Positions 1 to 56,798 of a DNA stretch of 56,798 nt are shown in pieces. The stretch covers positions 245,662 through 302,459 of the forward strand of contig JAQVWG010000001.1 in NCBI GenBank assembly GCA_028698585.1, given 5' to 3'. The translations under genes and the position numbers were made by a program. Below the pieces are notes generated by a model that saw nothing but the letters and a program-made list of their open reading frames with translations, made no database searches and was not told the origin of the DNA. How positions within the stretch are numbered: the stretch's first letter is position 1; every line of letters begins with the position of its first letter. Source of the DNA: Clostridia bacterium (GTDB lineage: Bacteria; Bacillota; Clostridia; Christensenellales; CAG-314).

Positions 1-21
1 GATTTACTCAATAATAAGTAA
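1..21 (+). CDS. 3' end of a gene cut by the window edge (last six codons and stop)
   Basis: The first 21 bases read DLLNNK-stop. A second copy of the same tail lies 133 bases downstream and shows about 23 further codons of the original C-terminus (charged, Lys/Glu/Leu-rich, coiled-coil-like, with SKEKLESLKDKL). The protein therefore probably ends in a short coiled coil. The start and identity of the gene lie outside the window. The frame assignment rests on the shared stop codon and on the uninterrupted frame in the second copy. Confidence 0.5.
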   Translation, partial: DLLNNK

Positions 22-180
22 TAAATCCATAATTATCGCCCATTAGTGATGCACTTGGGTTGTCAATGAGCAATCCAAGGAAAAACTTGAATCCCTTAAG
101 GATAAACTGACTGCTGAGCTGTCTAGAATACAAGATTTACTCAATAATAAGTAATAAATCCATAAATATCACCCAATAGA
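1..180 (+). repeat. Tandem duplication of a gene 3' tail (period 133 bp)
   Basis: Bases 1-47 recur at 134-180 with few differences, both starting gatttactcaataataag and both including the TAA stop. Bases 65-154 of the second copy stay open in the coding frame. The copy is followed directly by the hairpin at 183-211, so the duplication sits between a gene's stop codon and its terminator, as seen downstream of der. Confidence 0.75.
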
Positions 181-182
181 TG

Positions 183-215
183 GCACGACATGATTCAATA
201 ATGTGTCGTGCTTTC
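183..215 (+). terminator. Rho-independent terminator after the duplicated tail
   Basis: GCACGACA at 183-190 pairs perfectly with TGTCGTGC at 204-211 and is followed by TTTCT. It probably ends the transcript of the gene cut by the left edge. Confidence 0.6.
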
Positions 216-232
216 TACTGGCAGAGTCGAAT

Positions 233-280
233 TGAACAATAATGACTCGAAAAAAGTCGAACGTTGGATATTATTGTTCA
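233..280. repeat. Nested inverted repeat of unknown role
   Basis: TGAACAATAAT (233-243) is complementary to ATTATTGTTCA (270-280). Inside it GACT (244-247) pairs with AGTC (255-258) around an A-rich loop. No T-run follows on either strand, so it does not look like a terminator. It could be a small structured RNA or the remnant of a miniature element. Confidence 0.4.
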
Positions 281-329
281 TAATTGAGTTCACAGTGTTG
301 CCAAAAAAATAATTTTTTCCATAAAAGGC

Positions 330-358
330 TTGCAATATGGTATATACTGTGCTAAAAT
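330..358 (+). promoter_or_regulatory. Sigma-A-type promoter for the 53-aa gene
   Basis: TTGCAA (330-335), 17-base spacer, TAAAAT (353-358). Transcription would start near 365, giving a leader of about 24 bases before the ATG at 389. Confidence 0.55.
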
Positions 359-388
359 GTTAAAAGTAAGATACTTTTGGGGGAAATT

Positions 389-550
389 ATGTTAAAGTAT
401 AAGTTGGAGAAGTGCCGTAGTCTTAAGCAGGCAGAGAAGATAATTAACAATTTTGTCAAACTTGGCTGGAAACTAGATAAACTTATCACACCCAATGAGG
501 ATAAACGGTACATACTAGTATTTATTAAAGAACAACGTACAGGTGTATAA
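389..550 (+). CDS. Small 53-aa protein, DUF4177-like
   Basis: An open frame from ATG 389 to TAA 548 encodes a basic 53-residue protein. It has a good promoter (330-358), a G-rich ribosome-binding stretch (GGGGG, ending about 5 bases before the ATG) and its own terminator (575-598), so it is a complete single-gene unit. The pattern of an N-terminal strand, a helix (LKQAEKIINNF), the turn LGWKLDKL and a final strand YILVFIKE resembles the small DUF4177 fold, whose hallmark is a GW-L motif before the last strand. The function of that family is unknown. I infer a real gene from the signals around it. The family call is tentative. Confidence 0.6.
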   Translation: MLKYKLEKCRSLKQAEKIINNFVKLGWKLDKLITPNEDKRYILVFIKEQRTGV

Positions 551-574
551 GCTCATTAAACTTGCACAGTCATG

Positions 575-598
575 CCCGCCTGCAAGGGTGGGTTTTTT
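575..598 (+). terminator. Terminator of the 53-aa gene
   Basis: CCCGCC (575-580) pairs with GGTGGG (587-592) and is followed by six T residues. Confidence 0.75.
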
Positions 599-682
599 AT
601 TGAGTGATTTTTTTGACCATACATATTGGCGTTAATGAGATACTGTGTACAGATATAAATAAGGGGAAATAGGAGAGATACT

Positions 683-1357
683 ATGAAAGAATATGAGAAT
701 GCACTAACACTGTGGAATGACTGGTTTAATAATGCAACCCCTCAAGCAATTGACGAGGCGAGTATGGGTAATACAACATTCGATAATGCTATTGCTAATC
801 TCGTTAATGGAGCTACGAGAATACTGGATTTTGGCTGTGGCGCCGGTTGGGCGAGCGTAATTATGGCAATGCTCAGTGATAATCAACAGATAGTTGCCGT
901 CGATCAAGCGCCTAATTCGATTAATTACGCCATTATTACTGCCAAGTTATCTCAACAGGATGGTAAGATTAACTTCGTTGTCGCAGATGATACATATCTT
1001 AATAATGTAAGAGAGAGCAGTTTCGACGCTATATTTTCGTCAAATGTACTGGATGTAGTTCCAGAGGATATAACGCAGAGAATGCTAAATGGATTCGCTA
1101 GGGTGCTAGGCAATGGTTCTAAGGCGTTAATTATGCTCAATCCTTACATTGATAGCGAGTACGCTGGAAAGGGTGGTTTTATAGAGTTTCAACCTAATTA
1201 CTTTCAAAAAGACGGCAATCTGAGAATTGTCAATAAGACTGACGAACAATGGGTGGATACATTCTCCAGATATTTTAATGTGGCCAGAATCGAGCACTTT
1301 AACTTCGAGGGTGAGAACACTTCACGCCCACGCAGATTGTTCACTCTAGTCAAATAA
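683..1357 (+). CDS. Class I SAM-dependent methyltransferase
   Basis: A 224-aa protein. The SAM-binding motif I is ILDFGCGAGWA at about residues 48-58, followed by an acidic residue at the end of strand 2 (VAVDQ, about 75) and a motif IV-like segment FDAIFSSNVLDVV at about 115-127. The fold is that of small-molecule or protein methyltransferases of the Methyltransf_11/25 type. The substrate cannot be told from sequence. The start is supported by AGGAGAG about 8 bases upstream. It stands alone with 383 empty bases downstream and no obvious partner. Confidence 0.8.
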   Translation: MKEYENALTLWNDWFNNATPQAIDEASMGNTTFDNAIANLVNGATRILDFGCGAGWASVIMAMLSDNQQIVAVDQAPNSINYAIITAKLSQQDGKINFVVADDTYLNNVRESSFDAIFSSNVLDVVPEDITQRMLNGFARVLGNGSKALIMLNPYIDSEYAGKGGFIEFQPNYFQKDGNLRIVNKTDEQWVDTFSRYFNVARIEHFNFEGENTSRPRRLFTLVK

Positions 1358-1740
1358 GCACCAATCTATACTCAAGGATATTAAGTATTAACACACTTGA
1401 ATGCGCCAGTTAATGCAGCCCTCAGCATGCCAGCTATAATGCATTTTCGCCAAACAATAAACAGTGATATATATGGTTTATTTTGATTAATATAATGACT
1501 GAGGGGGATTTTCTTGTTATACTTGAGTCGATAATTGAGGCTAACAATTGTTTAGAATTAGACAATATAAACTAGAACATTAATTATAAACGATGAACTG
1601 GACAACACTATAGTGCCATTATTGGGCTAATGTTGTCCATTATATACGTTATTACCACTTATAACTAACTAATGAAATGCAACTGCTGTGCTACTGCTAC
1701 ATCTTAACACACGCAATTACATTAACAATAGGAGACTGCC
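1358..1740. other. Gene-free stretch, 383 bp
   Basis: No open frame of note, no strong hairpin and no tRNA was seen. AATAGGAG at 1728-1735 is the ribosome-binding site for the next gene. The rest is AT-rich and featureless to the eye. Confidence 0.5.
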
Positions 1741-2454
1741 ATGACTAAAGAGGGGAAACTGTTGATTATTCTAATCATCATATTACCAATATGTATAGCT
1801 ATAACGCTTAGTGTCTGCGCTCTATCAATAGGCACCAGCAGTATAGAAGTAGTGCAAGACACAATACCCGTATCTATTATTCAAGGCGATATTAACAGTC
1901 TGTCAGCCATAACCGTAGTCGTTACTCCTTATATTGGCGCACAACAGGAGGTGAGTTTAACTGTAGATATGTTGAGTAGTTGTGATATTACTAGACTATC
2001 AATAATAGGCACTCACAATACTACCATAATATATCAAGGCAAGACGTGTATGTTAAGTATTACCCTAGTCGAAGCAATACACATTCATACATATGGCGCT
2101 TGGTCTCTAACGCTTAATCCCACCTGCACCACTGCTGGTTGCGAAAGGCACACCTGTACAGACTGTTCTTACGAGGAAACAAGAGAAGTTGTTGCCGTTG
2201 GCCATACTGGTGGCACTGCTACGTGTACTGTGCAAGCAACTTGCACAAGGTGTAGTCAATTATATGGCGAACCACTTGGTCATGACTACGAGAGCGAATT
2301 CACCATTGACAATCCAGCCACTTGTACAACAGTCGGGAGTAAATCTCGTTATTGTACTCGTTGCGACATAAGAACTGAGATTACTGAGGTACCTGCGACA
2401 GGGCATAACCTTAATCCAACTACAGGCGACTGTAGCGTATGCGATTATCACTAA
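1741..2454 (+). CDS. 5' half of a split BspA-like surface protein: signal anchor and Cys/His-rich repeats
   Basis: The 237-aa product begins with a hydrophobic signal/anchor (about residues 7-30), then an unassigned beta-rich region, then Cys-rich repeats from about residue 125 with the recurrent CTTAGC..HTC..C, GHTGGTATC and GHDYE patterns. Such repeats are common in clostridial secreted proteins upstream of leucine-rich repeats. It stops at TAA (2452-2454) right after CSVCDYH. The next codons are in the same frame and continue into the LRR region at 2491, so this is the first half of one gene of about 470 codons interrupted by a nonsense codon. Translation start: ATG 1741 after ATAGGAG. As it stands it could yield a secreted Cys-rich fragment. 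Confidence 0.75.
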   Translation: MTKEGKLLIILIIILPICIAITLSVCALSIGTSSIEVVQDTIPVSIIQGDINSLSAITVVVTPYIGAQQEVSLTVDMLSSCDITRLSIIGTHNTTIIYQGKTCMLSITLVEAIHIHTYGAWSLTLNPTCTTAGCERHTCTDCSYEETREVVAVGHTGGTATCTVQATCTRCSQLYGEPLGHDYESEFTIDNPATCTTVGSKSRYCTRCDIRTEITEVPATGHNLNPTTGDCSVCDYH

Positions 2455-2490
2455 ACAGTAGGACTAGAATATGAGCTAAATGATGACGGA

Positions 2491-3153
2491 TTGCCCTACT
2501 TGGTAACGGGTATCGGTACGGCGACAGATACAGATATTGTATTGCCGAGTGTATACAACGGCAAGCCCGTGACAAGTATAGGATATAAGGCTTTTTACGA
2601 ATGCTCTTCCCTTACCTCTATCATTATCCCTGACAGTGTGACAAGTATAGGCAACATGGTTTTTTACGCATGTTCTTCCCTTACCTCAATCACTATCCCT
2701 GACAGTGTGATAAGTATAGGCGATTGGGCTTTCTGTTCATGCTCTTCCCTTACCTCAATCACTATCCCTGACAGTGTGACAAGTATGGGCCAATGGACAT
2801 TCTTCGCATGCTCTTCGCTTACCTCCGTAACATTTGGCGATAACAGTCAGTTGATAAGTTTTGGTAAGTTTGCATTTGATAGTTGTGCTTCGCTTACCTC
2901 TATCATTATCCCTTCCAGTGTGACAAGTATTGAATGTTCGGCTTTCGACGGTTGTACTTCGCTTACATATATCATTATCCCTATCAATGTGACAAATATA
3001 AGTGATATTGCTTTTGATGGTAGCTCTTCACTTACTATCTACTGTGAGGCAGCAAGTACACCGCCAGGTTGGGAGTCTTATTGGCACAGCCACCTGCCTG
3101 TGTACTGGGCAGGTGAGTGGGAATATGTTGACGGCGTACCAACGGCTAAGTAA
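2491..3153 (+). CDS. 3' half of the split surface protein: BspA-type leucine-rich repeats
   Basis: Seven LRR_5/BspA repeats of about 23 residues, built on AF..CSSLTSI.IPDSVTSIG, fill residues from about 25 to 185, followed by the usual C-terminal tail GEWEYVDGVPTAK. The only possible start is TTG 2491, with no ribosome-binding site. The true N-terminal side lies in frame upstream (residues TVGLEYELNDDG between the stop at 2452 and 2491), so this part is probably not translated alone. BspA-like repeats usually mediate adhesion or protein binding at the cell surface. The repeats are nearly identical at DNA level between about 2605 and 2800. Confidence 0.75.
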   Translation: MPYLVTGIGTATDTDIVLPSVYNGKPVTSIGYKAFYECSSLTSIIIPDSVTSIGNMVFYACSSLTSITIPDSVISIGDWAFCSCSSLTSITIPDSVTSMGQWTFFACSSLTSVTFGDNSQLISFGKFAFDSCASLTSIIIPSSVTSIECSAFDGCTSLTYIIIPINVTNISDIAFDGSSSLTIYCEAASTPPGWESYWHSHLPVYWAGEWEYVDGVPTAK

Positions 3154-3239
3154 TAACAGTTGCAGGTAATCCTTGCTGATTAATATCTACGTTGAATAAT
3201 ACTACCAGTACAAGTTGTGATGAATAACTGCTCAACCGT

Positions 3240-3601
3240 TATACTATACGTTGTATAGTTGGTTCTATGCACTGTGCCTTCTCAAGGTTCGAGTCCCGCA
3301 CCATTGGGTACTTTAATAATTAATAAAAGAACACATTCTATATGAATGTGTTTCTTATTGGTGGGCGATACAGGACTAATATGTTGTAAACAGTTGCACT
3401 GTGTTCAACCCATTTGCTTTCGCAGTGTAACTATCTAGCCACAATGCTACCAACTGTCCAACCAACACTTGGTTACACGTACTGTGCCTTCTCAAGGTTC
3501 TCGTCCTTCCTCGCACGTTCACTTCGTTCACTCCACCAAATTGAAATCAGGAGAGTGCTTTCGCATTCTCCTGTTTTCTCATTGGTGGGCGATATAGGAC
3601 T
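3240..3601. repeat. Degenerate tandem repeat containing tRNA-Val 3'-end debris
   Basis: The 3' end of the minus-strand tRNA-Val (attggtgggcgatataggact, 3581-3601) recurs about 224 bases downstream of that gene at about 3357-3377 with one substitution. A second shared block, actgtgccttctcaaggttc, occurs at 3271 and 3481. A tRNA-like T-arm and CCA end (ggttcgagtcccgcacca) lies at about 3287-3304. None forms a whole cloverleaf. A hairpin at about 3549-3572 (AGGAGAGTGC/GCATTCTCCT) may terminate the tRNA transcript. The stretch is gene-free. Confidence 0.55.
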
Positions 3602-3658
3602 CGAACCTGTGACTTCTTCCATGTGACGGAAGCACTCTACCAACTGAGTTAAACGCCC
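3586..3658 (-). tRNA. tRNA-Val (anticodon CAC), with stem mismatches
   Basis: A cloverleaf can be drawn: acceptor GGGCGTT, D-arm ACTC..GAGT, anticodon stem CTTCC/GGAAG with loop GTCACAT (anticodon CAC, valine GTG), T-loop TTCGAGT, CCA encoded at 3583-3585. Two pairs are broken: T:T in the acceptor (position 6) and C:A in the T-stem (ACAGG/CCTAT). The duplicated 3' fragment at about 3357 has CCTGT, which would restore the T-stem. This may be a decaying, dispensable isoacceptor. Confidence 0.8.
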
Positions 3659-3671
3659 TTATTGTATATGG

Positions 3672-3754
3672 TGCCGATGGTCGGACTCGAACCGACATGA
3701 GGTTGCCCTCGAGGGATTTTAAGTCCCTTGCGTCTGCCATTTCGCCACATCGGC
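3672..3754 (-). tRNA. tRNA-Leu (anticodon TAA)
   Basis: Acceptor GCCGATG pairs with CATCGGC. The anticodon loop is CTTAAAA (TAA) in stem GGGA/TCCC. The long variable arm is typical of leucine tRNAs. CCA is encoded (3669-3671). Confidence 0.93.
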
Positions 3755-3825
3755 ATGTGACATAAAATAAAGTATGCTCCATTTACACAATGGAGCAAGA
3801 CTCATAAGAAATGTTGGTAATGTGG

Positions 3826-3896
<71 letters not shown>

Positions 3897-3923
3897 TTGC
3901 CCCAAATAAATGGATAAAATTGG

Positions 3924-3995
3924 AGCGGGAGACGGGATTCGGACCCGCGACATTTGCCTTGGCAAGGCAACGCTCTACCACTGAGCCACTCCCGC
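3924..3995 (-). tRNA. tRNA-Gly (anticodon GCC)
   Basis: Acceptor GCGGGAG pairs with CTCCCGC, anticodon loop TTGCCAA (GCC), discriminator U, encoded CCA. It is the first gene of the four-tRNA transcript. Confidence 0.94.
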
Positions 3996-4022
3996 TTACT
4001 AATTGCCCTGACAGCGTAGTTT

Positions 4023-4051
4023 ATTTTATCAAACATCAAGACAAAAATCAA
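4023..4051 (-). promoter_or_regulatory. Promoter of the Gly-Cys-Leu-Val tRNA operon
   Basis: On the minus strand TTGATT (4046-4051), 17-base spacer, TAAAAT (4023-4028), a short distance upstream of tRNA-Gly. Confidence 0.5.
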
Positions 4052-4108
4052 GTATTTTGTGCCAGATTATCAGTATTTTTTTTGACTACTGACAAGTATG
4101 GAAATGAG

Positions 4109-4136
4109 TTGATTTTTGCGTACTTTATGATACAAT
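4109..4136 (+). promoter_or_regulatory. Promoter of the HtrA-like protease gene
   Basis: TTGATT (4109-4114), 16-base spacer, TACAAT (4131-4136). The leader to the ATG at 4167 would be about 24 bases. Confidence 0.45.
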
Positions 4137-4166
4137 ATAGTCAAATAATATAATATGGAGAATACT

Positions 4167-5810
4167 ATGAGAAAAGTTAAATTAATTTACATAATCATCG
4201 TTATAGCTCTTTCGCTACTAATAATGACAGGATGTATGCCAGAGGATGGTAAATCAGCTTATGATATTGCCGTCCAGAACGGATTCGTTGGCACCGAGGT
4301 GGAGTGGTTGGCCAGTCTTAAGGGCGATAAGGGCGACCAAGGCGATAAGGGCACTGTTGACGTCGGAATACGCAGTGTAAGTATAGATGACGATGGTAAT
4401 TTATTGGTTACCCTCGAAGATGACCAACAGATTAACCTTGGTATCGTTGTAGGTCAGGCTGGCGTCGACGGAATCAACGGTTTATCTGCGTATGAACAGG
4501 CACTACAAGCAGGATTCGACGGCACTCTGCAAGAATGGTTAGCCAGTTTACGTGGTGAGAATGGCTCTGTAGATGTCGGTATTAGGTCATTATCTATCAA
4601 TCAGCTAGGACAACTCGTTGTTACGCTAGAGAATGATGAGCTAGTTAACTTGGGCGTTGTGGTAGGGCAAGATGGCAAATCTACATATCAATTGGCCGTA
4701 GATAATGGTTATAATGGAACGATAAGTGAATGGTTAGCTAGCCTCGCAGGGTCGACCAGCAGTTTACAGAGCGCAATCAATAGAGCGCTGAGATCGACTG
4801 TTATTGTGTATCAAGTTACAGATTCTACTGTTGATGGTGATGAAGTGGTTGATATTGAAGGTGTAACGGGTGCAGGAGTAATATTTTCGCTAGATAAGGA
4901 GACCGGTACGGCTTATATAGTAACTAACTACCACGTCTGCTATGACGAGACAACATCTGCAATAGGGCAAGACTTCAGGATTATGTTGTATGGTGAGATA
5001 TTTTTTGACAACTGCATTAGCGCAGAATACGTAGGTGGCAGTAGCACTAATGATATTGCCGTACTTAAGATTACCAACAGCGACCAAATCAAAAATTGTT
5101 ATGTAACACAGGTCGAGGTCGCAAACTCTGACCTAGTAACAGTGGGTGAAAGTGTTTTTGCTATAGGTAATCCATCGGGTGAGGGCATAGGGGTGTCCAG
5201 CGGTATTGTCAGTGTAGATTCGCAGACAACCACAATAGGAGCGCCCAACGGCGATGGTACGGTAGACTTGAGAGTAATCCGTTTCGATGCGCCAGTAAAT
5301 CACGGCAACTCAGGTGGAGGGCTGTTCAATGCTAACGCACAGCTACTGGGCATAGTATCTGCCAAAACCGTTTCTGAGGACGTGGAGGGTATGGCGTACG
5401 CAATCCCTAGTAATGTTGCAGTTGCTTTGGCTAGGAATATAGTGTACCACTGCGATAATAACACATCTACCAAAGCCAGAAAGCAGACAATTGGCATCAT
5501 GCTTACAATTGACAGCAGTTCAGGAGTATATGATGATGAATCAGGTGTTATGCGCATTATAAATGTGATAAAAATCACCGAAGTGTTCTCAGGTACGCTT
5601 GCAGAGGGCAAGTTTAGTGTTGGCGACCAAATCATTGCCATGCAGATTGGTGATGGCACGCGAATTAACATCACTAGAATGTTCTCCATTCTTGACTTCA
5701 TACTGACTGCTCGAGGTGGGGATACATTGACGTATACTGTGCTACGTGAGGGTATAGAAGTAGATGTTGTGCTTCAACTACCCACAATATTAAGTACGGA
5801 GATTGAGTAA
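4167..5810 (+). CDS. HtrA/DegP-type serine protease lipoprotein with collagen-like and SAYE-EWLASL repeats
   Basis: The start ATG 4167 has GGAG 6 bases upstream; the in-frame ATG at 4155 has no ribosome-binding site. A lipobox (LIMTGC, Cys about 23) predicts a lipoprotein anchored outside the membrane. Next come three copies of an S-Y-(17)-EWLASL repeat with a short collagen-like GDKGDQGDKG run and VDVGIRS spacers. A trypsin-fold protease follows, with the triad His about 256 (VTNYH), Asp about 296 (TNDIAVLKI) and Ser about 382 (GNSGGGLFN). The C-terminus is a PDZ domain (FSVGDQIIAM). It should degrade or refold damaged surface proteins. The repeats probably serve as stalk or binding modules. 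Confidence 0.88.
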   Translation: MRKVKLIYIIIVIALSLLIMTGCMPEDGKSAYDIAVQNGFVGTEVEWLASLKGDKGDQGDKGTVDVGIRSVSIDDDGNLLVTLEDDQQINLGIVVGQAGVDGINGLSAYEQALQAGFDGTLQEWLASLRGENGSVDVGIRSLSINQLGQLVVTLENDELVNLGVVVGQDGKSTYQLAVDNGYNGTISEWLASLAGSTSSLQSAINRALRSTVIVYQVTDSTVDGDEVVDIEGVTGAGVIFSLDKETGTAYIVTNYHVCYDETTSAIGQDFRIMLYGEIFFDNCISAEYVGGSSTNDIAVLKITNSDQIKNCYVTQVEVANSDLVTVGESVFAIGNPSGEGIGVSSGIVSVDSQTTTIGAPNGDGTVDLRVIRFDAPVNHGNSGGGLFNANAQLLGIVSAKTVSEDVEGMAYAIPSNVAVALARNIVYHCDNNTSTKARKQTIGIMLTIDSSSGVYDDESGVMRIINVIKITEVFSGTLAEGKFSVGDQIIAMQIGDGTRINITRMFSILDFILTARGGDTLTYTVLREGIEVDVVLQLPTILSTEIE

Positions 5811-5835
5811 TATTGACAATTATAGCGTTGTCAGT

Positions 5836-5878
5836 ACAAAAAGCAATAGAGCATCAAGTGTGTTTTGTTGCTTTTTGT
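5836..5878 (+). terminator. Terminator of the HtrA-like gene
   Basis: ACAAAAAGCAA (5836-5846) pairs with TTGCTTTTTGT (5868-5878). The T-rich 3' arm acts as the U-tract. The arm also contains the -35 box of the next promoter. Confidence 0.6.
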
Positions 5879-5896
5879 TATACGCTATGATACAAT
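5868..5896 (+). promoter_or_regulatory. Promoter of the degV-dnph1-tdk operon
   Basis: TTGCTT (5868-5873), 17-base spacer, TACAAT (5891-5896). The -35 box overlaps the preceding terminator stem. Confidence 0.5.
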
Positions 5897-5918
5897 AGTG
5901 AACATGGAGGATATTATA

Positions 5919-6812
5919 ATGAAATTTTTTGTTTCGACTGATAGTACTGCAGATTTGTTCGCAAAAGAAATTGAGGATATGCAGATTGGATTTTTGCCCT
6001 TAACACTCACCATAGAAGATAATGGGATAAGAATGGTAGACGATAATTTTACCTGCGAGGAGCAGTATATTGAGTTCTATAATCTTCTCCGCAAGGGCAT
6101 AGGTGCCAAAACGTCAATGAACAACGCAGAAAAACACGTCCGCTACTTTACTCATCTAGCTGAGCAAGGACACAGGAAAATTATCCATTTCACCATATCC
6201 TATGGACTGGCGCCTACAATGGATGCGGCGCATACTGCTATAGAGCAAGTCAAGCAGATATATCCAGACTTAGATATAGTAGTGGTTGAGAGCCATACGA
6301 CAACGGTTGGACAGGGCATACTCGTCAAGACTGCATATAGAATGCAACAAGAAGGTAAAGAAATGCAAGAGGTAGTCGATTACGTTGAGAATATGAAGCA
6401 CCATATCCAACACTTCATGATTGTTGATGACCTCCAACACCTCAAAAGAGGTGGCAGAGTATCGGGTGCTGCAGCAGCAATAGGTACGATGTTACAACTC
6501 AAAGTGATTTTGAGTTTTGACCGAGACGGTAAATTGACGGTTATTGACAAGGTTGTTGGTGGAATGAAAAAAGCAATCAAGGCAGTAGTAGATATGGGAT
6601 CAGCATTCACGCCTATTAAGGGCGATTGTCATCTCACAGTAGTTCATACTGACAACACTAAGGGTGCAGAGTGGTTGTCCAGCGCACTGCAAGAACAGTT
6701 CGGATTACAGCCAGAAGTACGCATTATGGGACCTACCATTGGATGTCATGTGGGACCTAATTCGGTCAACTATATATTCGTTTCCGAGGAATTAAGGCCA
6801 GTAACCAAATGA
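5919..6812 (+). CDS. DegV family fatty-acid-binding protein
   Basis: The start ATG 5919 is set by GGAGG 8 bases upstream; an upstream in-frame ATG at 5865 lies inside the terminator hairpin. The 297-residue protein starts FVSTDSTADL, the DegV signature, and has the internal DDLQHLKRGGRVSG segment (about residues 170-183) typical of the family. DegV proteins bind a fatty acid; the FakB members present it to FakA for phosphorylation. Whether this is a FakB cannot be decided here. It overlaps the next gene by 4 bases (ATGA), so it is the first gene of a three-gene operon. Confidence 0.88.
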   Translation: MKFFVSTDSTADLFAKEIEDMQIGFLPLTLTIEDNGIRMVDDNFTCEEQYIEFYNLLRKGIGAKTSMNNAEKHVRYFTHLAEQGHRKIIHFTISYGLAPTMDAAHTAIEQVKQIYPDLDIVVVESHTTTVGQGILVKTAYRMQQEGKEMQEVVDYVENMKHHIQHFMIVDDLQHLKRGGRVSGAAAAIGTMLQLKVILSFDRDGKLTVIDKVVGGMKKAIKAVVDMGSAFTPIKGDCHLTVVHTDNTKGAEWLSSALQEQFGLQPEVRIMGPTIGCHVGPNSVNYIFVSEELRPVTK

Positions 6813-7237
6813 GCGTTATACAACCTATAAACATATACTTTTGTGGCTCTATCAAGGGTGGAAGGCAGTTAGTTGACGTATATAAACATATCATTGATTA
6901 CTGTAAGCAATATGGTGATGTGTTGACCGAGCACGTTGGTGATATCAATTATATAAGTGGTGACTATATACACGCTAGCGAAGTATATAATCAAGATACA
7001 CAATGGTTAAGAGATAGCGATATCGTGATAGCCGAAATAAGCACACCCTCACTAGGTGTAGGATACGAATTAGCCTATGCCCAGAATATACATAAGCCCG
7101 TGTACTGCCTCTATAATAGACAGTTATCACCCTCTGTATCTTATATGATTATCGGCTGTGAGCATTTCAAGTGCTATGAATACGCAGATTATACAGAGTT
7201 AGATAGCATACTACATAAGATATTTACTAAGGAATAA
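6809..7237 (+). CDS. DNPH1/Rcl-like 2'-deoxynucleoside 5'-phosphate N-hydrolase
   Basis: This 142-aa protein closely follows the Rcl/DNPH1 branch of the nucleoside 2-deoxyribosyltransferase superfamily: YFCGSIKGGR near the N-terminus (phosphate/base binding), VLTEHVGD (about 44-51), a DSDIVIAEIS strand and the catalytic-Glu motif SLGVGYELAYA (about 81-91). Known members cleave the glycosidic bond of deoxynucleoside 5'-monophosphates, including 5-hydroxymethyl-dUMP. It is coupled upstream by ATGA to degV and is one base from tdk downstream. The pairing with thymidine kinase points to deoxynucleotide salvage or sanitation. Confidence 0.85.
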   Translation: MSVIQPINIYFCGSIKGGRQLVDVYKHIIDYCKQYGDVLTEHVGDINYISGDYIHASEVYNQDTQWLRDSDIVIAEISTPSLGVGYELAYAQNIHKPVYCLYNRQLSPSVSYMIIGCEHFKCYEYADYTELDSILHKIFTKE

Positions 7238-7238
7238 T

Positions 7239-7832
7239 ATGTTTAGATTATATTTCAAATACGGAACAATGGGCTCATCCAAGTCCGCTCAAGCCCTAAT
7301 GTGCAAGTTTAATTATGAGCAGAAAGGCATGCACGTTTTACTGCTCAAGCCATTACTCGATAATAGAGATGATAATGGTCAAGCAAAGTACGTAAGATCA
7401 AGGATAGGGCTCAAGTGCAAGTGCTATGTATTCGCACCTGACGAGAGCATTACTCAACTGTTTAATGACCTGTCTGTAAAGAACGGTAATTATGACTGCG
7501 TTATAGTAGATGAGGCGCAGTTCTGCACTAAACCTCAAGTAGAACAACTCAAGCAGTTGACACGGCAAGTACCCGTATTATGCTATGGTCTGTTAACTAA
7601 TTTTAAGGGCGAATTGTTCGAGGGAAGCAAGCGCATTGTAGAATTAGCTGACAGTATGAGCGAGATTAAGTCGGTGTGCCGCTGTGGTGCCAAGTCGACA
7701 ATAAATGCGAGGTTCATAAATGGCAGAGCAGTAGATGACGGACCAATCGTGTTAATCGGCGGTGATGAGTCGTACGAGAATCTCTGCTACTGGTGTTGGC
7801 AGGATGAACTGAATAAGTCAAAAAAAGATTAG
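7239..7832 (+). CDS. tdk: Thymidine kinase (type II)
   Basis: A 197-aa protein with P-loop GTMGSSKS (about 9-16), the Walker-B-like DEAQF motif (about 91-95) and the lasso Zn-ribbon cysteines CRCGAK (about 148-153) and CYWC (about 188-191) of the TK1 family. It phosphorylates thymidine (and deoxyuridine) to dTMP with ATP. The start follows AAGGA. It is the last gene of the degV-dnph1-tdk operon and ends 9 bases before a perfect palindrome that separates it from the convergent gene. Confidence 0.93.
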   Translation: MFRLYFKYGTMGSSKSAQALMCKFNYEQKGMHVLLLKPLLDNRDDNGQAKYVRSRIGLKCKCYVFAPDESITQLFNDLSVKNGNYDCVIVDEAQFCTKPQVEQLKQLTRQVPVLCYGLLTNFKGELFEGSKRIVELADSMSEIKSVCRCGAKSTINARFINGRAVDDGPIVLIGGDESYENLCYWCWQDELNKSKKD

Positions 7833-7841
7833 ATATAAACA

Positions 7842-7865
7842 ATGGTCGCAATTAATTGCGACCAT
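7842..7865. terminator. 24-bp perfect palindrome between convergent genes, probable bidirectional terminator
   Basis: ATGGTCGCAATT is followed directly by its exact reverse complement. It lies between tdk (+) and the IlvD-like gene (-). Neither side has a strong T-run, so it could equally be a protein-binding or replication-related palindrome. Confidence 0.5.
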
Positions 7866-7897
7866 CTAACATATGATTAATGTGTTGTTTACTGGGA

Positions 7898-9544
7898 CTA
7901 TTGCTTCTCAGAACATCCGTCCTCTGGTGAGGTAGTATTACGAGCGAATCGCTTGATTAGTGACGGTGTGGCTTGAATTGTAGCGTCTACATAAGGCTTC
8001 CTCTTGGCTGCTTCCTTGGGTTTGACAGATGTGTTAAGTTTACCTTTATTGGCATTAATTTCGATAACATCTCCGTCATGCAATAGACTTATTAAACCTT
8101 GGTCTTGTGATTGTGGGGAGATAAGACCGACTGCGAATCCGTCATAACAGGTGGATATTCTGCCGTCTGTAACCAGTGCGACATATTGAGACATACCCAT
8201 TACTTGAAGTAAAGCCAGAGGCTGATACATTTCTCTCATGCCGTTAGACAGTCCTTCATTGCGAACAACAACTACAGTGCCACGCTTAATCTCTCTATCT
8301 AGTATCGAATAAGTTAAGGTTTCCTCACTCTCGTACACTTTGGCAGGACCGGTGAATGAAGGCGTCTCGCCGTCGTAATGCAGAATTGCACCATTCTCGG
8401 CTAAATTACCCTTGACAACTCTGAGGTGACTGCCGATAGCGATAGGTTTACTGCCGTGCATAATAATGGTGTCATCTAGACAAATGCTCTTCTTGATAGT
8501 ATCGCTAAACTTCTTACTGGTACATGTTGGATAATCGCATACGACAAGTTGTAGGCGCAATAATTCCTGTAATAGGGGATAGATACCACCAGCTTTTTCT
8601 AACTGCTGGCCGAAACAGTGGCCACTGTTCATATTAAACAGAATGGGGACGGATTTTGCCAGCATTTCAACCTTCTCCATGTCAATACTTACCACTTTCC
8701 AACAGCGTTTCATCTCGTATGAGATAGCAAGCAAATGCAGCAGTGTAGTTGGACATCCGCCAAAAGTTAAATCGCAACACAACGCAGTTCTAATGGAGTT
8801 CGGTGTGAGTATTTTGGACAGAACCAGGTTGTTCTTTGCCATATCTACGGCCGTTTCGCCCGTTTGTGTTGCTAACTGCCGTCTAGTCGAGGAATTAGCT
8901 GTGGCTGTACAATTACCCCTTATAGCCAATCCTAGGGCTTCAAGAACGCATGTCATACTGAGACTGTCATAGGATTGACTGTCTTGACCATTAATTTGTG
9001 GAACTTCGTTCTGTATCTGTTCTAGGTCATCTAGATTAATTTCGTTATTACGCAGTCGTCCTACCGAAGTGTACCAGTTAGATAATCCGTACTCGCAATT
9101 ATCCTTATCTAACATAAGGGACATCGTTCCATTACTAACGAACAAGCATGGTTTATCTAACCTTACTGCACCCATTAGCATACCGGCTATGGTGCAGTTA
9201 TCTGTAGCAACGAAAACTATGCCATCAATATAGTCATAACTGCCAAGTAACTCTACTTGATCTGCCACTTGATTGCGGTGTATTAGCTGATATCGAGATT
9301 GATTAGTGCCATATATTGTAGAGTCAGAAAATGCGCTAATATAGAGCATTTTAGGTGTGCCACCATTCTTAAGCACGCCTTGGTAGACTTTTTCCACTAC
9401 TTGTGGGGTGTCAATTTCGCTCAGGACTAGGTCATTTTGCGCACTTATAATGGCTATTGTTGGACTTCTATCGGTAATATTAAGAGCGTTTAACTTGGCC
9501 CTAATATGTAATTTATCTACACTTTCACAGTAAACTCTGTTCAT
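7898..9544 (-). CDS. IlvD/Edd-family protein lacking the usual Fe-S and metal ligands
   Basis: About 548 aa, full family length, with clear family landmarks: GMLMGAVRL, LEALGLA, LLHLLAIS, FTGPA (about 400), NGMREM, VTDGRIS and LLHDGDVIEI. The cluster-ligand motifs are gone: the N-terminal N-E-x-V-P-C equivalent is NDLVLS, the C-x-x-C-G-S-C-S-G-M block is replaced by a Ser-rich stretch, and the CDKITPGM motif that carries a cysteine and the carbamylated lysine is DNCTIAGM. Normal members dehydrate dihydroxy acids. This one is unlikely to do that chemistry with a 2Fe-2S cluster. No branched-chain amino acid gene is nearby. The start is ATG 9544, with GGAGG 6 bases upstream, not the earlier ATG at 9562. 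Confidence 0.75.
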   Translation of the reverse strand: MNRVYCESVDKLHIRAKLNALNITDRSPTIAIISAQNDLVLSEIDTPQVVEKVYQGVLKNGGTPKMLYISAFSDSTIYGTNQSRYQLIHRNQVADQVELLGSYDYIDGIVFVATDNCTIAGMLMGAVRLDKPCLFVSNGTMSLMLDKDNCEYGLSNWYTSVGRLRNNEINLDDLEQIQNEVPQINGQDSQSYDSLSMTCVLEALGLAIRGNCTATANSSTRRQLATQTGETAVDMAKNNLVLSKILTPNSIRTALCCDLTFGGCPTTLLHLLAISYEMKRCWKVVSIDMEKVEMLAKSVPILFNMNSGHCFGQQLEKAGGIYPLLQELLRLQLVVCDYPTCTSKKFSDTIKKSICLDDTIIMHGSKPIAIGSHLRVVKGNLAENGAILHYDGETPSFTGPAKVYESEETLTYSILDREIKRGTVVVVRNEGLSNGMREMYQPLALLQVMGMSQYVALVTDGRISTCYDGFAVGLISPQSQDQGLISLLHDGDVIEINANKGKLNTSVKPKEAAKRKPYVDATIQATPSLIKRFARNTTSPEDGCSEKQ

Positions 9545-9676
9545 TTCGGCCTCCAAAATCATCTGTTACTAGTTAAGTTTAATTCATACAACACCATATG
9601 TCAACAGCAATAGGTAGTATATTTCAAATTATTTAGGAAAAACTAACCAGTATAAGCGAGGTAAAACTAACACATT

Positions 9677-10447
9677 ATGTCAAAAAAAGTGGTTATTTGT
9701 GGTGTTGATACATCTAGACTTCCTCAATTATCAGCTAAAGAACGACAAAAAATGCTTGATATGGTGCAAGATGGCGACGGGAAGGCGAGGAGCACTTTTA
9801 TCGTGGCAAACTTCAGGCTAGTACTGTCCGTCGTACAACGTTACGTGTCCAAGACTAATAACCTTGACGACCTGTTCCAAGTAGGTTGCGTGGGACTGGT
9901 CAAGGCAGTTGATAATTTCGACACCAGTGTCGGCGTTAAGTTCAGCACATACGCTGTGCCAATGATAGTGGGGGAGATACGGCGATTCTTAAGAGACAGC
10001 AACTCACTCAAAATCTCAAGAAGCATTCGTGATACTGCTTTTCAAACCCTCCTTGCCAGAGAGATATTGGAGACACATTATGACCGAGAAGTCAGTCTCG
10101 AAGAAGTCTCCAAGGCCATAGACTTGCCGTTATCTCGCATAGTGTACTGTCTGGACGCCATAAATGAACCGATATCACTGAACGAACCAATATATGCTGA
10201 TGATAGCGACTGTATCCTTTTCATGGATCAACTGGCAGACAAGAATAGTCATGATGACGGATGGGTAGAGAACTTATCACTCAGTCAAGCCATTGCTAAA
10301 CTGTCAGCTAGAGAGCAAGACATACTCAGAATGCGCTACTATGAGGGCAAAACTCAAATGGAAATCAGTGATGAAATAGGTATTTCTCAGGCGCAGGTGT
10401 CGAGGCTAGAAAAGAATGCTGTCGCTACTCTGCGACTTAATATGTAA
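9677..10447 (+). CDS. sigG: RNA polymerase sporulation sigma factor SigG
   Basis: A 256-aa sigma-70 family protein. The N-terminal KVVICGVDTSRLP is diagnostic of SigG. Region 2 has DDLFQVGCVGLVKAVDNFD and KFSTYAVPMIVGEIRRFLRD; region 4 has LSAREQDILRMRYYEGKTQMEISDEIGISQAQVSRLEK. SigG drives late forespore genes after engulfment (spore protection and germination). No clear ribosome-binding site or sigma-F/G promoter is visible just upstream. The 3' end recurs weakly about 254 bases downstream. A YlmC-type gene follows, as often near sigG. Confidence 0.95.
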   Translation: MSKKVVICGVDTSRLPQLSAKERQKMLDMVQDGDGKARSTFIVANFRLVLSVVQRYVSKTNNLDDLFQVGCVGLVKAVDNFDTSVGVKFSTYAVPMIVGEIRRFLRDSNSLKISRSIRDTAFQTLLAREILETHYDREVSLEEVSKAIDLPLSRIVYCLDAINEPISLNEPIYADDSDCILFMDQLADKNSHDDGWVENLSLSQAIAKLSAREQDILRMRYYEGKTQMEISDEIGISQAQVSRLEKNAVATLRLNM

Positions 10448-10871
10448 TTGGGTATAGACTGTCAATATCTATTGAGTAGACGGAGAAACACTGCAAAGGA
10501 TTATTATGCGATAGGATTACAACACTTTACCACTAGTGCAGACTTATCAATGGAAATATCTACTGTTAATACGTGGTAGGTTGTCAAGGCTAATTGAGTT
10601 GAACATACGCATACTACGTAGGGTGATATCATAATAGCATACAATTGCAGACATCTACTTATGAATAATCCTAGCGTGCCACACTGAGACTTAATATGTA
10701 ATATGTAGATTGCATGTAATTGTTGAGACTAATATCCATTCGCCGGCTATGATTATTATGTGTTTATCAATAATAACACTTAACTACTGTCGAAGAATTA
10801 TCATTAAGGGTAATATTGTACAAGTTGTGCTGATTATTATGTATAAGATATATGTACAAGGAGCACATTGC
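10448..10871 (+). repeat. Gene-free spacer with a decayed copy of the sigG 3' end
   Basis: The end of sigG, with gacttaatatgtaat (10434-10448), recurs at about 10688-10702, preceded by a looser match (actctgc versus acactga). The period is about 254 bases. No gene was seen in this spacer. AAGGAG at 10858-10863 belongs to the next gene. Confidence 0.45.
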
Positions 10872-11174
10872 ATGGATATTACTTACAATGAGTTGCGTAG
10901 TAAAGAGGTTATCAACATAGTCGATGGGCGAAGACTAGGACGCGTATGCGATTTAGTTATCAGTGGTACCAACTGCTCGGTTCTCGGTATAGTTGTGCCC
11001 TCCGAAAGACGCATTTTCAAGGGAAAAGATGATTTATTCATATCTTTTAGACAAATCAAGAGAATAGGAGATGACTGCATACTTGTTATGCTAGAATTAC
11101 AGCAATTCAACTGTAAACAAGAGCCTGTTCGCCCCAAGAAAAGTAACTGCGACTATCTAATAGATGATGAGTAA
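10872..11174 (+). CDS. YlmC/YmxH-type PRC-barrel protein
   Basis: The start is ATG 10872, with AAGGAG 8 bases upstream, giving 100 aa. The sequence opens with ELRSKEVINIVDGRRLGRVCDL, the pattern of the YlmC/YmxH PRC-barrel family found in spore formers next to sigG or in sporulation clusters. It also has the barrel segments SVLGIVVP and IKRIGDDCILV. The molecular role is not established; PRC barrels bind protein or RNA partners. The tail (about 75-100) is basic and variable. Confidence 0.8.
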   Translation: MDITYNELRSKEVINIVDGRRLGRVCDLVISGTNCSVLGIVVPSERRIFKGKDDLFISFRQIKRIGDDCILVMLELQQFNCKQEPVRPKKSNCDYLIDDE

Positions 11175-11207
11175 AGGGCATTTTATTTTTTTTCGAGTGG
11201 CAATTTG

Positions 11208-11236
11208 TTGCCACTTTTTCATTTATTTGATATAAT
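11208..11236 (+). promoter_or_regulatory. Consensus promoter placed for a leaderless transcript
   Basis: TTGCCA (11208-11213), 17-base spacer, TATAAT (11231-11236). The -10 box ends 7 bases before ATG 11244, so the transcript should start at or one base before the start codon. Confidence 0.65.
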
Positions 11237-11243
11237 ACATACT

Positions 11244-12092
11244 ATGTTAGAAAAAATTGATGTAAACACTAGAATACTTGTATCCGAACTGCTGGCTTCG
11301 TACACTTCGCTAGGGTATTTTCAAATAATTAAGGCCATTAAAGACAGACATGTCAAAATCAACAACACACGAATAGGCGCCGATTGTTATGTAGATGCTG
11401 GCGATGTGGTGCATGTGTATGTCAAGGACAGGGAAAAGGACCATATAGAGATAGCATACAGCGACAGTAATGTGGTGGTCGCAGTTAAGCCTGCCGGTAT
11501 CGAGGTAGAGGGAGAGGACTCATTTACAACTAGACTCAATGCTCAACTAGAGACCACTGGCGCTCGCCCCGTGCATAGGTTAGACCGCAACACTATGGGA
11601 CTTGTTATCTATGCATTAAATGACGCTACAGAAAAAGAGTTTTTGCGAGTATTTAAGGACAGAGAGATAGATAAGTCCTATCACTGTATCGTGTCTGGTA
11701 CACCGCAGAAGAGTGCAACCCTTAAGGCTTATTTGTTCAAGGACGCCAAGAAAAGCATGGTATATATTAGCCCAACCCCCAAGACGGGCTATCAACCAAT
11801 AGAGACTCAATATAAGTTTATTAAGAAAAAGGGCGAGCTGTCCCTACTTGACGTCAAGTTAATTACTGGTCGCACTCATCAAATACGCGCACACTTAGCA
11901 AGTGTTAAACTGCCCATAGCAGGTGATGGCAAGTATGGAGTCAATGCAATTAACAAGCGGTATAAAGTCAAGCAACAGTGCCTTAACTGTTATAAGATAA
12001 CGTTTAGTTTTGACGCCAAATCACCTCTGCATTACCTTGACAATAAAGTGGTCAAGAATGAGGTAGAGTTGTTCGACCTAATAACGTTCTAA
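11244..12092 (+). CDS. RluA-family RNA pseudouridine synthase
   Basis: Start ATG 11244 (MLEKIDVNTR), 282 aa. An S4-like N-terminal segment (about 9-55, FQIIKAIKDRHVKIN) precedes the catalytic domain with motif HRLDRNTMGLVIY, whose Asp (about 114) is the catalytic residue, and motif III with TGRTHQIRAHL (about 212-222). It converts uridine to pseudouridine in rRNA or tRNA; which site cannot be told. There is no Shine-Dalgarno and the promoter -10 box ends 7 bases before the ATG, so a leaderless mRNA is predicted. Confidence 0.88.
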   Translation: MLEKIDVNTRILVSELLASYTSLGYFQIIKAIKDRHVKINNTRIGADCYVDAGDVVHVYVKDREKDHIEIAYSDSNVVVAVKPAGIEVEGEDSFTTRLNAQLETTGARPVHRLDRNTMGLVIYALNDATEKEFLRVFKDREIDKSYHCIVSGTPQKSATLKAYLFKDAKKSMVYISPTPKTGYQPIETQYKFIKKKGELSLLDVKLITGRTHQIRAHLASVKLPIAGDGKYGVNAINKRYKVKQQCLNCYKITFSFDAKSPLHYLDNKVVKNEVELFDLITF

Positions 12093-12105
12093 TATATACA
12101 TGTGT

Positions 12106-12132
12106 GGGCGACATATAACAGTCGCCCTTATT
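12106..12132 (+). terminator. Terminator of the RluA-type gene
   Basis: GGGCGAC (12106-12112) pairs with GTCGCCC (12121-12127), followed by TTATTAT. It lies 29 bases before der and could be leaky. Confidence 0.6.
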
Positions 12133-12160
12133 ATATATGTGAGCAATCACAGGAGAAGAT

Positions 12161-13510
12161 ATGAAACCGTTAGTAGCCATAATTGGCAAGCCGAATGTCG
12201 GTAAATCAACTTTTTTTAATAAAGTATGCGGCAGTCGTATATCTATTGTACTCAATACGCCGGGAGTAACAAGAGACAGAATCTATGCAGATGCAGAATG
12301 GTTGGGCAGAGAGTTTACATTAGTAGATACTGGTGGCATACAACTCAAATCTACTGATGAGATGCACACACACATCATAAGACAAGCAGAATTAGCTATG
12401 GAAGTATGCGATTGCATACTGTTCTTTGTCGACGGCAGACAACCCCTAACAACAGATGACTATGATGTAGCCCAAATGCTACGAAAAACCAACAAGCCAG
12501 TTATACTAGTAGTCAACAAAATCGACGACTTTGCTAGGCTGGACTTGTCAGAATACTATGCGCTCGGTATAGGTGAACCCTGTCCTATATCAGCCGAACA
12601 GAAACTAGGACTAGGCGAACTACTAGATTTAGTTATCAGCCATTTTCCAGAAGGACAGGAGCAGGAACAAGATAGCGAGGAGATTAAAGTAGCCATTGTG
12701 GGTAAGCCCAATGTAGGCAAGAGCAGCTTAGTAAATAAATTACTGGGTTACGAGAGAAGTATCGTATCTAACGTATCTGGCACTACACGAGATAGTATAG
12801 ATACCTCAATCACCGTTGGTGATAAGCACTACACATTAATAGACACTGCAGGCATCAGGCGCAAGAGGGCAATAGATGATGACACCGTAGAGCAATACAG
12901 TGTGATGAGGTCGTTAGCAAGTGTGCGCAGAGCAGACGTGTGCGTAGTAGTGTTAGACGCTTCTCAAGAAGTGAGCGAACAGGATGTCAAAATATGCGCA
13001 TATTGTCATGAACAAGGGAAGCCGTCTATTATCGCACTTAATAAGTGGGATATTATCGAAAAAGACACTAATACCATCAATAAGTTCAATAATAAATTAT
13101 CTACCGACCTAGCATTTATGGACTACTTCATTACTTTATCGTTGTCGGCATTAAGTGGGCAGAGAGTGGGCAAGATATGGTCATTAATTGATATGGTCTA
13201 TAATAAGAGTCAGTTCAGGGCTACAACAGGTCTACTTAACGAAGTTATCGCAGACGCTGTCGGAGCAGTAGAACCACCAACTAGGAACGGCAGAAGACTC
13301 AAGATTAAGTATGCAACACAACCTACCGTTGCGCCCCCTACATTCGTACTGTTCGTTAACGACGCTAAATTATTACAGAATGCTTACAAGAGATATTTGA
13401 TTAACTACTTGCGAAGGGCATTTGATCTCAAGGGAACACCGATACACTTGATTATTCGAAGTAGTACGGATAAGGATGAGTTAAATAACAATAGGAAACA
13501 GCCAAACTAA
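12161..13510 (+). CDS. der: Ribosome-biogenesis GTPase Der (EngA)
   Basis: A 449-aa protein with two tandem GTPase domains: GKPNVGKST (about 8-16) with DTGG and NKID, then GKPNVGKSS (about 182-190) with DTAG and NKWD. A KH-like C-terminal domain contains TQPTVAPPTFVLFVN. Der acts in late assembly of the 50S subunit. The start ATG 12161 follows AGGAG. Its last 34 codons, including the stop, are the first copy of a four-copy tandem repeat that fills the space to the next terminator. Its neighbour spoIVA is the same as in Bacillus genomes. Confidence 0.95.
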   Translation: MKPLVAIIGKPNVGKSTFFNKVCGSRISIVLNTPGVTRDRIYADAEWLGREFTLVDTGGIQLKSTDEMHTHIIRQAELAMEVCDCILFFVDGRQPLTTDDYDVAQMLRKTNKPVILVVNKIDDFARLDLSEYYALGIGEPCPISAEQKLGLGELLDLVISHFPEGQEQEQDSEEIKVAIVGKPNVGKSSLVNKLLGYERSIVSNVSGTTRDSIDTSITVGDKHYTLIDTAGIRRKRAIDDDTVEQYSVMRSLASVRRADVCVVVLDASQEVSEQDVKICAYCHEQGKPSIIALNKWDIIEKDTNTINKFNNKLSTDLAFMDYFITLSLSALSGQRVGKIWSLIDMVYNKSQFRATTGLLNEVIADAVGAVEPPTRNGRRLKIKYATQPTVAPPTFVLFVNDAKLLQNAYKRYLINYLRRAFDLKGTPIHLIIRSSTDKDELNNNRKQPN

Positions 13511-13813
13511 TTGCGAAGGGCATTCGATCTCAAAGGCACGCCGATACACTTGATTATTCGAAGTAGTACGGATAAGGTGAGTTAAACAAGGATAGGAAAC
13601 AGCCAAACTAATTGCGAAGGGCATTTGATCTCAAGGGAACACCGATACACTTAATTATTCGAAGTAGTACGGATAAGGATGAGTCAAACAAGGATAGGAA
13701 ACAACCAAACTAATTGCGAAGAGCATTCGATCTCAAAGGCACGCCGATACACTTAATTATTCGAAGTAGTACTGATAAGGTGAGTTAAACAACAAAAATA
13801 ATAATCAAACTAA
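13409..13813 (+). repeat. Four tandem copies of the der 3' tail (about 101 bp each)
   Basis: Copies: 13409-13510 (coding, 102 bp), 13511-13611 (101), 13612-13713 (102), 13714-13813 (100). All begin ttgcgaag and end ccaaactaa or caaactaa. Copies 1 and 3 share tttgatctcaagggaacacc, while 2 and 4 share ttcgatctcaaaggcacgcc and both lack one base in the GGATAAGGATGAG stretch. The array therefore looks like a duplicated dimer. Each copy carries the stop codon. The terminator follows copy 4. Confidence 0.95.
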
Positions 13814-13836
13814 TTGCACCTTATGTGCAATTTTTT
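13812..13836 (+). terminator. Terminator of der, after the tail repeats
   Basis: AATTGCAC (13812-13819) pairs with GTGCAATT (13825-13832), continuing into a T-run. Confidence 0.8.
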
Positions 13837-13867
13837 GTTTGTGTGTTCTACTTGATTAGCGTGTTGA

Positions 13868-13875
13868 CATATAAT
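13868..13875 (+). promoter_or_regulatory. Possible sigma-E type -10 element for spoIVA
   Basis: CATATAAT matches the mother-cell sigma-E -10 consensus. spoIVA belongs to the sigma-E regulon in Bacillus. No convincing -35 was found. A vegetative TTGACA at 13864-13869 overlaps it but has no good -10. Confidence 0.35.
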
Positions 13876-13910
13876 TATCACAAAGACTTTATTCTCAAGG
13901 AGTAACAATA

Positions 13911-15377
13911 ATGGGCAAATATGATATTTATGGCGACATAGCCAAGAGGACTAATGGCGACATCTACATAGGCGTTGTGGGTCCTGTGCGCACTGGTAAG
14001 TCCACCTTTGTCAGTCAGTTTATGGAGAAGGTTATCCTACCCAAGATTAAGAACAAGAACGAGCGAACAAGGGCAGTCGATGAGTTGCCACAGTCAGCAG
14101 AAGGCAAGACTATTATGACGACACAACCCAAGTTCGTGCCAGCATCTGCCGTCAAGATAACCTTTGCAGACAAAATGCAGGCCAACGTAAGACTGATTGA
14201 TTGTGTTGGATATGGTGTTGAGGGTGCATACGGTTACAACGAGGAGGATAAGGCACGGCTGGTCAAGACCCCTTGGAGTAATGAGAATATGACATTCGAG
14301 CAAGCAGCCGAAGTGGGAACGTGCAAGGTGGTTGAGGAGCACAGTAATATTGCCATTGTGGTAACTACTGACGGCAGTTTTACCGAGATTGCTCGTACTA
14401 ATTACGTAGATGCCGAGGACAAGGTAATTACTCAACTACAATCTCTCGGTAAGCCGTTCGTAGTGCTTATCAACAGCACCAGTCCGGAAAGCGTCATCTG
14501 TCAGCAGATAAGGGATAATATGAAAGCAAGGTACGGTATTGACGCTATGTGCGTAGATATCAAGAACATTACCACTGAACAGATAGAAACAATCTTCAGT
14601 AGTGTGCTTCAAGAGTTCCCATTGCGCAAAATGATGTTCTCAACGCCCAAATGGATGCGTTCATTACATGGTGATGATACCTTAATTAGTACAATTGCAT
14701 CCTATATTAAGAAAGGGAGTGAAAGTGTCAAAAAAATGAAAGACTGTCAAATGCTAACCGACGTTTTTGCGCAGGATGATAGGTTGGATAAACTGGTACT
14801 GGATAATATAAACTTGGGCAGCGGCGAGGCATACTATTCTATTATGCCTAATCCGGACTTATTCTTCCGTTGTCTTAGCGAAAAGGCCAACAGCAAGATA
14901 GATGATGAATACTCATTAATGTCCTTTGTTACCGATTGTTCATTCGCTAAACAACAGTATGAGGGTATTAAGGATGCACTCGAAACAGCTAGGGCAACGG
15001 GCTACGGCATAGTCAAGCCATCATTTGAACAGATGGATTTAGCTGATCCAGAGATTGTCAAGCAGGGCAGCAGGTACGGAGTCAAGTTGAGAGCGACAGC
15101 ACCTAGTCTGCACATTATGCAGGTAGACATAACCACCGAGGTCAACCCTATGGTGGGTACTGAGCAACAGAGTCAGTATCTGCTCGAAGAGTTCAATGCC
15201 AATCCTAAAGGTATATGGAAAACAGATATGTTTGGCAAGTCTATGAGTAGTCTAGCCAAGGAAGGACTCAATGCTAAACTGACATTGATGCCAAGAGAAG
15301 CTCAGGACAAGATGCGCAAGACTGTAGGCAGAATTGTCAATGAGGGCAAAGGAAGTCTAGTCTGCCTGATACTATAG
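13911..15377 (+). CDS. spoIVA: Stage IV sporulation protein A, coat morphogenetic ATPase
   Basis: A 488-aa protein, the usual family length. It opens DIYGDIAKRTNGDIYIGVVG and carries Walker A GPVRTGKST (about 24-32). The central domain and the C-terminus ending VCLIL are family-typical. SpoIVA polymerises on the forespore surface after ATP hydrolysis and forms the base on which the coat assembles. The start ATG 13911 follows AAGGAG. Transcribed alone, ending in a strong hairpin. Confidence 0.96.
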   Translation: MGKYDIYGDIAKRTNGDIYIGVVGPVRTGKSTFVSQFMEKVILPKIKNKNERTRAVDELPQSAEGKTIMTTQPKFVPASAVKITFADKMQANVRLIDCVGYGVEGAYGYNEEDKARLVKTPWSNENMTFEQAAEVGTCKVVEEHSNIAIVVTTDGSFTEIARTNYVDAEDKVITQLQSLGKPFVVLINSTSPESVICQQIRDNMKARYGIDAMCVDIKNITTEQIETIFSSVLQEFPLRKMMFSTPKWMRSLHGDDTLISTIASYIKKGSESVKKMKDCQMLTDVFAQDDRLDKLVLDNINLGSGEAYYSIMPNPDLFFRCLSEKANSKIDDEYSLMSFVTDCSFAKQQYEGIKDALETARATGYGIVKPSFEQMDLADPEIVKQGSRYGVKLRATAPSLHIMQVDITTEVNPMVGTEQQSQYLLEEFNANPKGIWKTDMFGKSMSSLAKEGLNAKLTLMPREAQDKMRKTVGRIVNEGKGSLVCLIL

Positions 15378-15406
15378 AAGTCCACCAGACTATGCCAGCA
15401 TATATT

Positions 15407-15436
15407 AAGAGCTCAACACTAATGTGTTGAGCTCTT
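15407..15436 (+). terminator. Terminator of spoIVA
   Basis: A 13-bp perfect stem AAGAGCTCAACAC/GTGTTGAGCTCTT with loop TAAT. The downstream tract is T-rich but broken. Confidence 0.7.
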
Positions 15437-15489
15437 GTCTATCTTCTTTTCTCTATGTGCCGTGTGTTGAATATTTTTTTTGCATAGAA

Positions 15490-15518
15490 TTGACTTAATA
15501 ACTACTGTGGCATATACT
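15490..15518 (+). promoter_or_regulatory. Promoter of mgtE
   Basis: TTGACT (15490-15495), 17-base spacer, TATACT (15513-15518). The leader is only about 22 bases, which leaves no room for an Mg-sensing riboswitch. Confidence 0.6.
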
Positions 15519-15546
15519 ATATTAGATAGTTATAAGGAGGTGTGCC

Positions 15547-16911
15547 ATGCAAACTTTTAGCAACATTAAGTCGCTTATAGAGGATAAGAAGTTCTCGCAG
15601 ATTAAGTCCATACTGATGGAAATGGAGCCATACGATATAGCCGAAGCACTAAGGCCTGTTGAGGACAAGGATGCCCTGATTATATTCAGGCTGTTGCCTA
15701 AAGAGTTGGCAGCCGAAACATTCGTTGAGTTTGACACCGAGAGAAGACACGACTGGATTAAGTCTTTATCTGATAAAGAACTAGGCAACATTCTCGCAGA
15801 GTTGTTCGTTGATGATACCGTAGATATTGTCGAGGAAATGCCTGCTAATATTGTCAAGAGAATACTCACTAACTGCGACGCCGACACTCGCAAGGAAATT
15901 AACGAGATACTTCGCTACCCACCTAACAGTGCGGGGAGTATAATGACTACTGAGTATGTGTCATTAAGACCTGCGATGTCTGTGGCGGAGGCATTCGTAC
16001 GCATTAAAGAGGTTGGTAAAGACAAGGAAACACTAGAGATATTCTTCGTAACGGATAACCAGCGTAAACTGCTGGGTTGTTTAACTGTCCGCAATTTAAT
16101 ACTCGCCAGCATGGACGCAGTGGTGGGTGACATTATGGATAAGAGTGTCGTTACCGTCAGCACTACTGAGGACAGAGAGTTTGTCGCCAAGAAGATGGCT
16201 AACTATAACTTCACTGTTATACCTATTGTTGATAAGGAGAACAGACTGGTAGGTATAGTTACTGCCGATGACGTCATCGATGTTATCACGCAAGAAGCAA
16301 CCGAAGATATCCATTTAATGGCAGCCGTTGCGCCTAACGATGAGCCCTATCTCATGACTTCGGTCTGGGTGCATTGGCGCAAGAGGATAGTATGGCTGTT
16401 AGTTCTAATGGTAAGTGGAGTATTAACTGGTCTCATCATAAACAAATACGAAGCGATGTTTGCCACACTCCCTCTGCTAGTCGCATTCTTACCACGCCTT
16501 ATGGGAACAGGTGGTAACTGTGGCGCTCAAAGTAGCACATTGATTATTCGTGGTTTGGCGCTAGATGAGTTACACCCTAGGGATGTATTCAAAATAATGG
16601 CCAAAGAGCTTACTGTTGCACTGCTGGTCGGTATTGCTTTAGCTCTTGCTAATACTCCTATTCTGTGGATACTCTACGGATTCGAATATGGTAACACAGT
16701 ATGGTGGTTGTGCTTGTCATACGGCATTACGATAGTAGTAGTTGTGGTAATAGCCAAACTGCTAGGGTGTACATTGCCTCTACTAGCCAAGAAATGCCAT
16801 CTTGATCCTGCACTTATGGCTTCACCTATTATTACTACGCTTGTAGATGTGCTTTCCGTTCTGACATTTTTTGTAATTGCCAATGCTATCGTATTCCCTC
16901 ACTTAGTGTAA
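15547..16911 (+). CDS. mgtE: Magnesium transporter MgtE
   Basis: A 454-aa protein in the standard order: N-terminal superhelical domain (about 1-125), two CBS domains (about 130-250, including VVTVSTTEDREFVAKKM and NRLVGIVTADDVIDVI), a plug helix, and five membrane segments with the pore-entry signature MGTGGNCGAQSST (about 317-329). It is an Mg-gated Mg2+ channel in the plasma membrane. AAGGAGGTG lies just before ATG 15547. Confidence 0.95.
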   Translation: MQTFSNIKSLIEDKKFSQIKSILMEMEPYDIAEALRPVEDKDALIIFRLLPKELAAETFVEFDTERRHDWIKSLSDKELGNILAELFVDDTVDIVEEMPANIVKRILTNCDADTRKEINEILRYPPNSAGSIMTTEYVSLRPAMSVAEAFVRIKEVGKDKETLEIFFVTDNQRKLLGCLTVRNLILASMDAVVGDIMDKSVVTVSTTEDREFVAKKMANYNFTVIPIVDKENRLVGIVTADDVIDVITQEATEDIHLMAAVAPNDEPYLMTSVWVHWRKRIVWLLVLMVSGVLTGLIINKYEAMFATLPLLVAFLPRLMGTGGNCGAQSSTLIIRGLALDELHPRDVFKIMAKELTVALLVGIALALANTPILWILYGFEYGNTVWWLCLSYGITIVVVVVIAKLLGCTLPLLAKKCHLDPALMASPIITTLVDVLSVLTFFVIANAIVFPHLV

Positions 16912-16965
16912 CACAGTTGCACCTAATCGAATAGAATATAACAAGGCTATTGAGGAGGTAGACAG

Positions 16966-17232
16966 TTGTTCGAGAATAACAGTGAGTTGGCAAGGGCTAT
17001 ACGGAAGGACATAGTAGGGGAGCTAGAAGCAATCAATCAATATGATTTGCACTACAATATGACCCAAGACCCCGTACCCAAGGCTATATGGGCTCAGATA
17101 CGAGACGAGGAGAAGGTACACGTGGGTGAATTGATGGTACTACTGACCTATGTGGAACCTAGTGATTACAAGTTTTTTGCCGAGGGCGAGAAGGAGGCAA
17201 AGGAAATAATCAAGGATATCTACAAGAGTTAG
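16966..17232 (+). CDS. Ferritin-like diiron protein (rubrerythrin/encapsulated-ferritin-like)
   Basis: An 88-aa two-helix protein. The start is TTG 16966 behind GAGGAGGT. Helix 1 has GELEAINQY (Glu about 19 and 21); helix 2 has RDEEKVHVGEL with the E-x-x-H iron-ligand pair (about 49 and 52). Short proteins of this pattern form ferroxidase sites at subunit interfaces, as in encapsulin cargo ferritins, and are often mis-annotated as demethoxyubiquinone hydroxylase. No encapsulin shell gene is in the window. It follows mgtE by 54 bases and shares its terminator, so co-transcription is likely. Confidence 0.7.
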   Translation: MFENNSELARAIRKDIVGELEAINQYDLHYNMTQDPVPKAIWAQIRDEEKVHVGELMVLLTYVEPSDYKFFAEGEKEAKEIIKDIYKS

Positions 17233-17283
17233 TGTTCGCAGATAGAGGATGATACATATATCGTTGATATTTCATGATGATGA

Positions 17284-17313
17284 AAAACTGGATAGGTATC
17301 TATCCAGTTTTTT
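17284..17313 (+). terminator. Terminator of the mgtE-ferritin-like unit
   Basis: AAAACTGGATAG (17284-17295) pairs with CTATCCAGTTTT (17300-17311) and runs into T residues. Confidence 0.85.
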
Positions 17314-18042
17314 GCATGTAGAATTGAGTATTGACGATACTTGTCTGTACTGTATAGAATGAGTCTAGTTACTTATGGTTTATCAACCACTCTCGCGCTA
17401 ATGCTGGTATAACAATTATTAACCGTAGCCTGTCAGTGACTAATAGCGCAATTTTCTCATTGTTCTATGCAACCCACCAGTTCAATTATGTCATATCTAC
17501 CCACAATTTAATTATATGTATTAATATTTACTGTCTTTAATAATACTGTTTATTATGTATTAAGCAATCATCCATTTCATTATGCCATATCGTTATTAGT
17601 TATAATAATCCTTAACCATATTCAGTCGTTGATAAATGTAGTTATGTTCTCGTATTATATAAGCAACGCAGTGATTATTCATACCGTATCCCTTGATAGA
17701 TAGGTTGAATGCAGTTGACTTGACCTTATAGGTAGACTCTTGTTATGCTTTATTTACAGCCATAGCAGTTCATTTGGCACCAGTTGAGAAAATGATATTA
17801 GCGTTCAGCAAAGTTAATTTAATGCTTCTTACTTTCACCAGAACAACTAGAGTAGTATGAGCATATACAGCAAGCCAGCCCACACAAGCCGCTTATTTAT
17901 CTTAACAATATTACGTCATTGCATTTACTTCTCTAGGCTATGACTATACGCACAGACACATATAGATTATCCAATATCCATTTTGACCTCATTATTCTAC
18001 TAATATGTACCTTGTAAATAGCATTAAACGATAGTTAAGAAA
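17314..18042. other. Gene-free AT-rich stretch, about 730 bp
   Basis: No believable gene or RNA was found. A loose direct repeat (ttcaattatgtcatatc near 17482 and tttcattatgccatatc near 17575) hints at an old tandem duplication with period about 93. Confidence 0.4.
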
Positions 18043-18074
18043 AATCGAGTCTGACAATACTGTCAAACTCGATT
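18043..18074 (-). terminator. Terminator of the seven-tRNA operon
   Basis: AATCGAGTCTGACA (18043-18056) pairs with TGTCAAACTCGATT (18061-18074) with one G-U. On the minus strand the stem runs into TTTTTC. Confidence 0.85.
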
Positions 18075-18080
18075 ATCTGG

Positions 18081-18160
18081 TGCGGCTAAAGAGATTTGAA
18101 CTCCCACGGTTTCCCACTAGATCCTAAGTCTAGCGCGTCTGCCAATTCCGCCATAGCCGC
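18081..18160 (-). tRNA. tRNA-Leu (anticodon TAG)
   Basis: Acceptor GCGGCTA pairs with TAGCCGC, anticodon loop CTTAGGA (TAG), short type II variable arm, encoded CCA. Confidence 0.92.
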
Positions 18161-18166
18161 ATGTGG

Positions 18167-18239
18167 TACACCTTCAGGGACTCGAACCCTGGACACCCTG
18201 ATTAAGAGTCAGGTGCTCTACCGACTGAGCTAAAGGTGC
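18167..18239 (-). tRNA. tRNA-Lys (anticodon CTT)
   Basis: Acceptor GCACCTT pairs with AAGGTGT (G-U at the first pair), anticodon loop CTCTTAA (CTT), encoded CCA. Confidence 0.92.
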
Positions 18240-18279
18240 ATATTATTGAGACACTCCTAATTGTGTTGTGTCCATTTGG

Positions 18280-18352
18280 TGACCCATCCGCGACTCGAAC
18301 GCGGGACACCATGATTAAAAGTCATGTGCTCTACCGACTGAGCTAATGGGTC
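18280..18352 (-). tRNA. tRNA-Lys (anticodon TTT)
   Basis: Acceptor GACCCAT pairs with ATGGGTC, anticodon loop CTTTTAA (TTT), all stems intact, encoded CCA. Confidence 0.94.
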
Positions 18353-18361
18353 AAACTGTGG

Positions 18362-18433
18362 CAGGGGTGGCAGGATTTGAACCTACGAGTGTCAGAGTCA
18401 AAGTCTGATGCCTTACCGCTTGGCTACACCCCT
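18362..18433 (-). tRNA. tRNA-Gln (anticodon TTG)
   Basis: Acceptor AGGGGTG pairs with CACCCCT, discriminator G, anticodon loop CTTTGAC (TTG), encoded CCA. Confidence 0.93.
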
Positions 18434-18462
18434 AAGTAATGCTAGCAAGATGTATTGTGTGG

Positions 18463-18537
18463 GGTGGGCAATGGGACTCGAACCCACGACTTCCAGAGTC
18501 ACAGTCTGGCACTCTAACCAACTGAGCTACGCCCACC
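18463..18537 (-). tRNA. tRNA-His (anticodon GTG)
   Basis: The anticodon loop is CTGTGAC (GTG). The extra 5' G(-1) at 18537 pairs with discriminator C73, the histidine identity pair. CCA is encoded. Confidence 0.94.
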
Positions 18538-18577
18538 ATACAATATCTGCAAAGACAGGTATATCTGTCATTCGTGG

Positions 18578-18651
18578 CGTGCCTGAAGGGATTCGAACCC
18601 CCGACAACCGGCTTAGAAGGCCGATGCTCTATCCTGCTGAGCTACAGGCAC
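18578..18651 (-). tRNA. tRNA-Arg (anticodon TCT)
   Basis: Acceptor GTGCCTG pairs with CAGGCAC, anticodon loop CTTCTAA (TCT), discriminator G, encoded CCA. Confidence 0.93.
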
Positions 18652-18685
18652 ATGTACAGCTGACAGGCTTAACTTCTTTGCTTGG

Positions 18686-18756
18686 AGCGGGTGATGGGAA
18701 TCGGACCCACAACCACAGCTTGGAAGGCTGTTGTATTACCACTATACTACACCCGC
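18686..18756 (-). tRNA. tRNA-Gly (anticodon TCC)
   Basis: Acceptor GCGGGTG pairs with CACCCGC, anticodon loop CTTCCAA (TCC), discriminator U, encoded CCA. First tRNA of the seven-gene transcript. Confidence 0.94.
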
Positions 18757-18785
18757 GCACAATCTCTGCACAACAACGCCTAAAA

Positions 18786-18814
18786 AGTTTAGCACCATTA
18801 CTAAACTTTGTCAA
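18786..18814 (-). promoter_or_regulatory. Promoter of the seven-tRNA operon
   Basis: On the minus strand TTGACA (18809-18814), 17-base spacer, TAAACT (18786-18791), about 30 bases before tRNA-Gly. Confidence 0.65.
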
Positions 18815-18987
18815 CGAATTACAAGTATTTTTTGTAACTAATAGTCCTTTTTTTGTAAGCGTAAATGGACGAATTGCGCGTTTATGCTGTGAAAATTTGC
18901 CAGTCACTGCGGTAACACATCGCCGTCTATGGGATAAAATGGTAGCATCACACAATCACCACCGACTATCTGCTATCAAGTATAAAA

Positions 18988-19017
18988 TAACGGCTCAAAT
19001 GCGCATTTGAACCGTTA
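18988..19017 (-). terminator. Terminator of the HNH/DGQHR operon
   Basis: TAACGG.TCAAATGC and GCATTTGA.CCGTTA form a long hairpin with one bulged mismatch. On the minus strand TTATTTTAT follows. Confidence 0.7.
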
Positions 19018-19089
19018 CTGGTGGAGCAATGGCAATATAAGTCGATACAAATGTTAAATTGTATTGACTATTTATCACTTTGTACAATA

Positions 19090-20168
19090 TTAGCCTAATG
19101 GATTAAAGTTTTCTGCCCCCAAAGAACGAATCATGTTTGCAGATTTGTTTGCGTAGTGTGTAATATTTGTTCGATCTCTAAAATTCAGCTTACTTTCGCT
19201 GTTATTGAAGAATAACTCTCTTTCTACTCCATATGCAGAAATAAGTTTGCATAAAGTGTCTTCGACGTAAGCGGTATCAAAAGTTCTCCTTAAGTTTATT
19301 GCCCTTTCCCATATGGGTTGTAATAATAGAAGCATATATCGTAGCCCAGCAATTTTTACCGCAACCCCAGCTTCCTTGGGAGATGATGTCGCAAATCTGA
19401 ATCCGGCTACATTTTCCCATGCAGTTAAATATAAACAAATGACTATTACTTTTTCTTCGTTATTCAACAGTCTATCGGATATACCTAAATCTTGTACATG
19501 AGCATTTTTAAGGGCATCCATTATTTGGTCCGCCTTAAACCCTCTAGTGACTTTTTCTGCTCCCATAATTATACGGTTATGTAATGGATAATTGTTATTC
19601 AATTCCGAAATTAGATTATAGTAACTCTTTTCTGTGTCAGACAACATATTAAGTTTCTCTCTAAACCACATTAAAAGATTACCGCTAACCTTTTCCTGCT
19701 TTTCATTGCAACTAACAAAGATTTGTCTGCGTTGATTGAGTGTTGGTTGGATGTAAATTGTGAATCCAATTTCGTATGAGTCATTATCAGAAATAGTCCT
19801 AATGTTCGGTAAAAAGGAATAGAGTCTATGTTGCCCATCCATTACTTCGGCAGCATCTTGATATTGTTCAAACTCTTTATTGGTTTCTGGGAAATCCATA
19901 TAAAACAAGCCATTTATTTCGGGGTAAGGTTTAACTGATAGTTTATTGTCTTTTGTAGCCAATGTCAATGTGTTTGGCAAAATGCCATTTTTACTTTCGG
20001 CATATGTCGCAATATCTTTATGCGTTTCTCGCTTAATGGTCTCTGTGCTTCCTGTGTTGCGCTCATTTCTACATGCGTAGCAAGTTTTACAAGCTTTCTT
20101 GGGTCGGTAGCACCAATATAGCATGTTTGACCATGTTGGATTATTTTTAACAATAGTAATTTTTTCAT
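19090..20168 (-). pseudogene. DGQHR-domain (DndB-like) protein gene, frameshifted
   Basis: The gene starts at ATG 20168 with AGGAG overlapping the stop of the upstream HNH gene. The first 51 codons run to EAQRPLSEKRIK, and the expected continuation DIATYAESKNGILPNT is in another frame. The shift is at an AAA run (20017-20019, minus strand); one extra A would restore a protein of about 359 aa. The signature VMDGQHRLY falls at about residues 109-117 of the joined protein. DGQHR proteins include DndB, the regulator of DNA phosphorothioation, and relate to ParB-like folds. The rest is uncharacterised. This could be a pseudogene, a programmed -1 shift or a sequencing error. It is clearly more AT-rich than its surroundings. 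Confidence 0.75.
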
Positions 20169-20177
20169 TTTAAACTC

Positions 20178-20693
20178 CTAATAGATTTTAATCATTTTAC
20201 TAAAGACGTAGTTAACTTTTGCGCTTTTACACTCGTTACATGTTTCACACAACACTTGATAATTGTTTTCGAGCTCATCGCCTACTAAAACAAATGGGAC
20301 AATATGGTCAACATGAATTCTACTCCACTCAGTGCCTAATTGTTCTCCACAAGCCGCACAAATCCCTTCCTGTTTTTTGTATAATTCTTTTTTAGCTGAA
20401 AGACTGGTATAGCTTGCATTTCGTTGATTTTTTTTCCTTAAATTAGCATTAAGCCATATACTCATGGTTTGACTTTCTTCATCACTGAGCGCAATCCCAA
20501 ATTCTTGCTCAGTTATTAATCGTGCAGTTATGCATTTGTCGTGAGTTTGTCTAAAAAGATTTTGCACTTTCATTTGATATGATGGGTTATTTTTCATTTT
20601 AATGCATAACTTTTTGAACATTGTTAAAAGGACAGTTATTTTGTACTCTTTCTTTATGCTTTCATTGTTCATTAGTTCGTCTATAGAATCCAT
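20178..20693 (-). CDS. HNH endonuclease family protein
   Basis: 171 aa. The C-terminal HNH domain has the zinc pairs CAAC (about 112-115) and CETC (about 149-152), the core HVDHIVPF (His about 127 and 130) and Asn about 143-144. The N-terminal 100 residues are helical and unassigned. It is the first gene of a two-gene operon with the DGQHR gene, whose ribosome-binding site overlaps this stop codon. It is driven by a perfect consensus promoter. An HNH nuclease plus a DndB-like partner, AT-rich and lodged between tRNA genes, suggests a small restriction or defence module (inference). Confidence 0.82.
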   Translation of the reverse strand: MDSIDELMNNESIKKEYKITVLLTMFKKLCIKMKNNPSYQMKVQNLFRQTHDKCITARLITEQEFGIALSDEESQTMSIWLNANLRKKNQRNASYTSLSAKKELYKKQEGICAACGEQLGTEWSRIHVDHIVPFVLVGDELENNYQVLCETCNECKSAKVNYVFSKMIKIY

Positions 20694-20718
20694 GTGTTAT
20701 ACCCCTATATTAGGAACT

Positions 20719-20747
20719 ATTATACATGTAAAAGATATTCTTGTCAA
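20719..20747 (-). promoter_or_regulatory. Perfect consensus promoter of the HNH/DGQHR operon
   Basis: On the minus strand TTGACA (20742-20747), 17-base spacer, TATAAT (20719-20724). The leader is about 20 bases with AGGGG before the ATG. Expected to be strong and constitutive. Confidence 0.8.
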
Positions 20748-20946
20748 TACCTAAATGTGAAACCATACAGTAGTTATATCGAGTAATTAACGCATTATAC
20801 ATTTCACGCAACAACAAAACTGAAAGACCACATTACTAGGCGAAATAGCACTATGGCGTGTGTTTTTTTCGAACGAGTGTGTCGCCGTCAAACTAACGGA
20901 CACAATTAAACGAGTAGACTGAATGAACCATGGTCTGCCCGTTGGA

Positions 20947-20984
20947 TAAAAAGGAAGACCTAAGTCGAACACGACTTAGGTCTT
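20947..20984 (-). terminator. Terminator of tRNA-Ala
   Basis: A 13-bp perfect stem AAGACCTAAGTCG/CGACTTAGGTCTT, with TTTTT four bases downstream on the minus strand. Confidence 0.85.
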
Positions 20985-20990
20985 GGGTGG

Positions 20991-21063
20991 TGGAGATAAG
21001 CGGGGTCGAACCGCTGGCCTCTTGAATGCCATTCAAGCGCTCTACCAACTGAGCTATACCCCC
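20991..21063 (-). tRNA. tRNA-Ala (anticodon GGC)
   Basis: Acceptor GGGGGTA pairs with TATCTCC (two G-U), anticodon loop ATGGCAT (GGC), encoded CCA. A single-gene transcript with its own promoter and terminator. Confidence 0.92.
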
Positions 21064-21118
21064 GAATGTTAGCGAACACAACGCTTACAGATATTAACCA
21101 TATCTATACCGTATGCAT

Positions 21119-21147
21119 ATTATATATGTTTGAGTCGTGTCTGTCAA
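21119..21147 (-). promoter_or_regulatory. Perfect consensus promoter of tRNA-Ala
   Basis: On the minus strand TTGACA (21142-21147), 17-base spacer, TATAAT (21119-21124). Confidence 0.75.
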
Positions 21148-21167
21148 TTATTGAAAGGAGTTTTTGC

Positions 21168-21302
21168 ATGTCTTTTTTGAATCAATTGTACCTTAGTATC
21201 AACGATGTCCTTATTAGCGCTTACATAATTTTAACGGAGTTGACTGTAATAAGTCATAATGCATCTATTATGGCCACGCATAATAAAGGCTATATGCGTT
21301 GA
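21168..21302 (+). CDS. Short ORF (44 aa), possible remnant of a membrane-carrier N-terminus
   Basis: ATG 21168 has a strong GAAAGGAG ribosome-binding site 7 bases upstream. The start MSFLNQLYLSINDVL resembles the first residues of sodium:alanine symporter (AGCS) proteins, but the reading soon departs and ends after 44 residues. About 370 bases of non-coding DNA follow. I read it as a possible decayed gene start; it could also be chance. No promoter was identified. Confidence 0.3.
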   Translation: MSFLNQLYLSINDVLISAYIILTELTVISHNASIMATHNKGYMR

Positions 21303-21676
21303 GCGCTCAATTAATCCTTAGTATAAAGTGCGTTAGTTAACAATCTATAGGATTGTATAGTGTGTTAAGCATTATATATAATCCTCTCGTATCTACGACA
21401 GCCATTTAATAGACTTAACGCTTATTAGTGCTTCGATTGATTTATAGAAACTATGTTTATGGCAGTCGTAAGATAAAATAAGCACATAGCAGTGTGTCAA
21501 GGGCCTTATCGCTACATTACTGCGCTTGATAGTCAAGCATTATGTAGCACTTAACGGTGTGTTGAGTGCTACATAGTATAGTATTCGATTAATAGTGGTA
21601 CTTGAGATAAGAGCTTGACGATTAGTATATTGACCATTTAGCCGACTTATCCCTTGGACATATTGTGATTATTGTT
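21303..21676. other. Gene-free stretch, about 370 bp
   Basis: AT-rich. It holds several short inverted and direct repeats (agcacttaacggtgtgttgagtgct near 21546-21570 forms an imperfect hairpin) but no gene or RNA that I recognise. Confidence 0.4.
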
Positions 21677-22627
21677 CTACCTGTTCCATCTTGATTGGTT
21701 GTTGAATAGCGATAGGGGATTGAGAGGGGTTACTAATGGTGTTGCGTCCTTGTTGCTAATTAGCATAGGAGCAAAACATAGTAATGCGCTTAGACCGAAT
21801 CTGAAAACAAGTGTGTACAATGCAGAGAAAAAAGCAACCTGAGTTATCAACATGGTTATGAATGACACGACTCCAATCACCGCAACATAACAACCGACTA
21901 TCCAAGATATGCGCACATTGCCACCATCCGTCCAGAAGTCATGCAGTGCTGTTGCATAGATTAGTGCTACCGCGCCTAACGAACTAATGTCTATTAGTAA
22001 GAATATTATGCTGAGCACTATACCTGCGTTGAATAACTCGTTGAGGAACACTGGTATAATTTGATTTAGAGCCAGTATATATGCCACCCCTAATAATAGA
22101 TTGATTATCGCATTGATTCTCTTATTATGCATAGCAATTATTACATCAACTACGAGTGTTGCAAGTAAAGCTAAGAATGCCAATGACATAAAGAACGTTC
22201 CGACAAAATAAAAAGAATCTAATCCGTTTAATGCACTACCGACCTTATGAATAATCAATCCGCATGCCGATGCGAATGCCAGTTCCTTATAATCTAGGAC
22301 TCTCTCGCCGTTAGCGAACAGATTGGATGACAAGTTAATAAACGTCGGTAATGCAACGAATAGATATAGTGCCACCGCCGTGAACAACAGAACGGAGTAT
22401 GCTATGTTGTAGAAACTAGCGTCAGATATCATCGTAATGATAGCAGATATAATAAAGAATATTGATCCTACTGCCACTCCAACTAGATATGCATAGTATC
22501 CAATGCGTTTAAGTTGCTTAATTTTGGGGCAGGGATTAGCAGACTGAGCAACTGTTTCTTCGGCTTCTGTATTACATTCGTCCTTTTCATAACTGTCAAA
22601 AGGTAGCGTTTTTTCCTCGGTTTTCAT
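21677..22627 (-). CDS. Polytopic membrane protein of unknown function
   Basis: 316 aa. A hydrophilic acidic N-terminus (about 1-40, with CPKIKQLKR) is followed by about eight hydrophobic segments, from YYAYLVGVAVGSIFFIISAI to LVFRFGLSALLCFAPMLI. I recognise no family motif. The start has GGAGGACT upstream. It is the last gene of a minus-strand unit behind rdgB (21 bases apart) and a PH-like membrane protein, so it is probably co-transcribed with them. Confidence 0.7.
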   Translation of the reverse strand: MKTEEKTLPFDSYEKDECNTEAEETVAQSANPCPKIKQLKRIGYYAYLVGVAVGSIFFIISAIITMISDASFYNIAYSVLLFTAVALYLFVALPTFINLSSNLFANGERVLDYKELAFASACGLIIHKVGSALNGLDSFYFVGTFFMSLAFLALLATLVVDVIIAMHNKRINAIINLLLGVAYILALNQIIPVFLNELFNAGIVLSIIFLLIDISSLGAVALIYATALHDFWTDGGNVRISWIVGCYVAVIGVVSFITMLITQVAFFSALYTLVFRFGLSALLCFAPMLISNKDATPLVTPLNPLSLFNNQSRWNR

Positions 22628-22648
22628 ATTAAATAGTCCTCCAGATAA

Positions 22649-23260
22649 TCATTTATTCTCTAGTTGTTGAATTAAATTATGAATTGCTTTCGCACGATGA
22701 CTGACAGAGTTCTTCTCTTGAATGCTTGCCATAGCGAATGGCTTATCTAGTTCTTGGGAGTAGAATATACTGTCGTATCCGAATCCTTGATTACCCTGTT
22801 GACTCGATAGTATAGTGCCCTCCGTTCGACCATTCGCTGTAGTGATGTTGCCCTGTTGGTCGATATATACTACGCAACACTCAAAGTATGCTCGTCGGTT
22901 GCTCACACCATGCATTTGATTAATAAGTTTATTCCTGTTCTGTTCGTGTGTGGCATGAATACCTGCATATCTAGCAGAATACACTCCCGGTTGACCGTTG
23001 AGCGCATCTACAAAAAGGCCTGTATCATCTGCAATTACTGGGTAGATAGTCCTATCCTTATAGAACTTGGCTTTAATCAGTGCGTTGGCATAGAGGGTAT
23101 TGCCATTCTCCTCACATTGCTCTGTGATATTAAGCTCTTGAAGTGAAATAACAGTAAATAAGAGTTGCGAGAATACGTCTTGGAACTCTCGCAACTTGCC
23201 CTGATTATTGGTAGCAATGACTATGGGTTGTCTAGTCGTTATAACACTCGACCTTATCAT
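22649..23260 (-). CDS. rdgB: RdgB/HAM1 non-canonical purine NTP pyrophosphatase
   Basis: 203 aa with the family signatures IVIATNNQGKLREF (about 13-26, substrate loop), DDTGLFVDALNGQPGVYSAR (about 75-94) and the C-terminal SHRAKAI. It hydrolyses dITP, XTP and dHAPTP to monophosphates, keeping damaged purines out of DNA and RNA. Its start overlaps the previous gene by 29 bases, which suggests translational coupling. Confidence 0.93.
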   Translation of the reverse strand: MIRSSVITTRQPIVIATNNQGKLREFQDVFSQLLFTVISLQELNITEQCEENGNTLYANALIKAKFYKDRTIYPVIADDTGLFVDALNGQPGVYSARYAGIHATHEQNRNKLINQMHGVSNRRAYFECCVVYIDQQGNITTANGRTEGTILSSQQGNQGFGYDSIFYSQELDKPFAMASIQEKNSVSHRAKAIHNLIQQLENK

Positions 23261-23681
23261 TATAACTCTTCAACTGTTCAATGAAAACGGGAAAATACTT
23301 GGGGTTAATATTAATCTGCATTATCTTAGCGTCCTCGCCCTCTTTATTAACACTGATATAGAGAGCTTGGCTGTCAGTCTTAACAATGGCACTAGTTATG
23401 TTAGCAATCTTGGTACGGTCGTCGCTGATATTAAAGAATCCGAACAATATCTGTAATTGTCCTTGACGGAACACATACCTACACGTCAATAGGAAGACGG
23501 CCAAAATGATAACCAGTACGCTAATAATAAATGTTATTATCTCTAGTGCAGCACTCAAGTCTCTCAATTGGAACCAACGAAACCACTGTCCTAGAATGTA
23601 TACGCAAACAACTAATTGTATGGCAATAAGAACATACAGGATTATCTCAATTGCCAAACTTATCTTAAAACGCAATTTCAT
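23232..23681 (-). CDS. Two-helix membrane protein with a PH-like C-terminal domain
   Basis: 149 aa. Two hydrophobic segments (about 8-33 and 45-68) precede a soluble domain with the strand pattern YVFRQGQLQILFGFFN...TKIANITSAIVKTDSQALYIS, resembling the small bacterial PH-like domains in membrane proteins of Firmicutes. No function is known. First gene of the unit with rdgB. Confidence 0.6.
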   Translation of the reverse strand: MKLRFKISLAIEIILYVLIAIQLVVCVYILGQWFRWFQLRDLSAALEIITFIISVLVIILAVFLLTCRYVFRQGQLQILFGFFNISDDRTKIANITSAIVKTDSQALYISVNKEGEDAKIMQININPKYFPVFIEQLKSYNDKVECYND

Positions 23682-23806
23682 ACTATAAACCTACACTTTT
23701 TTCTACATTTTAGCACAATATTTAACGAATATCAATGCTTTTTCAAGAAAATATCCATTAATTACCCATTTTTTCTCCTCAAACCAGCACGAGATGTCAT
23801 TTTGAC

Positions 23807-23835
23807 TTGTTTTTTGTACATACTAGTGGTAGAAT
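23807..23835 (+). promoter_or_regulatory. Promoter placed for a leaderless rsmD transcript
   Basis: TTGTTT (23807-23812), 17-base spacer, TAGAAT (23830-23835). The -10 box ends 7 bases before ATG 23843, and no Shine-Dalgarno is present. Confidence 0.45.
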
Positions 23836-23842
23836 ATTATCA

Positions 23843-24379
23843 ATGAGAGTAATTAGCGGTAAATATAAGGGAAGAAAGATACTTATACCTCGCACCGACT
23901 TGCGTCCAACACTGGATCGCACCAAGCAGACGCTATTCAATATTTTGCAGTTCGATATAGAGGGTGCTACGGTGCTAGACCTGTTCGCAGGTAGTGGCTC
24001 ACTGGGAATCGAAGCCCATAGCCGAGGGGCTAGTAAGGTGGTTTTTGTGGACAGCAACCAAACGGCTTGTGAGTGCATTAAGGCTAACTGCAATCAAGTT
24101 ATGTGCAACGGCAAGATATATAAGAGCGACTATAACGTAGCACTTGCCAATATGGGCGATAAGTTCGACATCATATTCATAGATCCTCCCTATGAGAGCG
24201 ATTATTGCGTTCAATGCCTGCACTTAATTAGCAGGTATAGGCTGGCAAACGAATGCTGTATTATAGCGTGTGAACATTCTGCCGATACTACGATGCCTGA
24301 ATGCGTGGATTCATTCATAAAATACCGAGATAGGGTAATGGGTAGAGTTACTTTTTCCTTCTATAGAATTAAGGAGTGA
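23843..24379 (+). CDS. rsmD: 16S rRNA (guanine966-N2)-methyltransferase RsmD
   Basis: 178 aa starting MRVISGKYKGRKI, the family start. The SAM-binding motif is VLDLFAGSGSLGIEA (about 43-57) and the catalytic motif FIDPPYES (about 112-119). It methylates G966 of 16S rRNA. An earlier in-frame start at 23807 overlaps the promoter and is unlikely. It is followed 6 bases later by coaD, the usual pairing in Firmicutes. Confidence 0.93.
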   Translation: MRVISGKYKGRKILIPRTDLRPTLDRTKQTLFNILQFDIEGATVLDLFAGSGSLGIEAHSRGASKVVFVDSNQTACECIKANCNQVMCNGKIYKSDYNVALANMGDKFDIIFIDPPYESDYCVQCLHLISRYRLANECCIIACEHSADTTMPECVDSFIKYRDRVMGRVTFSFYRIKE

Positions 24380-24385
24380 TTGATT

Positions 24386-24877
24386 ATGACAGGACTATTT
24401 TGTGGGTCATTCTGTCCTATAACTAAAGGACATATGGATACGATAACAAGGGCAAGTAAACTGTGTGATACTCTGTATGTAGTAGTTGCCAACAATGTAG
24501 ATAAGAAATACGCCATAGATATAGATGATAGATGTGAGTTGGCTAGATTGGCCACTCGGCACTTAGAAAATGTCAAGGTGGTCAAATATGAGGGTTTAAT
24601 TGCTGACTTCTGTAAGACTAATGGCGTTGGATTAATTATTAAGTCAGGCAGGAACGCACTAGATTTGCAATATGAGATGGATATGGCAGACGTTAATAAA
24701 GATATGTGTGGTGTAGAGACGGTTTATTTCGCAGGCAACAAGCAGTATCAGAGCATATCCTCCAGTCTTGTTAGGGAACTGGCAACTGCCAATGTAGACA
24801 TTACACCCTATGTACCGAGTGGACTTGCACCTATTATTATGCAATTATTCGCCAAGAATCAGTCAAAGACTAAATAG
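24386..24877 (+). CDS. coaD: Phosphopantetheine adenylyltransferase CoaD, divergent
   Basis: 163 aa. It makes dephospho-CoA from 4'-phosphopantetheine and ATP. The nucleotidyltransferase start is GLFCGSFCPITKGH, keeping the His but with Cys where nearly all relatives have Asp (F-D-P). The RGLR segment reads KSGRNALD, keeping one Arg. ISSSLVRELA is present (about 132-141). The start ATG 24386 follows AAGGAG; the TTG at 24380 is too close to that site. Its end overlaps the convergent ylbJ by 15 bases. Confidence 0.88.
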   Translation: MTGLFCGSFCPITKGHMDTITRASKLCDTLYVVVANNVDKKYAIDIDDRCELARLATRHLENVKVVKYEGLIADFCKTNGVGLIIKSGRNALDLQYEMDMADVNKDMCGVETVYFAGNKQYQSISSSLVRELATANVDITPYVPSGLAPIIMQLFAKNQSKTK

Positions 24878-25795
24878 GGCGATAATTGCAGTACTTACAA
24901 TGAACGCCATTGCCCCCTGTAGCAGTTTAATTATAGCCACTTTGCCACCGTTGAGGTGGCATTTTCGGTTGTATCCTAAACACTGCATATATACGCATAG
25001 CCCACCTGACGCTACATAGAATGCACATAATCCCATTGCAGTAGTACCGCCAATCATCTGCACGGCTCTGCTACATCCATTAGTCATTTCTAGTAGACCG
25101 TATGCCATCACTAGATTGCTCCTGTTGGATATGCTTACGCTGTCAGTAATGTTGGTTAGCATATCGCATAGAACACTAAACAACGCAATATATGCACCAA
25201 CTGATAGAATTGACATGATGGATTGATTCATATTATCTAGCGGTTGTTGGCTGGGAATGGCTGTACTGTCGGCAACTGTATGTTCATCTGCTATGAGACT
25301 TTTTTCACGCAGGAAAGTAATGTTCATAAGAATACACAATATAAGCGAAGATATCACACAACTACCATATATGACGACGCCCACCAACAGGTTATTGAAC
25401 ATTAGTTTACCCACTGTAACTGCGCAGAATATTGGACTAGGAAGTGAACACAGTGCAGTCATTAAGTAGCAGTGGCGTCTATTGAATGTACCGTAGGAGT
25501 AGAACTCTTCAGTAAGTTTAGCACCTATAGGATAACCACACAGGCAGGATATAAGAAATAGTTTCCAGCATACTCGTGGTAGACCCAGTACTCTCTTCAT
25601 ACTACTCTGGCTTGACGTAACCGTATCACCCGTATGCGCCAACAGTCTAGACAAGACCATGAATGGGAATAGTGCAGGTAGTACATTGACTGCCCACAAG
25701 TTAATGCCATTAACAAAACTATGCACATAGTCTGTCGGTTGTAGTAGGAAGAAGGCAACTAACAGGAGAGCATATATTATCAGCGCTTTTTTCAC
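24863..25795 (-). CDS. ylbJ: Sporulation integral membrane protein YlbJ-like (nucleoside-recognition/Gate fold)
   Basis: 310 aa with about eight hydrophobic segments. The family pattern GINLWAVNVLPALFPFMVLSRLL (N-terminal) and the loop CGYPIGAKLTEEFYSYG fit YlbJ, needed for spore cortex formation in Bacillus. It sits beside rsmD-coaD as there. It probably begins at GTG 25795, and no clear ribosome-binding site is seen. It converges on coaD with a 15-base overlap of the 3' ends. Confidence 0.82.
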   Translation of the reverse strand: MKKALIIYALLLVAFFLLQPTDYVHSFVNGINLWAVNVLPALFPFMVLSRLLAHTGDTVTSSQSSMKRVLGLPRVCWKLFLISCLCGYPIGAKLTEEFYSYGTFNRRHCYLMTALCSLPSPIFCAVTVGKLMFNNLLVGVVIYGSCVISSLILCILMNITFLREKSLIADEHTVADSTAIPSQQPLDNMNQSIMSILSVGAYIALFSVLCDMLTNITDSVSISNRSNLVMAYGLLEMTNGCSRAVQMIGGTTAMGLCAFYVASGGLCVYMQCLGYNRKCHLNGGKVAIIKLLQGAMAFIVSTAIIALFSL

Positions 25796-26344
25796 ACCAT
25801 ATTTTATGATTAATGCTAGGCATATATGTTTTTGAGCATATTGCAGTGCTTAAGCTTATTATAGCGTTGAATTAATGGGTAACAACTAGACTTGTTAACA
25901 TTGGATTTAAGCGCCTAAATTACAATTGAATCTGGTGTCGGTAGGCCGATATCTAGGTTTAGTTCTAATAGAGCGGTAATAACGCAAGGTTTGAGCTGAT
26001 GTTATGGGAAATGATAACTAGATTAATCCAATTGCTGTGGGTGTTATAAATGGTCCTTATGTGTGATATTGATTAAGTTGATAACTAGATTTATTACCTG
26101 ATTAAGGATTATAGAGTGCTCCATTAGTGCGAGGTTATATGCATGGCTATACTTCTTATAACGGCATAGTCGAATCCGTTAGATTGAACGCAACTGCATT
26201 AGGTCTTACATAACTAACACCACTTGTGTAGATGTATATAGGCGCAATTAGGTGTACGCACCTAATTCGAGTGTTACTGACATTCAATTGTTATATACTG
26301 ATGAGCGTAACTATTAGATTTTTTGTAACGGCATAGTCAAATCC
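25796..26344 (-). repeat. Spacer with an echo of the tmcAL 3' end (period about 167 bp)
   Basis: The end of tmcAL contains taacggcatagtcaaatcc at 26326-26344. The same 19 bases with one change recur at 26159-26177, preceded by a T-rich block in both places. It looks like an old tandem duplication of the gene's tail. No gene was seen between 25796 and 26313. Confidence 0.55.
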
Positions 26345-27453
26345 TTGTTGCCACTCTTGTTATTAAGGCTGGCAAAAATATCGTTAGCCCTGATATCTAA
26401 CTCGTATACATCCTTCTGTCTGCGAGATAAATTGGGCGGAAAACTGACAGAGCACTGCGACAGATGTGTCAATAAATCCATTCTATCCTTGGATATTGCC
26501 AGCACTCTAGTGTATGGGCGCATAGTCTTAGAGAACTCTACCAGCCTCTTGGATGTGCCTAGCAAAGCGCCTAACATTATTCTCTGTAACCTTACAGTCG
26601 TGTATCGTTTAGTCTTGAGAGCAGTCATCATTAGGTCATAGTTGCCCTCTTTTGCACAACTCAGTATTCTATTCTCTAGCCCCTCGTTTACCCCCGTTAT
26701 CCTAGATAATTCCTGCTTGCTTATGGTGTTGAGATAAGTATGTACAAAATCCTTGTACTTACTATTAATGGTCGGTCGTAGGTCATCGTGTACATATTTT
26801 GGCACGTACTGTTCGGTCAATTCAGGATTACTCTCGATGTGTTGCCTTATAGCCTTAGATGACACATAATCACCCAACAACTCCGTGTTACAGTAGTTAT
26901 CCTTTCTGGTCATAGTGACGGGGATGATTGCGCTCTCTTGCTTAATTATATTCTTGACGTATTCTACTGCGAGTAGATTGTTGGGTCTATTAAGGAACTT
27001 ATAATGGCTATCTATGCTTGTTAATGCGGTGTAGACTGCTACCGGATAACACTTACCGCTATCCATCTGTGTCTTGATACCCTGTATCAGTTGTTCTGTC
27101 GGATTGGCCAGTTCGTTTGCGCACTTCTTGATTAACTCTATATTACCGCACTCGCTGCCGAATGAGAGATAGTTGCATTTAATTGCCTTTAACAGTCTAA
27201 CGGCGCCCAGTGCAAAGTCTTCTGCAGAAGCGGTTGCGTATATTATTGGCAATTCGAGTACAATGTCTGCTCCGGCCATAATTGCGTGTCTAGCTCGGAC
27301 ATATTTATCTAGACAAGCAGGTGCTCCGCGCTGTACGAAGTTGCCACTCATAACACACACAATGGTATCTCCTAGACTCTTGGTGTACTTAATATGTTCT
27401 ATGTGTCCTAGGTGTAATGGATTATATTCGCAAATTATTCCAGATATTTTCAA
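26314..27453 (-). CDS. tmcAL: tRNA(Met) cytidine acetate ligase TmcAL (YlbM)
   Basis: 379 aa. A HIGH-type nucleotidyltransferase start GIICEYNPLHLGH, followed by MSGNFVQRGAPACLDKYVRARHA and GADIVLELP, defines TmcAL. The enzyme activates acetate with ATP and acetylates the wobble C34 of elongator tRNA-Met. The start is TTG 27453 with AAAGGAG 6 bases upstream; the in-frame ATG at 27513 is too early and lies in the divergent promoter area. Confidence 0.92.
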   Translation of the reverse strand: MKISGIICEYNPLHLGHIEHIKYTKSLGDTIVCVMSGNFVQRGAPACLDKYVRARHAIMAGADIVLELPIIYATASAEDFALGAVRLLKAIKCNYLSFGSECGNIELIKKCANELANPTEQLIQGIKTQMDSGKCYPVAVYTALTSIDSHYKFLNRPNNLLAVEYVKNIIKQESAIIPVTMTRKDNYCNTELLGDYVSSKAIRQHIESNPELTEQYVPKYVHDDLRPTINSKYKDFVHTYLNTISKQELSRITGVNEGLENRILSCAKEGNYDLMMTALKTKRYTTVRLQRIMLGALLGTSKRLVEFSKTMRPYTRVLAISKDRMDLLTHLSQCSVSFPPNLSRRQKDVYELDIRANDIFASLNNKSGNKDLTMPLQKI

Positions 27454-27471
27454 AAAAATCTCCTTTGTCTT

Positions 27472-27500
27472 TTGACTTTTGGGTAGACATATAGTATAGT
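27472..27500 (+). promoter_or_regulatory. Promoter of pta-ackA
   Basis: TTGACT (27472-27477), 17-base spacer, TATAGT (27495-27500), leader about 55 bases. Confidence 0.6.
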
Positions 27501-27561
27501 TACATAGTATCACAATTTAAGATTGTTTGCAAGCCAATGAGCGAACAAGGAGGAAGTGTTT

Positions 27562-28542
27562 ATGACACAATTAGTAGAGAGTTACAAGCAAAAAGTGAGA
27601 CAGTATCAGCGCACAATCGTCCTTCCAGAAGGAGAGGACCCTAGGGTAATTGAGGCTGCCGAGATAATATCTGCAGACGGATTCGCTAAGGTAATCCTGC
27701 TGGGTGATGAGAATGTTATCCGTGCCAAGAGTAGAAAAGGACTGGTTGGTGTAGCGATTGAGAATCCTAAGACCAGTACTCGTCTAGGTGAGTTCAGTCA
27801 ACTGTTGTATGATTTGCGTAAACATAAGGGTATGACAATGGAACAAGCACTGGAGTTGTGTCATAATGAGATGTATTATGGCGTAATGATGGTCAAACTA
27901 GGACTGGCAGACGGTATGGTTGGTGGCGCATGTCACTCTACCGGCGATATGTTGCGTCCTGCCCTGCAGATAATCAAAACTGCACCCGGTGTTAAAGCCG
28001 TATCTGGGTTTTTTGTTATGTACAAGCCTGATGTTGAGAAGTTCGGCCAGATTATATTCGCCGACTGCGCTGTTACTCCTTTCCCTGCCGAGAGCGACTT
28101 AGCTGATTTTGCAGTCTGTGCATATCACTCTGCCAAGCATTTTATAGACGAAGAGCCTAAGATTGCTATGTTATCATTTTCAACCAAGGGCAGTGCATCT
28201 AATGATGACGCTGTTAAGGTGGCTAATGCGACCAAACTAGCCAAAGAGAGATTGCCCGAGATGGAGATTGAGGGCGAAATGCAATTCGACGTGGCAGTAG
28301 CAGAGGAAGTCGCTAAACTTAAGTTCCCCAACAGCAAGGTCGCAGGCAAGGCCAATGTATTCATTTTCCCCGACCTTAATGCAGGCAATATAGGATATAA
28401 GATTCTGCAAAGACTAGGTGGATATTATGCGTACGGCCCGATATGTCAAGGTTTTGCTAAACCAGTTAATGACTTATCCCGTGGTTGCGTAGCCAACGAC
28501 ATAGTAGCAGTCGTCGCAATGACTGCACTCCAGAGTATATAA
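27562..28542 (+). CDS. pta: Phosphate acetyltransferase
   Basis: 326 aa. The short Pta form, with TIVLPEGEDPRVIEAA near the start, GLADGMVGGACHSTGDMLRPALQII (about 118-142) and SFSTKGSA (about 210-217). It interconverts acetyl-CoA and acetyl phosphate. The start ATG 27562 has AAGGAGG 8 bases upstream; GTG 27556 would be too close. With ackA 15 bases downstream it forms the acetate/ATP branch of fermentation. Confidence 0.95.
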   Translation: MTQLVESYKQKVRQYQRTIVLPEGEDPRVIEAAEIISADGFAKVILLGDENVIRAKSRKGLVGVAIENPKTSTRLGEFSQLLYDLRKHKGMTMEQALELCHNEMYYGVMMVKLGLADGMVGGACHSTGDMLRPALQIIKTAPGVKAVSGFFVMYKPDVEKFGQIIFADCAVTPFPAESDLADFAVCAYHSAKHFIDEEPKIAMLSFSTKGSASNDDAVKVANATKLAKERLPEMEIEGEMQFDVAVAEEVAKLKFPNSKVAGKANVFIFPDLNAGNIGYKILQRLGGYYAYGPICQGFAKPVNDLSRGCVANDIVAVVAMTALQSI

Positions 28543-28557
28543 TAATTGAGGTATATA

Positions 28558-29760
28558 ATGAAAGTATTAGTTATCAACGCAGGCAGTTCATCACTTAAAT
28601 ATCAATTAATAGATATGACAACAGAGCAAGTTATTGCTAAAGGATTATGCGAGAGAATAGGAATTGACGGCTCTTTGCTTACACATAAGGCCAACGGTCA
28701 ATCATACGTATTTAATACAGATATGCCCAGCCATATCGAAGCAATTAAACTAGTATTAGACTGTATTGTATCCCCAGAGTGTGGCGTTATTAAGTCCATG
28801 GACGAGATAAGTGCAGTTGGACACAGACTGGTACACGGCGCAGAGGACTACTCTTCTTCGGTACTAATTGATGATGCAGTGTTAGAGAATGCTAGAGTCA
28901 ACAGCGAGCTGGCACCATTACACAATCCAGCCAACATTATGGGTATTAATGCGTGCAAGGTTGCTATGCCTAACGTACCAATGGTCGCTGTCTTTGACAC
29001 GGCATTCCACGCAACTATGCCACAAGAGGCCTATCTATATGGATTAGCATATGAGGATTATAAACAATACCGCATAAGGAAATACGGGTTTCATGGGACA
29101 AGCCATATGTTCGTATCTCGTGAGGCTGCCAAGTTCTTGAATGTTCCCATTGAACAACTCAAGACTGTTACATGTCATCTAGGTAATGGTTCATCTATAA
29201 CAGCAGTTAAGGGTGGTAAGTCAATGGATACTTCTATGGGATTCACACCGCTAGACGGCCTACCAATGGGCACTAGGTCTGGTTCGATTGATCCTGCCAT
29301 AGTGGAGTTCTTGATGCAGAAGAGGGATTGTACGGTAGGAGAGGTAATCAAGCATCTCAACAAAGAGTGTGGTATGCTAGGATTATCGTGTAATAGTAGT
29401 GATTTCAGAGATCTGACCGAGAATGATTCGCTGAGTAAGGAGAACAATAAGCGTGCGGTTGACCTGTTCGCATATCGCATCAAGAAATATATAGGCGAGT
29501 ACTCGGCAGTAATGAACGGATTAGATTGTATTGTATTCACTGCTGGCGTAGGCGAGAATACTGCCTATGTAAGGGCTAAGGTCTGCGAGAATATGGATTA
29601 CCTAGGGGTAGAGATAGACACCAACAAGAATAATAACTGCGCTAGAGGTAGGATAGTAGATATATCTACGGATAATTCTAGAGTGAGAATACTTGTCGTA
29701 CCAACCAACGAAGAACTAGTGATTGCTCAAGAAACAATGCGAGTTCTTGCAAAAAACTGA
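28558..29760 (+). CDS. ackA: Acetate kinase
   Basis: 400 aa, typical length. VLVINAGSSSLKYQL at the N-terminus (phosphate-1 motif), HRLVHGAE (about 88-95), GFHGTSH (about 175-181), LGNGSSI and the C-terminal VFTAGVGENT complete the ASKHA-fold signature. It makes ATP and acetate from acetyl phosphate. The start follows GAGGT. Co-transcribed with pta. Confidence 0.96.
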   Translation: MKVLVINAGSSSLKYQLIDMTTEQVIAKGLCERIGIDGSLLTHKANGQSYVFNTDMPSHIEAIKLVLDCIVSPECGVIKSMDEISAVGHRLVHGAEDYSSSVLIDDAVLENARVNSELAPLHNPANIMGINACKVAMPNVPMVAVFDTAFHATMPQEAYLYGLAYEDYKQYRIRKYGFHGTSHMFVSREAAKFLNVPIEQLKTVTCHLGNGSSITAVKGGKSMDTSMGFTPLDGLPMGTRSGSIDPAIVEFLMQKRDCTVGEVIKHLNKECGMLGLSCNSSDFRDLTENDSLSKENNKRAVDLFAYRIKKYIGEYSAVMNGLDCIVFTAGVGENTAYVRAKVCENMDYLGVEIDTNKNNNCARGRIVDISTDNSRVRILVVPTNEELVIAQETMRVLAKN

Positions 29761-29770
29761 GTTATTTTGT

Positions 29771-29799
29771 TTGACAAATAACCTCGGGCACGATATAAT
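29771..29799 (+). promoter_or_regulatory. Perfect consensus promoter of rpmF
   Basis: TTGACA (29771-29776), 17-base spacer, TATAAT (29794-29799). Confidence 0.8.
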
Positions 29800-29840
29800 A
29801 CGCATTGTGTCAAATATGATAAAATGGGGGTGCAGGAATA

Positions 29841-30029
29841 ATGGCAGTACCAAAAACTAAAGTTAGCAAGCAGAGAAAACATAAAAGGTCAGCAAACTGG
29901 AAGGCAGCAACGCCTAATATGACAGAGTGTCCTCAATGCCATGAGTTGAAGTTAGCTCACAGAGTATGTGATAACTGTGGATTCTATGACGGCAAAGAAG
30001 TTGTCAAACAGACAGCAGATAAGAAATAA
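29841..30029 (+). CDS. rpmF: Ribosomal protein bL32
   Basis: 62 aa. It begins [17 protein letters not shown]-like ([17 protein letters not shown]) and carries the zinc-binding pairs CPQC (about 30-33) and CDNC (about 43-46), so this is the Zn-containing C+ form. It is a component of the 50S subunit. It has its own promoter and terminator, upstream of plsX as in many Firmicutes. Confidence 0.97.
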
Positions 30030-30061
30030 CTCTTCATCTGTAAGCATTCAATTACGAAAAC

Positions 30062-30088
30062 AGCAGACTATAATAAGTCTGCTTTTTT
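30062..30088 (+). terminator. Terminator of rpmF
   Basis: AGCAGACT (30062-30069) pairs with AGTCTGCT (30076-30083), followed by T residues. Confidence 0.85.
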
Positions 30089-30165
30089 ATTGTTCCGATA
30101 GATATATATGGTGTGAAACATTAGGTATGTTTTTGTGAAACAATAATCTTTTTGGCGCAAAAGAA

Positions 30166-30194
30166 TTGCCAGCGCTGTCAATCGGTGGTAAAAT
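30166..30194 (+). promoter_or_regulatory. Promoter of plsX-rnc-smc
   Basis: TTGCCA (30166-30171), 17-base spacer, TAAAAT (30189-30194). GAGGT precedes the plsX start. Confidence 0.55.
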
Positions 30195-30224
30195 TATGGC
30201 ACCAAAATTATACGAGGTATTACT

Positions 30225-31229
30225 ATGATAAAGGTTGTAGTTGACGGATACGGTGGCGATAATGCACCACAAGAGATAGTACAAGGCTGTTTGTTGGCAC
30301 TTGATAAACATACCGATTTGGGCATAGTTATCACGGGTAAACAGCATGAATTATCACGCCTAATCCATGAGAAATACGCAGACCGCATAGAGATAGTTGA
30401 CGCTCAGCAGGTTATCACCAATAATGATGTTCCCACCACCGCCATAGCAACCAAGAAGGATAGCAGTCTTGTCAAGGCTCTTGAGAGGGTTAGGCAAGAT
30501 GACCAGTGCGTAGGGGTGTTATCTGCTGGCAGTACGGGCGCAGTACTGGCAGGTGGCATTTTCAAGGTGGGCAGAATTAAGGGTGTTTCCCGCCCCGCAC
30601 TTGCACCATTATTACCAACAATTACCGATTCTTCTGTGATATTGTGTGATTGTGGCGCCAATGTAGACTGTCAACCACAGATGCTTGTTCAGTTTGCATC
30701 CATGGCCAGCGCATACGCAAGGGCAGTACTAAATGTAGCTAACCCAAGAGTCGGTCTGTTGTCTAACGGCACAGAGGATAAGAAGGGCAACGACCTTAAT
30801 AGGCAGGCGTTTACACTGCTCAAAGAGGAGAGTAATATCAATTTTGTCGGCAATATAGAAGCAAGAGAGATACTGTCTGGCGATTATGACGTAGTAGTGT
30901 GCGATGGGTTCAATGGTAATATAGCGCTTAAATCCATAGAGGGCACAGCACTAATGGTACTTAAGACCATCAAGAAAGAGATAACTAAGGGATTCAATAA
31001 AGTGGGTGCACTGTTGCTAAAAAAAGCCTTCTCACGAGTCAGGGCTAAACTAGACTATAATAAGGTCGGTGGCGCACTATTCATTGGACTGGATAAGATA
31101 CTTATTAAAGCTCACGGTAGCAGTAAGTGTACCACTATAGAGGGCGCAATTGAGCAGATAATTACAATGCACAACAATAAACTGATAGATAGAATTAAAG
31201 AAGGTTTACCAATCAATGCCAATGACTGA
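30225..31229 (+). CDS. plsX: Acyl-ACP:phosphate acyltransferase PlsX
   Basis: 334 aa. It opens IKVVVDGYGGDNAPQEIV, the PlsX substrate motif (usually DAMGGDNAP), and has VGVLSAGSTGAVLAGG (about 97-112) and VVCDGFNGNIALKSIEG (about 224-240). It makes acyl phosphate for phosphatidic acid synthesis. The genes fabD, fabG and acpP that often follow are absent; rnc follows directly with a 14-base overlap. Confidence 0.95.
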   Translation: MIKVVVDGYGGDNAPQEIVQGCLLALDKHTDLGIVITGKQHELSRLIHEKYADRIEIVDAQQVITNNDVPTTAIATKKDSSLVKALERVRQDDQCVGVLSAGSTGAVLAGGIFKVGRIKGVSRPALAPLLPTITDSSVILCDCGANVDCQPQMLVQFASMASAYARAVLNVANPRVGLLSNGTEDKKGNDLNRQAFTLLKEESNINFVGNIEAREILSGDYDVVVCDGFNGNIALKSIEGTALMVLKTIKKEITKGFNKVGALLLKKAFSRVRAKLDYNKVGGALFIGLDKILIKAHGSSKCTTIEGAIEQIITMHNNKLIDRIKEGLPINAND

Positions 31230-31917
31230 CCAAGATTTTACTGCAATTCAATATATAATTCACTATAACTTTAATAATAAAAACCACCTAGAAAGAGCTT
31301 TTATTCACTCCTCGTACGCTAATCAAGAGGGTATTGCTAGCAATGAGCGTATGGAGTTCTTTGGTGACGCCATACTTCAACTGGTAGTATCGGAATACAT
31401 ATTTATGCACAGTAAGGATGACGAGGGCGTTCTCTCACGCATAAGAGCCAATACGGTGTCTGCAGACAGTCTATCTAATGCAGTCAATAGACTGGGACTT
31501 AATCGCTATCTAGTACTGGGCGACAGTCAAATGCACGCAGGTGCTTCTTTACACTATAAGGTATACGCTAATTTATATGAATCAATATTATGTGCAATAT
31601 ACCTAGACGGTGGACTAGACAGCGCCACTGGTTTCATCATGCGCACGCTCAAGGAACAGCTAGATATGGCAATAATGGGAGATTTTTTTGACAGCCCCAA
31701 GACTAGACTGCAAGAGTACTGCCAGAAACTACACATTAAACTAGATTATGTAGAAGTGGGCAGGAGTGGACCTGACCATAACCCAACGTTCACGTACCTA
31801 CTACTGATGAATGGTCGAGAGGTGACCAGAGGCACAGGCAACAGCAAGGCTACTGCACAAACTATGGCTGCCAACAAGGCACTACAAGTGATATATGACA
31901 AGGAGAGCAACGAGTGA
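31216..31917 (+). CDS. rnc: Ribonuclease III
   Basis: 233 aa. The nuclease signature NERMEFFGDAILQLVVSEY (about 39-57) includes the catalytic Glu/Asp, and a second acidic site is at ILCAIYLDGG. A double-stranded RNA-binding domain fills about 157-230. It processes rRNA precursors and structured mRNAs. It overlaps plsX at its start (14 bases) and smc at its end (GTGA), so it is translationally coupled to both. Confidence 0.95.
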   Translation: MPMTDQDFTAIQYIIHYNFNNKNHLERAFIHSSYANQEGIASNERMEFFGDAILQLVVSEYIFMHSKDDEGVLSRIRANTVSADSLSNAVNRLGLNRYLVLGDSQMHAGASLHYKVYANLYESILCAIYLDGGLDSATGFIMRTLKEQLDMAIMGDFFDSPKTRLQEYCQKLHIKLDYVEVGRSGPDHNPTFTYLLLMNGREVTRGTGNSKATAQTMAANKALQVIYDKESNE

Positions 31918-34844
31918 ACCTCAAGGAAATACAACTATACGGATTCAAGTCATTTAGTGACAAAATATGTCTGCAATTCAATAACCCCATTACTGGTATC
32001 GTCGGTCCTAACGGCTGTGGCAAGAGTAACGTAGTAGACGCAATTAAGTGGGTATTAGGCGAGCAATCTGCTAGAGGACTGCGTGGTAAAACTATGCAAG
32101 ACCTCATTTTTTCGGGCACAGAGCAGAAGAAGTCCATGAGTTACTGCGAGGTTACCATGATTCTAGATAATAAGAGCAGAGTTTTTCCTATAGAAATGGA
32201 TGAGATTACCATTGCAAGACGACTATATAGAGATAACGAAAGTGAGTATTTAATTAATAAGAACAGTGTCAGACTCAAGGATATGTTGGACTTACTCCGT
32301 GATGCAGGGCTGGGTAAAGAAGGTTATGCAGTGGTAGGACAGGGCAGAATGGACGCTATTCTTAATGCTAGACCGGAGGATAGGAGAGCCATATTTGAGG
32401 AGTCGCTCGGTGTATCCAAGTTTAGAGTGCGCAAGGCAGAGGCAGAGCGCAAAATGGAAAAAACACGAGATAATATAGTTAGACTCAACGACATTCTGAG
32501 TGAACTAGAGAGACAGATTGGACCACTTAAACGCCAGTCAGCAGACGCTAAGAAGTTCTTGGAGTATCAAGAACAACTTAAGTATCACGAGATAAATAAC
32601 TACATATACAGCTATGACAATGCAAGTGTCAATAAGAAGAGGATTAAGGACAAGATTACTCAACTGACGCTTAAACATAATGAAGCCTCGCAAAAGTACG
32701 ACGTGGCATTCGCCAAGCACGAGAAACTGTTCAAGGAAATCTATGACATGGATACCGTCATCAAGTCCTTACATACAACCCAACTGGATTTATCTGTAAG
32801 GATTGCCAATAGCAAGGGCGAAGTCAGGGTACTTGATGAGAAGATTAAGAATATTAGTAGCAACAGTGCTGAACTCCAAAAAGAGATTGAGCAGTCCAAC
32901 AGCCTATTGCAGAGTAATACCATTGGACTGGAGAATACTATTAAACTGCAGAATAATCTCAAGAGCGAGGAGCAGTCTCTAACAACCAGATTGAATGAGT
33001 TAGGTCAGCAATATCTAACTTGTCTTGACGAGTTGACCGTGTGGCAACAGAAGATGGACAAGATGAACAAGCAAGTGCTGGAGATATATAATTCATTGTC
33101 TAAGGAGCGGAGCAATCTATCCTCATATACCAGCCAGAAGAATGCGCTTGAGAACAGACTATCTAATATCGACAAGGATTGCGCAGAGATTGACCAACGA
33201 CTAGATGACTTGACCAATAAGCAGAGTAACGAGATACTCACCTTGATAACATCCAACTTTGAGAAACAGACGACTAAACAGATGGCAGAGCGTATTGACG
33301 GATATCTAGACAACGTTAACGTTTGCCTTAATAAGATTCGCCTTGAACCGAGAATTAAGCAACAAGTCAAGCAGCTAGTTGACATAGTCAGCGACAAGAG
33401 TAAGCAGGAGTTGGCCGTATCTAACCAAAAAGCGGAGAACTGGCAACAGAACATTATACTTATGTCTGCGCTATCAGAAAAACTAAGCAAGTTCTCGGCA
33501 TTACAGCAATCTAACTTCGACCAGAAGGATAAACTACTCAGGGAGAGAGAAAGTGTCTGTGATAAACTTAAGTCGGTCAATCAATTAGTTGCCATATCCT
33601 CTCAAGAGGAACAGAGATTGCGAGAGGTTAAACAAAACGCAGAAGAACAAGTATCTCAATCCCAAAAACTATACAACCAAGCCAAGTCCAAGAAAGATAA
33701 ACTACAAGAAGATGTCAATTCATGTAAACTCAAGGTGGCAGGACTAGGTATGAATATACAGTCCTGTGAATCTAAGATAACCGGATATAAGCAAACTAAT
33801 ACACGCGTTGCATTCGAAATAACGCAGAAGCAAAGGCAAATAGAAACTAACAATATTCTACTCAAAAATCTATATGAGCAGTTATCCTCTAATACCGGCA
33901 CGGAGGCTGAGAATCAGCAGCTTAAGGACATAGACGAGAGGATAAATCACGCCGATTCGCTCAAGAAAGATTTACAGATGCAATGCGCAGAGGCAGACCA
34001 CCAGAGGACATTCTATAATGCCGAGATGCAACAGATAAGCGATGATAAGAACAGACAAGAGTTCTCCTTAGAGAGAATTGACGATGACATCAATGACATT
34101 AAAGAACGCATAGAACAGCAGTATGGACTGACTTATTCTTCTGCCATGCGTTATAAGGATAACAATTATGATATAGAGTCATCTAAGGAACAGATAAACA
34201 AGTTTTTTGCATTAATTAATAAACTGGGCTACGTTAACGTTAATGCCGTGCAGGACTATGAGCAGACACAGGCTAGATATGACGATATCAAGGTGCAGAT
34301 TGCCGATATGCGACAGGCAGAGCAAGATTTATTGAAGTTACTTAAGGACTTAACCCATGAGATGATAACAAGGTTCAATCAAGGGTTCGAGATAATCAAT
34401 GTCAACTTCGGCAACGTATTCAAGGAATTGTTCGCAGGTGGTTATGCTCGTATGACTATTGAGAGAGATGAGAATAAGGACGAGTTAGATTATGGTATAG
34501 AGATAGAGGCGCAACCACCGGGAAAGAAACTGCGCAACATATCTCTATTATCCGGTGGCGAAAGAACGCTGACTGCAACTGCCATTCTGTTCGCTATACT
34601 TAAATTGCGCCCAATGCCATTCTGTGTGCTAGATGAGATTGAGGCTGCACTAGATGACGCTAATGCCGAGAGGATATCTACATTCCTTCGCAAGTTTGCA
34701 ACACAAACGCAGTTTATTGTCATTACTCACAAGAAGCCGACTATGGAGAGTTGTGACGTATTATATGGTGTTACAATGGAAGAGAAGGGTGTAAGCAAGG
34801 TTGTGTCGGTAGAACTAACCGACGCTATGTCTATGCCTGCGTAG
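31914..34844 (+). CDS. smc: Chromosome segregation protein Smc, short form lacking a recognisable hinge
   Basis: 976 aa against about 1,150-1,200 for ordinary bacterial Smc. The N-terminal head has Walker A GPNGCGKSN (about 31-39) and the Q-loop. The C-terminal head has the signature LLSGGERTLTATA (about 878-890), Walker B FCVLDEIEAALDDAN (about 903-917) and ITHKKPTME. Between them lie a coiled coil (about 170-440), a short central segment (about 440-510) and a second coiled coil (about 510-815). I find no hinge (no G-x-x-G-x-V start, no ALGG, no FLPL). No zinc-hook CxxC is present either. The start is GTG 31914 behind AAGGAG. The heads look fully functional. Confidence 0.9.
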   Translation: MNLKEIQLYGFKSFSDKICLQFNNPITGIVGPNGCGKSNVVDAIKWVLGEQSARGLRGKTMQDLIFSGTEQKKSMSYCEVTMILDNKSRVFPIEMDEITIARRLYRDNESEYLINKNSVRLKDMLDLLRDAGLGKEGYAVVGQGRMDAILNARPEDRRAIFEESLGVSKFRVRKAEAERKMEKTRDNIVRLNDILSELERQIGPLKRQSADAKKFLEYQEQLKYHEINNYIYSYDNASVNKKRIKDKITQLTLKHNEASQKYDVAFAKHEKLFKEIYDMDTVIKSLHTTQLDLSVRIANSKGEVRVLDEKIKNISSNSAELQKEIEQSNSLLQSNTIGLENTIKLQNNLKSEEQSLTTRLNELGQQYLTCLDELTVWQQKMDKMNKQVLEIYNSLSKERSNLSSYTSQKNALENRLSNIDKDCAEIDQRLDDLTNKQSNEILTLITSNFEKQTTKQMAERIDGYLDNVNVCLNKIRLEPRIKQQVKQLVDIVSDKSKQELAVSNQKAENWQQNIILMSALSEKLSKFSALQQSNFDQKDKLLRERESVCDKLKSVNQLVAISSQEEQRLREVKQNAEEQVSQSQKLYNQAKSKKDKLQEDVNSCKLKVAGLGMNIQSCESKITGYKQTNTRVAFEITQKQRQIETNNILLKNLYEQLSSNTGTEAENQQLKDIDERINHADSLKKDLQMQCAEADHQRTFYNAEMQQISDDKNRQEFSLERIDDDINDIKERIEQQYGLTYSSAMRYKDNNYDIESSKEQINKFFALINKLGYVNVNAVQDYEQTQARYDDIKVQIADMRQAEQDLLKLLKDLTHEMITRFNQGFEIINVNFGNVFKELFAGGYARMTIERDENKDELDYGIEIEAQPPGKKLRNISLLSGGERTLTATAILFAILKLRPMPFCVLDEIEAALDDANAERISTFLRKFATQTQFIVITHKKPTMESCDVLYGVTMEEKGVSKVVSVELTDAMSMPA

Positions 34845-35227
34845 ATTAACATAATTACCACTAGGTAACGTTGTAGGACAGTATTAGATAATCAATTGTT
34901 GGTAGTAGTAAGACAATCAACTGTAGGTAAGTATGGGATACTCAGTTGGGCGCTAATAACTTAATCATTAGCAGACCAGCAGTTAAATTATGTTCGTTGG
35001 CTAGAGGTAAGGCAATCAGCTGTAGGTCAGTATTAGATAATCTACTGTGGGTGCTATTCACATAATCATTAGCAGACCAGAAGTAAAGGTAATCGTTGGC
35101 TAGAGTTAGATTATCAATAGATAAATTATTACCGTTGATTGATAATAAGACAATCAATTGTAGGTTAGAAGTAATATACTGTGTGTGCTCATAGTTGCTA
35201 GTAGTATACGAATATATGAGGAGTTAA
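34845..35227. other. Gene-free spacer between smc and ftsY
   Basis: It holds the 99-bp tandem repeat listed separately plus further short variants of aatcaattgtaggt. A GAGGAG ribosome-binding site precedes ftsY. No convincing terminator for smc was seen. Confidence 0.5.
34910..35107. repeat. Two diverged 99-bp tandem copies
   Basis: Copies at 34910-35008 and 35009-35107 share aatcattagcagaccag, tcgttggctagag and caatca.ctgtaggt. Flanking variants suggest more, older copies. I do not see the smc tail in them. Confidence 0.75.
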
Positions 35228-36121
35228 ATGGGACTGTTTTCCAAAATTAAAGAGGGATTAAAGAAGACTAAGCAGAGTATTGGATTTGCGTTTGCACAAC
35301 TATTCAAGAAGGGTGTGTTTGGTGAGGACTTCTATGATGAACTGGAGTCAATACTACTATCTGCTGATGTTGGTTCCGCCACAACGCAGACAATCATTGA
35401 GCAACTGCGGGAAGATATGACAAGGGATAAAATCAGTAGTGCAGATAAGGCCAACCAGTACCTTAAGGAAGTGTTACTCGCTAACTTATATGATGAACAG
35501 TTAGAACTGACTACACCGTCTGTTATATTGATAGTGGGGGTTAATGGTGTTGGCAAAACGACCACTATAGGTAAACTGGCACATAACTACGTCAAGCAAG
35601 GCAAGAGCGTGCTTGTTGGTGGTGCAGATACGTTTAGGGCTGCGGCAGGCGAGCAACTCGACGTGTGGTGTAGTAGGGCAGGAGTAAGGTTGATTAAGCA
35701 CGAAGAGGGTAGTGATCCTGCATCTGTTGTATATGACGCCATAGCCTCTGCTAAATCTAAGAACACTGATATAGTAATCATAGATACGGCAGGCAGACTA
35801 CACAACAAGAAGAATCTAATGGAGGAGTTAAAAAAGATTAACCGTATCATCGAGCGTGAGTATCCACAGGCACAGCAAGTCAATTTACTCGTATTAGACG
35901 CCACCACTGGTCAAAACGCTGTTTCGCAGGTAGAGATATTCGACCAAGCAATCAGTATTGACGGCATTGTGCTGACTAAACTTGACGGTACTGCTAAAGG
36001 TGGCGTTGTGTTCGCTATAGCAGGGGAAAAAGAGTTGCCTGTGTACTTTGTCGGAGTTGGTGAAGGTATAGATGACTTAATGCCCTTTGACGCACAAGAG
36101 TTCGTCGAAGGAGTTATTTAG
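35228..36121 (+). CDS. ftsY: Signal recognition particle receptor FtsY
   Basis: 297 aa, the short form without the acidic N-terminal A domain. An N domain (about 1-90) is followed by the G domain with GVNGVGKTTTIGKLA (about 99-113), DTFRAAAGEQL (about 135-145), DTAGR (about 182-186) and TKLDGTAKGG (about 250-259). It docks SRP-ribosome complexes at the membrane. The start follows GAGGAG. Confidence 0.95.
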   Translation: MGLFSKIKEGLKKTKQSIGFAFAQLFKKGVFGEDFYDELESILLSADVGSATTQTIIEQLREDMTRDKISSADKANQYLKEVLLANLYDEQLELTTPSVILIVGVNGVGKTTTIGKLAHNYVKQGKSVLVGGADTFRAAAGEQLDVWCSRAGVRLIKHEEGSDPASVVYDAIASAKSKNTDIVIIDTAGRLHNKKNLMEELKKINRIIEREYPQAQQVNLLVLDATTGQNAVSQVEIFDQAISIDGIVLTKLDGTAKGGVVFAIAGEKELPVYFVGVGEGIDDLMPFDAQEFVEGVI

Positions 36122-36149
36122 GATTATTCGATTATCTATCGTCAATCGC

Positions 36150-36177
36150 TTGACAAATATCGCTTATACTGTATAAT
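36150..36177 (+). promoter_or_regulatory. Strong promoter of the ylxM-ffh operon
   Basis: TTGACA (36150-36155), 16-base spacer, TATAAT (36172-36177). Transcription should start at about 36184, in or just before the hairpin at 36181-36206. Confidence 0.7.
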
Positions 36178-36180
36178 CTA

Positions 36181-36206
36181 GGTGTAAAGTTAAACTGCTT
36201 TACACC
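36181..36206 (+). promoter_or_regulatory. 5' leader hairpin directly before ylxM
   Basis: GGTGTAAAG (36181-36189) pairs with CTTTACACC (36198-36206), ending 7 bases before the ylxM ATG. No Shine-Dalgarno is visible between them. It may cap and stabilise the mRNA, control ylxM initiation, or act as the ftsY terminator (only a weak T-tract, TATTATT). Confidence 0.5.
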
Positions 36207-36213
36207 TATTATT

Positions 36214-36537
36214 ATGAATAAGACTATTGATAAACTTAATATTATCCAGTTATATGATATATATAAGGCACTGTTGACTGATAAACAAGTCGAGATGCTT
36301 AAACTGTTCTATGATTGCGATTTATCACTTGGAGAGATTGCACAGCAATATGGCATTACTAGGCAGGGCGTGAGAGATTTTATCAGTAGTGCCGAGCAAC
36401 TATTACTGGTATACGAGAGTAAACTGCACCTTCTGGATAAGCGCATTAAGATACAGCAGTGTATAGATAGCGCTAAGCTGACTGCCGATGACGATACTAT
36501 TCGACATCTAGAGAATATAGAGAGGATTATCTGCTAA
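36214..36537 (+). CDS. ylxM: YlxM helix-turn-helix protein, SRP-associated
   Basis: 107 aa. The UPF0122 pattern includes YKALLTDKQVEMLKLFYDCDLSLGEIA and GITRQGVRDFI (sigma-4-like HTH, about 20-60). YlxM sits upstream of ffh across Firmicutes and is thought to modulate SRP assembly. It overlaps ffh by one base. It lacks a visible ribosome-binding site. Confidence 0.92.
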   Translation: MNKTIDKLNIIQLYDIYKALLTDKQVEMLKLFYDCDLSLGEIAQQYGITRQGVRDFISSAEQLLLVYESKLHLLDKRIKIQQCIDSAKLTADDDTIRHLENIERIIC

Positions 36538-37847
36538 TGGCATTTAGTAACTTAACTGACAAGATTAATCACGTTTTTGCCAAACTCAAGAACAAGGGTG
36601 CCCTCAGCGAGTTGGAAATCAAACAAGCAATGAGGGAAATCCGTGTTGCACTGCTCGAAGCAGACGTCAACATAACAGTTGCTAAGGATTTCATAGCAAG
36701 AGTGGGTGAGAGAGCTACAGGCGAGAATATACTTAAGAGTCTTACTCCCGGCCAACAGGTAATCAAGATTGTTAACGATGAACTGATTGAGCTACTGGGC
36801 AGTCAACAGAGTAAGATAGGTGTTGCCAGCAGATTGCCGACAGTAATTATGATGTGCGGATTGCAGGGCGCAGGCAAGACTACCATGTGTGGTAAACTGG
36901 GCAGATTTCTAGCCAAGCAGGGCAAGAAACCGTTGGTAGTTGCTTGCGACATATATAGACCTGCCGCTATTAATCAACTAGAGATAGTATCGAGCAAGGC
37001 TAATGTAGGCTTCTTCCAAATGGGCACCATTAACCCAACCAAGATAGCCAAGGGCGCTATTGATTATGCTAACAAGAATGGATATGATACAGTAATTCTG
37101 GATACTGCCGGTAGATTACATGTCAATACTGAACTGATGCAAGAGTTACAAGACATCAAGAAGAACATAGATATTACCGAGATTCTTCTCGTAGTCGACG
37201 CCATGACAGGACAGGACGCAGTTACTGTGGCTAAGGCGTTTGACGATAGTCTGGGTATCACCGGCGTAATTATAACTAAACTTGATGGTGACACTCGAGG
37301 TGGCGCAGTATTGTCCATTAAGGCAGTAACCAATAAACCCATTAAATTAACAGGTGTAGGCGAGAAAATTGATGACTTAGAACCATTCTATCCAGACAGG
37401 ATAGCCAACAGAATACTGGGCATGGGTGATGTGCTAACACTTATTGAGAAAGCCGAACAGACGTTCAGTCAAGAGCAGGCCAGAACACTAGCCAAGAAGA
37501 TAAAGGAGTCCACTTTTGACCTTAATGACTTCTTGGTGCAAATGGAGAGTGTAGGCAAGATGGGTAACCTTGGGGATATGGTAGGTATGATTCCCGGTGC
37601 GTCTAAACTCAAACTAGGCGATGCCAAGTTAGATGAAGGTATGGTAGCGAGAAATAAGGCTATCATCTACTCTATGACACGCAAGGAGCGTGAGAACAGT
37701 AAACTGTTGAACTACTCACGGCGCAAGAGAATAGCTCAGGGAAGCGGAACCAGCGTTCAAGATGTCAATAAGGTGGTCAAGCAGTATGAACAGACCAAGG
37801 AAATGATGAAGAGATTTGGTAAGAAGGGTGCAAAATTACCTTTCTAG
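36537..37847 (+). CDS. ffh: Signal recognition particle protein Ffh (SRP54)
   Basis: 436 aa. N domain (about 1-90), then the G domain with GLQGAGKTTMCGKLG, DIYRPAAINQL, DTAGR and TKLDGDTRGG. The Met-rich M domain (about 300-436) has GMGDVLTLIEKAE and GSGTSVQDVNKVVKQYEQ. It binds 4.5S/6S RNA and signal sequences. It is encoded with its receptor ftsY and with ylxM. Confidence 0.96.
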   Translation: MAFSNLTDKINHVFAKLKNKGALSELEIKQAMREIRVALLEADVNITVAKDFIARVGERATGENILKSLTPGQQVIKIVNDELIELLGSQQSKIGVASRLPTVIMMCGLQGAGKTTMCGKLGRFLAKQGKKPLVVACDIYRPAAINQLEIVSSKANVGFFQMGTINPTKIAKGAIDYANKNGYDTVILDTAGRLHVNTELMQELQDIKKNIDITEILLVVDAMTGQDAVTVAKAFDDSLGITGVIITKLDGDTRGGAVLSIKAVTNKPIKLTGVGEKIDDLEPFYPDRIANRILGMGDVLTLIEKAEQTFSQEQARTLAKKIKESTFDLNDFLVQMESVGKMGNLGDMVGMIPGASKLKLGDAKLDEGMVARNKAIIYSMTRKERENSKLLNYSRRKRIAQGSGTSVQDVNKVVKQYEQTKEMMKRFGKKGAKLPF

Positions 37848-37897
37848 TATCGAATAATATAACAATAAATAATTATACAGATTTGGAGGAAAACACA

Positions 37898-38263
37898 ATG
37901 GCAGTAAAAATGAGAATGACAAGACTAGGGGATAAGAAAAACCCATTCTATCGTATCGTGGTAATCGATTCGCATAAGGCAAGAGATGGTGAATACGTTG
38001 ATTTAATAGGCACATATGATCCACTACACAATCCACCAGTTGCCAAAATCAATCAAGAGAAGGCTAAGTATTGGCTAACTAATGGTGTTCAACCTAGTGA
38101 TACAGTAAGAGATATTCTTGTCAAAGAAGGACTGCTCGCCAGCAGGAAGATTAAGCACGTTAATGGTAAGTCCGTTGACTATGGTACTGCTCATAAAGAA
38201 CAACCTGCTGAACAACCAGCTCAAGAGCCAGAACAGCCAGCTGAACAACCAACTGAAGCGTAA
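37898..38263 (+). CDS. rpsP: Ribosomal protein bS16
   Basis: 121 aa starting AVKMRMTRLGDKKNPFYRIVV, with the family core GTYDPLHNPP. The start ATG 37898 has GGAGG 8 bases upstream; the ATG at 37883 has none. The C-terminal 25 or so residues are a low-complexity Glu/Gln/Pro/Ala tail (EQPAEQPAQEPEQ), an extension beyond the usual 80-90 residues. Confidence 0.95.
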   Translation: MAVKMRMTRLGDKKNPFYRIVVIDSHKARDGEYVDLIGTYDPLHNPPVAKINQEKAKYWLTNGVQPSDTVRDILVKEGLLASRKIKHVNGKSVDYGTAHKEQPAEQPAQEPEQPAEQPTEA

Positions 38264-38278
38264 TTTAATACTAGAAGT

Positions 38279-38509
38279 ATGAATGAGTTAGTAGAGTTTA
38301 TCGTCAAACAACTAGTAGGTGATAAGGATAGCGTAACAGTTACTTCGGCAATGGAGGGCGACACCGAGGTTATAACAGTCAAGGTTGCCGATAAAGAGAC
38401 GGGCAAAATTATCGGAAAAAAAGGTAAGATTGCCTCTGCCATACGCACTATTGTTAAGGCTTCTGCTAATAAGCAGAATAAGAAGTGCGTCGTAGAGATT
38501 ATAGATTAA
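38279..38509 (+). CDS. khpA: KH-domain RNA-binding protein KhpA (YlqC)
   Basis: 76 aa, a single KH domain with the GxxG loop GKIIGKKGKIASAIRTIVKA (about 43-62). KhpA pairs with KhpB in Gram-positive bacteria and binds small RNAs and mRNAs affecting cell division. Its place between rpsP and rimM is standard. Confidence 0.93.
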   Translation: MNELVEFIVKQLVGDKDSVTVTSAMEGDTEVITVKVADKETGKIIGKKGKIASAIRTIVKASANKQNKKCVVEIID

Positions 38510-38529
38510 TACTCTATCCCTTTATTGAT

Positions 38530-39036
38530 ATGATAATCATAGTTGGCAAGATACTTAAGGCGCAGGGCATTAAGGGAGACATTAAGATTGCCTGTATGCT
38601 GGATAGCGCCGACCAGTTAGTAGACATCGACAGTGTATATATTGACGGTGTCACTTATGGTATACAGAATATTCGCGTTATGCCCAACAACTACGCTATA
38701 ATGAAGCTTGACCTTATAAACGATAGGAATGGCGCAGAATTACTTGTTGGCAAGAACGTACTTGCCGACAGGGACAAGATTATATTGCCCGAGGGACGAT
38801 ACTTCGTTGATGACCTGTTGCAATGTACTGTTACACTGGATGATAATACCGAGGTGGGAACCCTCGTCGCCATATCTCCGTGCGTGTCTGCAGACATATA
38901 TACAGTCGAGGATAATAATGGTAAGAGTGTCCAATTTCCATTCCTTAATGATTTAATCGTTAATATTGATACAGACAACAAGCGAATTGTCTTGAGTAAA
39001 AAGAGATTCTTGGAGGTAAGTCTGTATGAAGATTGA
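38530..39036 (+). CDS. rimM: 16S rRNA processing protein RimM
   Basis: 168 aa from ATG 38530 (MIIIVGKILKAQGIKGDIKI). The N-terminal RimM barrel is followed by a PRC-barrel with GRYFVDDLLQC, DIYTVE, FPFLNDLIVNID and the terminal RFLEVSL. It binds S19 and helps assemble the 30S head. No ribosome-binding site is visible. It overlaps trmD by 11 bases. Confidence 0.92.
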   Translation: MIIIVGKILKAQGIKGDIKIACMLDSADQLVDIDSVYIDGVTYGIQNIRVMPNNYAIMKLDLINDRNGAELLVGKNVLADRDKIILPEGRYFVDDLLQCTVTLDDNTEVGTLVAISPCVSADIYTVEDNNGKSVQFPFLNDLIVNIDTDNKRIVLSKKRFLEVSLYED

Positions 39037-39700
39037 CATCCTCACGTTATTTCCACAGATGTTCGATAGCCTTAATTATTCGCTACTAGGCAAGGCTCAA
39101 GATAAGAAACTATTAGACATCAGTGTTCACGATATTAGGGAATACTCCGCTGATAAGCACGGCAAGTGCGACGACTATACCTTCGGTGGGGGCGCAGGAA
39201 TGCTTATGACACCTCAACCGTTGCATGACTGTATCAATTCAATAGACCCACATCACGAGGCGCTGAGGGTGTATCTCAGCCCTAAAGGGCAGGTTATGAG
39301 TCAATCCATTACTTCTCAACTTGCTCAATACAACTACCTAATGCTAGTATGCGGACACTATGAAGGCATAGATGAGAGAGTAATTCAACTGGACATAGAT
39401 ATGGAATTGTCAATAGGCGACTATGTGTTAACCGGTGGTGAGATTCCAGCTATGGTAGTCGTGGACGCAGTCAGCAGATATGTTGACGGTGTACTCCATA
39501 GCGAACAATCTGTTGTTGAAGAGAGTTTTAGTAACGGACTACTGGAATACCCTCAGTATACTAGACCACAGGAGTTCTGTGGATTAAGTGTACCAGAAGT
39601 GTTACTGTCTGGTAATCATAAACAGATTGACCTGTGGCGCAAACAACAGTCTATGCTAATTACTGCCAAAAATCGACCTGATTTATTAAATAAGAAATGA
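39026..39700 (+). CDS. trmD: tRNA (guanine37-N1)-methyltransferase TrmD
   Basis: 224 aa SPOUT enzyme: IDILTLFPQMFD at the start, DDYTFGGGAGMLM (about 51-63), the knot motifs VCGHYEGIDERVI (about 110-122) and SIGDYVLTGGEIPAM (about 130-144). It makes m1G37, preventing frameshifts. It is coupled to rimM before and rbgA after (ATGA). Confidence 0.97.
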   Translation: MKIDILTLFPQMFDSLNYSLLGKAQDKKLLDISVHDIREYSADKHGKCDDYTFGGGAGMLMTPQPLHDCINSIDPHHEALRVYLSPKGQVMSQSITSQLAQYNYLMLVCGHYEGIDERVIQLDIDMELSIGDYVLTGGEIPAMVVVDAVSRYVDGVLHSEQSVVEESFSNGLLEYPQYTRPQEFCGLSVPEVLLSGNHKQIDLWRKQQSMLITAKNRPDLLNKK

Positions 39701-40548
39701 ATATTCACTGGTTCCCAGGACATATGACCAAGGCATTGAGAATGATGCAGGACAACATTAAAGCTGTAGACTGTATAGGCTACGTGCTGGATGCGCGTGC
39801 GCCTTATTCCTGCCTTAACCCATCTTTTACTAAACTACTCAATAATTTACCTTGCTTATTTATTCTCAACAAGTGCGACCTTGCAGATGATAATAAGCTG
39901 AATGACTGGAAACAATATTTCGGCAATATGGGCAAGACTATCCTAGTGTCCGGTACTAATAATAAGTTTAAGAATGAGATAACAAGCGCATTCAAGAGTC
40001 TATCTCTGCCTTTGGTCCAGAAGTTCAGGGATAAAGGTGTATATAGGCCCATAAGAGCCATGATAGTGGGTGTGCCTAACTCAGGCAAGTCTACCATCAT
40101 CAACTGCCTTAGTCCTGCCAAAACGGCTATAACAGGCGACAAACCGGGTGTTACTAAAGGTAAACAATGGGTGAGATTGGACAATGGTCTGGAGTTATTA
40201 GATACGCCGGGAACATTGTGGAGCAAGTTCGAGGACGACAGGGTTGCAGCCCATTTGTGTTATATAGGCAGTATCAAGGATGACATTGTGGATATAATCG
40301 AAGTCGCTCAAACATTAGTCGATGAATTAACTCAGTTATATCCAGACAGCTTAATGGCAAGATATAAGCTGAGTGAATTGACATCTGGTGCAGATAATAT
40401 TCTGCGAGATATATGCATATCTCGTTCACTGATTATGGCAGGCGGAGTACCTGACATAGAGAGGGGCGCCAAGGTAATAATAGATGATTTTAGGAAAGGC
40501 AAGTTAGGCAAGATTACGCTAGAGAGTGTGGGCTGTGTCAATGGGTAG
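39697..40548 (+). CDS. rbgA: Ribosome-assembly GTPase RbgA (YlqF)
   Basis: 283 aa with circularly permuted GTPase motifs: IHWFPGHMTKALR at the N-terminus, NKCDL (G4, about 56-60), GVPNSGKSTIIN (G1, about 124-135), the G2-type Thr in GVTKG, and DTPG (G3, about 168-171). The C-terminal ANTAR-like part binds rRNA. It acts in late 50S assembly. It overlaps trmD (ATGA) and rnhB. Confidence 0.95.
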   Translation: MNIHWFPGHMTKALRMMQDNIKAVDCIGYVLDARAPYSCLNPSFTKLLNNLPCLFILNKCDLADDNKLNDWKQYFGNMGKTILVSGTNNKFKNEITSAFKSLSLPLVQKFRDKGVYRPIRAMIVGVPNSGKSTIINCLSPAKTAITGDKPGVTKGKQWVRLDNGLELLDTPGTLWSKFEDDRVAAHLCYIGSIKDDIVDIIEVAQTLVDELTQLYPDSLMARYKLSELTSGADNILRDICISRSLIMAGGVPDIERGAKVIIDDFRKGKLGKITLESVGCVNG

Positions 40549-41131
40549 TCTGCAATACGAGAATAACTTAATATCGCAGGGTAAACTCAGGCTGGCAGGA
40601 ATGGACGAAGTAGGTAGAGGTAGCCTTGCCGGTCCCGTTACAGTTGCGTGCGTTAGATTACCATTAGATGACTTAATTGAAGGCATAGATGATAGTAAGA
40701 AATTGACTGCAAGTAAGCGTGAAAAACTGTTCGATATCATAATGAGCAAGGTAATTGATTATCAAGTTGTACATATTGACAATAGGGTGATTGACAGAAT
40801 TAATATACTTAACGCTACCAAACTGGCAATGCGACAATGCGTTAATCAAATGAATGACATAGACAGTGTGCTGGTAGACGCTATCCAGCTGAGTGATACC
40901 ATATATCCTACATACCCGATAATTGGCGGTGACGCGCTGAGTTACTTAATTGGCGCTGCCAGTATAGTCGCTAAGGTTATTCGGGACAGAATAATGGTTC
41001 AATACGATGAGCAATACCCTCAATACGGTCTGGCAAGCAATAAAGGATATGGGACTAAACAACATATGGACGCCATAAGACGGTTAGGTGCAAGTCCAAT
41101 ACACCGTACAACATTTATCACTAGATTATGA
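40541..41131 (+). CDS. rnhB: Ribonuclease HII
   Basis: 196 aa from ATG 40541. AGMDEVGRGSLAGPV carries the catalytic Asp-Glu pair, DDSKKL follows, and VDAIQL and AASIVAKVIRDRIM hold the other acidic site and the family signature. It removes ribonucleotides from DNA. It overlaps rbgA at the start and yraN at the end (ATGA), in the usual rbgA-rnhB-yraN order. Confidence 0.95.
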   Translation: MGSLQYENNLISQGKLRLAGMDEVGRGSLAGPVTVACVRLPLDDLIEGIDDSKKLTASKREKLFDIIMSKVIDYQVVHIDNRVIDRINILNATKLAMRQCVNQMNDIDSVLVDAIQLSDTIYPTYPIIGGDALSYLIGAASIVAKVIRDRIMVQYDEQYPQYGLASNKGYGTKQHMDAIRRLGASPIHRTTFITRL

Positions 41132-41478
41132 AGGCGCTGAACAGAGTCAAGGGTAATATCGGCGAAGCACAAGCCGTATGCTATCTCAAAAAAAATAGGT
41201 ACAAGATTATAGAGTGCAACTACACATGTCCTCTCGGTGAGATTGACATAGTTGCCCAAAAAAACGACATTGTAGTTTTCGTTGAAGTAAAGAGTAGGAG
41301 CAGCGATACATTCGGTATGCCGTACGAGGCAATAAACTATGTTAAACAGCGCAAAATTATCAATTGTGCTAGACACTACATTGTCAGCAATCAACTATAT
41401 GATATACAAGTAAGATTCGATTGTATCAGTATTCTGGATGGAATAATCACGCATATCATAGACGCTTTTGAGTTATGA
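41128..41478 (+). CDS. yraN: YraN family (UPF0102) nuclease-fold protein
   Basis: 116 aa. A restriction-endonuclease-like core: GNIGEAQAVCYLKKN (about 9-23), PLGEIDIVAQKNDIVVFVEVKSR (about 35-57, the D-x(n)-E-x-K pattern) and AINYVKQRKI. The role is not established; it is genetically linked to rnhB and translation genes. Last gene of this operon. Confidence 0.92.
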   Translation: MKALNRVKGNIGEAQAVCYLKKNRYKIIECNYTCPLGEIDIVAQKNDIVVFVEVKSRSSDTFGMPYEAINYVKQRKIINCARHYIVSNQLYDIQVRFDCISILDGIITHIIDAFEL

Positions 41479-41515
41479 AAAATGCGTTATAATTATAAAA
41501 ACCCCATAAAAACAG

Positions 41516-41544
41516 TTGCAAATTGCGACATTTTGTGTTAATAT
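41516..41544 (+). promoter_or_regulatory. Promoter of rplS
   Basis: TTGCAA (41516-41521), 17-base spacer, TAATAT (41539-41544). Confidence 0.6.
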
Positions 41545-41632
41545 ACCTAGGCTTCGGGTGTTCCGCTGACAATAATTTGTGAATGAACATTTAGTGAACT
41601 TAAGCAAATAAGATAAGGAGAAAAAGCAAGAA
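41545..41632 (+). promoter_or_regulatory. rplS 5' leader, possible L19 autoregulatory element
   Basis: An 88-base leader with a GC-rich patch (aggcttcgggtgttccgctg) followed by AT-rich DNA and AAGGAG before rplS. Firmicutes often carry an L19 leader here. I cannot confirm the fold by eye. Confidence 0.3.
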
Positions 41633-41977
41633 ATGGACATCATCGGTCAAATTGAAAGAGAAAACCTTAAGGAGAATCCACCAACTTTCGCAGTGGGTGA
41701 CACTGTTAAAGTGTTTTTTAAGGTCATTGAGGGTAATAAGGAGAGAATACAGGCATACGAGGGTATTGTTATTGCTCGCAAGCATGGTGGTTTCAGAGAG
41801 ACATTTACTGTGCGCAGAATATCATCAGGTATCGGCGTAGAGCGTTGTTTCCCACTACACAGCCCCAAGATTGAGAAGGTCGAAGTAATCAGAAAAGGTA
41901 CTGTTCGTAGAGCTAAGTTATATTACTTGAGGGAGCGCACAGGCAAAGCAGCTAAAGTGCGTGAAAAGGTAAGATAA
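41633..41977 (+). CDS. rplS: Ribosomal protein bL19
   Basis: 114 aa. The core [30 protein letters not shown] and [14 protein letters not shown] is invariant in bL19, with the terminal [16 protein letters not shown]. It contacts the 30S subunit at an inter-subunit bridge. It has its own promoter and terminator after the trmD string. Confidence 0.97.
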
Positions 41978-42003
41978 TAAACTTAACTAATTATTAAGAG
42001 ATA

Positions 42004-42035
42004 GGATAATGCTTAATTACATTATCCTTTTTTTT
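42004..42035 (+). terminator. Terminator of rplS
   Basis: GGATAATG (42004-42011) pairs with CATTATCC (42020-42027), followed by eight T. Confidence 0.9.
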
Positions 42036-42115
42036 CGTGATGTGGGCTGGCGTTCTAATTTACCGAGTAACTTAACTCAGAGGCATTGTTTACCCAGTGA
42101 TGAGATAGGTGTATG

Positions 42116-42811
42116 TTAGTTTTGACTTATTAGATAGTCCTGCATGCAATAGAGTCGCGGGGGCTGTTCAATTAACCATTCTGCACATTCAAGTGCACCC
42201 TGACAGAATAACCTTATGTCAGTACAACAGTGACTTATAGTAATCGTTTCGTGCTCTCGTGCCAGTATAATGTCGTGCCTGCCTAACTGAGTGCCAGAGC
42301 GAACAGAATGTAGAACTATCTGTTTATCTGCACTCCTGTTGCTATTGATTATATCTTGCCCAGTACGGTTAGATATAAGCTCGGCAATAGATAGCGCAGT
42401 ACCGCTAGGGGAATCCTGTTTACCGAACCGATGATAGTCGATAATGTCTATTTGCCAGTCGCATAGAGTAGACATACTCGCCAACAACGCTTTAACTGTA
42501 GCAATCCCTAGCGAAAAATTGCTGTCAATAAGTATAGGAATGTGTTGGCTAGCTACCTTAATGAGAGATTTTTCTGTCTCATCTTGTCCTGTAGTACCTA
42601 TTACCAGAGGAGTACCGGTTTTTCGGGCATATTCTATAATTTTATTAGTGTTACTGTGCCGCGAAAAATCTACTATGCATCTCGCAGTATTATCTGAATT
42701 ACTAGTACTATCAACTACTATGTATGTCATAGTACTATGTGATAACACAGATTTGAGAGCACTTGCCATCCTTCCTCTGCCCCAAACGAGTATATCATAG
42801 GTAGCAGTCAT
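42116..42811 (-). CDS. dapB: 4-hydroxy-tetrahydrodipicolinate reductase
   Basis: 231 aa, slightly short. The N-terminal nucleotide-binding strand YDILVWGRGRMASAL replaces the usual G-x-x-G-R-M-G. LVIGTTG (about 69-75) and the active-site block DYHRFGKQDSPSGTA (about 124-138) are clear. It reduces HTPA in the lysine/diaminopimelate pathway. It overlaps dapA by 17 bases. Confidence 0.93.
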   Translation of the reverse strand: MTATYDILVWGRGRMASALKSVLSHSTMTYIVVDSTSNSDNTARCIVDFSRHSNTNKIIEYARKTGTPLVIGTTGQDETEKSLIKVASQHIPILIDSNFSLGIATVKALLASMSTLCDWQIDIIDYHRFGKQDSPSGTALSIAELISNRTGQDIINSNRSADKQIVLHSVRSGTQLGRHDIILAREHETITISHCCTDIRLFCQGALECAEWLIEQPPRLYCMQDYLISQN

Positions 42812-43655
42812 ACTTTGGCAACTCCTTATCTATATTATCCTTCCATTTACGACTGATTGCAACAAGTGGTAGTTTAAGGTAATACTCTTTGAGCATACCC
42901 AGTCTGTACATTATATACTTAATCGGAATGGGGTTAGGTTGACAGAACACCAGTTTACACAGCTGTGTTAAATTGTGGTATGCTACTATGTCTTTAGCAA
43001 AAGCAAGTTTAACGATTCTCGGGTACGCATTAGATACCACCGATATTAACCCAACGGCTCCTATACTGGCGTAGGGTAGCGCAAGACTATCTTCGCCGCA
43101 TACCAACGAGAACCCATTCTGCATAAGGGGTATTAAATCAGCGTTTTCCTGCATGCTACCGTTAGATTGTTTAATGCCTATTACGTTGCCCAATCTGGCT
43201 AGCGAAGCAATCGTGTTAGTATTCATATTATACCCTGTTCTTGACGGTACATTATATGCCAGTATAGGCGCATTACAATGTTTGGCAACCTGTGAGTAGT
43301 GATTGATAATACCCTTTTCGCTAGTCTTGACGTAATAAGGTGTAACAACCAGTAGCATGTCTGCCCCTAGGTCTGTTGCCATCTGGCAGTTGATAACTGT
43401 ATTAGATGTGCTTATTTCACCACAACCCACAACGGTGTAAACTCTCTTATTAATTACACTTATGCAGAACTTGATTAACTGCCACTTCTCTTCATGTGTG
43501 AGTAAAGCACTCTCTGCAGTGCTACCACATATTAGTAATCCGTCAATGCCACTGGCTATCTGATATTCTATCAGACTATGCAGTGTATCATAGTCTATGC
43601 CGTCACTTGTGTATGGGGTAACTAGCGCTGTGCATATGCCAATAGGTTTTTTCAC
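42795..43655 (-). CDS. dapA: 4-hydroxy-tetrahydrodipicolinate synthase
   Basis: 286 aa. The Schiff-base Lys is about residue 162 (IGIKQSNG), the catalytic Tyr about 134 (AYNVPSRTG), and GSTAESALLTHEEK (about 44-57) is the pyruvate-binding signature. It condenses pyruvate with aspartate semialdehyde. It begins at GTG 43655 with GGAG 6 bases upstream. It forms a unit with dapB. asd, which makes its substrate, lies 581 bases upstream behind repeats. Confidence 0.95.
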   Translation of the reverse strand: MKKPIGICTALVTPYTSDGIDYDTLHSLIEYQIASGIDGLLICGSTAESALLTHEEKWQLIKFCISVINKRVYTVVGCGEISTSNTVINCQMATDLGADMLLVVTPYYVKTSEKGIINHYSQVAKHCNAPILAYNVPSRTGYNMNTNTIASLARLGNVIGIKQSNGSMQENADLIPLMQNGFSLVCGEDSLALPYASIGAVGLISVVSNAYPRIVKLAFAKDIVAYHNLTQLCKLVFCQPNPIPIKYIMYRLGMLKEYYLKLPLVAISRKWKDNIDKELPKYDCYL

Positions 43656-43709
43656 TATTATCTCCGATTATATAAGATTAGTTATAATAATTATTCATTC
43701 TAAATTAAG

Positions 43710-44098
43710 ACATCTCAATGTGTGTGATAGTATCTCGTAATTATATGCAGTAAGCGAGTCCTATTGCCTTATATTAACCCACACTATTATTAATTTAGTT
43801 ACTACTACCGACAGATTAATGTCACTATGCTAATAGGTGATGTTGCTATGCATTCTAACTGCGCTATGTGAATGATGTTGTGTGAAAGTATTTCAGTAAG
43901 TATATGCTGTAAGCGAGTCCTATTGTCTTATCTTAACCCACACTATTATTAATTTGTTACTACTACCAACAGATTAATATCACTATGCTAATAGGTGATG
44001 TTGCTTTGCATTCTAACTGCGCTATGCGAATGATGTTGTGTGAAAGTATTTCAGTAAGTATATGCTGTAAGCGAGTCCTATTGTCTTATCTTAACCCA
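43710..44098. repeat. Tandem repeat, period 158-159 bp, about 2.4 copies
   Basis: taagcgagtcctattg recurs at 43751, 43910 and 44068. Copies 2 and 3 are nearly identical and copy 1 is diverged. The array fills most of the 581-base spacer between dapA and asd. I see no gene and no lysine riboswitch in it. Confidence 0.85.
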
Positions 44099-44236
44099 CG
44101 TCGTCTTGATACCGTAATCCAACTACTGCACATAATTATTATTACTGAGTTGTGCGTATGGTATAGACACTAGGTGTTATAACGCAAATGCGCATTAGTA
44201 GACACTGGCGTGTCAGGCAACACATAACAGATTATG

Positions 44237-45214
44237 CTATTGCTCGAGTAATTGTAGGATTTGGTATGCGTTAAGTGCTGCACCTTTACGCAGATTATCT
44301 GCAACAACGAACATATTAAGGCTGTTAACTGCAGTATCATCTCTTCGCACTCGCCCTACATACACCTCATCAAGTCCGTTAACGAGAATGGGCATTGGGT
44401 ATATGTCCTGTGAAGGATTATCTAATAGAGCAACGCCTGCTTGATTATGTAGCAAGTGTTTGACATCGTCTATATCTATAGGCGAGTTGAACTGGCAGTT
44501 AATACTGACACAGTGACAGTTGACAACGGGCACCCTGACGGCAGTGCAGGTAATCATTCTAGGGTTAAGTTGAAGTATCTTGGCACATTCCAGTATAACC
44601 TTCATCTCTTCGCCCGTGTAGCCGTTGCTACAAAACAGGTCAATTCTGGGTATGCAGTTACTAGTTATTGGATGTTCAAAGTGCGTAAGGCTACCATACT
44701 GCCGATTATTGACAAGGTCGGCAATGGCGTCTTTACCACCACCGCTCACTGCTTGATAAGTGCTGACTACAACTCGCTTAATACCATATTGCCTATGTAG
44801 AGGATACAGAGCTAACGCAATCTGCGCAGTCGTACAGTTGGGATTAGATATGATGCCATTATTCTGGCGAGCCAAGTGCCCGTTGATTTCTGGTATTATT
44901 AGTGGTGCGTCAGTTAAACGGTAGGTAGACGAATTGTCTATACAGACAGTATTACGTTGAGTGAGTAATGGTATATACTGAGCGCTTATTGGATTGGTTG
45001 CCACGAAAAAAGCATAGTCGTACGATATAGACAAGAGATTATCCTCATTTAATTCCTGCACTGAGTATTCTCTTGTCCACAGGCGATATTTTCCGCCGAT
45101 ACTATTGTGTGAAGCGAACAGGTATAAGTCATACTCTTGACTGCGTGTATCTAGCAGTTGCATGAGTGTCTCGCCGACTAGTCCGGTGCATCCAACTATG
45201 GCTATTCTTTTCAA
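44237..45214 (-). CDS. asd: Aspartate-semialdehyde dehydrogenase
   Basis: 325 aa. NADP-binding start IAIVGCTGLVGETL; catalytic Cys about 127 in ISNPNCTT; STYQAVSGGGKDA (about 150-162); and the C-terminal LRKGAALNA. It reduces aspartyl phosphate to the semialdehyde feeding lysine, threonine and methionine. It begins at TTG 45214 with GGAG upstream. It is divergent from the membrane protein at 45384. Confidence 0.95.
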   Translation of the reverse strand: MKRIAIVGCTGLVGETLMQLLDTRSQEYDLYLFASHNSIGGKYRLWTREYSVQELNEDNLLSISYDYAFFVATNPISAQYIPLLTQRNTVCIDNSSTYRLTDAPLIIPEINGHLARQNNGIISNPNCTTAQIALALYPLHRQYGIKRVVVSTYQAVSGGGKDAIADLVNNRQYGSLTHFEHPITSNCIPRIDLFCSNGYTGEEMKVILECAKILQLNPRMITCTAVRVPVVNCHCVSINCQFNSPIDIDDVKHLLHNQAGVALLDNPSQDIYPMPILVNGLDEVYVGRVRRDDTAVNSLNMFVVADNLRKGAALNAYQILQLLEQ

Positions 45215-45383
45215 TCACGTCTCCATTGTTACTATCTACGATATGTCAATTAGTGTTTAACAATAACTAATAAGGGAATATTATGAGATAAAAAGTAAAA
45301 AGTTCGATATTATTGCCCAAACTATTTGCATAATTATTGGAAATAATATACACTTAATCTAATATTGAGCGAGGTACATTTAA

Positions 45384-46343
45384 TTGACAGAGAGTGTAGA
45401 CCAAATAAGAAGCAGAATTAAGTTGGAGAATGAACGCAGTACCCACGTTCAAAAGCGACTTAATAGATTAACCACGTGGCAATTCTTCAAGGTATTATAC
45501 CGAGACGGCTTCATTAGAATGTTTTTAACCAATATTCTCATGATTGTATGCTTGGTTCCTGCCATTGTTGCATATGTGTTCATGTTCAACGAGATAGGTG
45601 TATTAGGTATAACTATGCCAGTTAATAACGGACTGGGTATTGGTAGCGGCGCTTGGCTTAGCGTTAATCAACACTATGACCAGTTGGCACTTGCCATTAA
45701 TACGGAGTACACCCTATGGCTATGTCTAGGACTACTAGGTGTTGCATTCGCATTGTCGGGAGCATTCGCAGTAGTGAGGGACGCATTCTGGACGGGCAAA
45801 CTTAAGGTTTTCAAGCCATTCTTTTCTGGGATTGCATCTAGTATTGGGTATTCCTTATCTGGCATGCTAGTTCTGGTTGCTATGTATTTCGGCATATTCT
45901 GCCTGAGGGCTTATGTACATCCTACTTGGCTAGCCATTGTGCTAGTTGTACTGGGGTGCATAGTTATGGCTTTGACAGCGCTGTATGTGTTTACGCTTAT
46001 TGCAGTAAGTGGCACGTATAAGCAATCTGTTGTTAAGAATCTGTCTGTTTCTTGGCAGTTGATGTGGGTTAACACCCTTCCCAACCTGTTTAATTTCCTG
46101 ATATGTTTCCTGCCGGTTATACTGGCCGTATTACTAATGACTGTACAAATGATTGGCACATTGATACTTGCATTCATGTTCATATTGGGTATGTACTATA
46201 TTGCCCATGTGTGGATGACGCATATGATGCGTACATTTGCTTTTTTCAACCCTGTACCGAGAAAGAAGAATGGTGTGCCCACAGGTCAACAGCCAGCAGT
46301 CAACACCCCATTACCTAGTAGAGAGGGCAATGTAGAGAACTAG
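45384..46343 (+). CDS. Integral membrane protein, YesL/DUF624-like
   Basis: 319 aa. A charged N-terminus (about 1-45) is followed by six hydrophobic segments (about 47-67, 108-135, 150-175, 180-205, 225-245, 248-275) and a polar Pro-rich tail. The spacing and motifs such as FWTGKLKVFKPFFSG recall YesL/DUF624 membrane proteins, often near sugar transporters, but no partner is present here. It begins at TTG 45384. The family call is tentative. Confidence 0.6.
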   Translation: MTESVDQIRSRIKLENERSTHVQKRLNRLTTWQFFKVLYRDGFIRMFLTNILMIVCLVPAIVAYVFMFNEIGVLGITMPVNNGLGIGSGAWLSVNQHYDQLALAINTEYTLWLCLGLLGVAFALSGAFAVVRDAFWTGKLKVFKPFFSGIASSIGYSLSGMLVLVAMYFGIFCLRAYVHPTWLAIVLVVLGCIVMALTALYVFTLIAVSGTYKQSVVKNLSVSWQLMWVNTLPNLFNFLICFLPVILAVLLMTVQMIGTLILAFMFILGMYYIAHVWMTHMMRTFAFFNPVPRKKNGVPTGQQPAVNTPLPSREGNVEN

Positions 46344-46367
46344 TATTCTGCATAAATAGTTATTGAT

Positions 46368-46405
46368 AAACACACCTTGTTGTTATGCAGGGTGTGTTTT
46401 TTTTG
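46368..46405 (+). terminator. Terminator of the 45384 gene
   Basis: AAACACACC (46368-46376) pairs with GGTGTGTTT (46391-46399), followed by further T residues. Confidence 0.85.
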
Positions 46406-47338
46406 TGATGAGAATAACAGCAGTTATGTTGACATAATACCCCATACCCATTTCGAGCAAGTATTAATTACCTAGCGTCTTATAAGTTAATGGTGGCTAA
46501 TTCTTATAGTTGTATTGTTGGGACTAATGTGGCTAATTCTTATAGTTGTATTGTTGGGACTAATTAGGTCTAACCACAACTGGTCACAACATTATAAATT
46601 AGCAGTATAGTATTATGCAGTTACTGGAAGTTGAACAGTATAATCGTTTATTGGCAGACATTGACTTGATAACGTCATTGTACTATGTGCGTTCAATGTA
46701 ATCTATTCCTACCAGTTGCTGAACAATGTTATTGGCCTGTACTATATGGTTGTTAACTATGAATCTATTAATGCATGCAGTAAGTAGGGTTCGAACAGTG
46801 GGACTTAGTGTCTCGTAGGATTATCATTGAACAGCACCCAGATAGTATCAACCAATGAGATGAACGGCTACATTAGGTATAGCTGTCGAGAAAAGACTCA
46901 GTCATCAACATTGCCACTCATTGTTAGGGTACAAATTATGCAAACTATAGTTACTTAAGGCACAGTGCATAGTAAGTGGGCTTCTTAACAAGCCGAATAG
47001 ATACACAATTTATCGTTGTCGATTGCCGACCCAGTCATCACATTGCCACAAATGAATGTATTAAATCAAAAATATGTGATAGTTGATAAGACTTGCCCTA
47101 GGTAAGATATAATAACTACTATGAATAAATCACTCTACAACTGTATCCGATAATACGACTATTGATTAGGCTAAATGCACTGATTTATGATTGAAGAAAG
47201 TCATATTATCTACTACAGATATCTCATTCTACAACTGCGCTAGGTAATACTGACTATGATTACTTATAAATGTGTTGATTTGCGATTAAGGTTAATGCCA
47301 ATGTGTTCTATTCTACCCCCTGACAAGTAAACTATAGT
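46406..47338. other. Gene-free spacer of about 930 bp rich in decayed repeats
   Basis: It contains the perfect 36-bp tandem repeat listed separately. It also holds diverged pairs: tctacaactg blocks near 47133 and 47228 followed by similar 60-base stretches, and cagtcatca..attgccac blocks near 46899 and 47032. A tRNA-like gggttcgaac at about 46787 lacks the rest of a cloverleaf. No gene was seen. Confidence 0.45.
46493..46564. repeat. Perfect 36-bp tandem duplication
   Basis: The unit starting gtggctaattcttatag occurs at 46493-46528 and again at 46529-46564 without a difference, implying a recent event. Confidence 0.95.
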
Positions 47339-48385
47339 ATGGGTAGAGCTAGTGGAGTGTTGGGAGCAATATGCGTAATAATCGGTGGCGTTATCGGTGT
47401 GGGATTTGCCACCGGCAAGGAAATATTATTGTTTTTTCATGGTGCTAATGCTTATGTGATAGGATGTACGATATTCGTACTGTTGGCAAGTTTAACTTTT
47501 CTGTTCTTATATTGTGCAAGAACATATTGTGTCTTTAATACTAGACAATTATTTGGAAGACTGTTCGGCAAGTTCTATTTCCTACCTGATTGGTTGCTGA
47601 TATTCAGTTATTATGCGCTAATGTCCACCATGCTCGCAGGTGCCAACCTGTGTCTCTGCGGACTATTCAACATGAGTGACAGACTACCTGTTTTTTCCTT
47701 AGCAACAGCAGTAATATGTGGGTGGGTGCTTACCCACAATATGAATGGTCTCAAGGCATTGAATATAATAATAGTACCATTCATAATTATATTTGTGCTT
47801 TTCGTTACATTCATGGGAGAATATGCCCAGGGTGTAATAACTGTGAAAAACACATTTTCTTACTCTTGTTTTAACGTATTTATGATGTGCGGAATACTAC
47901 TCCCATTGGCTCAGGATATGAGCATAAAACAATGCTTAATAAGTGCTATCGTGTCGGCATTTATATTATCACTATTGCTCACATTGATACTGATTGCTAT
48001 CAATAACGACTATTATGCTAATCTGTCAATGCCCTTGATATATCTGGCAAAAGAAAAAAATCATACCCTATTCGTCATGTCAAGTATAGTACTATACCTT
48101 GCCATAGTAACCACGCTGGTGGCTAACGCATTTCCCCTGATTGATAGGGTATATGCGATGACTGACAGCAAGTTCTTATCCGTATTCATTGTGATGTCGT
48201 GTGGCTTGGTTACGTCACTGTTCGGATTTGAGCGAATAGTCGATACGCTATATCCATTCATGGCACAACTCGGCACAGCGATAATAGTCATAATGACTGC
48301 TTTTCTTCTCAAAGATAAGATAACAGCCATAATTAAACATAAGGGGAGTTGCAGGCAGAAAAAAACACCTGCAACTCATATATAA
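47339..48385 (+). CDS. YkvI-family membrane transporter (APC/LeuT-type fold)
   Basis: 348 aa with about ten hydrophobic segments. The first reads GGVIGVGFATGKEILLFF, the YkvI-family signature (usually GAGFASGQEI) at the unwound part of helix 1. Substrate unknown. No Shine-Dalgarno is visible before ATG 47339. A GAGTTGCAGG/CCTGCAACTC hairpin falls inside the last codons. Confidence 0.8.
   Translation: MGRASGVLGAICVIIGGVIGVGFATGKEILLFFHGANAYVIGCTIFVLLASLTFLFLYCARTYCVFNTRQLFGRLFGKFYFLPDWLLIFSYYALMSTMLAGANLCLCGLFNMSDRLPVFSLATAVICGWVLTHNMNGLKALNIIIVPFIIIFVLFVTFMGEYAQGVITVKNTFSYSCFNVFMMCGILLPLAQDMSIKQCLISAIVSAFILSLLLTLILIAINNDYYANLSMPLIYLAKEKNHTLFVMSSIVLYLAIVTTLVANAFPLIDRVYAMTDSKFLSVFIVMSCGLVTSLFGFERIVDTLYPFMAQLGTAIIVIMTAFLLKDKITAIIKHKGSCRQKKTPATHI
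48346..48377 (+). terminator. Hairpin overlapping the end of the YkvI-like gene
   Basis: GAGTTGCAGG (48346-48355) pairs with CCTGCAACTC (48368-48377) around an A-rich loop. The tract after it is AT-rich rather than a pure T-run. It is unusual in lying within coding sequence. Confidence 0.5.
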
Positions 48386-48427
48386 TTAGCGAACAGATAC
48401 CTATAGACATGCAATAGGTATCGTTCG

Positions 48428-48683
48428 ACTTACACAACTGTCTATTCATTCTACTTGATGATAGTCTTTTCTAGTAGTGCTACAAGGAAATACATAACGC
48501 CTGCTAATAGACATAGTATAACCGTGCAAGCCATGACCTAGTTTACTAGTATACTATCGATTGACAACGGGCTACTTACACAACTGTCTATTCCTTCCAC
48601 TTAATGATAGTCTTTTCTAGTAGTGCTACAAGGAAATACATAACGCCTGCTAATAGACATAGTATAACCGTGCAAGCCATAAC
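48428..48683 (-). repeat. Duplicated 3' tail of the ABC permease gene (period 146 bp)
   Basis: Bases 48574-48683, covering the last 32 codons and stop of the permease plus a short flank, recur at 48428-48537 just downstream of the gene with only a few changes (for example ttctacttgatg for ttccacttaatg). The tail copy has no start of its own. Confidence 0.9.
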
Positions 48684-49394
48684 TAAATCCAACTTGAATA
48701 CTTGACTACCATACACTATTAAGTACCCCAGTCCAGCCTTACTATTGAGATATTCTCCCATAATAGTACCTACCCACGCCATACCAACGTTAATCTTAAG
48801 CGAAGCAACAAGTGTCGGGATGTTGGACGGAAAAACAAGTTTAGTAAACACTTGGTACTTATTAGCGTTCATCGTTCTGAACAGTAGTAGTTTATCGGCG
48901 TTAGTCTGACAGAATCCACTCAGCATGGTAATGGTTGTGATGACAACAGATACCAGTAGCGCCATAACTATAATGGACTCAGTGCCTGTGCCTACCCAGA
49001 TGATGATTATGGGACCTAGTGCTATCTTTGGCAAACTATTGAGCACTACCACATATGGCTCGAGAACCCTTTTTATGAACTTGGACCACCACATAATGAT
49101 AGCAATCAGCGTACCAAGGAGGGTGCCGGCAGCAAAACCCACTATTGTTTCGTATGTGGATATCCAGATATGTTTAGACAGGTCGCCAACTTTGAATGTG
49201 TTGATTATTGTCTTGACTATCCTTGATGGACTACTGCTGATGAAACTATCGATAACGCCAGTCCTTGCGAGTAACTCCCAAACAATAAGAACGATTGCCA
49301 ACAATCCGATTTGCGTGACTGCGACCAGGAATGAGTATTTCCTTTCCTTCTGGAGGAACTTACCGTGCTCGGCACTGAGTGGCTTGATACTCAT
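48588..49394 (-). CDS. ABC transporter permease, SsuC/TauC/ThiX type
   Basis: 268 aa from ATG 49394 (AGGAG 9 bases upstream). Six or so membrane segments, with the EAA-type cytoplasmic loop MNANKYQVFTKLVFPSNIPTLVASLKINVGMAWVG (about residues 178 on) that contacts the ATPase, shown here only to locate it. It belongs to the nitrate/sulfonate/taurine/hydroxymethylpyrimidine importer class. It is coupled to the ATPase gene by ATGA. Its 3' tail is duplicated downstream. Confidence 0.9.
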   Translation of the reverse strand: MSIKPLSAEHGKFLQKERKYSFLVAVTQIGLLAIVLIVWELLARTGVIDSFISSSPSRIVKTIINTFKVGDLSKHIWISTYETIVGFAAGTLLGTLIAIIMWWSKFIKRVLEPYVVVLNSLPKIALGPIIIIWVGTGTESIIVMALLVSVVITTITMLSGFCQTNADKLLLFRTMNANKYQVFTKLVFPSNIPTLVASLKINVGMAWVGTIMGEYLNSKAGLGYLIVYGSQVFKLDLVMACTVILCLLAGVMYFLVALLEKTIIKWKE

Positions 49395-50167
49395 ACATTC
49401 AACTCCTGCCATATATCGTCGAATTGTTTGGCGAAAGTGGGGTGCTCACGGCGTTTAAGCGGTGTCGCATAACTGTCCATATTAGTTATGTGTTCTTGCT
49501 TGACTACGCATGGTCGATGAGATAATACTATAATTCTGTCCGCCATAGACAATGCTTCGGATATATCATGTGTAACTAGTATAGTGGTTTTTTGCTCTTT
49601 TTTGATAATCGAATAGACATCATCACATACCTTAAGCCGTGTTTGGAAATCTAGTGCAGAGAATGGCTCATCAAGTAACAGCATATCTGGATTAAGCGCT
49701 AGTGTTCGTATCAATGCCACTCTCTGTCGCATACCACCGGACAGTTGATTAGGATAATGCTTTGCAAAGTCCTTAAGCCCGTATTTATCCAATAATGTAT
49801 TAATCCTATCAGTATTCTCCGTGGTTATTTTACCCTGTATTTCCAGTCCCAAGGCGATATTCCTGTATATATTGCGCCACTCAAGTAGATGGTCTCTCTG
49901 TAGCATATACCCTATATTCTTGGTAGATGCATCATTATTACCGCATAGTGTTATATTACCGCTGTTTGGTGCTAGTATCCCACATGCTAGAGATAATATT
50001 GTGGTCTTGCCACATCCGGACGGACCCAGAAGTGCCACGAATTCACCTTTAGCAACCTCAAAATTGAGATTGCGTATGGCCTCCGTCTGCTCGGTCTTGG
50101 TGTAGAATGTTTTGCACACATTTTCAAATATCAGTATTTTATTGCTCTTGCTATTCGTATAGTCCAT
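49391..50167 (-). CDS. ABC transporter ATP-binding protein, SsuB/TauB/ThiZ type
   Basis: 258 aa. Walker A GPSGCGKTT (about 44-52), signature LSGGMRQR (about 143-150), Walker B MLLLDEPFSALD (about 162-173) and the switch His in VTHD. It powers the importer. There is no Shine-Dalgarno; instead a TATAAT ends 6 bases before ATG 50167, so it can be made from a leaderless transcript that starts after the intercistronic terminator. Confidence 0.93.
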   Translation of the reverse strand: MDYTNSKSNKILIFENVCKTFYTKTEQTEAIRNLNFEVAKGEFVALLGPSGCGKTTILSLACGILAPNSGNITLCGNNDASTKNIGYMLQRDHLLEWRNIYRNIALGLEIQGKITTENTDRINTLLDKYGLKDFAKHYPNQLSGGMRQRVALIRTLALNPDMLLLDEPFSALDFQTRLKVCDDVYSIIKKEQKTTILVTHDISEALSMADRIIVLSHRPCVVKQEHITNMDSYATPLKRREHPTFAKQFDDIWQELNV

Positions 50168-50173
50168 ACTTTT

Positions 50174-50203
50174 ATTATAGTTGTTTTGTCCTGATAATGT
50201 TAA
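50174..50203 (-). promoter_or_regulatory. Internal promoter for the ABC ATPase and permease genes
   Basis: On the minus strand TTAACA (50198-50203), 18-base spacer, TATAAT (50174-50179). The predicted start coincides with the ATG at 50167. Confidence 0.5.
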
Positions 50204-50239
50204 ACCCCTTTAGCATTCTTTTGATATGCTAAAGGGGTT
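50203..50239 (-). terminator. Intercistronic hairpin between binding protein and ATPase genes
   Basis: A 14-bp perfect stem AACCCCTTTAGCAT/ATGCTAAAGGGGTT, followed on the minus strand by TTTAACATT. It probably ends most transcripts after the binding-protein gene, giving more binding protein than transporter. Confidence 0.8.
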
Positions 50240-50271
50240 ATCTCGGCTATGCTATTGCCGTTAAGTTAATC

Positions 50272-51270
50272 CTACTGTGATACCAATTGCGCTAGCGAGT
50301 TGTCTACTAAGTCTTCGAACTCAACTCTGCTCTCCAACTCACCTGCATTCTCAAGAATGTCTAGTAGTCTGTTCCAACTTGTTTCCTGCATAACTGGCGT
50401 GGTCATCCAGGTGTCGTACGTCTTATAATTGTCTAACGCAAGGGCAATCATTTCTACGTCTGTGCCAACGAAATATGGCTCGAGCAGTTGGGCAAGGTGA
50501 GTATTATCGTGCGAGTTGAGATACTGCGTAGCACGGTAAATACAGTCTAGAAAATCTGTTAGCAACTGGCCGTTCTCACTGATATAAGACTGTGTTGCAA
50601 TATAACAGGTGTATGGAATCTCGCCACTAGCAAGCCCAATCCCAGTTACAATATAACCTTGATTCTCTGATTGAATAGTGCTGGCAACCGGCTCGAAAAG
50701 AGGTACATAGTCAGCCAATCCACCTGTAAATGCGCCTGCAAGTAATCCGAACTGTACATCATAGTTCATAGTGATATTGACGCCGTCCTGGTACCCATTC
50801 TGATTAAGAATATACTGTAGTATCATGGCGGGCATACCACCACGCCTCCCCATGAGTATTTCCTTGCCTTCTAGTCCGGTCCAGTCGAAATCCTCTTGGG
50901 CAGTTCTGCCTACCAAGAAACTGCCATCACGTTTGGTGAGTTGACCGAACACTTTAGCATAATTCTGCCTGCCTTCTAGGTAAACGTAGATAGCAGACTC
51001 AGGTCCCATAAGTCCTACGTCGGCTTCGCCAGTAAGCAAGGCAGTCATAGTATTATCAGCGCCAGCGCCATTGGTCAATTCTATAGTAATACCAGCATCC
51101 TCGAAATACCCCAGTGCCAATGCCAGATACTGTGGTGCATAGAATATTGAGTGCGTTACCTCATTAAGCCTAATGACTCGCTCATCTTCTTCACGCTGAC
51201 ACCCTGCTAGTGTTAATGGCATGACCGACAATATGACAAGCACTAACACGATAGATACAATTTTTTTCAA
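50272..51270 (-). CDS. ABC transporter substrate-binding lipoprotein, NMT1/SsuA-like
   Basis: 332 aa. Signal peptide with lipobox LTLAGC (Cys about 24). The NMT1-like opening EVTHSIFYAPQYLALALGYFEDAGI (about residues 37 on) and the GADNTMTALLTGEADVGLMGPESA block mark the SsuA/TauA/ThiY class. The ligand could be a sulfonate, taurine or a thiamine precursor; there is no TPP riboswitch upstream, which argues mildly against thiamine. It begins at TTG 51270 with GGAGG upstream. Confidence 0.9.
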   Translation of the reverse strand: MKKIVSIVLVLVILSVMPLTLAGCQREEDERVIRLNEVTHSIFYAPQYLALALGYFEDAGITIELTNGAGADNTMTALLTGEADVGLMGPESAIYVYLEGRQNYAKVFGQLTKRDGSFLVGRTAQEDFDWTGLEGKEILMGRRGGMPAMILQYILNQNGYQDGVNITMNYDVQFGLLAGAFTGGLADYVPLFEPVASTIQSENQGYIVTGIGLASGEIPYTCYIATQSYISENGQLLTDFLDCIYRATQYLNSHDNTHLAQLLEPYFVGTDVEMIALALDNYKTYDTWMTTPVMQETSWNRLLDILENAGELESRVEFEDLVDNSLAQLVSQ

Positions 51271-51352
51271 CTTTTAATCCTCCATTATTGGTCTATTACT
51301 ATACTATGTGTAGCAAAATATATGTGTGAAGCATTTTGTTGTTCATATTTAC

Positions 51353-51381
51353 TTGTCAAGTTAAGCAGTAACTGATATAAT
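51353..51381 (+). promoter_or_regulatory. Promoter of the T-box-valS transcript
   Basis: TTGTCA (51353-51358), 17-base spacer, TATAAT (51376-51381). Confidence 0.65.
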
Positions 51382-51404
51382 TAAGTTATCTTAATAAAGG
51401 CGCT

Positions 51405-51630
51405 AGAGATAGAAGTGAGTAGTATGTGTAGTCGTCTGCCAGAGAGCGATAGTTGGTGTGAGTATCGTGGCGACAGTATATGAAGTGGTCTATCGAGTCG
51501 CTCGGTGAAGTGCAGTAGTCGAGACGGGTGGGGACCGTTACATCCTAACATGAGGACAGTTAATCTGTCGAATTAAGGTGGTACCATGGCAATTATATTG
51601 TCGTCCTTTGTATAGGGACGACTTTTTTTT
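51405..51630 (+). promoter_or_regulatory. T-box riboswitch (tRNA-Val sensing) upstream of valS
   Basis: Stem I features include AGAGAGCGATAGTTGGTG (about 51440-51458). The T-box is AAGGTGGTACCATGG (51575-51589), followed by the terminator GTCGTCC/GGGACGAC with an eight-T run (51600-51630). Uncharged tRNA should pair with the T-box bulge and favour the antiterminator, switching valS on. GTA at 51476-51478 is a possible specifier codon (valine) but I am not sure of its position in the fold. Confidence 0.9.
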
Positions 51631-51664
51631 AATCTAAAGTAATTATATAAGGGGGATATAACTA

Positions 51665-54283
51665 GTGAATATGGACAAGAGTTATCAACCACAACAGTTC
51701 GAACAGAAGATATACAATAGGTGGGAACAAGCAGGATACTTTAAGCCTGACGACGGCAGTGGTAAAGAGCATTTCAGTATGGTGATGCCGCCACCCAACA
51801 TTACAGATCAATTACACATCGGCCATGCGCTCAACATCTCATTACCAGACTGCATTATGAGATACAAGAGAATGCAGGGTTATAATGTGTTATGGATACC
51901 GGGCACAGATCACGCCAGTATAGCAACCGAAGTAAGAATAATCAAAATGCTTGACAAGGAAGGGTTAACTAAGAAGGGCATTGGCAGAGAGGAGTTCTTG
52001 AGACGTGCTTATCAGTGGCGTGCTAAATACGGATGCAGAATTGTCGAACAGTTGCGTAGATTAGGTGCCAGTTGCGACTGGTCGAGAGAATCATTCACCA
52101 TGGATGACAAGTGTACCAGAGCTGTTAAACAGGCATTCGTTACACTGTATAATAAGAAGTTAATTTATCAAGGAAGCAAGATAATTAACTGGTGTCCGTG
52201 CTGTAAAACAGCACTATCCGATGCAGAGGTGGAGTACGAGGAAAGAGCTTCTCACTTGTGGTTCTTTAAGTATTATACAGTGGACGGCAAAGAGAGTTTA
52301 ACATTCGCAACCACGCGCCCAGAAACAATGTTGGGCGACATGGCTGTTGCTGTCAATCCAGACGACCAAAGGTATCTACACCTAGTTGGCAAAATGCTAG
52401 TTGTACCTTTTGTCAACAGACAGGTACCTATTATTGCTGACAGTTATGTGGAAAAAGACTTTGGTACAGGTGTAGTTAAAATCACCCCTGCACATGATCC
52501 TAACGATTTTGAAGTAGGACTACGGCATCAACTACCAGTCGTTAGAGTGATGAATGACGACGGGACAATGAATAGCCTTGCAGGTAAGTACGAAGGGCTA
52601 GATCGTATGCAATGTCGTAAACAGATAACTATTGATATGGATAAACTGGGGCAATTAGTCAAGATTGAGGACTATAAGCACAATGTTGGCAGTTGTTATC
52701 GTTGTCATACCACAGTTGAGCCGATTATATCTAAACAATGGTTTGTCAAGATGAAACCACTTGCTAAACCGGCAATAGATGCAGTGCAACAAGGCGACAC
52801 GAGATTTATACCCAAGAGGTTCGAGAAAACCTATTTTGCATGGATGGACAATATTCGCGACTGGTGTATATCGCGCCAGTTATGGTGGGGACACAGAATA
52901 CCTGTATGGTATTGTCAGGACTGCCATGAAGTTATCGCTAGCATAGATACGCCACATAAGTGTCCTAAGTGTAACAGCACAGCGCTAGTACAGGATAGCG
53001 ATGTATTGGATACGTGGTTTTCGTCTGCGCTATGGCCATTCTCTACTATGGGTTGGCCGGACAAGACAGTGGATTTAGCTAGATACTATCCAACTAACTT
53101 GTTGGTTACTATGTACGACATCATATTCTTCTGGGTGGCAAGAATGATATTCTCTTCATTAGAATACGTGGGTGAAGTGCCGTTTAAGGATGTATTGATT
53201 CATGGAATGGTGAGAGATGACAAAGGCAAAAAAATGAGTAAATCTGCCGGCAACGGCGTAGACCCAATCCTGTTCATTGATAAATACGGCGCAGACACCC
53301 TCCGTTTCAGCTTGCTTAACGGTGTGGCGAGTGGTAACGATATGAGATTTTCTGCCGACAAGGTAGAGAATACCCGCAATTTCATGAACAAGATATGGAA
53401 TGCTAGCCGTTTTGTACTGCTCAACTGTGAAGGAAAGGAATTATTACCTATCGAGAGCTGTAAACTGACTCCCGCAGATAAATGGATACTGACACTGCTC
53501 AACACTGTCGCTAAACAGGTAAACAAGAATATGGAGAGGTACGAGTTGGGTATGGCTTCGACAGAATTATATGACTTCGTGTGGAGTCAATTCTGCGATT
53601 GGTATATAGAACTCAGTAAGCCCGTATTGTACGGTACAGATGAAGACGCAAGAATAATCAATCTCTCCGTACTGGCGTATGTACTGGATAAGATACTCAA
53701 AATGCTTCATCCATTCGTGCCGTTCATTACTGAGGAGATATATCAGGAAACACCTTTCGCTATGCCGACAATTATGAATCAACCGTATCCTACACCAACC
53801 AAGAAGAACTACAGAAAAGAGTATGAATTAATCGAAAAAGTTAAGGAAATCGTTGGTAAAGTACGTAACGTAAGGGCAGAAATGAAGGTTGCACCCAGCA
53901 GGAAAATTAGGCTGTTCATCACACTTAATCAGCCGTTAGACACTAAGGATATTACTATCTATATAGAGAAACTTACCAACTCAACGGTAGATTTCACACA
54001 GTCATGCCCCGATGACAAGGCTGTCTGCGTAGTGGCAACGCTGGGCGAAGTCAAGATTCCTCTAGGCGATATGGTGGATGCAGGTAAGGAGATAGCCAGA
54101 ATTGACGCAGAGTTAGAGAGAGTAAGATTCGAGTTGGAACTGGCCAATAATAAGTTGTCTAATCCTAGGTTCGTTGAGAAGGCACCACAGGCTCTTGTTG
54201 AAGGAGAAAGGAAGAAAGTGGCAGATTACACAGCCCTGATGAATAAGTTGTTAATCAGTAAGTCTACACTTATGGGCGAATAA
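51665..54283 (+). CDS. valS: Valyl-tRNA synthetase
   Basis: 872 aa. Class I signature LHIGHALN (about 50-57), GTDHASIAT, the editing (CP1) domain with TTRPETMLGD (about 218-227) and ITPAHDPNDF, zinc cysteines in the 185-190 and 418-440 areas, the catalytic GKKMSKSAGNGVDP (about 519-532), and a C-terminal coiled-coil arm (about 805-872). It charges tRNA-Val and edits Thr-tRNA. The GTG at 51665 is better spaced from GGGGGAT than the ATG at 51671. Confidence 0.96.
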   Translation: MNMDKSYQPQQFEQKIYNRWEQAGYFKPDDGSGKEHFSMVMPPPNITDQLHIGHALNISLPDCIMRYKRMQGYNVLWIPGTDHASIATEVRIIKMLDKEGLTKKGIGREEFLRRAYQWRAKYGCRIVEQLRRLGASCDWSRESFTMDDKCTRAVKQAFVTLYNKKLIYQGSKIINWCPCCKTALSDAEVEYEERASHLWFFKYYTVDGKESLTFATTRPETMLGDMAVAVNPDDQRYLHLVGKMLVVPFVNRQVPIIADSYVEKDFGTGVVKITPAHDPNDFEVGLRHQLPVVRVMNDDGTMNSLAGKYEGLDRMQCRKQITIDMDKLGQLVKIEDYKHNVGSCYRCHTTVEPIISKQWFVKMKPLAKPAIDAVQQGDTRFIPKRFEKTYFAWMDNIRDWCISRQLWWGHRIPVWYCQDCHEVIASIDTPHKCPKCNSTALVQDSDVLDTWFSSALWPFSTMGWPDKTVDLARYYPTNLLVTMYDIIFFWVARMIFSSLEYVGEVPFKDVLIHGMVRDDKGKKMSKSAGNGVDPILFIDKYGADTLRFSLLNGVASGNDMRFSADKVENTRNFMNKIWNASRFVLLNCEGKELLPIESCKLTPADKWILTLLNTVAKQVNKNMERYELGMASTELYDFVWSQFCDWYIELSKPVLYGTDEDARIINLSVLAYVLDKILKMLHPFVPFITEEIYQETPFAMPTIMNQPYPTPTKKNYRKEYELIEKVKEIVGKVRNVRAEMKVAPSRKIRLFITLNQPLDTKDITIYIEKLTNSTVDFTQSCPDDKAVCVVATLGEVKIPLGDMVDAGKEIARIDAELERVRFELELANNKLSNPRFVEKAPQALVEGERKKVADYTALMNKLLISKSTLMGE

Positions 54284-54297
54284 GTTGCCGTAATAAT

Positions 54298-54337
54298 ATA
54301 AGCAGGTTGGAGTTTTTTCCAACCTGCTTATTTATTG
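54298..54337 (+). terminator. Terminator of valS
   Basis: ATAAGCAGGTTGGA and TCCAACCTGCTTAT form a long hairpin with a T-rich loop, followed by TTATT. Confidence 0.85.
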
Positions 54338-54377
54338 TGTAAATTGACTGAACGGTAATATATAATATATAATTGCT

Positions 54378-54766
54378 TGACTGCAACTTATTTTATGCTA
54401 TGTACCACAGCCTGCATACAGTTTAGTTATCGTGAATGGTATTATCCTACCTGTAGCATTAATTATGTGTGATAGAGTTACTCTATGACTAATGCTAACA
54501 TTAGATATATTGCCTGACTGCAACTTATTTTATGCTATGTACCACAGCCTGCATACTGATTAGTTATCGTGAATGGTATTATCCTACCTGTAGCAGTAAT
54601 TATGTGTGATAGAGTTACTCTATGACTAATGCTAACATTAGATATATTGCCTGACTGCAACTTATTTTATGCTATGTACCACAGCCTGCATACTGATTAG
54701 TTATCGTGAATGGTATTATCCTACCTGTAGCAGTAATTATGTGTGATAGAGTTGCTCTGTGACTAA
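54378..54766. repeat. Tandem repeat, period 137 bp, nearly three copies
   Basis: tgactgcaacttattttatg recurs at 54378, 54515 and 54652. The copies are almost identical, and the third is slightly shortened. I see no coding potential and no match to the valS tail. Confidence 0.93.
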
Positions 54767-54960
54767 TTTGAACGTCCCTTTAGTATTGCATAAATGAGCA
54801 ATAGGCCTCTAGTTTCAATATTTACTGCAACTGAGTTGTTATCCGTAAGTGAATCTACATACATAGTATGACAATCGCCTGTAAGCCATACATCTTCTTC
54901 GACTCGGTCTTATCCTTAATAAGTAGTTGTTAGTAGTAATCAATTGTTATGCGTTATTAT

Positions 54961-55377
54961 CGCCTAAAGGGTAACAAGTCCTCTTCGTTGCAATACATGT
55001 CTACAACAGAGCAATTATCCACAAGCTATCTTGTAATCAGCGTGTCTATCTCCGACCAGTAGTAATTATTCTCCCCATTGATTCGCACAGCAGTGAGTTA
55101 ACTTCGTTATAATCGAATTATCATATATTGACATAGCATTTATCGCCTAAAGGGTAACAAGTCCTCTTCGTTGCAATACTTATCTACAACAGAGCAATTA
55201 TCCACAAGCTATCTTGTAATCAGCGTGTCTATCTCCGACCAGTAGTAATTATTCTCCCCATTGGTTCGCACAGCAGTGAGTTAACTTGGTTATAATCGAA
55301 TTATCATATATTGACATAGCATTTATCGCCTAAAGGGTAACAAGTCCTCTTCGTTGCAATACTTATCTACAACAGAG
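54961..55377 (-). repeat. Tandem copies of the dinB 3' tail (period 183 bp)
   Basis: cgcctaaagggtaacaag starts at 54961, 55144 and 55327. The last is the end of dinB itself (stop at 55323-55325). The two downstream copies (54961-55143, 55144-55326) are nearly identical to each other and match the final 17 or so dinB codons best, then drift away from the gene. Confidence 0.92.
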
Positions 55378-56558
55378 TTGTTTTCAAGAAGCAGAGCTCT
55401 AGTCATTGAGCCGAATCCGTACTTATGTCGTATCGAATCCACAGTCTGTTCAATCTTCTCTTGTTTTCTGGATACATGCTCAAAGAAACTGACTTGTTCA
55501 CCACAATCGCATGTACCTGACAACTTGGTAGTAGATACCGTAATAGTCCTAATGGGTAAGTCCTTGGACGGATTCCATATCTGTTTAGTTAGGCAATATG
55601 CGGCGTCAGCGATAAATCCTGCCGAAAAAGTGGGGGTGGTTAGAGAACATTGATGACTCCTGTGAGTGAGGTCGTTAAATCTAAGGTCAATATGCACAGA
55701 GCTTGCCTTGAGATGATATCTGCGCAATCTAGTGGCGACCATTTCGGATAGGGTATATATGACTTTCTTGGCGACTGTCAGTGTTGAAGTGTCCACCCTT
55801 GTTGTTGTGCCGTGTCCGACACTCTTGATTGTGCGCTCCAGTCCGTTGGGTCTAACGGCAGAATTATCCTCTCCACGAGCGTTGTTACGCATCTGTGGAC
55901 CGACTATGCCAAAATATCTCTTGAGTAGTTGCTCATCTGCATTGGCTAATTCGCCTATGGTAGTTATGCCTAGGTTGAACAGCTTATTGGTGGTCTTGGG
56001 GCCTATCATGAGTAAATCGCTCACGGGCAGAGGATAGACAACTTGCTCCCTATTCTCCCTAGTAATGACTGTGGTTGCGTCAGGCTTCTTGAGATCGCTA
56101 CCTAGTTTAGCGTAGACTTTACTACATGCGACACCTACAGATATCGTCAATCCTGTCTGTTCTCTAACTTCATTCCTTATTCTATCGGCAATCTGTTGAG
56201 GACTGCCTGAATGCTTGCAGTTGGTTATATCTAGCCAACACTCATCTATGCCGAATGCCTCTATTAAATCAGTGTAGCGGCTATATATCTCCCGCACTCT
56301 CAAGGAGTAAAAAACGTAATACTCGCCATGTGGCCTAACTGTTACTAGGTCGGGACACTTTTGCTTGGCTTCCCAGACTGTTTCTCCTGTCTTGACGCCC
56401 ATACTCTTGGCCTTGTAATTCTTTGCAAGTACAATACCGTGTCTGTCATCAATACTGCCACACACAGCGATGTACTTGTCTGCTAAGTCAGGATTGAGCA
56501 CACACTCAACTGAGGCATAGAAGTTATTCAGGTCACAATGAAGTATCAATCTATCCAT
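55323..56558 (-). CDS. dinB: Y-family DNA polymerase IV (DinB/UmuC type)
   Basis: 411 aa. Palm motifs HCDLNNFYASVE (about 7-18) and FGIDECWLD (about 102-110) give the catalytic acids; KPDATTVI, a helix-hairpin-helix (DLLMIGPKTTNKLFNLGI) and a little-finger domain follow. It copies past DNA lesions. Transcription is under a LexA box inside the promoter. The -10 box ends 8 bases before ATG 56558 and there is no Shine-Dalgarno, so a nearly leaderless mRNA is predicted. Its 3' tail is the source of the 183-bp repeats. Confidence 0.95.
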   Translation of the reverse strand: MDRLILHCDLNNFYASVECVLNPDLADKYIAVCGSIDDRHGIVLAKNYKAKSMGVKTGETVWEAKQKCPDLVTVRPHGEYYVFYSLRVREIYSRYTDLIEAFGIDECWLDITNCKHSGSPQQIADRIRNEVREQTGLTISVGVACSKVYAKLGSDLKKPDATTVITRENREQVVYPLPVSDLLMIGPKTTNKLFNLGITTIGELANADEQLLKRYFGIVGPQMRNNARGEDNSAVRPNGLERTIKSVGHGTTTRVDTSTLTVAKKVIYTLSEMVATRLRRYHLKASSVHIDLRFNDLTHRSHQCSLTTPTFSAGFIADAAYCLTKQIWNPSKDLPIRTITVSTTKLSGTCDCGEQVSFFEHVSRKQEKIEQTVDSIRHKYGFGSMTRALLLENNSVVDKYCNEEDLLPFRR

Positions 56559-56566
56559 ATTATATA

Positions 56567-56595
56567 TTATAGAACATATGTTCTAAAATGTCAAC
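56567..56595 (-). promoter_or_regulatory. Perfect consensus promoter of dinB
   Basis: On the minus strand TTGACA (56590-56595), 17-base spacer, TATAAT (56567-56572). The spacer holds the LexA box. Confidence 0.8.
56572..56585. promoter_or_regulatory. LexA (SOS) operator of dinB
   Basis: AGAACATATGTTCT is a perfect palindrome matching the Gram-positive SOS core GAAC-N4-GTTC. Lying between the -35 and -10 boxes, it would block RNA polymerase until DNA damage triggers LexA cleavage. Confidence 0.88.
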
Positions 56596-56658
56596 AGTTA
56601 ATATATTATTTACTAAAAAGTTTGGACCAAAAATATGCAGTCAATACACCAAAAATAG

Positions 56659-56687
56659 TTGTCAACAAAATTAAAGTATGTTATTAT
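56659..56687 (+). promoter_or_regulatory. Promoter of tRNA-Leu
   Basis: TTGTCA (56659-56664), 17-base spacer, TATTAT (56682-56687), 21 bases before the tRNA. Confidence 0.6.
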
Positions 56688-56708
56688 ACTTTTCGCTAAT
56701 TAAATCAC

Positions 56709-56794
56709 GCCGAAGTGGTGGAATGGCAGACGCGACGGACTCAAAATCCGTTCCTGGCAACAGGGTGCGGGTTCAAGTCCCGCCTTCGGCACCA
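56709..56794 (+). tRNA. tRNA-Leu (anticodon CAA)
   Basis: Acceptor GCCGAAG pairs with CTTCGGC, anticodon loop CTCAAAA (CAA) in stem CGGA/TCCG, long variable arm, encoded CCA at 56792-56794. Confidence 0.95.
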
Positions 56795-56798
56795 TATT

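Follow-up and report, generated by a model that had tools for sequence, protein, structure and literature searches.

The gene for a small HNH nuclease and the gene for a DGQHR-domain protein, which lie side by side in the 56,798-nucleotide stretch of a Clostridia bacterium contig analysed here (the window), are a real, conserved two-gene unit that recurs in other genomes and that we call the dyad. DGQHR proteins have long been known as a poorly understood member of phosphorothioation operons, and a unit that is found across phyla, with an HNH nuclease as its sole partner and in cells without DndC, isolates the function of DGQHR from modification. We see about an even chance that the dyad is a DNA-restriction (anti-phage) module of two genes that is rare and spreads horizontally, and in which the DGQHR protein would be an NTP-dependent sensor and the HNH protein the nuclease. 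Should it prove to restrict phage, it would be one more restriction system based on the ParB/Srx fold, a small and portable one, and it provides a two-gene setting in which DGQHR can be tested directly as an NTP-driven DNA sensor.

A compact HNH-DGQHR unit between tRNA genes

The dyad lies on the minus strand behind a sigma-70-type promoter (TTGACA-17-TATAAT, 12/12 consensus, positions 20719-20747). The HNH gene (20178-20693) is intact and encodes 171 aa, and a gap of 9 nt separates it from the DGQHR gene, which spans 20168 to 19090; profiles confirmed both families of the HNH plus DGQHR/DndB-like operon that an earlier note on this DNA had proposed. A terminator-like stem-loop of 15 pairs with a weak T run follows at 19019-18986 (minus strand). 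On the downstream side stands a tRNA cluster (Leu-Lys-Lys-Gln-His-Arg-Gly, 18078-18756, minus strand) and on the upstream side a tRNA-Ala(ggc) gene (20988-21063, minus strand). The GC content of the HNH and DGQHR genes (0.329 and 0.363) is below the mean of 0.425 (sd 0.019) of the 41 other window ORFs of at least 150 aa, a reference set that includes one spurious ORF overlapping the tRNA genes. Thus, the terminator (as a terminator-like stem), the flanking tRNA genes and the low GC content on which the earlier note had built its case for an acquired cassette were all found again. Another of its signs, the perfect promoter, is real as a promoter; since the neighbouring tRNA-Ala gene has an equally perfect one (21147-21119, minus strand), it is no sign of foreign origin.

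The HNH protein scores over the cut-offs of Pfam HNH (PF01844; E=5e-8, 33.4 bits against 21.4) and HNH_5 (E=3e-7), and it consists of a helical N-terminal part and a zinc-ribbon HNH part. The catalytic D-H-N-N residues and the zinc cysteines (C112, C115, D129-H130, N144, C149, C152 and N153) are invariant in 10/10 sequences, the window's included. When the protein was compared by sequence with solved structures, the catalytic core alone found matches (endonuclease VII, Cas9, McrA), and its predicted model is poor in the catalytic half (pLDDT about 31-43 over residues 131-171). Membership of the Septu or retron PtuB family was ruled out, because the PtuB equivalog scored 21.9 against a cut-off of 150 and because the partner is a DGQHR protein and not a PtuA-type ATPase.

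Beyond the tRNA cluster, the window holds a stretch of about 845 bases (17233-18077) of low GC content with no ORF of 60 aa or more, which sits between that cluster and an ORF at 16966-17232 that looks ferritin-like by eye.

The DGQHR gene of the window is split by a one-base frameshift

The earlier note had overlooked that the DGQHR gene is broken. The true start is at 20168. The N-terminus (19965-20168, minus strand; a 67-aa ORF that bears the QR motif and keeps the frame as far as about 20,020) and the remainder (19090-20124, minus strand; the listed 344-aa ORF, which bears DGQHR and FxxxN) are read in different frames, and the 344-aa ORF begins with 24 or so residues of out-of-frame sequence. 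When the DNA was aligned with that of three relatives, one base proved to be missing near 20,020, which places the frameshift at 20014-20024 (minus strand). All nine relatives described below have a single unbroken frame of 357-360 aa. Programmed frameshifting was rejected, because these relatives are unbroken and because no canonical slippery heptamer was seen by eye.

Since the frame after the break is free of stops and 73% identical to that of relative L003 over 315 columns, the break is recent if it is no assembly error. Being based on one assembly, it may be either a true mutation or a sequencing or assembly error; provided that this base was assembled correctly, the window copy is probably a cassette that has died recently. 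The frameshift thus means that the window copy is probably no working system, and a frame-broken copy is no evidence of present function in its organism.

The 344-aa piece scores over the cut-off of the NCBIfam DGQHR family (TIGR03187; 62.5 bits against 58.85). Because the gene is broken, its two pieces were scored separately, rather than as a whole gene, against Pfam DndB (PF14072): the 344-aa piece reached 28.8, just below the gathering cut-off of 29.1, and the N-terminal piece 14.0. The DpdB equivalog was not reached (20.8 against a cut-off of 300), and PADLOC gave a similarity to DpdB at E=3.4e-5.

The two genes are conserved partners

A scan of the contigs of 84,980 genomes with the window DGQHR protein as query gave at least nine relatives (nine confirmed loci out of 23 pattern matches) that are 49-69% identical to it. 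Their labels include Clostridia, Lachnospiraceae, Alistipes, Bacteroidaceae and Prevotellaceae, and the genomes are gut or rumen MAGs where a source is stated. In 9/9 of them, an HNH gene lies directly upstream on the same strand, with a gap of 1-22 nt, and its product is 33-57% identical to the HNH protein of the window. A further, distant member, L013 (genome G284), was found among 398 genomes of the window's phylum (DGQHR E=7.7e-61; 34% identical to L003). At this locus (L013:944-2622) the order is reversed: the DGQHR gene comes first and the HNH gene follows directly downstream with a gap of 2 nt, its product matching the HNH family profile at E=1.8e-31. The pair is therefore present at 11/11 loci with readable flanks (the window, the nine relatives and L013); L002 (genome G027) was left out of this count, because its contig ends inside the gene and the partner is invisible.

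The partnership also holds when it is viewed from the side of the nuclease. Searching the same 398 genomes with the HNH profile gave 15 genomes at E<=1e-8, and the full length of the protein (positions 1-163 or 1-169, including the helical N-terminal part) was matched in two of them, G000 and G284, which are the same two that have a close DGQHR protein; the other 13 matched the generic HNH core only. Pairwise distances of the HNH and DGQHR proteins correlate (r=0.80, Mantel p=0.0009, n=11); the correlation is modest when L013 is left out (r=0.39, p=0.006), and r is 0.51 (p=0.002) when both L013 and L006 are left out. In the distance set and in the tree described below, the window DGQHR protein is represented by what follows the frame break, preceded by a few out-of-frame residues. 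Near more distant DGQHR proteins, an HNH gene of the dyad family was found at 0/14 loci (L014, L017-L025 and L031-L034, within the available flanks).

The dyad is patchily distributed and probably acquired

The earlier note had allowed for two outcomes that would speak against its reading: that the pair never co-occurs elsewhere, and that it is inherited vertically in its clade. The first is contradicted by the loci described above, where HNH stands beside DGQHR in all nine relatives and in L013, and the second by a distribution that is patchy and not simply vertical. Among 61 genomes (its own and 60 relatives), the pair was found in its own genome and in G027 only, that is, in 1/36 genomes of the same family (absent from 35/36) and 0/24 of the same order. 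Close members alone were counted in wider draws, giving 2/398 genomes of the phylum, 1/391 of the class (its own genome), 1/121 of the family of G284 and 1/393 of the order to which G464, the genome of L009, belongs; the other DGQHR matches in these draws are weak, distant DGQHR proteins. Because it is so patchy, the dyad was probably acquired, as the earlier note had claimed. A phage or plasmid origin was set aside, as the pair had no match in viral contigs or in phage or plasmid collections.

The tRNA cluster itself is kept in genomes of the same family that are without the dyad: either dyad protein was found at 0/24 such loci (L036-L059), within flanks of up to about 1.5 kb, some of them cut by contig ends. 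In L036 (genome G003), the tRNA-Ala gene lies 667 nt from the tRNA-Gly gene with no ORF of more than 52 aa wholly between them; since this tRNA-Ala is on the opposite strand compared with the window, L036 is an approximate empty site only. The same comparison (L036:761-1577, from another genus of the family, against window positions 18683-21063) suggests an inversion near the dyad site, given the strand of tRNA-Ala(ggc).

The DGQHR tree groups the three Bacteroidota sequences together (100/99) and places the four that are labelled Bacillota on its other side, with weakly supported deep forks. Cross-phylum transfer is thus suggested by the patchiness and not proven by the tree. Altogether, the dyad is probably a rare, patchily spread and acquired cassette of scattered gut bacteria from two phyla.

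Some relatives lie among defence genes

The earlier note had proposed to ask whether such pairs sit in defence islands, and the answer is divided: 3/9 relatives do (L003, L008 and L009), while the other six (L004-L007, L010 and L011) and the window have no clear defence island around them. The densest island surrounds L003 (L003:2010-12264), with two ThsB-type (Thoeris-type) TIR genes, a caspase gene, another TIR gene, DUF4062, DUF2971 and an AbiLi-like ATPase gene. L008 has as neighbours a C5 methylase, a type II REase, the PADLOC candidate PDC-S42, a TIR protein and a Fic protein, and L009 has two C5 methylases and a type II REase. Among the remaining relatives, a Schlafen/AlbA_2 gene is near L005, an IS200-type transposase gene about 4 kb from L007 and a BT4734-like gene near L010, and L011 is amid housekeeping genes, as judged by eye. 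L004 (L004:5436-7285) is a second tRNA-adjacent copy of the dyad, with a tRNA-Ser gene about 160 nt downstream.

Phosphorothioation genes were searched for in the carrier genomes. DndC (TIGR03183) was found in 0/11, in agreement with the earlier note, which had seen no dndCDE partner, and an over-cut-off DpdA was likewise found in 0/11. PAPS_reduct matches occur in 4/11 carrier genomes and exceed the cut-off in two, neither of which is the genome of the window.

A predicted ParB/Srx-type sensor and a proposed mechanism

According to the available text of PMC4619093, GmrS and DGQHR domains have in common a QR pair, a DGQ[QH]R motif and an FxxxN motif, and the QR, DGQHR and FxxxN motifs are invariant in 10/10 relatives, L013 included. 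The AlphaFold model of the DGQHR protein of L003 (pLDDT 74, pTM 0.62) has a predicted ParB/sulfiredoxin-type N-terminal part followed by a long helical part. In a VIA-align comparison, 11/11 rows confined to model residues 1-164 were chains of the ParB/Srx superfamily (ParB, Noc, KorB, PadC, sulfiredoxin, SspE and DndI), with Z from 6.4 to 3.2, where a Z below 8 can mean a common arrangement only; SspE (6jiv, Z 4.0) and DndI (9jfl, Z 3.2) matched weakly over residues 4-164. Foldseek gave no match to the model at E<=0.001, so that a ParB/Srx fold of the N-terminal part is likely rather than shown, and a sequence search for solved relatives gave none at E<=10.

Several known systems resemble the dyad. 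DndB and DpdB belong to the same DGQHR family, as seen from the TIGR03187 and PADLOC scores given above. These proteins, however, belong to modification operons, whereas the carriers of the dyad have neither dndC nor an over-cut-off dpdA and the partner is an HNH nuclease; with these genes found in 0/11 carrier genomes and the DpdB equivalog far from its cut-off, membership of Dnd or Dpd was rejected. The Dnd connection of the earlier note thus stands for the shared domain and falls for the dnd machinery, with the window protein itself just under the PF14072 cut-off. GmrSD and BrxU-type type IV enzymes (DUF262 plus DUF1524) combine, as the dyad probably does, a ParB/Srx-type domain bearing a D-G-Q-x-R motif with an HNH-type nuclease, and GmrS and GmrD can exist as distinct proteins like the two of the dyad (both points from the available text of PMC4619093). 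In contrast, the dyad is made of a DGQHR protein (TIGR03187) and a PF01844/HNH_5-type HNH protein, and membership of GmrSD was ruled out, because neither DUF262 nor DUF1524 was matched in Pfam by either dyad protein at E<=1. DndB and GmrSD are discussed in the context of modification systems in the accessible parts of PMC10853773 and PMC12839542.

SspE and DndI are phosphorothioate-sensing DUF262-HNH effectors in which, as far as the available descriptions go, an NTPase sensor is coupled to an HNH nuclease as is proposed here for the dyad: in SspE, recognition of phosphorothioate triggers GTP hydrolysis, which licenses HNH, and DndI couples its NTPase to HNH. They differ from the dyad in being encoded by one gene instead of two, and no carrier of the dyad would mark itself with phosphorothioate by a recognisable Dnd system (DndC in 0/11). 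Finally, the accessible part of PMC12704722 reports ATP and GTP binding by a DndB-like protein and the existence of ParB-CTPase-fold/HNH fusions, with the combination of folds that is likely for the dyad; those fusions are single chains with a Pfam HNH domain, and a two-gene DGQHR-HNH dyad is not described in that part of the text. Our literature search, among sources available in part, found no stand-alone DGQHR-HNH dyad, and an earlier description elsewhere is possible. The combination of a ParB/Srx sensor with an HNH nuclease is already known, and the dyad would build it from different families.

The logic of SspE and DndI, together with the NTP binding of a DndB-like protein, leads us to propose that DGQHR may be an NTP-driven sensor that licenses a separate HNH nuclease. 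The ParB/sulfiredoxin-type nucleotide-binding domain of DGQHR would read the state of DNA, either a modification of base or backbone or its absence; NTP binding or hydrolysis would then bring the HNH protein, which has a gene of its own, into position or license it, and the HNH would nick or cut the target DNA. Such a scheme would follow that of GmrSD, SspE and DndI, divided between two genes and made of different families. Formation of a complex by the two proteins, use of NTP, nuclease activity and the nature of what is sensed are what we infer from these parallels. Since the carrier genomes are without DndC and over-cut-off DpdA, self-marking by Dnd or Dpd is not what is read; the natural alternative would be a structure of the phage or an unusual mark on its DNA. 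Modification-dependent restriction, one of the readings of the earlier note, is a plausible, putative function of the dyad.

Other readings of the pair

The tight two-gene organisation, the nuclease-first order in 9/9 close relatives and the patchy spread could also be those of a toxin-antitoxin-like pair, in which an autonomous, DNA-damaging HNH toxin is restrained by DGQHR until phage attack. We consider this improbable, because the order is reversed in L013 and because the window has an intact HNH gene and promoter next to a broken DGQHR gene, a combination that, with a real frameshift, would not be expected of an autonomous toxin. In that case, an intact HNH gene under a full-consensus promoter beside a broken DGQHR gene is more readily explained by a nuclease that depends on DGQHR than by one that DGQHR restrains; if the base near 20,020 is an assembly error, this argument falls. 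We find it just as improbable that DGQHR regulates the HNH gene, at the level of transcription or otherwise, as DndB does for the dnd operon, and that HNH acts alone, for example in endonuclease VII-like repair or recombination. DndB is reported to repress dnd in a manner modulated by ATP (PMC4507180 and PMC12704722, in their available text), and the HNH region matches structures of T4 endonuclease VII at E=1.2e-6. Such regulation, however, leaves unexplained why this HNH subfamily is obligately paired with DGQHR in both gene orders, and a full-consensus promoter is not obviously a repressed one.

Less probable still is an ordinary selfish or homing-type HNH element that moves with a passenger gene between tRNA-adjacent sites and has no defence function. 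It would account for the patchiness and for the tRNA genes next to the dyad in the window and in L004; yet no integrase was found between the tRNA genes of the window, no direct repeats of note flank the dyad there as marks of insertion and no host gene is interrupted by it, while three of the nine relatives lie in defence islands and no phage or plasmid copies were found. A restriction module with an NTP-dependent DGQHR sensor is the reading that we prefer.

An extension of this restriction reading is more tentative, and we rather doubt it: DGQHR proteins outside Dnd and Dpd might be a broad class of nuclease switches that are gated by nucleotides, acting in trans with HNH in the dyad and in cis with PD-(D/E)xK-like nucleases in larger fusion proteins. 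Together, these would form a new restriction class parallel to that of DUF262 (GmrSD, SspE, DndI and BrxU), which would read another mark or a phage feature in cells without phosphorothioation.

Other arrangements of DGQHR genes

Eight of the distant loci (L018, L020, L021, L022, L023, L031, L032 and L033) encode proteins of about 760 aa with an N-terminal PD-(D/E)xK-like stretch and a central DGQHR domain, the former assigned from an ECK motif seen by eye and from a weak Card1 match in L018. These fusions are a second DGQHR-nuclease architecture, inside restriction-modification loci of the DpnII/Dam type: the gene comes directly after a D12 adenine methylase gene in L018 and after a DpnII enzyme gene in L020, the two loci at which the neighbours were annotated. 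At another distant locus (L034:1477-3459), the gene for a 353-aa DGQHR protein has directly behind it one whose product bears an SGGKDST (PP-loop) motif, which by eye is a true dndB-dndC arrangement, unlike the dyad.

Follow-up and report, generated by a model that had tools for sequence, protein, structure and literature searches.

An Smc protein that has lost its hinge domain in a lineage of small-genome Clostridia

The hinge normally joins the two Smc molecules; it is regarded as common to all SMC complexes and is also a candidate for their DNA gate. The window (by which we mean the whole stretch of 56,798 nucleotides analysed here) carries an smc gene whose product had been described, from its letters, as an Smc without a recognisable hinge. 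This raises the question whether the domain has really gone and, if so, what joins two Smc molecules in its place. A Clostridia lineage with a small genome, whose only chromosome-organising Smc lacks the hinge, is a natural test of the need for that domain.

The gene, its neighbours and the absent domain

The smc gene starts with a GTG codon and overlaps the upstream rnc by 4 nt. The gene order of the locus, plsX-rnc-smc-ftsY-ylxM-ffh-rpsP, is the standard one. The features that we refer to are the following, where G003 denotes the genome of another genus of the same family, G001 a further genome of that family and G000 the genome of the window:

31216..31917, + strand: rnc (RNase III), upstream neighbour, from its open reading frame and the standard locus order
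31914..34844, + strand: smc without hinge domain, encoding 976 aa, the genome's only smc, from its open reading frame and profile searches
31914..32408, + strand: N-terminal half of the ATPase head, residues 1-165, 81% identical to G003
32004-32027, + strand: Walker A, GPNGCGKS, residues 31-38
32334-32348, + strand: Q-loop, VGQGR
32409..33233, + strand: N-terminal arm, residues about 166-440, without gaps against hinge-bearing relatives up to residue about 430
33234..33518, + strand: conserved apex in place of the hinge, residues 441-535, 53% identical to G003, predicted helical
33285..33347, + strand: predicted short apical helix (residues 458-474) and turn RLEP (residues 475-478 in the model), from an AlphaFold2 segment model
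33429..33503, + strand: best conserved apical motif, KAENWQQN-[IL]-ILMS-x-L-x-E-[KR]-[LF]-x-K-[FY], residues 506-530, in G000 and G003 and partly in the G001 fragment
33519..34358, + strand: C-terminal arm, residues about 536-815
34359..34841, + strand: C-terminal half of the ATPase head, 83% identical to G003
34545-34565, + strand: signature, LLSGGER, residues 878-884
34620-34658, + strand: Walker B/D-loop, FCVLDEIEAALDD, residues 903-915
34722-34736, + strand: H-switch, ITHKK
35228..36121, + strand: ftsY, downstream neighbour, from its open reading frame and the standard locus order

Regarding the head, Walker A, Q-loop, signature, Walker B and ITHKK are all intact, and identical in one hinge-bearing relative. 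The protein passes the TIGR02168 profile of prokaryotic Smc with 787 bits (cut-off 567), and its head matches solved Smc heads with E about 1e-135. Against the RecN profile TIGR00634 it reaches 24 bits, below the cut-off of 408.

The absence of the hinge was borne out. In a Pfam search of the protein SMC_hinge was absent from the matches at E<=1, and PF06470, searched in six frames against all 1.49 Mb of the genome, gave 0 matches. Since the protein does not match PF06470, we file it as a hinge-less variant descended from Smc and not as canonical Smc. The zinc hook reported missing is indeed missing, as there is no CxxC anywhere in the Smc of G000 or G003. A second full-length smc in the genome was also looked for and none was found; the remaining SMC_N matches are far weaker and are frames of the size of RecF, RecN and other ATPases. 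The genome also has a RecN-sized protein of 577 aa.

The spacer between smc and ftsY (34845-35227, 383 bp, versus 0 to about 150 bp in the hinge-bearing relatives that were read) consists of imperfect direct repeats; TAATCATTAGCAGACCAG, for instance, is present twice at a distance of 101 bp. This spacer occurs once in the genome and has no match in Rfam.

Extent and history of the loss

Hinge-bearing members of the family mostly have an Smc of 1191-1195 aa, and therefore that of the window is about 216 residues short, where about 200 had been estimated. Residues 165, 430, 520 and 815 of the window Smc have, with hardly any variation, their counterparts at 165, 430, 735 and 1030 in the relatives of about 1192 aa, and residues 1-430 and 520-976 align with these essentially without net gain or loss. 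Neither arm thus shows a net indel, and the full difference of 216 residues lies within 430-520, in agreement with the earlier placement at about 440-510. Within this segment about 306 residues, namely the hinge of about 165 with linkers and arm tips, have been reduced to about 90.

For the coil tips we took the GY motif at the start of the hinge and the position ten residues past GGS; this choice is our own and uncertain by a few residues. With these boundaries the pairing of the arms puts the new turn at about residue 480-483. Each arm then measures, from head to turn and on these assumed boundaries, about 317 residues if the short helix is counted as arm. In a systematic study B. subtilis Smc worked at arm lengths of about 321-344 and 253-267 residues and not between them (PMC5344682), and the arm of the window Smc, as bounded here, is near the lower edge of the long functional range. 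In the relatives (family f1 and order relatives, loci L055-L073, about 1192 aa in total) the arm length is near-invariant across genera and even families, with unchanged residue correspondences, despite an arm sequence identity of only about 18-32%.

Our first sample comprised 61 genomes, 37 of them from the family of the window. The hinge was found in 57 of the 61 (33 of the 37 in the family, with E about 1e-28 to 1e-34), and the four without it, G000, G001, G003 and G008, all belong to that family. The Smc of G003 is full-length (about 977 aa), hinge-less and 58% identical to that of the window over 1-974, with zero internal gaps. In G001 and G008 the smc is interrupted by contig ends, so that the hinge cannot be scored: G001 has the first 29 residues and those from about 500 onward, with the apex unassembled, and G008 no more than the last 87. 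A loss in G001 too is probable, because the NWQQNLILMSALKER motif recurs in the first of its assembled residues and because it clusters with G000 and G003.

In the wider samples the hinge was present in 385 of 395 genomes of the order and 289 of 294 of the class. Among the non-matches outside the family, one weak match included, there was no intact hinge-less Smc frame, the smc being either missing from the assembly or fragmentary. Across the family, order and class samples, G000 and G003 are thus the only genomes in which an intact hinge-less Smc is seen. Four genomes of the class sample rated 99-100% complete (G445, G453, G561 and G654) have neither a hinge nor a convincing Smc match, and a natural loss of the whole Smc is possible in them. 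A scan of genome contigs returned only two relatives, Ca. Limihabitans stercoravium and a sheep-colon Clostridia MAG, both hinge-bearing, and a scan of viral sequences for relatives of the hinge-less Smc returned none.

A maximum-likelihood tree built from the Smc head and arms, with the apex left out, joins G000, G003 and G001 in one clade (support 98/95) that is nested inside the hinge-bearing relatives, and hence inside the Smc proteins of the same taxon, the Clostridia; the end branches of the clade, 0.33-0.54, are of ordinary length. Because of this nesting and these branches, the tree indicates that the hinge loss is derived, that within the family it is single in the genomes seen, and that it does not signal a gene in decay. 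The FtsY tree also joins G000 and G003, at 98/96, places G008 with g5 and leaves the position of G001 open. The hinge was lost a single time, in an ancestor shared by at least two genera, and the clade-wide loss that the preliminary description had proposed to look for holds.

Regarding the partners, scpA and scpB, whose existence was likewise to be checked, sit together on another contig of G000, as they do in G003. ScpA and ScpB of both genomes align without defects, and parB is present in both. Therefore the genes for the partners of a normal Smc are encoded, the complex itself being predicted. In G008, the genome whose smc is reduced to its last residues by a contig end, scpB (L104) has an insertion, acidic and of low complexity, that adds about 80 residues ahead of the conserved C-terminal end.

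Two other explanations were weighed. The genomes of G000 and G003 are both fragmented draft assemblies, and an assembly or sequencing artefact could have removed the domain. However, the same in-frame deletion is present in two genera whose Smc proteins are aligned without gaps at 58% identity, well within assembled sequence, on contigs 302 kb and 450 kb long; the second genus refutes an assembly error, and an artefact of any kind can practically be dismissed. It is also very improbable that the Smc is decaying and no longer functional. A small genome and the loss of a normally essential domain are what decay might look like, but the frames are intact in two genera, there are no indels over 976 residues, the heads are 81-83% identical, the ATPase motifs are perfect, the branch lengths are normal, and scpAB and parB have been kept.

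The tip in place of the hinge

The apex, as defined by the two complete sequences only, is 95 residues long and 53% identical between G000 and G003, versus at most 44% in non-overlapping windows of the same size in the distal arm. Within it, the identity is 57% at residues 441-470 and 60% at 491-535, and in the adjoining arm 35-37%. In pairs of hinge-bearing relatives the hinge is 45-69% identical versus 18-32% in the coil, so the hinge is the conserved part there, as the tip is here. In such pairs the C-side coil beside the hinge is somewhat better conserved as well (25-49%), and for this reason part of the conservation on the C side of the tip may be inherited from hinge-bearing ancestors.

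A single-sequence AlphaFold2 model of residues 395-570 (mean pLDDT 72, about 50-66 at the tip, pTM 0.33) has helices at 397-450, 458-474 and 479-569 and no strand, and its turn at 475-478 agrees with that given by the pairing of the arms. According to this model, and with low to moderate confidence, the new tip would be all-helical. No compact hinge fold was found at residues 430-520, where there is neither a profile match nor a predicted strand. When the apex model was used in a fold search, nothing was matched significantly, the best hits being Smc coil fragments with E above 0.2. The full-length AlphaFold2 model from the single sequence had a pLDDT of 40 and was not usable.

The reading that we prefer, and which has in our judgement an even chance of being right, is that of a working Smc-ScpAB in which a RecN-like three-helix tip has taken over the joining role of the hinge, with help from the arms, ScpA and ATP-dependent head engagement. 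The complex would be an ordinary Smc-ScpA-ScpB condensin whose Smc subunit lost the hinge once; its two arms are now joined by a short hairpin tip, helical by prediction, of about 90 residues for about 306. Apical helices of two protomers would pack as in RecN, which dimerises via three apical helices (PMC4255302), and the tip would thus become the new joining point of two Smc molecules. The complex would be completed by ScpA, which bridges neck and head, by contacts between the arms and by head engagement driven by ATP. ParB/parS would target it as before and it would continue to organise the chromosome, whereas the steps that need a globular hinge, that is, its opening as a DNA gate and its DNA binding, would be absent or moved elsewhere. 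We infer dimerisation through the tip, a reading supported by B. subtilis, where Smc with the Rad50 zinc hook in the hinge's place allows normal growth (PMC5344682); the exchange for an unrelated dimerisation domain leaves that Smc functional, and therefore a replacement dimerisation point suffices. Among the three mechanisms that had been put forward for the lineage, dimerisation by the central segment, as a new tip, fits best, because this segment is conserved above the surrounding arm and predicted helical, and a dimer held by the kleisin without tip contact ranks below it.

In that second arrangement there would be no apex contact at all: ScpA bridging the heads, arm-arm contacts and ATP-driven head engagement would hold the dimer, as a clamp open at the top. 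ScpA and ScpB are intact; arm contacts are said, in the part of PMC5526789 that cites Minnen 2016, to add to the dimerisation of hinge-less B. subtilis Smc, and in the presence of ATP subcomplexes of Smc5 and Smc6 that lack the hinge come together (PMC8327961). Nevertheless, it leaves unexplained why the tip is better conserved than the surrounding arm, and we consider it doubtful. Slightly more doubtful still is that this is a natural and fully working condensin without any arm-tip contact, held by ScpA, arms and heads alone; if that were true, a closed, hinge-sealed ring would be dispensable for the SMC motor. The conserved tip could also be a binding site and not a self-contact, if a separate, unrecognised protein bound and joined the arm tips as a hinge in trans. 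However, the PF06470 search found no hinge-like protein in the genome, and there is no new gene at the smc locus, where the order rnc-smc-ftsY is the same as in the relatives, which makes such a protein improbable. Finally, segment 451-505 might be a minimal, highly reduced hinge that folds like the hinge start, since its IDGY-x-x-NV stretch sits exactly at the hinge-start Y-x-GY-x-x-SV motif of the relatives. This we find hardly credible: the profile comparison (hhalign) was not significant, with P 0.097 versus 0.004-0.32 for control arm segments, fewer than 60 residues would have to make a fold of about 165, and no strands are predicted.

Comparison with known systems

The preliminary description had placed the hinge in all known Smc complexes. 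This is too strong, given that a hinge-less SMC clade without hook or paralogue, its mechanism unknown, was reported from marine Actinobacteria in 2025 (PMC12153180) and that B. subtilis Smc works with a zinc hook (PMC5344682). Beyond the marine clade, the present case gives the genomic setting, identifies the partners, fixes the exact limits of the change and shows a conserved tip in place of the hinge. A lineage that has lost the hinge and kept a well-conserved Smc head, ScpA, ScpB and ParB is a natural experiment; should its complex prove able to load and translocate, neither the opening of the hinge nor its contacts with DNA can be indispensable. Furthermore, as hinge-bearing sister genera are close, the single change can be transferred to B. 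subtilis for testing.

The canonical bacterial Smc (TIGR02168; B. subtilis Smc-ScpAB) has the same head, arms, ATPase motifs, rnc-smc-ftsY locus and ScpA/ScpB/ParB partners, but it has a hinge, whereas the window Smc is about 216 residues shorter and carries a conserved, predicted-helical tip instead. The marine actinobacterial protein (PMC12153180) shares with it that it is an SMC by phylogeny, without hinge, without CxxC and without a regular SMC beside it. However, it comes from another phylum and habitat and is known from environmental sequences, whereas for the window Smc there are a genome, partners, hinge-bearing sisters and the exact extent of the loss. Since our case lies in the Clostridia among hinge-bearing sisters, in another phylum, the two losses are very probably independent, as compared by description and not by alignment; with the marine clade counted, this suggests that the hinge was lost more than once.

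RecN is also an SMC-like ATPase without a globular hinge that dimerises by three apical helices (PMC4255302), and the tip of the window Smc, predicted helical, may be like that, but RecN has a short coil, no kleisin and a role in DNA repair. Rad50/SbcC, ASRP and related zinc-hook proteins have a long coil that ends without an SMC hinge; they are dimerised by the zinc hook, whereas the window Smc has no CxxC. B. subtilis Smc(Zh) and further variants with an engineered hinge (PMC5344682) show that the hinge fold is dispensable if the tips dimerise, although there the change is engineered and the zinc hook supplies the dimerisation, whereas the case described here is natural.
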